Positions 1 through 32,518 of a DNA stretch of 32,518 nucleotides are shown one piece after another. Within the stretch, counting starts at the first letter, position 1. Every line of letters starts with the position of its first letter. The DNA comes from Mesorhizobium sp. (lineage in GTDB: Bacteria > Pseudomonadota > Alphaproteobacteria > Rhizobiales > Rhizobiaceae). The DNA lies in the NCBI GenBank assembly GCA_004020545.1, contig SAQE01000063.1, positions 1 to 32,518 of the forward strand. The letters are read 5' to 3'. The position numbers were made by a program, and so were the translations under genes. The notes below the pieces were generated by a model, which saw nothing but the letters and a program-made list of their open reading frames with translations, had not been told where the DNA came from and made no database searches.

Positions 1-41
1 GTTACCTATGTATCCGGTTCAATCTGTTACCCATCTATCCG
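1..41. repeat. Two imperfect 16-bp direct repeats, possible insertion-sequence end
   Basis: The unit GTTACCTATGTATCCG at 1-16 recurs as GTTACCCATCTATCCG at 26-41, 14 of 16 bases identical and 25 bases apart. Short tandem GTTACC motifs of this kind occur, as I recall, inside the termini of some IS21-like elements, where transposase binds. No transposase gene is inside the window, so the element, if real, lies to the left. The stretch 42-115 shows nothing else recognisable. Confidence 0.4.
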
Positions 42-115
42 CTGGACACCGGCAGCCGGATGAGGGGCAGCGCCAAAGATCGACAATTTGCATAGCTGGT
101 CAGTTGTGCCGACCT

Positions 116-673
116 CTACGGCTCCAGTTCGACATCCCAGTAGAGATAATCCATCCAGCTTTCATGCAGATGGTTGGGCGGGAACAGGCGGCCGTTGTTG
201 TGCAGGTCGTGCACGGTCGGCTGATAGGGCTTCTGCAGCGGCCACATCTTGGCCTGGGCCGGCATCATGCCGCCCTTCCTGAGATTGCAGGGCGAGCAGG
301 CGGCCACGACATTCTCCCAGGTCGTCGCCCCGCCGCGATGGCGCGGGATGACGTGGTCGAAGGTGAGATCCTCGGGGGTGCCGCAATATTGGCACTGGAA
401 GCGATCGCGCAGGAACACGTTGAAGCGGGTGAAGGCCGGATGCCGCGACGGCTTCACATAGGCCTTCAGGCTCACCACGCTCGGGAGCTTCATCGAGAAG
501 GTCGGCGAGGAGACCGCGTGCTCGTATTCGGCGACGATGTTGACCCGGTCGAGGAAGACGGCCTTGATGGCGTCCTGCCACGACCAGAGCGACAAGGGGT
601 AATAGCTGAGCGGACGGTAGTCCGCATTCAGCACCAGCGCGGGAAGCCCATCCGGAGATACGGCAACCGTCAC
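116..673 (-). CDS. HNH endonuclease
   Basis: Small (185 aa) HNH nuclease of the type widespread in alphaproteobacteria. The zinc-finger-like core is clear: CxxC at C94/C97, the catalytic DHV at D106-H107, N121 of the central position, and a second CxxC at C126/C129 followed by N130. This is the beta-beta-alpha-metal fold of McrA/HNH enzymes; nicking or cleavage of DNA is the expected activity, but the biological substrate is unknown. Translation starts at a GTG (671-673) behind a strong AAGGAGG Shine-Dalgarno 8 bases upstream, which decides the start. It stands alone, with no restriction methylase or phage packaging gene beside it, so it is not an obvious restriction or phage terminase component. 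Confidence 0.92.
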   Translation of the reverse strand: MTVAVSPDGLPALVLNADYRPLSYYPLSLWSWQDAIKAVFLDRVNIVAEYEHAVSSPTFSMKLPSVVSLKAYVKPSRHPAFTRFNVFLRDRFQCQYCGTPEDLTFDHVIPRHRGGATTWENVVAACSPCNLRKGGMMPAQAKMWPLQKPYQPTVHDLHNNGRLFPPNHLHESWMDYLYWDVELEP

Positions 674-784
674 GTCCTCAGCCTCCTTGGTTCTAGAACC
701 GAACGGCGCGGATACTGTAAGCCCGACATGACAGGGATGTGAAGCGGATTGTCGCTCGGCGAAACCGTCAAAAACGCATGATTT

Positions 785-1444
785 TCAGGCTTTTTTGGTC
801 ATTTCGACAGAGGGCGCCGCCTCCCTGCCCTTCAATTCGCGGTAGTAGGCCCAGAAAAGCCGCGACGCGACCCCTCGCCACGGGCTCCATGATTCGGCCA
901 GCCGAATCAGTGCTTTCTCCGGCGGACGGGGGTCGATGCCGAGCGCATGGCCGACCGCCGTCTGCAGCGCGACATCGCGCGCGGGGAAGACATCGGGATG
1001 GCCGGCGGCGAAAAGCAGATAGCACTCCGCCGTCCAGGGACCGATGCCGGGCACGGCCGTCATCGCCGCGATCGCCTCGCCGGCGTCGAGCGAACAGAGA
1101 TGGTGAAGATCGAGCCCGCCGGCCACGGCTTCCGCGGCGGCGATCAGCCCGCGCTGCTTCGGCCGCGACAAGCCGGCCTCTCTGAAAATGTCCTCGCCGG
1201 CGCGAAGAATCCCCTCCGGCGTCAGCGGATCGACCAGCCTGGTCAGCCGGCCGAAGATGGCATCCGCGCTGGCGCGGGACACCTGCTGCGAAACGACGAT
1301 CGAGGCGAGGCTCCCGAATCCGGGCTCCGAGAGCCTCAGCGGTACCTCACCCGCCATACCGCGCACCTTGTCCAGCCGCGGATCGATGAGGCAGAGCGCG
1401 TCGAGCCCTGCCGCAATGTCGTCGAGCGAGGCGATGCGTTGCAC
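785..1444 (-). CDS. DNA-3-methyladenine glycosylase II (AlkA/HhH-GPD family)
   Basis: 219-aa base-excision-repair glycosylase that removes alkylated purines from DNA. The helix-hairpin-helix is visible at about residues 131-141 (VPGIGPWTAECY), and the catalytic aspartate of the GPD motif is D157 in PARDVALQ. The N-terminal helix segment SIVVSQQVS (about 48-56) is also typical. It is short compared with E. coli AlkA (282 aa) because the N-terminal beta-domain and any Ada fusion are missing, which is usual for rhizobial members. The start is a GTG (1442-1444) with only a weak GGGAA upstream, so the exact start is uncertain. It is transcribed away from gluQ, with a long hairpin in the shared intergenic region. 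Confidence 0.93.
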   Translation of the reverse strand: MQRIASLDDIAAGLDALCLIDPRLDKVRGMAGEVPLRLSEPGFGSLASIVVSQQVSRASADAIFGRLTRLVDPLTPEGILRAGEDIFREAGLSRPKQRGLIAAAEAVAGGLDLHHLCSLDAGEAIAAMTAVPGIGPWTAECYLLFAAGHPDVFPARDVALQTAVGHALGIDPRPPEKALIRLAESWSPWRGVASRLFWAYYRELKGREAAPSVEMTKKA

Positions 1445-1489
1445 GTTTGTTTGTTCCCAGAGCGCCCACGAAGTGGCAATTGATGGCTA

Positions 1490-1545
1490 AGAGACTGTTT
1501 CGAAATTCGCGCTGGCCGCCAGAGCAGAATTTCGAAACAGTCTCT
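1490..1545. repeat. Long perfect inverted repeat (19-bp arms)
   Basis: Arms 1490-1508 and 1527-1545 are perfect reverse complements (AGAGACTGTTTCGAAATTC), with an 18-base loop that can itself pair (CTGG/CCAG). It lies between divergent genes, so it cannot terminate either neighbour, and it lacks a T-run. It resembles a dispersed palindromic intergenic element more than an operator, because the arms are longer than usual protein-binding sites. Confidence 0.75.
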
Positions 1546-1594
1546 AACTATCAACCGGCGGAAGCGCCTTTCAACCCAAATGCCGCCTTGAGAC

Positions 1595-2470
1595 ATGACG
1601 CTCCTGACATTCCGCTTCGCGCCGAGCCCCAATGGCGAATTGCATCTCGGCCATGCCTATTCGGCGCTGCTCAACCAGCGAATGGCGGCGCGGGCGGGCG
1701 GGCGGCTGTTGCTGCGCATCGAGGATATCGACATCACCCGCTGCACGCCGGAATTCGAGGCCGGCATATTTCATGACCTGAAATGGCTGGGGCTTGATTG
1801 GCAAGAGCCGGTGCGGCGCCAGTCCGAGCATTTTGCCGAATACAAGGCCGTGCTCGACCGGCTGATCGCCGAGGAACTCGTCTATCCCGCCTTCATGAGC
1901 CGGGGCGAGATCCGCGCCTTCATCGCCGAGACCGGGAAGCGCGGCCGCGACTGGCCGCGCGACCCCGACGGCGTGCCGCTCTACCCGCCTCTCGACAAGG
2001 CCTTGCCGATGAAGGAACGCAAAAGGCGCATTGCGGAGAATGCGCCTTTTGCCTGGCGGCTCGACGTCGAAGCGGCCATGGCGCGCATGCCGGGCGCCTT
2101 GTCATGGATCGAGTTCACCGACGAGACCATGGCTGCAACCCACACCGTCGAGGCGACGCCGCAGGCCTGGGGCGACGCCATCGTGGCGCGCCGCGACATC
2201 CCGACCAGCTATCATCTCGCGGTCGTCGTCGACGATGCGCTGCAGCAGGTCAGCCATGTCGTGCGCGGTCAGGATCTTTACGCGGCCACCGGCGTGCAGC
2301 GCCTGCTCCAGGAACTGCTGCGCCTCCCGCCGCCGCGCTATTTCCACCATCGCCTGGTCCTCGGACCGGACGGCAGGAAGCTGTCGAAGAGCCTCAGGGA
2401 CACCAGCCTTGCCGCGCTCAGGCAGGCAGGCATGTCGCCGCAAGATATCCGGCGGCTGATTGGGCTTTGA
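1595..2470 (+). CDS. gluQ: Glutamyl-Q tRNA(Asp) synthetase (GluQRS)
   Basis: 291-aa truncated paralogue of glutamyl-tRNA synthetase lacking the anticodon-binding domain. The family attaches glutamate to queuosine at position 34 of tRNA(Asp). The class I HIGH motif appears as HLGH at residues 17-20 and KMSKS as KLSKS at 262-266. The SPNGELHLGH context and RIEDID (41-46) fit GluQRS. The zinc site of the E. coli enzyme (C-x-C then Y-x3-C) is gone: the corresponding segment here reads YPAFMSR (97-103) and no partner cysteines follow, so this is a zinc-independent version. The gene ends exactly where the convergent small membrane gene ends (stops abut at 2470/2471). No strong Shine-Dalgarno is seen before the ATG. 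Confidence 0.95.
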   Translation: MTLLTFRFAPSPNGELHLGHAYSALLNQRMAARAGGRLLLRIEDIDITRCTPEFEAGIFHDLKWLGLDWQEPVRRQSEHFAEYKAVLDRLIAEELVYPAFMSRGEIRAFIAETGKRGRDWPRDPDGVPLYPPLDKALPMKERKRRIAENAPFAWRLDVEAAMARMPGALSWIEFTDETMAATHTVEATPQAWGDAIVARRDIPTSYHLAVVVDDALQQVSHVVRGQDLYAATGVQRLLQELLRLPPPRYFHHRLVLGPDGRKLSKSLRDTSLAALRQAGMSPQDIRRLIGL

Positions 2471-2758
2471 CTACAAACGAGCCAGACCGGCCTTGATCAG
2501 CGCCATCACGCTGATGAAGACGAAGGCGCCGCTCAACCCCCAGGCGACCGCCAGCCTGATATCCTTGAAGCTGATACCATGCTCGTTGGCGACCATGACG
2601 GCAACGAAAAAGCCAAGCGTAAAAAGCAGCGTGTTGCCGGTCGAGCCGAAGCCGTCGTCCTTCATGATGGCGTCGAGTGCCGTGCCGAAGAAGAATCCGA
2701 AAACCGCGACGGTCGCGACCGCGAACAGCAACCACGTCGTACCGAGATGCAAAAGCAT
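2471..2758 (-). CDS. Small membrane protein of unknown function
   Basis: 95-aa protein with about three hydrophobic segments (roughly residues 3-28, 43-57 and 70-90), the first rich in Phe and Gly (FGFFFGTALDAIM). I do not recognise a named domain; short proteins like this are found next to gluQ in rhizobial genomes. It is convergent with gluQ without a single base between the stops and divergent from the EamA transporter. Codon usage matches the neighbours, supporting a real gene. An inner-membrane location is inferred from hydrophobicity only. Confidence 0.75.
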   Translation of the reverse strand: MLLHLGTTWLLFAVATVAVFGFFFGTALDAIMKDDGFGSTGNTLLFTLGFFVAVMVANEHGISFKDIRLAVAWGLSGAFVFISVMALIKAGLARL

Positions 2759-2859
2759 ACCTGCCCATGGCGTGCCTTAACGCCATGCCCCTCATTCGCA
2801 CCGGTTGTTGAATTCGAATGAGCTTATGGATCAACCGTTTCGTTTTGCTTGCCGAATTA

Positions 2860-2883
2860 AACGGCATTAGAGCAATTGCCGTT
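2860..2883. promoter_or_regulatory. Small inverted repeat upstream of the EamA transporter
   Basis: AACGGCA (2860-2866) and TGCCGTT (2877-2883) are perfect 7-bp arms separated by 10 bases, 40 bases upstream of the transporter ATG in unusually AT-rich sequence. The size and spacing would suit a dimeric regulator, but no regulator gene is adjacent. Confidence 0.3.
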
Positions 2884-2922
2884 ATAAACTTTTCACCCGC
2901 AGCCAGAGCCCTTCCCGAAAAA

Positions 2923-3825
2923 ATGCACAGCATCAAGCGGTTCATCCCCGCCTCCTTCGTCGTCCTGTGGGCGACCGGCTTCATCGGCGCGCGCTATGCC
3001 ATGCCCTGGGCGGAGCCTTTCACCTTCCTCGCCATCCGCTTCGTGCTGGCGGCGATCCTGTTTGCCAGCCTGACCGTGCTGCTCGGCTCGCGCAGGGCGA
3101 GCCGGGCAGAAGCGCTTCACGCCACGGTGGCCGGCGTTCTCATGCACGGCGTCTATCTGGGCGGCGTGTTCTGGGCGATCCACAGGGGCATGCCGGCCGG
3201 GCTTTCGGCGCTGATCGTCGGCCTGCAGCCGCTGATCACGGCCGTGCTTGCCGGGAAATTCCTCGGCGAGGCGATCCTGCCGCGTCACTGGGCGGGCCTC
3301 GCCGTCGGGCTTTTGGGCGTCGTCGTCGTGCTTTGGCCGAAGCTCGGCATGATTGGCGGCGGCGTCACCGCGGCAACGTTGACGGCTTCGCTCGTCTCGG
3401 TGCTCGGCATGGCCGCTGGCACGATCTGGCAGAAGCGCTACGCCTCCGGCGGCGACCTCGTCTCGGCGACGATGTGGCAGTATGTCGGCGGCTCCGTCGT
3501 CACGATCCTCGGATCGCTCGCCTTCGAGACGCGCACGATCACCATCAACGGCGAGCTCATCTTCGCCATGGCGTGGCTGGTGCTGGTGCTGTCGGTGGGC
3601 GCTATCTTCCTGCTGATGGTGATGATCAGGGACGGCGAGATGTCGAAGGTCGCTTCGCTGTTCTACCTGGTGCCGGCCGTCACCGCCGTCATCGCCTGGG
3701 CCCTATTTGGCGAAGAGCTCAATCTGCTGCAAATTGCCGGAATGGCGATCGCCACGCTGGGCGTCAGGCTGGCGACCGCCCGCCAGGGCAAAGATCAGCC
3801 GACTCTCGCGCGCGCCTCGAGATAG
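2923..3825 (+). CDS. EamA/DMT-family transporter
   Basis: About 300-aa inner-membrane transporter of the drug/metabolite superfamily, with ten predicted membrane helices arranged as two EamA repeats. Typical segments are the start VLWATGFIGARYAMPWAEPFT with early RF (first repeat) and the mid-helix PLITAVLAGKFLGE. The second repeat contains FYLVPAVTAVIAWALFGEEL, the hallmark of the last EamA helices. Substrates of this family range from amino acids to drugs, so none is proposed. An upstream in-frame ATG at 2818 would add 35 residues of poorly conserved-looking sequence through the AT-rich promoter region, so I chose the ATG at 2923, after which the sequence looks like the family from the first helix on. 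The 3' end nearly overlaps the convergent BrkB gene (31 bases). Confidence 0.9.
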   Translation: MHSIKRFIPASFVVLWATGFIGARYAMPWAEPFTFLAIRFVLAAILFASLTVLLGSRRASRAEALHATVAGVLMHGVYLGGVFWAIHRGMPAGLSALIVGLQPLITAVLAGKFLGEAILPRHWAGLAVGLLGVVVVLWPKLGMIGGGVTAATLTASLVSVLGMAAGTIWQKRYASGGDLVSATMWQYVGGSVVTILGSLAFETRTITINGELIFAMAWLVLVLSVGAIFLLMVMIRDGEMSKVASLFYLVPAVTAVIAWALFGEELNLLQIAGMAIATLGVRLATARQGKDQPTLARASR

Positions 3826-4646
3826 CGGCTGATCGCGGCGTTGAGCTCGCCGCCAAGGATGAAGATGGCCGAGATGATGTAGAGGAACACCACTGCGATC
3901 ATGATCGAGGCGAGCCCCGCATAGGTCGTCACATAGGACGAGAAATGGTCGAGATAGGCGGCGAAGATGGTCGAGCCCGCAAGCCATGCGATCAGCGTGA
4001 AGACGATGCCCGGAATGATCGAGACGAAACGGCGCTTGCCCGCCGGCAGCCAGATATGCACCGAAAACAGGCCGATGACGATGACCGTCGAGGCGATGAC
4101 GTAACGCCATATCGTGATCGTGCCCATATAAGGCTTGATCCATTCCAGATGCGCCTCGGCCAGCCGCGCGAGCAATGGCGCGAACACCAGAAGCACGCTG
4201 ATGGCGAGGAAGCAGGCCGTGGCGATCAGCACGAAGACGATGCTTTGCACCCTCCGGTGGATGATCCCGCGCGTCTCCGCGACCCGGTAGGCGCGGTTGA
4301 GGGATGTGCGCAGAGCCTCAATACCGTTCGAGGCGAAATAGGCGGCCAAAAGCACGCCATAGGTCAGAAGGTCGGTGCGCCGGACGGTGAGCACGTTCTG
4401 CACCTCGCGCGCGATCGGCTTGGCGATCTGCTCCGGCCAGGTGTCGAAGACCAGATGCACGGCGGTATCGGCGAAGGCACGCGCACCGAGAAAGCTTGCC
4501 AGCGTCGTGGCGAAGATCAGGAACGGAAACAGCGCCATCAGCGAGGTGATCGCCAGATGGCTGGCCATTGCCCAGCCATCGTCGGTGTTGAAATGGCCGA
4601 TCGCATCATAGAGCACGCGCTTGACGGCGACGATATTCCTGAGCAA
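3795..4646 (-). CDS. YihY/BrkB-family membrane protein
   Basis: Integral membrane protein of the YihY/virulence factor BrkB family, formerly misnamed RNase BN. Six transmembrane segments are apparent, beginning with HLAITSLMALFPFLIFATTLASF and ending with the strongly conserved YAGLASIMIAVVFLYIISAIFILGGELNAAI. The N-terminal signature (D-G-W-A-x-A-S-H-L-A) fits. Function is unproven across the family; export or envelope roles have been suggested. The frame is open to an ATG at 4766, but that would overlap the divergent SDR gene and encode arginine-rich sequence unlike the family. I prefer a TTG at 4644-4646 preceded by GGAGCG, giving about 283 aa; this start is an inference. Confidence 0.88.
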   Translation of the reverse strand: MLRNIVAVKRVLYDAIGHFNTDDGWAMASHLAITSLMALFPFLIFATTLASFLGARAFADTAVHLVFDTWPEQIAKPIAREVQNVLTVRRTDLLTYGVLLAAYFASNGIEALRTSLNRAYRVAETRGIIHRRVQSIVFVLIATACFLAISVLLVFAPLLARLAEAHLEWIKPYMGTITIWRYVIASTVIVIGLFSVHIWLPAGKRRFVSIIPGIVFTLIAWLAGSTIFAAYLDHFSSYVTTYAGLASIMIAVVFLYIISAIFILGGELNAAISRYLEARARVG

Positions 4647-4704
4647 GGACCCGCGCTCCGCTCGATTGTGTCGACGCCGCGAATATGGGAAGTGATTGCG
4701 GCAA

Positions 4705-5571
4705 ATGGCAACCCCAGGTGAAACCACGATTCCCGCCGCCAAAGAGTTGCGCACCATTATCGTCACCGGTGCTTCCTCCGGGATCGGTGCTCATTGCGCG
4801 CGGGCGCTGAAGGCGGAAGGCTGGCGGGTGTTCGCCACGGCGCGTAAAGCTGGCGACATCGCGGCTCTCGAGGCAGACGGGATCGAGGCTTTCTATCTCG
4901 ACTATCGTGAGCCGGAGTCCATCGCCGCCCTGGCCGATGCCGTATTGGAGCGCACGGGCGGCACCCTCGAAGCGCTGTTCAACAATGGCGCCTACGCGCA
5001 GCCCGGCGCCGTCGAGGACCTGCCGGTCGAGGCGCTGCGCGAGCAGTTCGAAGCCAATTTCTTCGGCTGGCACGACCTGACGCGGCGCATCGTGCCGGTC
5101 ATGCGCCGCCAGGGCCACGGCCGTCTCGTCCACTGCTCCTCGATCCTGGGCCTCGCCCCGGTCCGCTTTCGCGGCGCTTATTCTGCGTCCAAGCACGCGA
5201 TCGAAGGCCTGATGCTGTGCCTGCGCCAGGAACTCGAAGGCAGCGGCATCCACCTTTCGCTGATCGAACCTGGTCCGGTGACCTCGAAGATCGCCAGCAA
5301 CGGCCTTGCCTGGTTCCTGAAGAACATCGACATCGAGAACTCCGTCCACCGCACCAGCTACCAGGCTCAGCTTGCGCGACTGCGGGCCGGCGGCAGCGTC
5401 TCGCGGCTGAAACCTGGCCCGGAAGTTGTCCATGTTGCCTTGCGCCACGCGCTTCTGTCACAACGTCCGCGCCCGCACTATGTGGTAACGGTGCCGGCCA
5501 GAATCGGCGTGGTGCTCAAGCGCATCCTGCCGGCATCAGCGCTCTACCGCGTGCTCGCCCGGCGCGCCTGA
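4705..5571 (+). CDS. Short-chain dehydrogenase/reductase (SDR)
   Basis: 288-aa classical SDR. The Rossmann dinucleotide-binding motif TGASSGIG is at 21-28, NNGA (the NNAG-type motif) at 93-96, and the catalytic triad is S145 or S146, Y159 and K163 (YSASK). R47 after the second beta strand (ATARK) favours NADP(H). The C-terminal extension with PRPHYVVTVPARIG resembles the group annotated as sterol/retinol-type SDRs, but substrate cannot be read from sequence. A TTG at 4696 is an alternative start 3 codons upstream; the ATG at 4705 follows GGGAAG. It heads a tight plus-strand run with the next three genes (gaps 21-25 bases), suggesting one transcript without implying a shared pathway. Confidence 0.92.
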   Translation: MATPGETTIPAAKELRTIIVTGASSGIGAHCARALKAEGWRVFATARKAGDIAALEADGIEAFYLDYREPESIAALADAVLERTGGTLEALFNNGAYAQPGAVEDLPVEALREQFEANFFGWHDLTRRIVPVMRRQGHGRLVHCSSILGLAPVRFRGAYSASKHAIEGLMLCLRQELEGSGIHLSLIEPGPVTSKIASNGLAWFLKNIDIENSVHRTSYQAQLARLRAGGSVSRLKPGPEVVHVALRHALLSQRPRPHYVVTVPARIGVVLKRILPASALYRVLARRA

Positions 5572-5595
5572 CCGAAACCGAACTGGAGCCCGCCC

Positions 5596-5787
5596 ATGGC
5601 AACCACCTTCAAAATCCTCGCCCTGGTCGTCATGGCCGCCGTCGTCGTCGTGCTGATCCGCGGCCTCGTCAACATGATGCGGGGCGGCTCGGGTGTGACC
5701 TCCAACAAACTGATGCAAGCGCGTGTGCTGCTGCAGGCCGTGGCATTGGGGCTGATCCTGCTTGCCGTCTATTTCACCCGTAAGTGA
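5596..5787 (+). CDS. Twin-transmembrane small protein (HIG1-like)
   Basis: 63-aa protein with two hydrophobic helices (about residues 6-24 and 44-60) flanking a short loop with SNKLMQARVLLQ. That SNKLM-x-x-R-V-x-x-Q motif is the signature of bacterial twin-transmembrane proteins related to the HIG1 (hypoxia-induced gene 1) domain, which in mitochondria associates with cytochrome oxidase complexes. Its role in bacteria is not established. A GGAG Shine-Dalgarno lies 8 bases before the ATG, and the next gene starts 21 bases after its stop. Confidence 0.88.
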   Translation: MATTFKILALVVMAAVVVVLIRGLVNMMRGGSGVTSNKLMQARVLLQAVALGLILLAVYFTRK

Positions 5788-5808
5788 CGCGATCAAAAGA
5801 GGAAAGGC

Positions 5809-6390
5809 GTGGTCAAGCTCAACAAGATCTACACCCGCACCGGCGACGACGGCACCACCGGTCTCGGCAGCGGCGAGCGGCGTCTGAAGTCCGATCTGCG
5901 CGTCGAAGCCTACGGCACGGTGGACGAGGCCAACGCCTGCATCGGCATCGCGCGCCTCCACACCAAAGCGGAGCATCCGGCGATCGACGCCATGCTGTCG
6001 CGCATCCAGAACGACCTTTTCGACCTCGGCGCCGATCTGGCCGTGCCGGACGAGGGCAAGCCGCTCGACTACGAGCCGCTGCGCATCGTCGCCACGCAGA
6101 CCGAGCGCGTCGAAAAGGACATCGACCTGCTCAACAAGGACCTGCGGCCGCTGAAGTCCTTTGTACTGAACGGCGGCGCGCCTGCGGCGGCCGCCCTCCA
6201 TCTTGCCCGCACGGTGGCGCGCCGCGCCGAGCGCATCATGGTGGCGCTGGCGCAGGACCCGGCCGAGCATGTCAACCGCGAGGCGCTGAAATACATCAAC
6301 CGCGTCTCGGACTTCCTGTTCGTCGCCGCGCGAGCGGTCAATGACAATGGAAATGCCGACGTGCTATGGGTGCCCGGCAAGAACCGCTGA
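5809..6390 (+). CDS. PduO-type ATP:cob(I)alamin adenosyltransferase
   Basis: 193-aa enzyme that transfers the adenosyl group of ATP to cob(I)alamin, making adenosylcobalamin (annotated by many pipelines as cob(I)yrinic acid a,c-diamide adenosyltransferase). The N-terminal ATP-binding motif TRTGDDGTTGLGSGER (residues 9-24) is intact, followed by YGTVDEANACIG, the central arginine-rich RRAER, and YINRVSDFLFVAAR near the C-terminus, all diagnostic of the PduO/MMAB family. Translation starts at GTG (5809) preceded by GAGGAAAGG. It sits between the twin-TM protein and the rhomboid gene; cofactor supply for methylmalonyl-CoA mutase or B12-dependent ribonucleotide reductase elsewhere in the genome is the likely use. 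Confidence 0.94.
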   Translation: MVKLNKIYTRTGDDGTTGLGSGERRLKSDLRVEAYGTVDEANACIGIARLHTKAEHPAIDAMLSRIQNDLFDLGADLAVPDEGKPLDYEPLRIVATQTERVEKDIDLLNKDLRPLKSFVLNGGAPAAAALHLARTVARRAERIMVALAQDPAEHVNREALKYINRVSDFLFVAARAVNDNGNADVLWVPGKNR

Positions 6391-6415
6391 CAATCAGGTA
6401 TGGCGGGAGGATCCG

Positions 6416-7225
6416 ATGTTTATCCCGCTTTACGACACCAACCGGCTGCGTCACATCCGTCTGCAATATGTGACGATCAGTCTGATCGTCGTGAACGCTC
6501 TGGTCTATCTCGCGACCACGCTCGGCGGTGAAAACTTCACCAACGCCGCGGTACTCGGCCTCGGCTTCATCCCCTCGGTCGTCCACGACAAGGTCGAGCT
6601 GTCGCCCGAATTCGTCGTCATTCCCGAAAGCCTCAGCTATCTCACCTATTCGTTCCTGCACGCCGATATCTTCCATCTCGGCGGCAACATGCTGTTCCTG
6701 TGGGTGTTCGGCGACAATGTCGAGGATGCGCTCGGCCATATTCGCTACCTGATCTTCTATCTCGCTTGCGCGGCGGCGGGCGCGTTCGTCCAAGGCTTGG
6801 TGGGCTGGGATTCGCAGGTGCCGCTGATCGGCGCCTCCGGCGCCATCGCCGGCGTGGTCGCCGCCTATCTGATCCTCTATCCGAGGGTTAAGGTGTGGGT
6901 ATTGGCCTTTGCGCGCATTCCTCTGCGCATCCCCGCCTTTATCCCGCTCATCTTGTGGATCCTGTTCCAGATTGTGATGTTTGCGGCGGGCGGCGAGGAC
7001 CAGATTTCCTGGGCCTGCCATATCGGCGGCATCGTCGCAGGCGCCGTTCTCGTCCTGGTTTTGCGCAGCCGCGGCGTGCCGCTGCTTGCCGGCGCCGACG
7101 GCGAGCCGGATCCCACGCCGAATGTTCAGCAGGCGCCCGTTCCGACCGAGCCCGGGCCAACGCCCGAAACCTCGGCGCCACCCACGCCGCAATGGGGTCG
7201 CGGAGCCGCGTCGCGTCAGGACTGA
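6416..7225 (+). CDS. Rhomboid-family intramembrane serine protease
   Basis: 269-aa multi-helix membrane protease. The rhomboid features are visible: HLGGNMLFLWVFGDNVED in the loop and second helix (with N91), catalytic GASG with S141, and the catalytic histidine H202 in ACHIGGIVAG. After the last helix there is a hydrophilic, proline-rich tail of about 45 residues (PTPNVQQAPVPTEPGPTPE) likely to be cytoplasmic or disordered. The ATG at 6416 follows GGGAGGA; an upstream in-frame ATG would overlap the adenosyltransferase gene by 50 bases and is rejected. It is the last gene of the four-gene run. Substrates are unknown. Confidence 0.93.
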   Translation: MFIPLYDTNRLRHIRLQYVTISLIVVNALVYLATTLGGENFTNAAVLGLGFIPSVVHDKVELSPEFVVIPESLSYLTYSFLHADIFHLGGNMLFLWVFGDNVEDALGHIRYLIFYLACAAAGAFVQGLVGWDSQVPLIGASGAIAGVVAAYLILYPRVKVWVLAFARIPLRIPAFIPLILWILFQIVMFAAGGEDQISWACHIGGIVAGAVLVLVLRSRGVPLLAGADGEPDPTPNVQQAPVPTEPGPTPETSAPPTPQWGRGAASRQD

Positions 7226-7301
7226 ACCGATTTGAATGCGCCGTGCATATTGACGCGCCGTATTGCCGCCACTACGGAAACGCCACCCACACTGGACGGA
7301 T

Positions 7302-7315
7302 ATTCCGCCCGGAAT
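7302..7315. promoter_or_regulatory. Palindrome in the etfBA upstream region
   Basis: ATTCCG-CC-CGGAAT (7302-7315) is a perfect short palindrome in the 165-base gap before etfB. That gap must hold the etfBA promoter, but I could not settle on one -35/-10 pair with normal spacing. The palindrome could be an operator or chance. Confidence 0.25.
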
Positions 7316-7390
7316 GTCGGCTTTCGACAACTCTGACAAGGCGCGTACTGCTATAGCGCGCCCGACTATCTCAAGAGAGGTGACAGGAAA

Positions 7391-8140
7391 ATGAAGATCC
7401 TTGTGCCCGTGAAGCGGGTTGTGGATGCCAACGTCAAGGTCCGGGTGAAGGCCGACGGGCTGGGCGTGGAGCTCGCCAACGTCAAGATGGCGATGAACCC
7501 GTTCGACGAGATCGCGGTCGAGGAAGCGATCCGGATCAAGGAAGCCGGCAAGGCCGAGGAGATCATCGTCGTGTCGATCGGCCCGCAGCAGGCGCAGGAG
7601 ACGCTCCGCACCGCGCTCGCCATGGGCGCCGATCGCGCCATCCTGGTCAAGACCGACGAGCAGACCGAGCCGCTGGGTGTGGCCAAGGTGCTGAAGGGTG
7701 TTGTCGAAGCCGAGAAGCCCGGCCTCGTCATCCTCGGCAAGCAGGCGATCGACGACGATTCGAACCAGACCGGCCAGATGCTGGCGGCGCTTCTGGGCTG
7801 GGCCCAGGGCACCTTCGCTTCGAAGGTCGAGCTCGCCGGCGACACGGCCAAGGTGACGCGCGAGGTCGATGGCGGCCTGCAGACGGTGGAACTGAAGATG
7901 CCGGTGATCGTCACCGCCGACCTTCGCCTCAACCAGCCGCGCTATGCCTCGCTGCCCAACATCATGAAGGCCAAGAAGAAACCACTCGACGAGAAGAGCC
8001 CGGCCGACTACGGCGCCGACATCAAGCCGCGCCTTAAGGTGATCAAGACCGAGGAGCCCGGCGGCCGCAAGGCGGGTGTCAAGCTCAAGAGCGTGGCCGA
8101 GCTGGTCGAGAAGCTGAAGAACGAAGCCGGCGTGCTCTAA
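7391..8140 (+). CDS. etfB: Electron transfer flavoprotein beta subunit
   Basis: 249-aa small subunit of the heterodimeric ETF that accepts electrons from acyl-CoA dehydrogenases and similar flavoproteins and passes them to ETF:ubiquinone oxidoreductase. The N-terminus [20 protein letters not shown] is classic. The AMP-binding segment [14 protein letters not shown] is at 116-129, and the ETF-beta signature [23 protein letters not shown] at about 176-198 includes the recognition-loop leucine region used for partner docking. GAGGTGACAGGAAA precedes the ATG. etfA follows 24 bases downstream, so the two are co-transcribed, and hbdA lies further down on the same strand. Confidence 0.97.
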
Positions 8141-8164
8141 AGCGGTCAGGAAAGGAACAGGAAA

Positions 8165-9094
8165 ATGGCTATTCTTCTGATTGCCGAACACGACAACGCA
8201 ACCCTTTCAGACCAGACCGCCAAGGCGCTGTCGGCGGCCCTGCGGATCGGCTCGGACGTCGACGTGCTGGTTGCCGGCAAGGGCGCCAAGGCTGCCGCCG
8301 ACGCCGCCGCCAACCTGAAAGGTGTTCGTAAAGTGCTTTTGGCCGAAGCCGACGAACTCGCCGAGCGCCTGGCCGAGCCGATGGCGGCGCTGGTGGTTTC
8401 GCTCGCCGGCTCCTATGACGCGATCGTCGCCCCGGCGACCTCGGTCGGCAAGAATGTCGCGCCGCGCGTGGCGGCCCTGCTCGACGTCGCGCAGGTGTCC
8501 GAGATCATCGAGGTTGTCTCGCCCGACACCTTCAAGCGGCCGATCTATGCCGGCAACGCCATCCAGACCGTGCAGGCGACCGACGCCAAGAAGGTGATCA
8601 CGGTGCGCACCGCCTCCTTCCAGGCTGCGCCCGAGGGCGGCTCGGCTTCGGTCGAGACGGTCAACGCGGCCGCCAACCCCGGCCTCTCCTCCTTCGTCGA
8701 GAACAAGCTTTCGGAGAACGACCGTCCGGAGCTGACCTCGGCCAAGATCATCATCTCCGGCGGCCGCGCGCTGGGCTCGGCGGAGAAGTTCCAGGAAGTC
8801 ATCCTGCCGGTCGCCGACAAGCTGGGTGCTGCCGTCGGCGCAAGCCGAGCCGCTGTCGACGCCGGCTATGCCCCGAACGACTGGCAGGTCGGCCAGACCG
8901 GCAAGGTGGTCGCGCCGGATCTCTACATCGCGTGCGGCATCTCCGGCGCCATCCAGCATCTGGCCGGCATGAAGGATTCCAAGGTCATCGTCGCCATCAA
9001 CAAGGACGAGGAGGCGCCGATCTTCCAGGTTGCCGACTACGGCCTCGTCGGCGATCTCTTCGTCATTCTGCCGGAACTGCAAAAGGCACTTTGA
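8165..9094 (+). CDS. etfA: Electron transfer flavoprotein alpha subunit
   Basis: 309-aa large subunit carrying the FAD of ETF. The C-terminal FAD domain begins with [14 protein letters not shown] (SGGR at 198-201). The family signature follows at about 251-293: [19 protein letters not shown], then [20 protein letters not shown]. The N-terminal domain (1-180) is the variable pseudo-symmetrical partner of EtfB. AGGAAAGGAACAGGAAA lies before the ATG. It functions only as a dimer with the adjacent etfB product, in beta-oxidation, amino-acid degradation and possibly electron supply to nitrogenase-linked pathways; the housekeeping role is the default reading. A hairpin terminator follows 31 bases after the stop. 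Confidence 0.97.
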
Positions 9095-9123
9095 CGCCTT
9101 CCGCTCAGGCATATTAAAATCCG

Positions 9124-9157
9124 AAGGGTGGGGTAGACGAAGTCGCCCCGCCCTTTT
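9124..9157 (+). terminator. Rho-independent terminator after etfA
   Basis: GGGTGGGG (9126-9133) pairs with CCCCGCCC (9146-9153), one G-U pair included, and is followed directly by TTTT; the flanking AA/TT extend the stem. Its place between etfA and the repeats upstream of hbdA separates the two transcription units or reduces readthrough. Confidence 0.8.
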
Positions 9158-9196
9158 AGTTTGCACTGCACAAAAAGCAGGCCGCCAAGGCCTCAA

Positions 9197-9298
9197 GCAA
9201 TTCCAGGAAAAGTGCCTGGCGGTTTTCCGTCCGGAATTGCGACAAACAAAGAAGGCAATTCCAGGGAGAGTGCGTCGCGTTTTTCCGTCCGGAATTGC
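9197..9298. repeat. Two tandem palindromic repeats (44 bp each)
   Basis: Copy one (9197-9240) and copy two (9255-9298) each begin GCAATTCCAGG and end TTTTCCGTCCGGAATTGC, so every copy folds on itself through GCAATTCC/GGAATTGC and GGAAAA/TTTTCC-like arms. The copies are 58 bases apart and their flanks also match (AAACAAA after each). This is the style of dispersed intergenic palindromes common in Mesorhizobium-type genomes. They lie upstream of hbdA and downstream of the etfA terminator. Confidence 0.8.
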
Positions 9299-9313
9299 GG
9301 GAAACAAAAGATG

Positions 9314-9349
9314 GGAGCATTTCAACGCTTCGCAAAGCGGAAATGCTCC
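9314..9349. repeat. Hairpin directly upstream of hbdA
   Basis: GGAGCATTT (9314-9322) pairs with AAATGCTCC (9341-9349), and inside it CGCTT (9326-9330) pairs with AAGCG (9335-9339). The structure ends 16 bases before the hbdA ATG, so it would sit in the leader RNA. It has a different sequence from the two preceding palindromes. Confidence 0.6.
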
Positions 9350-9365
9350 AGACGGGATCGGGGTA

Positions 9366-10244
<879 letters not shown>

Positions 10245-10270
10245 TTTTGCCGGCGTAGGCTGCTGGACGC

Positions 10271-12262
10271 TCAGGACGCGGCGGCAAGTGCCTTCGGCCC
10301 AAGCTCCTTGCTGATACCCTCGTCGGGCGCTGCCGAAACGCATCCGCGTCCGGCCGCCTTGGCGGCATAACAGGCGGCATCGGCACGGGCGATGATCTCG
10401 TCCACCTCGCCGCGGCCGGCGCGGATCGATGCGAGCCCGATGCTGGCTCCGATCGAATGCGGGCGGCCGTCCCAGATGAAATTCAGGTTGCGGATGGCGT
10501 CGATGATGGAGTGCGCCGCTATCATCGCCCTTGCCGGCGCGCCTGACTTCAGGATGACGGCGAACTCGTCGCCGCCGAGGCGGGCAACGATATCTTCTGG
10601 ACCAAGCCCGTTGCGGATCGCATCGGCAACGCGCTTCAGCAGCGCATCGCCCGCGGCGTGGCCACCGGTGTCGTTGACCGCTTTGAAATGATCGAGGTCG
10701 ACGAACATGAACTGGTGCTCGCCGCCGTTGAGACGGCACTGATCGACCAGCTCCTCCATCGTGCGGATGAAGCTCGAGCGGTTGGCGAGCCCGGTCAGCG
10801 CGTCATGGGCCGCCGCGTAAGCGAGCTGGCGCTGCAGGGCGCGCGCATCGGTGAAATCCTGGAAGACGATGACCAGCCCGCAGAATTCGTCGCGATCGTT
10901 CATGATCGGCGACACCACCTGGCGGATGCTGCAGCGCGTGTCATCGCGCCGGACGAGAACGGCACGGGTGTTCTGGTCGCAATGCTGGCGGTCGACTGCC
11001 GAGGGTCGCGTCAGGCCGATCCTCTGCCCGGTTTCCTCGTCGACCGCCCAATAGACATGGCCGAGCACCTTGCCCAGCGCGTCGCCGGCGGCAACGCAGG
11101 TCAGCTTCTCGGCGACCGGATTCATGAAAGTGATGCGGTTGGCTGCATCGGTGCAGATCACCGCGTCGCCGATCGACTGCAGCGTCACCTTGAGCCGCTC
11201 CTTCTCGTCGGCCAGCATGGCCGCCGAAACCTTTAGGCGTTCTTCGGCCTGCTTGCGTTGCGTGATGTCGGTCAGGCTGCCGATGGCCCGGATCAGCCGG
11301 CCTTCGCCGTCGCGCTCGATCGCCTTGCCGCGGTCGAGGATCCAGACCCAGTGGCCCTCCTTGTGGCGCATCCGGAACTCGGCCTCGAAGAAAGGCGTCT
11401 CGCCGGCAAGATGCGCCCGGTCCGCCTCGGCGACGCGCTCGCGGTCGTCCGGGTGGATCATCGTCAGCCAGCGATCGGGGTCGCCGTCGAGCTCGCCATC
11501 CGCGTAGCCCAGCATCCTCACCCAGGTTTCGGAATAGGTCGTGCCGCCCTTGCGCGCGTCGAGGCTCCACACACCCTGCCCGGTGCTGGTCAGCGCGAAG
11601 TTCCAGCGGGTCTCGGCTTCGGCGATGCGCGCTTCGGCCTGTTTGCGCGCATCGATGTCCTCGATCTGCGACACGAGATAGAGAGGGCGACGGGTCTCCT
11701 CTTCGCGGATGACCGACCCGGCAAGCTGCGCCCAGACGGGAGTGCCATCCTTCTTGAGGTAGCGCTTCTCGAAATGGAAGGAATCGATCTTTCCCTCCTT
11801 GAGCGCGATCATCGTCTCGCGGCCGATCTGCAGATCGTCGGGATGTGTGATCTGAAAGAACGTCAGCGCCTCGATTTCCGCCCGGCTGTAACCGAGCATC
11901 GCCGCGAAGGCGGGATTGGTCTGGAGGATGCGGCCGTCGAGGCCGACGATGGCGACGCCGATCGCCGAATCCTCCATCGCGCGGCGGAAGCGCTGCTCGC
12001 TCTCGGCGATTTGCCGATGGTCTTCCGCGATCCGGCGAATGAACAGCGCGAAAAGGAAAAGCGACGCTCCGATCACGGCAATCGACAGCTGCAGGCTGAT
12101 CCTGAGCGCCTCGGCACTGAGCTGAAAGCCCGGCGACAGAATCGATGCGGCCACGGCAACGATGCCGGCTGTCATCAAGACCAGCACGGCGCGCTTGCCG
12201 GTCCGCGAAGCTTTCAAACTCAACCACGCCACAATGCGATCCCACCCAATGCGCAACTGCAC
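10271..12262 (-). CDS. Membrane PAS-PAS-PAS-GGDEF diguanylate cyclase
   Basis: 663-aa signalling protein that should make cyclic di-GMP from GTP. Order: two N-terminal membrane helices (about 26-42 and 54-75), three PAS/PAC domains (about 85-207, 215-340 and 355-475; the first two end with the PAC-type EDIDARKQAE and TDITQRKQAE), then GGDEF (about 480-645). The active site is intact: DLDHFKAVND at 522-531 and GGDEF at 563-567. The inhibitory I-site RxxD, expected five residues before GGDEF, reads GPED, so product inhibition through it is probably lost. There is no EAL domain. The first helix pair spans only a short periplasmic loop, so signals are likely sensed by the cytoplasmic PAS domains. 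Convergent with hbdA, 26 bases between the stops. Confidence 0.95.
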   Translation of the reverse strand: MQLRIGWDRIVAWLSLKASRTGKRAVLVLMTAGIVAVAASILSPGFQLSAEALRISLQLSIAVIGASLFLFALFIRRIAEDHRQIAESEQRFRRAMEDSAIGVAIVGLDGRILQTNPAFAAMLGYSRAEIEALTFFQITHPDDLQIGRETMIALKEGKIDSFHFEKRYLKKDGTPVWAQLAGSVIREEETRRPLYLVSQIEDIDARKQAEARIAEAETRWNFALTSTGQGVWSLDARKGGTTYSETWVRMLGYADGELDGDPDRWLTMIHPDDRERVAEADRAHLAGETPFFEAEFRMRHKEGHWVWILDRGKAIERDGEGRLIRAIGSLTDITQRKQAEERLKVSAAMLADEKERLKVTLQSIGDAVICTDAANRITFMNPVAEKLTCVAAGDALGKVLGHVYWAVDEETGQRIGLTRPSAVDRQHCDQNTRAVLVRRDDTRCSIRQVVSPIMNDRDEFCGLVIVFQDFTDARALQRQLAYAAAHDALTGLANRSSFIRTMEELVDQCRLNGGEHQFMFVDLDHFKAVNDTGGHAAGDALLKRVADAIRNGLGPEDIVARLGGDEFAVILKSGAPARAMIAAHSIIDAIRNLNFIWDGRPHSIGASIGLASIRAGRGEVDEIIARADAACYAAKAAGRGCVSAAPDEGISKELGPKALAAAS

Positions 12263-12372
12263 GTTGGCTCAACCCTGACGGATCGATTTTAAGGAATGGT
12301 TGCGCGAACGGCAGCGACCGCTCCGCTAACCGGCAAACAATTGCCGGCATGATTAAGGATCGGTGTGCGAAC

Positions 12373-13011
12373 CTACCAGCGGACGAAAAGCCGCCCACCT
12401 ATGGCGCCGAGCGCTGTGAGGATGACAATGGCGAGCGTGTACCAGGTGGCGACGAACAGCGGCGAATCGTCGAAGCAATGCGCGGCATAGAAGGTCGCCG
12501 AGAGTCCGCCGGCGAGCAGGCCGGCGACCGTGCCCGCCAGCATCGGCCGCGTCGGCGCGCCGTGACGCAGCGCCGCGAGAAAGACCGCGAGCGGGCCGAT
12601 GCCGATCAGCGGGATGAAGGTCAGGCAGATGTACCAGTTGGTGCCGACCAGCCTCCTGCCCCACTCAGGCGAAGGCACGGCAAACAGTTCCAGAGCCACG
12701 GCCACGACAACCAGCAGCGGCGCGACGGCCATCCAGGTAGCCGCCCGGGCTGTCGACGCGCCGGGGGTCGACAACGCCCGAATCAGGGCGAACGCGCTGA
12801 CACCGAGCGCGATGGTGAAGACGAATTTGGCGAGGAAGCGCATCGTGTGCATGGCGGCCATGATGTCGGGACGCGGGCCGATGGTCAGCCAGAAGACCGT
12901 CGCCGCGATCATCGCAGCCGCAGCGACCGCCAGCCACCAGGCCGAATCCTGCGGCATCGCCTTGCTGCGCGCATCGGCGTCGAGCGCCTTGATGAGGTCT
13001 TCGGTTCTCAT
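12373..13011 (-). CDS. nrsF: NrsF-family (DUF1109) membrane anti-sigma factor
   Basis: 212-aa protein with a short cytoplasmic N-terminus (MRTEDLIKALDADA) and six predicted membrane helices, the architecture of DUF1109/NrsF anti-sigma factors. Two cysteines, C129 in NWYICLTF and C179 in AAHCFDD, correspond to the conserved pair that family members (Caulobacter NrsF, Bradyrhizobium OsrA) need to respond to oxidants or metal stress. The gene starts one base before the stop of the ECF sigma gene, so the two are translationally coupled and act as a pair. The reading frame is open upstream into the sigma gene, but only the ATG at 13009-13011 gives the family N-terminus. It is inferred to hold the sigma factor at the inner membrane until stress. 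Confidence 0.9.
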   Translation of the reverse strand: MRTEDLIKALDADARSKAMPQDSAWWLAVAAAAMIAATVFWLTIGPRPDIMAAMHTMRFLAKFVFTIALGVSAFALIRALSTPGASTARAATWMAVAPLLVVVAVALELFAVPSPEWGRRLVGTNWYICLTFIPLIGIGPLAVFLAALRHGAPTRPMLAGTVAGLLAGGLSATFYAAHCFDDSPLFVATWYTLAIVILTALGAIGGRLFVRW

Positions 13012-13012
13012 G

Positions 13013-13549
13013 TCACTGTTGTCCGAACCTTTTCGCGATCGCGGCGAGGCCGCGATGCAGCGACACCCTGACCGCCGTCTCGCTGACGCCGAGCTTGGCC
13101 GCCGTTTCGCCGATCGAGCGGCCATCGACCGAAATCGAAGAGACCACCGAACGCTGCGCCGGCGGCAGGCCGTCCAGGGCCCTGGCGATGTCGCGCTCGC
13201 TGACCGTCTCCGCTTCCGGTTCGGCGAAAGTCTCGGCGATCTCGTCGATCTCGACCTCGATGCGCCGGCCTCGCCGGCGGAACGCGTCGATCAGCTTGAA
13301 ACGGGCGATCGCATAGACCCACGGGAGAACCGGAGCATCCTCGCGCCAGGTGTGCCGTTTGACATGAATGGCCAGCAAGGTTTCCTGCACGACATCCTCG
13401 GGGTCGACCCCGCCCTGAACGATCTTGCGCCGGACGAAGCCGCGAACGAGGGCGGCTATCCGGTGCAGAAAGTCGGCATAAGCCCTTTCATCTCCCGCGA
13501 TCGCGGCCCTGAGCAGCCGGGATAGTTCGGCCTCGTCCTTGCCGGTCAC
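13013..13549 (-). CDS. ECF RNA polymerase sigma factor (SigF/EcfF type)
   Basis: 178-aa group IV sigma factor. Region 2 lies in about residues 20-95 (DPEDVVQETLLAIHVKRHTW then PWVYAIARFKLIDAFRRRGRR). Region 4 lies in about 120-175 (LPPAQRSVVSSISVDGRSIGETAAKLGVSETAVRVSLHRGL), which binds the -35 element. The pairing with a DUF1109 anti-sigma directly downstream marks the SigF/ECF16-type group known in Caulobacter and bradyrhizobia. The start is GTG (13547-13549). A matching promoter lies just upstream (13570-13595), suggesting it drives its own transcription. The usual DUF2282/DUF692 or DoxX target genes of this group are not next to it here, so its regulon lies elsewhere. Confidence 0.93.
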   Translation of the reverse strand: MTGKDEAELSRLLRAAIAGDERAYADFLHRIAALVRGFVRRKIVQGGVDPEDVVQETLLAIHVKRHTWREDAPVLPWVYAIARFKLIDAFRRRGRRIEVEIDEIAETFAEPEAETVSERDIARALDGLPPAQRSVVSSISVDGRSIGETAAKLGVSETAVRVSLHRGLAAIAKRFGQQ

Positions 13550-13569
13550 AAGAAGTTTACCCCCGAATG

Positions 13570-13595
13570 TTCGCGTCTCGGCCCTGGTTTGTTAC
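13570..13595 (-). promoter_or_regulatory. Candidate SigF-type autoregulatory promoter
   Basis: On the minus strand GTAACA (13595-13590) is followed by exactly 16 bases and then CGAA (13573-13570), about 20 bases before the sigma factor GTG. As I recall, the Caulobacter SigF consensus is GTAACC-N16-CGAA, so this differs in one base and keeps the spacing. Confidence 0.6.
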
Positions 13596-13660
13596 GTGGC
13601 CAACGAAATAATGTCCAAGCCAAAGTGCCGGAAAATCACGAAAGTTTGCGGCGGCCGCCG

Positions 13661-13688
13661 CGCCTTTTTCAAATTTCGCGAAAAGGCG
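13661..13688. repeat. Inverted repeat in the sigma factor/riboswitch intergenic region
   Basis: CGCCTTTT (13661-13668) and AAAAGGCG (13681-13688) are perfect 8-bp arms with a 12-base loop that contains half of the palindrome TTTCGCGAAA (13674-13683). The rest of 13596-13820 shows no convincing gene, and I found no full NtrC-type site in it. The repeat may be an operator or a bidirectional structure. Confidence 0.4.
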
Positions 13689-13824
13689 GCCCACGCAACG
13701 TCCGAGACGGTCGCACGACACGATGCTGCTTATTTCGGCGGCGCTGCGATGAATTTTGCGCCATAGGCATGCCGCGATCGCCTCCAGAACTCGGGAAAAC
13801 AGCCTAGGCAGGCGCTTTTCAAAT

Positions 13825-13840
13825 TGGCATGGCCCTTGCT
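13825..13840 (+). promoter_or_regulatory. Sigma-54 (-24/-12) promoter of the guanidine operon
   Basis: TGGCATG-GCCC-TTGCT matches the RpoN consensus TGGCACG-N4-TTGCW at all but one base, and the invariant GG (13826-13827) and GC (13838-13839) have the obligatory spacing of 12. Transcription would start near 13851, just before the guanidine riboswitch. Sigma-54 promoters need an activator; in nitrogen metabolism this is usually NtrC. Confidence 0.8.
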
Positions 13841-13856
13841 TCGTAATCGGCGTGCA

Positions 13857-13967
13857 GAGCGTCTAGGGTTCCGGCCGTGTCGATCACGGTGCTGGTCCGA
13901 GAGACGCAACCGCCAGGGATGCATTGAGGCATCCGGCGGAACACGGCGGGCCAAAATCCCGGGAGAA
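13857..13967 (+). ncRNA. Guanidine-I riboswitch (ykkC subtype 1)
   Basis: The conserved ykkC-I core is present in order. GCGTCT (13859-13864) and AGACGC (13902-13907) form the basal stem. TAGGGTTCCG and CTGGTCCGAGAG lie within it. A second stem (CGCC...GGCG with GGATGC/GCATCC) follows. ACGGCGGGCCAAAA then TCCCGGGAGA closes the third helix at about 13943-13966. These are the signature blocks of the guanidinium-binding riboswitch. It lies about 100 bases upstream of an ABC importer gene and in front of a guanidine hydrolase gene, which fits an ON switch for guanidine use. Confidence 0.93.
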
Positions 13968-13994
13968 CCCTGCACGGGTTTGCTGGCGCGAACC

Positions 13995-14063
13995 TCTCCC
14001 GGATGCGCGCTCCGTGAACCCCCAACAAAAAGTCCGGATGCAATCCGGACCGCAAAAAGGGGT
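13995..14063 (+). promoter_or_regulatory. Riboswitch expression platform
   Basis: TCTCCCGG (13995-14002) is the exact complement of CCGGGAGA (13959-13966) in the riboswitch core, so the two states could compete. Further on, GTCCGGAT and ATCCGGAC form a hairpin (14032-14050). ACCCC (14018-14022) can pair with GGGGT (14059-14063), which overlaps the Shine-Dalgarno AAGGGG (14057-14062). No T-run follows, so control of translation initiation is more likely than intrinsic termination. Confidence 0.5.
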
Positions 14064-14068
14064 ATGCA

Positions 14069-15133
14069 ATGCTTCGCAAGCTGGCTGCAATCATCCTGGC
14101 CGCGTCACTCAGCCTTCCCTTGATCCCGGCCGCGCAAGCGGCGCCCAAGAAAGACTTCAAGATCTGCTGGTCGATCTATGTCGGCTGGATGCCATGGGGC
14201 TATCTCGCCGACAGCGGCATCATGAAGAAATGGGCCGACAAATACGGCATCAACGTCGAGATCACCCGCATCAACGACTACGTCGAGAGCATCAACCAGT
14301 ACACTGCTGGCGGCTTCGACGGTTGCTCGATGACCAATATGGACGCGCTGTCGATCCCCGCCGGAGGCGGCGTCGACACCACCGCGCTGATCGTTGGCGA
14401 CTTCTCCAACGGCAACGACGCCGTCATCCTCAAGGACAAGACCGCGCTCAAGGACATTGCCGGCCAGAAGGTCAACCTCGTGGAGCTCTCGGTCTCGCAC
14501 TACCTGCTGGCGCGCGCGCTGGATACGGTCGGGCTCGCCGAGAAGGACATCACCGTGGTCAACACCTCCGATGCCGACATGGTCGCGGCCTATGGCACCG
14601 GCGACGTCACCTCGGTCGTCACCTGGAATCCGCTGGTCTCGGAAATCGTCGCCATGCCGGGCGCCCACAAGGTATTCGATTCGACACAGATCCCCGGCGA
14701 GATCATCGACCTGATGGTCGTCAACACCGCGACGCTGAAGGATAATCCGGCGCTCGGCAAGGCACTCGTCGGCGCATGGTACGAAGCGATGGCCCTGATG
14801 ACCTCCGGCGCACCCGAAGGCAAAGCGGCCAAGGAAGAGATGGCCAAGGCGTCCGGCACCGATCTTGCCGGCTTCGATGCCCAGCTCGCATCGACAGCGA
14901 TGTTCTTCGAGCCGGCCAAGGCGGTCGAGTTCACCAAGGGCGCCGAACTGCCCAAGACGATGGATCTCGTCCGCAACTTCCTGTTCAGCCACGGCATTCT
15001 GGGCACCAAAGCGCCCACTGTCGACGTGATCGGCATGAGCTTCCCCGACGGCTCGACGCTGGGCGATGCCGGCAACGTCAAGCTGCGGTTCGACCCGGCC
15101 TTCATGGCGGAGGCGGCAGCCGGAACGCTCTAG
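14069..15133 (+). CDS. ABC transporter substrate-binding protein, likely guanidine
   Basis: 354-aa periplasmic binding protein of the NrtA/SsuA/ThiY-like class, with a Sec signal peptide ending near AAQA (about residue 24) and mature sequence KICWSIYVGWMPWGYLADSGIMKKWADKYGI. This is the group long annotated as 'putative urea ABC transporter, urea carboxylase region' (TIGR03427-like, recalled, not searched). Such transporters travel with guanidine carboxylase or guanidine hydrolase genes, so guanidine is the more probable ligand than urea. It is first in the operon directly behind a guanidine-I riboswitch; AAGGGG stands 6 bases before the ATG. The permease starts 10 bases after its stop. Ligand specificity is inferred from context. 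Confidence 0.9.
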   Translation: MLRKLAAIILAASLSLPLIPAAQAAPKKDFKICWSIYVGWMPWGYLADSGIMKKWADKYGINVEITRINDYVESINQYTAGGFDGCSMTNMDALSIPAGGGVDTTALIVGDFSNGNDAVILKDKTALKDIAGQKVNLVELSVSHYLLARALDTVGLAEKDITVVNTSDADMVAAYGTGDVTSVVTWNPLVSEIVAMPGAHKVFDSTQIPGEIIDLMVVNTATLKDNPALGKALVGAWYEAMALMTSGAPEGKAAKEEMAKASGTDLAGFDAQLASTAMFFEPAKAVEFTKGAELPKTMDLVRNFLFSHGILGTKAPTVDVIGMSFPDGSTLGDAGNVKLRFDPAFMAEAAAGTL

Positions 15134-15143
15134 GACGATCGTC

Positions 15144-16046
15144 ATGCTGGCCAGAGGAATCGGTGCCGTGCAAGCCGAGGCAGGCGCGAACACAGCCAGC
15201 CCACCTCCCAGCGTGCCGAAGACACGGCTTCGCCTGATCAACGCCAGGGTCTCGCGTGGCGGAGCGGTGTTGCTTGGCACGCTGCCCTTCGCGGCCGTTG
15301 CCGTGGCCTATCTGTCCGCTTCGGCGCAACGGCTGGCCGTCAACGCCAATGACAAGCTGCTGCCTTCCCCGGCACAGATGTGGTCGGCGTTCTTCGATTT
15401 GGCGACCGTGCCGGACAAGCGCTCCGGCGACCTGATCCTGTGGGCCGACACCTATGCCAGCCTGGTCAGGCTGCTCGCGGGCGTCGGCTTGGCGACACTG
15501 ACGGCCCTCTTGCTTGGCATCGCCATCGGCTTCATCCCGCGCGTCAGGGCGTTTCTCCTGCCCTTCGTCACCGTTGTCTGCGTCATCCCGCCCTTGGCGC
15601 TGTTGCCGATCCTGTTCATCGCGCTCGGCCTCGGCGAAACGGCCAAGATCACCTTGATCGCCATTGGCGTGGCGCCGGTCATGGTGCGCGACATCGCCAA
15701 CCGGGTCATGGAACTGCCGCCCGAGCTCATCGCCAAGGCACAGACGCTCGGCGGCAATAGCTGGACCATGGTTCTGAGGCTGGTGCTGCCGCAAACCATG
15801 CCGCGCCTCATCACCTGCGTGCGGCTGGCGCTCGGACCGGCCTGGCTGTTTCTGATCGCGGCGGAGGCCATCGCCTCGACCGAGGGGCTGGGCTACCGCA
15901 TCTTCCTCGTCCGGCGCTACCTGTCGATGGACGTCATCCTGCCCTACGTCGTCTGGATAACGCTGCTCGCCGTCGCCACCGACTGGCTGCTCGCGCGGCT
16001 CTCGTACATGGTTTCCCCGTGGGCTCATCCGGGGTCGGGCAAATGA
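15144..16046 (+). CDS. ABC transporter permease, likely guanidine
   Basis: About 300-aa inner-membrane permease of the nitrate/sulfonate/taurine type (TauC/SsuC-like). Six or so helices follow a 40-residue hydrophilic N-terminus. The EAA-type coupling motif lies in ELPPELIAKAQTLGGNSWTMVLRLVLPQTMPRLI, where the ATPase docks, and EGLGYRIFLVRRYLSMDVILPYVVWI near the end is family-typical. The start is the ATG at 15144; the frame is open further upstream but there overlaps the binding-protein gene. Its stop overlaps the ATPase start (ATGA), a sign of translational coupling. Together with its neighbours it forms the importer that the riboswitch controls. Confidence 0.92.
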   Translation: MLARGIGAVQAEAGANTASPPPSVPKTRLRLINARVSRGGAVLLGTLPFAAVAVAYLSASAQRLAVNANDKLLPSPAQMWSAFFDLATVPDKRSGDLILWADTYASLVRLLAGVGLATLTALLLGIAIGFIPRVRAFLLPFVTVVCVIPPLALLPILFIALGLGETAKITLIAIGVAPVMVRDIANRVMELPPELIAKAQTLGGNSWTMVLRLVLPQTMPRLITCVRLALGPAWLFLIAAEAIASTEGLGYRIFLVRRYLSMDVILPYVVWITLLAVATDWLLARLSYMVSPWAHPGSGK

Positions 16047-16852
16047 GCCGCATCGTCGTCCACGGCCTGGAAAAGAGCTACGGCGACGCCCGCGTGCTGG
16101 AGCGCGTGAGCGTCACCGCCGAGCCCGGCGAATTCCTGTCGCTGGTCGGCGCCAGCGGCTGCGGAAAATCGACCTTCCTGCGCATCCTGCTCGGCCAGGA
16201 GCAGCAGAGCGGCGGCGTGGTCGTCATCGGAGACCGGCCGATCGTGCCGGAACCGACGCCGCAGCGCGGCATCGTCTTCCAGCGCTACTCGGTGTTTCCG
16301 CATCTGACCGCGCTGCAGAACCTGCTGCTGGTCGAGGACTTCCGCTCCGGCGGACCTTTCGGCCGCGTCTTTGGCGCCAGGCGCAGACGCGCGCGGCAGG
16401 AGGCCGAAACCATGCTGGAGCGCGTCGGCCTCGCTCACGCGCGCGACCTCTATCCGGCATCGCTCTCCGGCGGCATGCAGCAGCGGCTGGCGATCGCCCA
16501 AACCCTGCTCGGCCGGCCGCAGATCCTGCTTCTCGACGAACCGTTCGGGGCGCTCGATCCGGGCATCCGCGTCGAGATGCACGAATTGCTCACCGAACTG
16601 TGGAACGAGCACGGCATGACCGTGGTCATGGTCACCCACGACATCGGCGAGGCCTTCAAGCTTGGTACCCGCGTGCTTGTCTTCGACAAGGTGCGCCACG
16701 ATCCCCAGTTTCCGTCCGCCTACGGCGCGACGATCACCTACGATCTGAAGCTCGACCGCAAAGGCCGGGCTTCCGCACGAGACGTGGCCGAAGTGGCCGC
16801 GATAGTCGGGACGACCCGACTGGACAGCGCAATCGCGACGACGGCGTCGTAA
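16043..16852 (+). CDS. ABC transporter ATP-binding protein, likely guanidine
   Basis: 269-aa ATPase of the nitrate/taurine importer class. Walker A GASGCGKST is at 36-44, the signature LSGGMQQR at 141-148, Walker B ILLLDEP at 161-167 and the H-loop VTHD about 35 residues later. An arginine-rich insertion (GARRRRARQ) lies in the helical domain. The C-terminus extends past the usual end by about 60 residues and continues to an unusual IVGTTRLDSAIATTAS. The start ATG overlaps the permease stop by four bases, which settles it against an upstream GTG at 16019. It powers import with the two preceding genes. Confidence 0.93.
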   Translation: MSRIVVHGLEKSYGDARVLERVSVTAEPGEFLSLVGASGCGKSTFLRILLGQEQQSGGVVVIGDRPIVPEPTPQRGIVFQRYSVFPHLTALQNLLLVEDFRSGGPFGRVFGARRRRARQEAETMLERVGLAHARDLYPASLSGGMQQRLAIAQTLLGRPQILLLDEPFGALDPGIRVEMHELLTELWNEHGMTVVMVTHDIGEAFKLGTRVLVFDKVRHDPQFPSAYGATITYDLKLDRKGRASARDVAEVAAIVGTTRLDSAIATTAS

Positions 16853-16864
16853 CGGAGGTTTTTC

Positions 16865-18073
16865 ATGCACAGAGACATTCCAGCGCGCCGGCACCGCCGG
16901 GCCGGGCTGTTTGATCGCCAGCCGCGCCAGCGCTTGCATCATCCCAACTTCGAGATCCGCGACATGCAGGGCTGGAAGTCGATCGAAGCGGAAGGAAAGC
17001 TTCCCGAGGACGGCTGGCGCAAGGAACAGAAATGGGCGCTGGACATGGGTCTGCCGGGATCGGATTCGATCACCGACAAGTCAATCCCGACCTTCGCGCG
17101 CGGCGAGCTGCCGCATTTCGCCGGCATCAACACCTTCCTCAAGGCGCCCTATGTCGAGAATGTCCGCGATGTCGGCCGATACGACGCTGCCGTCATGGGC
17201 ATTCCCTTCGACAGCGGCACCACCTACCGTCCGGGAACCCGTTTCGGGCCGCAGGGCATCCGTCGCATCTCGGCACTCTACACGCCTTACAACTACGAGC
17301 TGGGCGTCGACCTGCGCGAGCAGATGACGCTGTGCGACGCCGGCGACGTCTTCACCATCCCGGCCAATCTCGAAAAGAGCTTCGACCAGATCACCAAGGG
17401 CGTCAGCCACGTCGCCTCCTCGGGCGCGCTGCCGATCATGCTGGGCGGCGATCATTCGATTGGGTTCCCTTGCGTGCGCGGCATCGCCGACGTCACCTCG
17501 AAGCGCATCGGCATCATCCATTTCGACCGCCACATCGATATCCAGGAAAAGGATCTCGACGAGCGCATGCACACCACGCCATGGTATTGGGCGACCAACC
17601 TGCCGAACGTCTCGGCCACCAATCTGGTGCAGCTCGGCATCGGCGGCTGGCAGGTGCCCCGCTATGGCGTGGCCGAGGCCAGGAAGCGCGGCACCAACGT
17701 ACTGACGATTTCGGACATCGAACAGATGGGGCTGGAGAAGACGGCGGAGATCGCGCTCGAACTGGCGTGGAAGGACGCGGACGCCGTCTACATTTCCTTC
17801 GACGTCGACAGCGTCGACTGTGGCTTCGTGCCAGGCACGGGCTGGCCCGAGCCTGGCGGCTTCCTGCCGCGCGAGGCGCTGAAGCTGCTCGGGCTGGTCT
17901 CGGCGCCCGGCATTTGCGGGCTGGAAGTGGTCGAGGTTTCGCCGCCATACGACACCTCGGACATCACCGCGCTGTTCGGTGTGCGGGTCGTCGTCGAGGC
18001 GCTCGGCTCGATGGTCGCCCATGGCACGCTGGGCAAGCACAAATCCATCATCGACAAGCCGACGAGCTTTTGA
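16865..18073 (+). CDS. gdmH: Guanidine hydrolase (GdmH-type ureohydrolase)
   Basis: 402-aa member of the arginase/agmatinase fold. The metal site is complete: H197 in GGDHS, D221, H223 and D225 in HFDRHIDIQ, and D313/D315 in SFDVDSVD. Three features set it apart from agmatinase: a long N-terminal extension (about 90 residues before the catalytic core), MHTTPWYWATN (235-245) where agmatinases have a SHGT-type loop, and GTGWPEPGG with W327 where agmatinases have GTGTPEPGG. These agree with what I recall of the nickel-dependent guanidine hydrolase Sll1077 (GdmH), which makes urea and ammonia from guanidine. A GGAGG site stands before the ATG. The upstream guanidine-I riboswitch, the importer and the downstream nickel-related genes support the assignment. 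An older label would be 'agmatinase'. Confidence 0.88.
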   Translation: MHRDIPARRHRRAGLFDRQPRQRLHHPNFEIRDMQGWKSIEAEGKLPEDGWRKEQKWALDMGLPGSDSITDKSIPTFARGELPHFAGINTFLKAPYVENVRDVGRYDAAVMGIPFDSGTTYRPGTRFGPQGIRRISALYTPYNYELGVDLREQMTLCDAGDVFTIPANLEKSFDQITKGVSHVASSGALPIMLGGDHSIGFPCVRGIADVTSKRIGIIHFDRHIDIQEKDLDERMHTTPWYWATNLPNVSATNLVQLGIGGWQVPRYGVAEARKRGTNVLTISDIEQMGLEKTAEIALELAWKDADAVYISFDVDSVDCGFVPGTGWPEPGGFLPREALKLLGLVSAPGICGLEVVEVSPPYDTSDITALFGVRVVVEALGSMVAHGTLGKHKSIIDKPTSF

Positions 18074-18075
18074 CC

Positions 18076-18612
18076 ATGCACGATGATCATCATCACCACA
18101 GCCACGATCATGGCGACGGCCATCACCATCACCGCCCGACCGGCAACCATCACCATCCGCACGCCGTCGGCCACAACGGGCCGGCCGGCAAACCGTTGCA
18201 GTGGCAGACGCCGCATTTGCCGCGCGAGCATGCGCCCGAGCCGGCCGACCCGCGCGCGACCGATCTCGATCTCGTTGAGACAGCCTTTCTCGACGGGTTC
18301 GCGCGGGCACCCGATCCATCCAGTTTCCTGCGGCTCGCCGGCATTCCGTTCCTCGGCGAAACCACCGACGGCAGGCGGCTGCACCTGCTGCGGGTCGAGA
18401 CGCAGGATATCGTCGATGTCGGCGCCGTGATGCCGCTGATCGGTGGCGCCGGCGTGACCTATAACCCGCTGCCCGCGAAGCTGACGTCACACCGACGTCG
18501 CCTGGCATTTGTCTACCATGACGGCAATGGCCAGCGGCCTCTCGATTTCAGCGAGGCACGGCTTCTGATCGACAGGTCCGCGGCGGCCGAAATCGCTATG
18601 CCCGGACAGTGA
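18076..18612 (+). CDS. His-rich protein of the guanidine operon, candidate nickel chaperone
   Basis: 178-aa protein that starts two bases after the hydrolase stop, so it is translationally coupled to it. The first 33 residues contain 16 histidines in runs (HHHH at 5-8 and 16-19, HHH at 25-27), with alternating Asp and Gly, a classic nickel/zinc-chelating stretch like those of HypB, UreE or CooJ. The remaining 130 residues (from about LQWQTPHLPRE, with FLRLAGIPFLGETTDGRRLHLLRVET and MPLIGGAGVTYNPLPAKL) form a globular domain I do not recognise; there is no P-loop, so it is not HypB, and no CxxC pairs, so it is not HypA. Context suggests it stores nickel or delivers it to the hydrolase. The function is inference; the coding call is firm. 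Confidence 0.85.
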   Translation: MHDDHHHHSHDHGDGHHHHRPTGNHHHPHAVGHNGPAGKPLQWQTPHLPREHAPEPADPRATDLDLVETAFLDGFARAPDPSSFLRLAGIPFLGETTDGRRLHLLRVETQDIVDVGAVMPLIGGAGVTYNPLPAKLTSHRRRLAFVYHDGNGQRPLDFSEARLLIDRSAAAEIAMPGQ

Positions 18613-18661
18613 ACGCCGGTTTTGACCCGGATCCTCTCCCTTTCAAACAAGGCTCAGACCC

Positions 18662-19255
18662 ATGAACAGAATGCTTTCGATTCTCACCAGACTTGCTCCG
18701 GCGGCCGCGGCGGCTCTCACACCGTCACTGGCCTTCGCTCACAGCGGCGGCTTTCATGTCCACGGCCTTCTGAGCGGCCTTCAACACCCGCTGGCCGGCA
18801 TCGACCATCTGCTTGCGATGCTATTGGTCGGCATCATTGCGGCGCGAACCGGCGGCAGGGCCGCCATCCTCGTGCCGGCGTGTTTCGTCGCGGCGATGGT
18901 CGCGGGGGCCACGCTTGGGATGGCCGGTACCGTCTTGCCGTCGCTGGAGTCCGGGATCGCGCTGTCGTTGGTGATTTTCGGCGCCATGGTTGCGCTCGCC
19001 AGGCCGTTTCCGCTTGCCTTCGCCGCCACGCTGACGGTGCTCTTCGGCCTTTTCCACGGCAACGCCCATGGTCTTGAGATTCCGGAGACGGTCGGTGGCA
19101 TGGCCTATGCGATCGGCTTCCTGGCCAGCACCTCGGCTTTGCACGCGACCGGAGTGCTGGCCGCCCTGACGTTGCGGAGCCGGCCGGCAGCCATCCGCGC
19201 GGCAGGGATCGGCACCTCGCTGGTCGGAGTGGCGCTGGCCGCGCAGCTCATCTGA
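18662..19255 (+). CDS. HupE/UreJ-family nickel permease
   Basis: 197-aa membrane protein with a signal-like N-terminus ending in AFAHSG and about six helices. The family motif HPLAGIDHLLAM (residues 42-53) is exact, FGLFHGNAHG (about 128-137) is the second conserved His motif, and ALHATGV near residue 160 the third. HupE and UreJ proteins supply nickel to hydrogenase and urease. Here no hydrogenase or urease gene is adjacent; the only apparent nickel enzyme is the guanidine hydrolase, so it is likely to feed that enzyme. It lies 49 bases after the His-rich gene on the same strand. Confidence 0.93.
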   Translation: MNRMLSILTRLAPAAAAALTPSLAFAHSGGFHVHGLLSGLQHPLAGIDHLLAMLLVGIIAARTGGRAAILVPACFVAAMVAGATLGMAGTVLPSLESGIALSLVIFGAMVALARPFPLAFAATLTVLFGLFHGNAHGLEIPETVGGMAYAIGFLASTSALHATGVLAALTLRSRPAAIRAAGIGTSLVGVALAAQLI

Positions 19256-19294
19256 GCCGGCGGCTCAAGGATCGAGCGAACGGGAGGCGGCACC

Positions 19295-19375
19295 ATGCCC
19301 AGACCATTGACGATCTGGCGACGCATTCGAGAGCTGCTGTACCATGTCCTGAAGGTACGAGCCGAACGGCTCTGA
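19295..19375 (+). CDS. Possible 26-residue small protein after the nickel permease
   Basis: A 26-codon frame from ATG 19295 to TGA 19375 is preceded by GGGAGG at the right distance. The product (MPRPLTIWRRIRELLYHVL plus seven residues) is strongly basic and would form an amphipathic helix. It lies 39 bases after the nickel permease and just before a strong hairpin, as the last unit of the guanidine operon would. Nothing but the ribosome site supports it, and a chance frame of this length is not rare in GC-rich DNA. Confidence 0.35.
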   Translation: MPRPLTIWRRIRELLYHVLKVRAERL

Positions 19376-19396
19376 CCGCGTTCGCCCGGCAACCCC

Positions 19397-19432
19397 GTCG
19401 CACGGGACCCGATATTGCGGGTCCCGTGCGAC
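19397..19432 (+). terminator. Strong hairpin after the guanidine operon
   Basis: GTCGCACGGGACCCG (19397-19411) pairs perfectly with CGGGTCCCGTGCGAC (19418-19432) around the loop ATATTG. The stem is very GC-rich but no T-run follows (ACCGGAGATTGTT), so it is not a textbook intrinsic terminator. Its place at the end of the operon and before the iron-transporter promoter suggests termination or 3'-end protection of the transcript. Confidence 0.55.
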
Positions 19433-19576
19433 CGGAGATTGTTCGGCTTGAAACAACGAATGGCCATTGGGGGACCGCCAGGCGCTCCGCAGGATTCCAT
19501 GACACCCCCATCACATGGAATTGTCCGTGTGCGCCGGCTTTCACGCCTCCGCGACGGAATGAGCCACCTTCACAAT

Positions 19577-19605
19577 CTTGACTATCGCTATCAGGTATTG
19601 ATAGG
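19577..19605 (+). promoter_or_regulatory. Candidate promoter with RirA iron-responsive (IRO) box
   Basis: CTTGAC (19577-19582) is a good rhizobial -35 element, with GATAGG 17 bases further on as a weak -10. TGA-N9-TCA, the IRO-box pattern bound by the rhizobial iron repressor RirA, occurs at 19579-19593 and overlaps the -35. TATCA/TGATA arms (19589-19603) add symmetry. The gene downstream encodes an iron-binding protein, so repression in iron-replete cells is plausible. Confidence 0.5.
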
Positions 19606-19649
19606 TGCAGTCGCCTCCCGGGCGGATCACCAAGATCAAGGACCATGCC

Positions 19650-20657
19650 ATGAAATATGCTCTTTCCACCCTTGCCGGCGCTGTTGCGTTGACAGCCAGC
19701 CTGATCGCCGCGCCGGCCCTGGCCGAGGATGCCGGCATCATCGTCTACAATGCCCAGCATGAAAGCCTCGCCAAGGAATGGGCGAAGGGCTTCACCAAGG
19801 AAACCGGCATCAAGGTCACGCTGCGCAATGGCGGCGACAGCGACTTCTCCAACCAGATCGTCGCCGAAGGCGCCGCTTCGCCGGCCGACGTGTTCCTGAC
19901 CGAGAACTCGCCGGCGATGGCGCTGGTCGAGGCGGCCGGGCTGTTCGCGCCGGTCGATGCCGACACCCTCGCCCAGGTGCCGCAGGAATACCAGCCGTCG
20001 ACCGGCAAATGGGTGGGCGTTGCCGCACGCAGCACCGTCTTTGTCTACAACAAGGACAAGCTCAAGGAAGACCAGCTCCCCAAGTCGCTGCTCGATCTTG
20101 CCGACCCGAGCTGGAAAAGCCGCTGGGCCGCCTCGCCATCCGGCGCCGACTTCCAGGCCATCGTCAGCGCGCTGCTTCAGCTCAAGGGTGAGGCCGCGAC
20201 CGCCGACTGGCTGAAGGCGATGAAGGCGAACTCCACCGCCTACAAGGGCAACAGCACGGTGATGAAGGCCGTCAATGCCGGTGAGGTCGATGGCGGCGTG
20301 ATCTACCACTATTACTACTTCGGCGATCAGGCCAAGACCGGCGAGAACAGCAAGAATATTGGGCAGCACTATTTCAAGAACCAGGACCCGGGCGCGTTCG
20401 TTTCGATCTCCGGCGGCGGCGTGCTGGCGTCGAGCAAGCATCCGAAGCAAGCCCAGGCGTTCCTGAAGTGGGTGACCGGCAAGGGCGGCCAGGAGGTACT
20501 GAAGACCGGCACGTCCTTCGAATACGCGGTCGGCAAGGAGGCCGGGTCCAACCCGAAGCTGGTGCCGCTGGCCGACCTGCAGGCGCCGAAAGTCGATCCG
20601 GCGACGCTGAACTCCAAGAAGGTCATCGACCTGATGACGCAAGCCGGCTTGCTTTAG
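19650..20657 (+). CDS. Ferric iron ABC transporter substrate-binding protein (FbpA/AfuA type)
   Basis: 335-aa periplasmic protein with a Sec signal peptide (about 25 residues, cleavage after ALA). The Fe(III) ligands of transferrin-like bacterial FbpA can be followed: H37 in YNAQHESL, E85 in LTENSPAM, and adjacent tyrosines in GVIYHYYYFGD (Y219, Y221-Y223). Substrate is therefore free or chelated ferric iron. The frame is open to 19605, but the ATG at 19650 behind AAGGA gives a proper signal peptide. The gene has its own promoter region with an iron-box candidate. A hairpin with a T-rich tail separates it from the permease gene, which would leave binding protein in excess over membrane parts. 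Confidence 0.93.
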   Translation: MKYALSTLAGAVALTASLIAAPALAEDAGIIVYNAQHESLAKEWAKGFTKETGIKVTLRNGGDSDFSNQIVAEGAASPADVFLTENSPAMALVEAAGLFAPVDADTLAQVPQEYQPSTGKWVGVAARSTVFVYNKDKLKEDQLPKSLLDLADPSWKSRWAASPSGADFQAIVSALLQLKGEAATADWLKAMKANSTAYKGNSTVMKAVNAGEVDGGVIYHYYYFGDQAKTGENSKNIGQHYFKNQDPGAFVSISGGGVLASSKHPKQAQAFLKWVTGKGGQEVLKTGTSFEYAVGKEAGSNPKLVPLADLQAPKVDPATLNSKKVIDLMTQAGLL

Positions 20658-20689
20658 TTCGCGTTCGTCCTAAAAGGACAACCGACCGT

Positions 20690-20730
20690 GCTCCTGCGGG
20701 AATTCGCTTTCCGCGGGAGCGTTTTGTTTT
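20690..20730 (+). terminator. Terminator/attenuator between iron-binding protein and permease
   Basis: GCTCCTGCGGGAA (20690-20702) pairs with TTTCCGCGGGAGC (20708-20720), 13 base pairs with two G-U, loop TTCGC, followed by GTTTTGTTTT. Transcription probably stops here part of the time, giving more binding protein than permease and ATPase. Confidence 0.75.
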
Positions 20731-20829
20731 GGAGATGGCCTCGTCGATGACGATCAGCTGCCTTTCCGGCCGCATCAGCGGCTCATCGGATCGCCTTCAT
20801 CCATCGAGCATGGCGATGCATACCCTCTG

Positions 20830-22400
20830 ATGGCATCCGCGATCGACCTCACGCCGTCAGGCTTGCCGGCTGCCGGAAGGCAGAGCCGAAGGTCCGCGTC
20901 TTGGATCACGCTTGCGGCCGCCCTGATCTCGCTGATCGCGCTGCTGCCGCTTGCCTTTATCGTCTGGACAGCGATGCAAACGGGTTGGGAAACCGTGGCG
21001 GCGCTGATCTTTCGCCAGCGCGTCGGCGAGCTTCTGGTCAACACCATCCTGCTCGTCCTCGTGGCCGTTCCAATCGCCATCGCGCTGTCGGTGGCGCTCG
21101 CTTGGCTGACCGAGCGCAGCGACCTGCCCGGCAACCGCCTGTGGTCCTGGCTGTCGGTAGCGCCGCTCGCCATCCCGGCCTTCGTCCACAGCTACGCCTG
21201 GATCAGCCTGGTGCCCGGCCTGCACGGGCTCTGGGCCGGCGTCCTCATCTCGGTCATCGCCTATTTCCCGTTCCTCTATCTGCCGATCGCGGCGGCGCTG
21301 CGCCGGCTCGACCCGGCGCTGGAAGATGCGGCGGCCGCCCTTGGCCTCGGCCCGTGGCGCGTTTTCGCCCGCGTCGTGCTGCCGCAATTGAGGCTGGCCA
21401 TTTGCGGCGGCTCGCTGCTGGTCGGCCTGCATCTGCTTGCCGAATACGGCCTCTACGTCTTCATCCGCTTCGACACTTTCACGACCGCGATCGTCGATCA
21501 GTTTCAGTCGACCTTCAACGGCCCGGCGGCCAACATGCTCGCCGCCGTGCTGGTTGCCTGCTGCTTCGTGATGCTTGGCGTGGAAGTGATCGTGCGCGGC
21601 GAGGAGCGCTATGCGCGGGTCGGCTCCGGCGCCGCGCGCCAGCAGCAGCGCACCCGGCTCGGCCGCGCCATGCTGCCTTGCCTGCTTTTGCCCGCCGCCA
21701 CCGCGCTGCTCACGCTCGGCGTGCCTTTCGTCACGGTCGGCAGCTGGCTGCTCGCCGGCGGTGTCGATGTCTGGCGTTGGGACGAGATCGGCCTGGCGCT
21801 CGGCCAGACCCTGGTCCTCGCCATCGCGGGCGCGCTGCTTGCCACCATTGCCGCGATGCCGATGGCCTGGATCTCGATCCGCGCGCCAGGCCGCTTGCAG
21901 CGCCTGCTCGAAAGCTGCAATTACATCGTCGGATCGCTGCCCGGCGTCGTCATCGCGCTGGCGCTGGTGACCGTCACCGTGCGCATCGCCTTGCCGCTCT
22001 ATCAGACGCTGTTCACCATCCTTTTCGGCTATGCGCTGATGTTCCTGCCGCGCGCGCTGATCAGCCTGCGCGCTTCGATCGCACAGGCGCCAGTGGAGCT
22101 CGAGCGCGCTGCGTCGAGCCTCGGCCGGCCGCCGCTCAAGGCGCTGTGGGCGACGACGATCCGCTTGTCGGCGCCGGGTGCCGCGGCCGGCATGGCGATG
22201 GTGGCGCTCGGCATCACCAATGAGCTGACCGCCACCCAGATGCTGGCGCCGAACGGCACCCGCACGCTGGCGATGGCGTTCTGGTCCTACAGCGGCGAGA
22301 TCAACTACGCCTCCGCCGCGCCTTACGCCCTGATCATGGTCGCGATGTCGCTGCCGATGACCTTGATGCTGTATGTCCAGTCGAAGCGGATGGCAGGGCG

Positions 22401-22404
<4 letters not shown>
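20830..22404 (+). CDS. Ferric iron ABC transporter permease (FbpB/SfuB type, fused two-domain)
   Basis: 524-aa permease with two homologous six-helix halves in one chain, as usual for ferric iron importers. Each half carries an EAA loop: [23 protein letters not shown] at about 164-186, and [22 protein letters not shown] in the second half. Both contact the ATPase. No good Shine-Dalgarno precedes the ATG at 20830, so the start is taken from frame length and family similarity. The stop overlaps the ATPase start as ATGA. The 172-base gap from the binding protein holds the terminator-like hairpin. Confidence 0.92.
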
Positions 22405-23483
<1,079 letters not shown>

Positions 23484-23492
23484 GCTTTCAGG

Positions 23493-23550
23493 CTAAAGCG
23501 CGTTGAGATTCAGGTCAGGCCGGCATCACCTGAATATCGACACGCCTTAG
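23493..23550. repeat. 58-bp imperfect palindromic intergenic element
   Basis: The left half CTAAAGCGCGTTGAGATTCA and the reverse complement of the right half CTAAGGCGTGTCGATATTCA agree at most positions, with perfect core arms ATTCAGGT (23508-23515) and ACCTGAAT (23528-23535) around CAGGCCGGCATC. It fills the convergent gap and overlaps the phosphodiesterase stop codon. The AAAGCGCGTTGAGATTCAG part resembles palindromic repeats dispersed through rhizobial genomes; it may also end transcription from both sides. Confidence 0.6.
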
Positions 23551-24344
23551 CGTACCCGCTCGCCTGTCTCCGGCGACCAGAGCGGCCAGTTCTCCAGGAA
23601 GTCGTGGCTGTGCACGATGACGCGCTGCCCATCGATCAGGACGATCGAATAGGCGGGCGGCGCCTGCTCGACCACCTCTTCGCCGACAAGATCGAGCATG
23701 AAGCGGGCATTCAGGCCGCGCTGTGCCGAGAACGGAATGCCGGCCACAGTGCCGGCGATGTCGCGATGGACGTGGCCGAAGAAGATGTAGCGGACATTGC
23801 CGTGGCGCGTGAGCACATCGAGCAGGCGCTGCGGCTGTTCGAGGCCTAGCGGGTCGAGGATTGTCAGGCCAAGTTCCACTGGCGGATGGTGCAGGAAGAG
23901 ATAGGCAGGCTTGCCCGCGATCTCGGCAAGCCGTGCGTCCAGCCAGGCCAGTCGGTTGTCGCACAGTTCCCCGGTGACGCGGCCTTCGGCCAGGCTGTCG
24001 AGGAAGACCAGCCGCCCCTCCGGTGTATCGAAGACCGATTGCACGAAGCCGTTGTCGTCGACCGGACTTTCCGGAAAGGCGGCGATGAGGTTGGCGCGGC
24101 GGTCGTGGTTTCCCGGCAGCAGCCGGTAGGGCACGGAGAGCCGACTGAGCGCCGATTTCAGTTCGGCGTAGCTCTCGGTCTCGCCAGACTCGGTCAGGTC
24201 GCCGGTGAACACGCAAAGCGCTGCATCGCCGTTGCGTGCATTGATATGATCGATGCAGCGGTCGAGCCGCTCATGCAGGTCCGCACCAAAGCGGATCTCG
24301 CCCCGACGGCCGAGATGGACGTCGGTAACCTGGATGATCTTCAT
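23547..24344 (-). CDS. Class III phosphodiesterase (GpdQ/CpdA-like calcineurin-fold)
   Basis: 265-aa dinuclear metallophosphoesterase. All five metal motifs are seen: D8-x-H10, GD at 48-49, GNHD at 78-81, H152-H153 in LFLHHPP, and GHVH at 190-193. Length and order match GpdQ-type glycerophosphodiesterases and CpdA-type cyclic-AMP phosphodiesterases. It is the last gene of the ugpBAEC cluster, 22 bases after ugpC, the position taken in E. coli by the unrelated glycerophosphodiesterase UgpQ. I therefore infer hydrolysis of glycerophosphodiesters to glycerol 3-phosphate, with cyclic nucleotides as the alternative substrate. It probably acts in the cytoplasm, since no signal peptide is present. 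Confidence 0.9.
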   Translation of the reverse strand: MKIIQVTDVHLGRRGEIRFGADLHERLDRCIDHINARNGDAALCVFTGDLTESGETESYAELKSALSRLSVPYRLLPGNHDRRANLIAAFPESPVDDNGFVQSVFDTPEGRLVFLDSLAEGRVTGELCDNRLAWLDARLAEIAGKPAYLFLHHPPVELGLTILDPLGLEQPQRLLDVLTRHGNVRYIFFGHVHRDIAGTVAGIPFSAQRGLNARFMLDLVGEEVVEQAPPAYSIVLIDGQRVIVHSHDFLENWPLWSPETGERVR

Positions 24345-24366
24345 TCCATGAACCCTCTGTCGATCC

Positions 24367-25467
24367 TTACAGCGCAGGCTCCGGCACCGAAGCCTTGAAC
24401 ACGTCGAGCCTGCTGCCGTTCTCCGACGAGAAGAAGTGCAGGTCGCTCTCCGCGAACTGGAGCCCGATTGCGCTGCCCGGCTCGGGATGGACGGTCTCGG
24501 AGGTCACCACCGAGAATGGCGCGCCGTCGAGATCGACATAGACGACCCGGCCGGCACCCAGTTCCTCGACGAGGTCGACCGTTGCGTCGAGCGCGCCCGG
24601 CGTTCCAGGCGCCACCATGCGCACGGCCTCCGGCCGGATGCCGACCGCGACCTTGGAACCCACGGGAAGGCCGGCGCGCGACACGTTGAGCTTGCGGCTG
24701 CCGCCAAGCAGCGACAGCCCGTCGAGCGTGACCGTCCCCTCGAGCATGTTCATGGCCGGCGCGCCGACGAAGGTCGCCACGAAGCGGCTTGCCGGCCGGC
24801 TGTAGACTTGCGCCGGCGTGCCGACCTGCTCGACGCGGCCGCCATTCATCACCACCAGCCTGTCGGCAAGCGTCATCGCCTCGACCTGGTCATGCGTGAC
24901 GAAAACGGATGTGGCGCTGAGCCGCCGATGCAGCTTGCGGATTTCCGAGCGCATCTGCACGCGCAGCTTGGCGTCGAGGTTGGAAAGCGGCTCGTCGAAG
25001 AGAAAGACCTTGGGCTCGCGGATCATGGCGCGGCCCATGGCGACGCGCTGGCGCTGACCGCCGGAAAGCGCCATCGGCTTGCGGTCGAGCAGATGCTCCA
25101 ACTCCAGGATGCGGGCGACCGCCTGGATGCGCTGGGTGCGCTCGGCCGCCGGAACGCCGGCCACCTTCAGCGAATAGCCGATGTTCTGGGCAACGCTCAT
25201 ATGCGGATAGAGCGCGTAGTTCTGAAACACCATGGCGCAGCCGCGCTCGCGCGGCTCGAGCTTGTTGACGACCGTGCCGTCGATGGCGATCGTGCCGTCG
25301 GAAATCTCCTCGATCCCCGCGATCATGCGAAGCAGCGTGGACTTGCCGCAGCCCGACGGCCCGAGGATGACGACGAATTCGCCGGATTTGATGTCGAGAT
25401 CGACGCCATGCACGACCTGCATCCTGGCGTAGCTTTTCCGGACGTCGCGAATGGTGATGGAGGCCAT
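24367..25467 (-). CDS. ugpC: sn-glycerol-3-phosphate ABC transporter ATP-binding protein
   Basis: 366-aa ATPase of the UgpC/MalK group, close to the 356 aa of E. coli UgpC. Walker [10 protein letters not shown] is at 36-44, the signature LSGGQRQR at 134-141, Walker B VFLFDEP at 154-160, and [22 protein letters not shown] is typical. The C-terminal third contains the tandem TOBE/OB regulatory domain with [10 protein letters not shown]. It begins 11 bases after ugpE and energises UgpAE. MalK-type ATPases serve several sugar importers; the ugp assignment rests on the gene order and the phosphodiesterase. Confidence 0.92.
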
Positions 25468-25478
25468 TGTCCGTCTCC

Positions 25479-26393
25479 TTATTTTTCAGTGGCGATCAGG
25501 CCGCGCACGAACCAGCGCTGCATCAGCACCACGACGATCAGCGGCGGCAGCATGACGATCAGCGTGCCGGCCATGGCGATATGCCATTCCGGCGCACCGC
25601 CGACATTGGGGATGAGCTGCTTGAGTTCCGTCACCGCCGTCGCATGCGACTGATCCGTGGTGATCAGCAGCGGCCACAGATACTGGTTCCAGGCCCACAG
25701 GAACATGATGGTGCCGAGCGCCGCCATGTTGTTGCGCGACAGCGGCAAGAGGATATCGATGAAGAAGCGCAGCGCGCCGGCGCCGTCCATGCGCGCGGCT
25801 TCCGTCAGCTCGTCCGGCACCGTCAGGAAGAACTGCCGATAGAGGAAGGTGCCGGTGGCGGTGGCGATCAGCGGCATGATCAGGCCGGTATAGGAGTTGA
25901 GCAGCCCGAGGCTCAGCGAGACCTGAACACCGGACACCTTCTCGATCAGCCAGGAGAGCCCGGTGACGTCCATGATCGCCTGATAGGGCGACAGGACGTT
26001 GGCGACCACCGCGTAGGTCGGCACGATGCGCACCTCGAGCGGCAGCATCAGCGTGACGAAGATCAGCCAGAAGATCAGCGTCCGCCCGGGATAGCGGAAA
26101 TAGACGATCGAGAAGGCGGTGAGCGCCGAGATGATCACTTTGCCGGCGGCGACGCCCGCCGCCATGATGAAGCTGTTGAAGAGCTTCGGGCCGAGGCCGG
26201 CCGTCGTCCAGGCCGTCTTGATGTTGACCCAGAAGTCGCTGCCCGGCAGCAGCGACATCGGCACGTCGTTGACGTCCTTCAGATTGTGCGAGGCGGCGAT
26301 CGCCACAATGACGAACGGCGCCACGCAGAAAACGAAGCCGGCGAACAAAATCAGATGCGTGAAGAAGTTGAGGATAGGGGTACGCTCGACCAT
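25479..26393 (-). CDS. ugpE: sn-glycerol-3-phosphate ABC transporter permease UgpE
   Basis: 304-aa permease with six helices (E. coli UgpE, 281 aa). The N-terminal helix runs [26 protein letters not shown], and the loop after it with [22 protein letters not shown] is family-like. The EAA coupling motif is [28 protein letters not shown]. The C-terminus ends [13 protein letters not shown], the conserved close of MalG/UgpE-type permeases. It follows ugpA by 7 bases and pairs with it to form the transport channel. The insertion [34 protein letters not shown] between helices is longer than usual. Confidence 0.92.
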
Positions 26394-26400
26394 GGCCGCC

Positions 26401-27285
26401 TCAGCGATAATGCACGCGCCGCTCGATGAAGCGGAACTGGACGATGGTCAGCACGATGATGAGTAGCATCAGGATGATGCTCTGCGCCGCCGCGCCTGAA
26501 TAATCGAGGCCTCTGAAGCCGTCGGAATAGATCTTGTAAACCATCAGGTTGGTGGCGTTCGCCGGGCCGCCGGCGGTCATGATGTCGACGATGCCGAAGG
26601 AATCCTGGAAGCTTTCGGTGATGTTGATGACCAGGAGGAAGAAGATCGTCGGCGTGATCAGCGGGAACTGGATGTCCCAGAAGCGTCGGACGACGCCCGA
26701 GCCGTCCATCGCCGCCGCCTCGATCAGCGAGCGCGGGATCGCCTGCAGGGCGGCGAGGAAGAAGATGAAATTGTAGCCGACATATTTCCATGAGAAGGCG
26801 ATGATCACGGAGGCCATGGCGTCGGCGCCGTTGAGGCCGGGATCCCAGAAGCCCGGCCAGAACTTGTTGACGGCGGCCATGAAGCCGGCTTCCGGTGCCA
26901 GGATAAAGCGGAACGCCAGCGCCAGCGCCGGTGCCGCGATGCCGTAGGGCCAGATCAGTACGACGCGGTAGAGACGTGAGCCGGCAAGCTGGCGGTCGGT
27001 CAGCGTGGCGAGCACCAGCGCGATGATCATGGCAAGCCCGGTGCTGATGCTGGCGAAGACAAGGCTTGCAGTAATCGAGTTCCAATAATCGGCGTTGGCG
27101 AGGATCGAGCGGAAATTGTCGAGCCCGACCCAGATGTTGCCGCCGCCCCAGGGCTGCTGCAGCGTCAGCGACCAGTAGACCGCCTGGCCGGCCGGCCAAT
27201 AGAAGAAGGTGAAGATCAGCAGGAGCTGCGGCACCGCGAACAGGATGCCGATCGTCCATCTGCCGAAAGTGACGCGTTTTTCCAT
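26401..27285 (-). CDS. ugpA: sn-glycerol-3-phosphate ABC transporter permease UgpA
   Basis: 294-aa permease, nearly the length of E. coli UgpA (295 aa). The first helix FAVPQLLLIFTFFYWPAGQAVYWSL with LQQPWGGGNIWVGLDNF is the UgpA/MalF-type opening. The EAA motif is AIPRSLIEAAAMDGSGVVRRFWDIQFPLITPT, followed by FQDSFGIVDIMTAGGPANATNLMVYKIYSDGF, a very well conserved UgpA segment. It lies 105 bases downstream of ugpB, a gap containing a hairpin, and 7 bases upstream of ugpE. Confidence 0.93.
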   Translation of the reverse strand: MEKRVTFGRWTIGILFAVPQLLLIFTFFYWPAGQAVYWSLTLQQPWGGGNIWVGLDNFRSILANADYWNSITASLVFASISTGLAMIIALVLATLTDRQLAGSRLYRVVLIWPYGIAAPALALAFRFILAPEAGFMAAVNKFWPGFWDPGLNGADAMASVIIAFSWKYVGYNFIFFLAALQAIPRSLIEAAAMDGSGVVRRFWDIQFPLITPTIFFLLVINITESFQDSFGIVDIMTAGGPANATNLMVYKIYSDGFRGLDYSGAAAQSIILMLLIIVLTIVQFRFIERRVHYR

Positions 27286-27345
27286 CGATCCGCCGACGCC
27301 GTTAAACCGCCAGCCCGCCTTCCGTGAACAGACTAGATGTGAAAC

Positions 27346-27374
27346 GGCCGCCCGTCGATTCTCGGCGGACGGCC
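27346..27374 (-). terminator. Hairpin between ugpB and ugpA
   Basis: GGCCGCCCG (27346-27354) and CGGACGGCC (27366-27374) form a stem with one mismatch. On the transcribed strand a short GTTTC follows, so it is at best a weak terminator. As with the iron transporter, it could lower expression of the membrane parts relative to the binding protein. Confidence 0.4.
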
Positions 27375-27390
27375 ATGGCTGCGTGTGAAA

Positions 27391-28743
27391 TCAGGGCAGC
27401 GTCTTGTTGGGATAGGTCTGCTGGAAGCGGTCGAGGATCGCGTCGCCGTTCTTGACCAGCGCGCCGATGCCTTCCTGCACGCTTTCCTTGTTGGCGAAGA
27501 TCGCCTGCATCTGCGTGCCGAACTCGGCGCGGATCTGGGTGAAGTTGCCGAGGCGGATACCGCGGGTGATTTCGGTCGGCTCCGAGGCGGTCAGGCTGGC
27601 GATCGCCACTTCACGGCCCTTGTAAGGCGCCTTGTCGTAGAAGCCGTTTGCCTTCATGTATTCGAAGCCCGACTTCGTCACCGGAATATAACCGGTGTTG
27701 GTCGACCAGAACAAAGCGGTCTTGGGGTCGTGGATGAAGTTGAGGAAGGCGGCAGCGCCCTTGTATTCGGCGTCCGACTTGCCGGACAGTACCCACAGCG
27801 AAGCGCCGCCGACCAGCGAATTCTTGCGCTCGGTGCCGGCATAGACCGGCAGCTCGGCGACATCCCAGTTCATGCCTTCCTTCTGGGTCTTGCCGACCGT
27901 GCCGTGGTCGCCGACCGAGGTCATGATGACCTGGCAGGTACCGGTCGCGAAGGCCTGCACCATATCCTGGCCAAGGTCCTTCGACTTGATCTTGATCAGG
28001 CCGTCGTCATACCACTTCTTCAAGTCGGTGACGTACTGGACGAACTTGGTCTTGTTCATTTCCAGGCGGGCGTCGAGGCCGTCATAGCCGTTGTTCTTGG
28101 TGGCGATCGGCTGGTTATGGATGGCCGAGAACTGCTCCATCAGCTGCCAGCTTTCGTTGCCGGAGATGTTGATCGCCATCGGGCAATCATAGCCGGCGTC
28201 CTTCAGTGCCTTGAGGTCGGCGCCGACATCTTCCCAGGTCTTGGGCGCCTCGGTCTTGCCGATCTTGGCGAAGGCGTCCTTGTTCCAGTACATCAGCGCC
28301 GTCGACGAGTTGAACGGGAAGGACAGCATCTCGCCCTTCGAGGTCGCGTAGTAGCGGGCGATGCCGGGGAAATAGTCGCTGTAGTCGATCTTGTAGCCGT
28401 TCTCTTCCATCAGCTTGTCGGCCGGCTTGTAGGCGCCCGACAGCATCATGGTGGCGGTGCCGACGTCATACACCTGGACGACGGTGGGCTGCTTGCCGGC
28501 GCGGAAGGCGGCGATGGTGTTCTGCAGCGTGGCGTCGTAGTTGCCCTGGCTGGTGCAGACCACTTCATAGTCGGACTGCGAGGCGTTGAAGTTCTTGCAC
28601 AGCGTGTCGACGACGCGGGCGAGATCGCCCGACAGGCCGAACCAGAAATCGAATTTGACCGGCTCCGCAAATGCAGGAACCGCGAGCGCGGTGCTGAGCG
28701 CGCCGGCGGCAAGGGCGGCGAGGCCCCGCTTGATGATCGTCAT
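27391..28743 (-). CDS. ugpB: sn-glycerol-3-phosphate ABC transporter substrate-binding protein
   Basis: 450-aa periplasmic binding protein (E. coli UgpB, 438 aa) with a Sec signal peptide ending in AFA-E at about residue 26. The mature N-terminus VKFDFWFGLSGDLARVVDTLCKNFNASQSDYEV is the UgpB opening, with the W and L of the ligand pocket, and QGNYDATLQNTIAAFRAGKQPTVVQVYDVGTATMM follows. The segment SLVGGASLWVLSG (about residue 300) is the usual UgpB GGASLWV motif. Ligands of the family are glycerol 3-phosphate and glycerophosphocholine. AGAGGG lies 6 bases before the ATG. It is first of ugpBAEC plus a phosphodiesterase. Confidence 0.94.
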   Translation of the reverse strand: MTIIKRGLAALAAGALSTALAVPAFAEPVKFDFWFGLSGDLARVVDTLCKNFNASQSDYEVVCTSQGNYDATLQNTIAAFRAGKQPTVVQVYDVGTATMMLSGAYKPADKLMEENGYKIDYSDYFPGIARYYATSKGEMLSFPFNSSTALMYWNKDAFAKIGKTEAPKTWEDVGADLKALKDAGYDCPMAINISGNESWQLMEQFSAIHNQPIATKNNGYDGLDARLEMNKTKFVQYVTDLKKWYDDGLIKIKSKDLGQDMVQAFATGTCQVIMTSVGDHGTVGKTQKEGMNWDVAELPVYAGTERKNSLVGGASLWVLSGKSDAEYKGAAAFLNFIHDPKTALFWSTNTGYIPVTKSGFEYMKANGFYDKAPYKGREVAIASLTASEPTEITRGIRLGNFTQIRAEFGTQMQAIFANKESVQEGIGALVKNGDAILDRFQQTYPNKTLP

Positions 28744-28814
28744 GGTTTTTCCCTCTTGAGTGGCAGTTTGACAAGGTTTTGCGCAAGTCCTTGCCGCTCT
28801 CTTAGAGAAGGTAT

Positions 28815-28821
28815 GTGACAG
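28815..28821 (-). promoter_or_regulatory. Possible single Pho-box half-site upstream of ugpB
   Basis: Read toward ugpB, CTGTCAC (28821-28815) equals one half of the PhoB site CTGTCAT-N4-CTGTCAT but the second half is poor on either side. E. coli ugp is PhoB-dependent, so the match is mentioned, but one heptamer is weak evidence. The remaining gap 28744-28993 between ugpB and the divergent hydrolase shows no clearer -35/-10 pair. Confidence 0.2.
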
Positions 28822-28993
28822 TTCTGTTGTGGCCCCCGGACTGGTAGGTTGGGCCCTGTGGACAGCCAGTCTCTCCTCCCCTTCGGCGGTCGTGCCGGCA
28901 TGAAAACGTCATATCGGCGGTCTAGGAAGCTAGAGCGCCGAAAAGCGGCGTAAAGGCCGGCCGTGATTAACCGGCTAAATTTGGACGAACGCC

Positions 28994-30034
28994 ATGCTTG
29001 TCGCGCAATTGACCCATGTCCCGATCGCCGAACGCCAGGCGATGCGGGAAGGTCCGCGCGACAGCGCCACCCACCTGCGCCACGCGGCCGCCATTCCGGC
29101 GCTGGGCGAGATCGAGATCGGCGGCAAGACGTCCCGCGGCAGCGCCGGCGCGAGCCTGGCCGTGATGGCCTGGAACGTCGAGCGGCTTCGCCATGTCGAT
29201 GCGATTGCCGCAACGATCGCCGGCCAGGCGCCGGACGTCGTCCTGCTGTCGGAGGTCGACAAGGGCATGGCACGCTCCGGCAACGGTCATCCGCTGAGCC
29301 GGCTCGCCGACCGGCTCGGCCATGCCTTCGCCTATGGCGTCGAGTTCGTCGAGCTGGGCGCCGGCAATGAAACGGAGCGGGCGGCAGCCGGCGAAGCCGA
29401 GAATGCCGAAGGCTTCCACGGCAATGCCGTGACCAGCGCAATGCCGCTGCTGCGGCCGTTCCTCGTTCGGCTGGATGCCGCCGGCGGCTGGTTCCGGCCC
29501 GAGCGCGGCCAGCCGCGCATCGGCGGACGGATGGCGATCGGCGGCCAAGTTTTGCTCGGCGGGCGCCGGGTGACGATCGTTTCCGTGCATCTCGAAAACC
29601 GCACCGATCCCGCCGGCCGGGCCGACCAGACACGCCATCTCCTCGATGCCATCGACAGATACGATGCGGAAGCGCCTGTGCTGATCGGCGGCGACTTCAA
29701 CACGCTGACCGCCAGCCATGAAGAGCGTCACGACGACCCGGCCGCATGGCTTGAGCGGATCGCGGCCGAACCCGATCGGCTGATCAAGGTCGAACGCCAC
29801 GAACCGTTGTTCCAGGTGTTTGCCGAGCGCGGCTATGGCTGGCAGGACGCCAACACGCTCGACCGGCCGACCCAGCGGCGAGCGGCGGGAGACCCGACGC
29901 CGATCGGCCGCATCGACTGGTTCTTCACCCGTGGCCTGGTGGCAAGCGCTCCGGCCACCCTGCCGGCGCTGTTGCCGGACGGCAGCCCGAGTTCCGACCA
30001 TGAGGCACTGATCGTCACCGTCCGTTTGGGGTGA
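28994..30034 (+). CDS. Endonuclease/exonuclease/phosphatase-family hydrolase
   Basis: 346-aa protein of the DNase I-like EEP fold. Catalytic positions can be matched: N61 in WNVER, E87 in LSEVD, H199 in VSVHLENRTDP, D234 and N236 in GGDFNT, D308 in IDWFF, and D335-H336 in SSDHEA. The family includes nucleases, sphingomyelinases and inositol-phosphate phosphatases. It has no signal peptide, and MLVAQLTHVPIAERQAMREG precedes the domain. It is transcribed divergently from ugpB, and that neighbourhood suggests a phosphodiester substrate such as a phospholipid head group; this is inference. It is not the AP endonuclease XthA, whose hallmark motifs differ. Confidence 0.9.
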   Translation: MLVAQLTHVPIAERQAMREGPRDSATHLRHAAAIPALGEIEIGGKTSRGSAGASLAVMAWNVERLRHVDAIAATIAGQAPDVVLLSEVDKGMARSGNGHPLSRLADRLGHAFAYGVEFVELGAGNETERAAAGEAENAEGFHGNAVTSAMPLLRPFLVRLDAAGGWFRPERGQPRIGGRMAIGGQVLLGGRRVTIVSVHLENRTDPAGRADQTRHLLDAIDRYDAEAPVLIGGDFNTLTASHEERHDDPAAWLERIAAEPDRLIKVERHEPLFQVFAERGYGWQDANTLDRPTQRRAAGDPTPIGRIDWFFTRGLVASAPATLPALLPDGSPSSDHEALIVTVRLG

Positions 30035-30067
30035 GCATCGCGCTCAATCGCATCCGCGCCTTGGCGT

Positions 30068-30748
30068 TCACGGCCCGAGCGCGGCTTCCACCAGCCGCTT
30101 GGCGTCGGCGCTCGACCATTCGGCCGGGCCGTTCATATGCGCGATCAGGCAGCCTTCATCGTCGATCAGCATCGTCACAGGCAAGCCCAGCGCCAGGCCG
30201 CGCGTCTTGGCCTCGTTGAACAGGCCCATCGTCGAGTCCCGATAGTAGCCCAGCGTCTCGACGCCGATCTCCTTGAGGAATTTTTTCGGCTTGGCGTCGT
30301 CGCCGGTGTCGACATTGACCGCCACCACCTCGAAAGTGTTGCTGCCCTTCTCCTTCTGCAGCGCGTCGAGCGCCGGCATCTCGGCGCGGCAGGGCGCGCA
30401 CCATGTCGCCCAGAGATTGAGCAGCACCGTCTTGCCGGCGTGATCGGCGACCGTCATCGGCTTGCCATCGGGACCGTTGAAGGCAAGGCTCTTCAGCGAC
30501 TGCGGCGGGTCGGCCGGCCGCAGCGCCGCCACCTGGCCGACGGCCTTGGCCGCGACCTGCTTGGCCCGCCCGGCCTTGGCCTTGCAGGCGACATCGTCCT
30601 TGCCGTCGGCTGCCGCGGCCTGAGGCGGGGCGTTGTTGCCAGAACCGCTCTCGCTGACATATACCGCGACCGCGCCCGCCAGCACGCCCGCCGCCAGGGC
30701 GGCGAGGATGAGGCGCGGGGCCGGGAAGAATCTATTGCCGTCTGCCAT
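30068..30748 (-). CDS. tlpA: TlpA-type membrane-anchored thiol:disulfide oxidoreductase
   Basis: 226-aa thioredoxin-fold protein with an uncleaved N-terminal anchor ([19 protein letters not shown], about 13-31) and a periplasmic domain. The active site is WCAPC, C117 and C120, with cis-proline P190 in GLPVTM. A second cysteine pair, C55 and C200, corresponds to the extra structural disulfide of Bradyrhizobium TlpA (221 aa). That protein reduces the copper chaperone ScoI and CoxB during cytochrome oxidase assembly. The reading frame is open much further upstream as antisense to argH; the ATG at 30748 restores the family length and anchor. It is divergent from argH with only 36 bases between the starts. 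Confidence 0.93.
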
Positions 30749-30784
30749 TTTCTTAAAAACTGCTCCGGAGCACGGGTTATAGCG

Positions 30785-32185
30785 ATGAGCGACAAGAAGG
30801 CCAGCAACCAGATGTGGGGCGGACGTTTTGCCTCGGGTCCGGCCGCGATCATGGAAGCGATCAACGCGTCGATCTCCTTCGACCGAAAACTCTATGCCCA
30901 GGACATCAGAGGGTCGATCGCCCACAGCGAGATGCTGGCGCAAACGGGCATTATTTCGGCCGCCGATCAAGAAAAAATCGCTCACGGGCTGAACACGATC
31001 CTGAAAGAGATCGAGGCTGGCAAATTCGAATTCTCGACCCGGCTCGAGGACATCCACATGAATGTCGAGGCGCGCCTTGCCGATCTGATCGGCCCGGCCG
31101 CCGGCCGCCTGCATACCGCCCGCTCGCGCAACGACCAAGTGGCGGTCGATCTCAGGCTCTGGGTCAAGGAAGAATGCCAGCGCGTCGCCGAGGCGCTGAA
31201 GGGCCTGATCGCCGCTTTCCTGGAGCGCGCCGAGGAGCACGCCGCAACGGTGATGCCCGGCTTCACCCATATGCAGGCCGCGCAACCGGTGACCTTCGGG
31301 CACCATTGCATGGCCTATGTCGAGATGTTCGGCCGTGACCTCTCGCGCGTCCGCGATGCCATCGAGCGGATGGACGAAAGCCCGCTCGGTGCTGCCGCCC
31401 TTGCCGGCACCAGCTTCGGCATCGATCGTCACATGACGGCGAACGCGCTCGGCTTCCGCGAGCCGATGCGCAATTCTCTCGACAGCGTGTCGGACCGCGA
31501 TTTCGCGCTCGAGTTCCTCTCGATCGCCGCGATCTGCGGCACGCATCTGTCGCGGCTCGCCGAAGAGATCATCATCTGGTCGACGCCACAATTCGGCTTC
31601 ATCCGGCTCTCCGACAGCTTTTCCACCGGCTCCTCGATCATGCCGCAGAAGAAGAACCCCGACGCCGCCGAGCTGGTGCGCGGCAAGACCGGCCGCATCA
31701 ACGGTCACCTGATCGGCCTGCTGACGGTGATGAAGGGCATGCCGCTGACCTATGGCAAGGACATGCAGGAAGACAAGGAATCGGTCTTCGACGCCGCCGA
31801 GACGCTCGACCTGATGCTGGCCGCGACCACCGGCATGGTGCGCGACATGACCGTGAACGCGGCGGCCATGAAGAAGGCCGCCGGCGCCGGCCATGCCACC
31901 GCCACCGACCTTGCCGACTGGCTGGTGCGCAATCTCGGCCTCCCCTTCCGCGAGGCCCATCACGTCACCGGCCGCGCCGTGGCGCTGGCCGAGGAGAAGA
32001 AGGTCAGCCTGGAAAAGCTCTCTTTGGAGGACCTGCGCTCCATCCATCCCGGCATCACCGACGGCATCTTCTCGGTGCTTGCCGTGCAGAATTCGGTGAA
32101 GAGCCGCACAAGTTTCGGCGGCACGGCGCCGTCGGAAGTGAAGAAGCAGATCCGCTACTGGAAAAAGCGCCTGGCCAAGGCCTGA
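30785..32185 (+). CDS. argH: Argininosuccinate lyase
   Basis: 466-aa enzyme that splits argininosuccinate into arginine and fumarate, the last step of arginine synthesis. The N-terminus [19 protein letters not shown] is typical. The family signature [12 protein letters not shown] is at 282-293 and contains the catalytic serine; [14 protein letters not shown] (about 113-126), TDLRLWV-like helices and HTRSRND-type elements (here HTARSRND) are intact. Length equals that of most bacterial ArgH. Only 36 bases separate its ATG from the tlpA start, so both promoters are compressed. argH-lptM-lysA is the usual rhizobial order. Confidence 0.97.
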
Positions 32186-32255
32186 GTTAGGTGCAATGCG
32201 CCGAAAACTCGGCTAAAAGCGGCGGCACAAGAAACAGTTTCGGACGGATGGATCG

Positions 32256-32462
32256 ATGACCGGAAGCAGGATTTTGGTGACGCTCGCGCTGCTCGCGGCG
32301 ATGGTTGCCGTCACGGCCTGCGGCCGAAGGACCGGCCTCGATACGCCGTATGAGGCGGCGGTGCAGGCGCGCAAGGATGCGGAGAAGGCGAAACAGCCGC
32401 TGCCGCCGGAGCCGGAGAAACCGGTCAAGGACAAGAAGTTCATTCTCGATCCTTTGCTCTAG
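32256..32462 (+). CDS. lptM: LptM-like lipoprotein (LPS translocon maturation chaperone family)
   Basis: 68-aa lipoprotein: a signal peptide MTGSRILVTLALLAAMVAV ends in a lipobox TAC with lipidated C22, followed by GRRTGLDTPYEAA, the CG-x-x-x-x-L-x-x-P pattern of LptM (formerly YifL) that contacts the LptDE translocon in E. coli. The rest is a charged, proline-rich tail (KPVKDKKFILDPLL); its end, FILDPLL, is typical of the rhizobial members found between argH and lysA. Membrane anchoring in the outer membrane is inferred. Confidence 0.88.
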   Translation: MTGSRILVTLALLAAMVAVTACGRRTGLDTPYEAAVQARKDAEKAKQPLPPEPEKPVKDKKFILDPLL

Positions 32463-32518
32463 ATGTGGAGCCTCAACAGGTTGTCCCCGGACAGGCCGAG
32501 TCTGCTGATTGGCGTTTG

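Follow-up and report, generated by a model that had tools for sequence, protein, structure and literature searches.

What does a riboswitch-headed cluster of transport and hydrolase genes in Mesorhizobium sp. do, and how would its hydrolase obtain its metal? We analyzed a 32,518-nucleotide contig (SAQE01000063.1), called the window below, in which an earlier note had read a complete guanidine import and hydrolysis operon under dual control. The parts it listed (sigma-54 promoter, guanidine riboswitch, ABC importer, hydrolase, His-rich protein and HupE) are all present in the order claimed (Table 1). Its span needs trimming: position 19375, where the note ended the operon, closes a short open reading frame (26 codons, 19295-19375) past the HupE gene that is only a putative member. 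The locus is probably a guanidine-assimilation operon of a known kind, and the His-rich partner, for which we coin the label HisR, makes this variant new. Comparisons drew on two sets of alphaproteobacterial loci, 95 distinct loci together: 80 that are the closest of at least 560 confirmed ones, with phyla beyond barely sampled, and a second set of 20, five of them shared with the first. The order importer-gdmH-HisR is kept in all 20 relatives of the second set, which places the arrangement beyond chance.

Table 1. Features of the guanidine operon in the window.
Feature	Position	Strand	Evidence
Sigma-54-type -24/-12 promoter	13825..13840	+	TGGCATGGCCCTTGCT; GG 13826-13827, GC 13838-13839
Guanidine-I riboswitch aptamer	13852..13967	+	RF00442 78.5 bits, E 1.4e-12, full model
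Leader 3' of aptamer	13968..14068	+	predicted folds, z -3.28 and -2.75
ABC substrate-binding protein (SBP)	14069..15133	+	PF13379, PF09084, TIGR03427
ABC permease	15144..16046	+	PF00528, E 1.4e-17
ABC ATPase	16043..16852	+	PF00005, E 3.8e-31
Guanidinase (GdmH type by clade and residues), 402 aa, arginase fold	16865..18073	+	PDB matches, clade, specificity residues
His-rich protein HisR, 178 aa	18076..18612	+	no Pfam or NCBIfam match
HupE/UreJ-family permease (HupE_UreJ), optional part	18662..19255	+	PF04955, E 8.8e-49, 165.9 bits vs cut-off 23

The hydrolase best matched 7esr/7oi1 (E 1.1e-160) and 9fek (E 1e-154), followed by 3nio (2.4e-50). In a 33-row tree it fell into one clade with the Synechocystis and Nitrospira guanidinases (support 100/100), thus joining the characterized guanidinases and not the agmatinases. 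The comammox paper names Thr105, His222 and Trp313 as specificity residues of the N. inopinata guanidinase (PMC11410670); these correspond to T120, H236 and W327 of the window's enzyme, which also has E357 (in both proteins the HMMER chain index runs two ahead of the paper's numbering, a shift inferred from two positions). The metal-site residues H197, D221, H223, D225, D313 and D315 are present and invariant in our alignment A3, and Trp327 is missing from the guanidinobutyrase, guanidinopropionase and proclavaminate hydrolase tested and from the enzyme's own five paralogs that were compared. Based on the fully supported clade and the residues T120, H236 and W327, the hydrolase is, as judged from its sequence, a guanidinase of the GdmH type and not an agmatinase, for which it missed the cut-offs (TIGR01230, 158.9 of 174.3 bits; NF002564, 205.4 of 302). 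Together with the domain matches of the importer, these results support the importer and hydrolase assignments of the earlier note.

At 553 bits the SBP exceeds the cut-off (334) of the NCBIfam model TIGR03427, 'putative urea ABC transporter substrate-binding protein', and its nearest solved relatives, all weak, are taurine, sulphonate and nitrate binding proteins. We infer that it binds guanidine despite the urea-type annotation used elsewhere. An operon for urea or another guanidino compound, with an agmatinase-like hydrolase and a urea importer as annotated, would fit the TIGR03427 label and the arginase-family fold, but we consider it highly improbable given a hydrolase that lies under the agmatinase cut-offs and in the guanidinase clade with Trp327, and an operon headed by a guanidine riboswitch. 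At one related locus, L076, SBP and permease matches are present.

The aptamer, the only Guanidine-I aptamer found in the window's genome, exceeds the RF00442 gathering score of 63 in a covariance-model search of the kind proposed in the earlier note, and carries the landmark CTAGGGTTCCG at 13863. No riboswitch reached the gathering score in 4 of the 20 loci of the second set, one of them cut at a contig end. Downstream, the leader segment TCTCCCGG is predicted to be able to pair with the 3' strand of the aptamer, and in the predicted leader fold CCCC also pairs with GGGG immediately 5' of the start codon. A complement of at least 7 nt at +20 to +36 was found in 43 of 72 loci, compared to 292 of 14,400 shuffles. 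Such leader pairing may be the switching mechanism.

Sigma-54 promoters follow the consensus TGGCAY-N5-TTGCW. When the 160 bases that precede the aptamer landmark were shuffled 200 times, no shuffle scored as high as the promoter TGGCATGGCCCTTGCT, in which GG and GC lie ten bases apart. Among 74 related loci in which the aptamer landmark is present, 51 conserve the promoter-aptamer distance under a rule (score at least 10, distance 20-26) that was fixed after the window promoter had been seen, compared to 12 of 37,000 shuffles; the promoter was absent at the expected place in the other 23, including Sinorhizobium and Rhodobacterales loci. This conserved spacing makes dual control by the predicted promoter and the riboswitch well supported, and the fixed layout suggests a coupling, across Alphaproteobacteria, of guanidine sensing to a promoter under activator control.

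The note had further claimed that the operon is induced only when guanidine is present and nitrogen is short. Dual control is well supported, but nitrogen shortage acting through NtrC as the input to sigma-54 is not. NtrC-like half-sites or dyads (TGCACC/GGTGCA type) were missing from most of the 51 upstream regions, with a few scattered matches, and weak sites would escape such a search. The sigma-54 site may instead answer a dedicated enhancer-binding protein and not NtrC, in which case nitrogen shortage would not be the second input, a reading we place just short of evenly balanced. A dyad, TGCC-N9-GGCA, occurs in 8 of 44 upstream regions (maximum 5 in 100 shuffled sets). A longer version, CTGCC-N9-GGCAG, was present with no more than one mismatch in 12 of 52 regions, where 0.9 would be expected, although this motif was picked on the same sequences on which it was scored. 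The window's own best match, however, has three mismatches, which is chance level, and a motif search found no enhancer-binding-protein gene within 8 kb of 80 loci (best 80 of 560). Literature searches combining guanidine, riboswitch and sigma-54, or Mesorhizobium, found nothing pertinent.

Downstream genes differ in how closely they follow gdmH. HupE belongs to the operon in the window, as the note had it, but is not a constant part: tblastn detected it in 8 of 20 loci, and it lies directly downstream in 16 of 80 (best 80 of 560). No solved relative of HupE was found up to E 1; from its family, it is probably a nickel importer. The earlier reading overlooked the His-rich gene as the constant partner of gdmH, HupE being merely optional.

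HisR lies directly 3' of gdmH in 80 of 80 alphaproteobacterial loci (best 80 of 560) and in 20 of 20 in the second set. All 10 loci in which neither an SBP nor a permease lies within 8 kb to either side retain it, and 64 of 80 loci (best 80 of 560) have it without HupE directly downstream. HisR thus goes with the hydrolase, and we rejected it as an importer part or a HupE partner. Across a 398-genome sample of the phylum, GdmH and HisR occur in the same 7 genomes; a 385-genome sample of the class has GdmH in 11 and HisR in 13, the two extra copies being remnants. Since these two remnants are the only HisR outside gdmH genomes in either sample, a general nickel protein was also rejected. HisR was not found at three actinobacterial GdmH loci, so the enzyme does not always depend on it.

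HisR is built of a His-rich tail followed by a conserved core that spans about 105 residues. The core has a dN/dS of 0.14-0.16 in three of four pairs (those with amino-acid changes) and 0 in the fourth, and the protein has a confidently predicted structure (pLDDT 89.4). No Pfam, NCBIfam or PDB match to the core was found (PDB sequence search up to E 10), and a Foldseek search with the model returned none at E 0.001 (best 0.14). In a comparison of 75 sequences, P, G, F, Y and R make up most of the conserved core residues, with one D and no conserved Cys or His set. With neither such a set nor a fold match in the core, metal delivery by HisR would rest on its tail.

Nickel chaperones, UreE and HypB among them, typically carry a His-rich tail on a folded core and are encoded beside a nickel enzyme. 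HisR resembles them in tail, core and gene position, with no sequence or fold relation found. HisR is probably a dedicated nickel-maturation partner that loads GdmH in place of the known helpers. Alternatively, within the same guanidine operon, HisR could store or buffer nickel, or serve GdmH as a stabilizing or allosteric subunit. The core is constant and the tail is not, some members being almost without one (L097 has 0 His and L118 has 4 in short or missing tails; L040, L043 and L044 have 3, 4 and 1), and the conserved core residues would fit a binding surface. We nevertheless find this alternative unlikely, as at least five tail His are kept in 78 of 80 members (best 80 of 560), in keeping with the tails of UreE and HypB.

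The known helpers were sought in 50 gdmH genomes, the window's and 49 of those represented among the 80 loci. HypA was found in 19, with HypB over its cut-off in those same 19, and both were absent from the other 31, the window's genome included. There, no HypA match was found and HypB gave only a sub-cut-off match (C138:1189), on the contig with the urease gene; this match is probably UreG. Near gdmH, no HypA was encoded in 80 loci (best 80 of 560) and a single weak HypB match (27%) appeared, at L068. Nor is HisR itself a HypA or HypB, as it has no such Pfam or NCBIfam domain; no such gene lies in the operon. The 19 genomes that own HypA/HypB as well as HisR count against replacement. Whether HisR founds a new nickel metallochaperone family, with a core unmatched in the PDB, dedicated to guanidinase and replacing HypA/HypB in Alphaproteobacteria, we regard as evenly poised. 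Urease, needed for using the urea released from guanidine, was found in all 50 genomes.

We consider the following scheme likely. RNA polymerase with sigma-54 would start at about 13851, just 5' of the aptamer, given a presumed enhancer-binding activator made active by a presumed signal, and the riboswitch, whose aptamer is clearly recognizable, would permit expression of the message when guanidine is present. The ABC importer would take up guanidine, GdmH, going by its clade and specificity residues, would convert it to urea and ammonia, and urease, encoded elsewhere in the genome, would complete the breakdown. GdmH presumably depends on nickel, as its relatives are known to; HupE probably brings nickel in, and HisR most likely hands it to GdmH, replacing HypA/HypB (GhaA/GhaB), for which the genome was searched and which it lacks.

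Related systems differ mainly in their helpers. In Synechocystis PCC 6803, as described in two papers (PMC12186494, PMC12930504), GdmH is loaded by the HypA/HypB-type chaperones GhaA/GhaB, and the gdmH operon likewise combines Guanidine-I control, an ABC importer, GdmH and nickel-delivery genes, with urease elsewhere. In contrast, the window has the unrelated HisR and HupE in a genome without HypA/HypB, and a sigma-54 promoter 5' of the aptamer. The Nitrospira inopinata locus shares Guanidine-I, a guanidinase of the same clade, urease and the lack of a HypA/HypB-type chaperone nearby, but has an APC permease where the window has an ABC importer (PMC11410670). That 2024 Nature paper calls nickel loading of the guanidinase unclear where no chaperone was found, and no nickel-loading protein was recognized there, whereas the window has a candidate in HisR (PMC11410670). 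The metformin/dimethylguanidine hydrolase operon also has a nickel ureohydrolase, nickel helper genes and a downstream HupE homolog, but encodes hypA and hypB, two ureohydrolase subunits and acts on other substrates (PMC11399263, PMC11271267).

In one large group of guanidine-using bacteria, HisR is a concrete candidate for the nickel loader. If it has this role, it would be a second way of loading a nickel ureohydrolase, by a kind of helper missed in domain-based searches, and a comparable helper may have been overlooked in comammox Nitrospira. The results also support relabeling 'urea transporter', 'agmatinase' and 'hypothetical protein' in such operons. The suspicion in the earlier note that they are mis-annotated was borne out by the urea label of TIGR03427 on the SBP and by a named plasmid record, which calls the hydrolase ortholog 'agmatinase family protein' and the HisR ortholog 'hypothetical protein'.

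All the parts claimed for this operon in the earlier note (riboswitch, promoter, importer, hydrolase, His-rich ORF and HupE) are present in the window, and its Guanidine-I riboswitch was recovered as the sole Guanidine-I match in the 7.0 Mb genome. The closest loci with organism names, identified by a scan of genome contigs, are from Mesorhizobium. A PDB sequence search with the hydrolase returned the Synechocystis enzyme at the top (7esr, 7oi1; E 1.1e-160), along with 9fek (E 1e-154), the N. inopinata guanidinase according to PMC11410670; the next relative was the guanidinobutyrase 3nio (E 2.4e-50). Phylogeny bears out the assignment to the GdmH type: in a tree of 33 rows (25 GdmH, three other characterised enzymes and five own-genome paralogs), the 25 GdmH rows, including both characterised guanidinases, form one 100/100 clade apart from all others, with a very long branch to the non-GdmH rows and no safe order among the deep branches. 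The hydrolase carries T120, H236 and W327, the residues given as required for guanidinase specificity in PMC11410670, and also E357 and the metal ligands. Its score lies under both agmatinase cut-offs, and we rejected that reading. We conclude that this is a guanidine-use operon of a kind already known. What is new is a constant, previously unclassified partner of gdmH, in genomes without HypA and HypB, together with a fixed sigma-54 layout, and on these grounds we count the operon as a variant.

Features of the guanidine operon and its flanks in the window
Feature	Position	Strand	Remark
ECF sigma factor and NrsF anti-sigma gene	12373-13549	-	divergent from operon
-24/-12 promoter	13825-13840	+	
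Guanidine-I aptamer	13852-13967	+	
gdmH	16865-18073	+	
HisR gene	18076-18612	+	just after gdmH
HupE	18662-19255	+	
26-codon ORF (MPRPLTIWRRIRELLYHVLKVRAERL)	19295-19375	+	beyond HupE

The partner is HisR, our label for the His-rich protein. In regions of 16 kb or less taken from 20 genomes, the order importer genes, gdmH, HisR gene is kept in 20 of 20 loci, with HupE present in eight. A Guanidine-I aptamer reaches the gathering score in 16 of these and in none of L038, L039, L042 and L043, the last of which is cut just upstream. We also assembled the best 80 of 560 relatives confirmed in the scan of genome contigs, and a HisR core lies downstream of gdmH in all 80, at a median gap of 4 bases. 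Five loci are common to both sets, giving 95 distinct loci. Ten of the best 80 (L059-L063, L065-L067, L071 and L075) have no ABC importer within 8 kb, neither substrate-binding protein nor permease; all ten retain the HisR gene, and nine have the aptamer landmark, a sequence within the aptamer, upstream of gdmH.

At E <= 1e-100, 11 of the 61 relatives searched have GdmH. So do eight of 37 genomes from the genus, 11 of 385 from the class and seven of 398 from the phylum, and these last seven are all members of the class. GdmH is a patchy, accessory trait. The same seven genomes of the 398 hold both GdmH and HisR, and HisR occurs in 13 of the 385: the 11 with GdmH plus two more. In one of these two (L142), a riboswitch and part of a substrate-binding protein run straight into the HisR core, possibly by internal deletion or instead through an assembly fault; the other has a HisR core fragment alone. 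Both look like remnants. HisR was not found in three actinobacterial GdmH loci (two Rubrobacter, one Nonomuraea), of which that of R. indicoceani has a riboswitch. On this R. indicoceani plasmid (L161), riboswitch, gdmH, sodium:solute symporter, formamidase and urease genes adjoin. Separately, a contig labelled as an Anaerolineae MAG (L118) carries an alphaproteobacteria-like gdmH (75%) and HisR, reflecting mis-binning or transfer.

The HisR tail contains a median of 17 His per median 52 residues across the best 80 of 560 loci, with at least five His in 78 of these 80. Three pairs gave a core dN/dS of 0.14-0.16, and the fourth pair gave 0. AlphaFold2 predicts two helices followed by a mostly beta part (mean pLDDT 89.4, pTM 0.76). 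A search of PDB sequences with HisR gave nothing at E values up to 10, its predicted fold had no Foldseek match in PDB at E 0.001 (best 0.14), and a Pfam scan of 75 members yielded three chance-like single matches. HisR is a translated, constrained protein, and its family is undescribed as far as the searched libraries go. The literature covered, mainly open-access papers, held no description of the HisR gene or the promoter layout, and an earlier mention is possible.

In Synechocystis, two nickel proteins encoded in the operon, GhaA and GhaB, mature GdmH, according to PMC12186494, PMC12930504 and PMC11399263. HypA was not found in 31 of the 50 GdmH genomes tested, the window's included, and HypB exceeded its cut-off in exactly the 19 with HypA; most must therefore activate the enzyme by other means. 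Within the best 80 of 560 loci there was no HypA match and one weak HypB match. HisR is the one constant neighbour of gdmH, and we infer that it carries nickel to GdmH. Against this role, a few members have a short or absent tail, and the core lacks a conserved metal-binding set in the alignment of 75 sequences. Urease alpha was found in all 50 genomes tested.

Eighty loci were examined for the promoter, and in 51 of the 74 bearing the landmark a -24/-12 element ends 20-26 bases ahead of it, compared with 12 of 37,000 shuffled upstream sequences; the distance rule was set after an initial look at the data, and the margin over shuffles is large. Given the usual distance from such an element to the transcription start, transcription would start at the first bases of the aptamer. 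The element is not at that place in Sinorhizobium, Rhodobacterales and importer-less loci, among others. NtrC-like sites upstream are few and scattered. The dyad TGCC-N9-GGCA is modestly enriched there (8 of 44 regions, against a maximum of 5 in 100 shuffled sets), and 12 of 52 regions hold its extended form, CTGCC-N9-GGCAG, with at most one mismatch, where 0.9 would be expected; in the related loci this longer dyad lies at about -60 to -140, ahead of the promoter. It may be a site for an activator or enhancer-binding protein; the match in the window itself is no better than chance. Downstream of the aptamer, a complement of at least 7 bases to its 3' strand is found in 43 of 72 loci versus 2% of shuffles, and the bases ahead of the start codon are paired in the predicted leader fold. 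Our reading of these two features is a switch between the aptamer and an expression platform; by eye, no U-rich terminator was seen in the window.

For the 26-codon ORF, a short string search gave no match to its peptide in the related loci L050, L053 and L055, and a near-identical peptide is encoded in L049.
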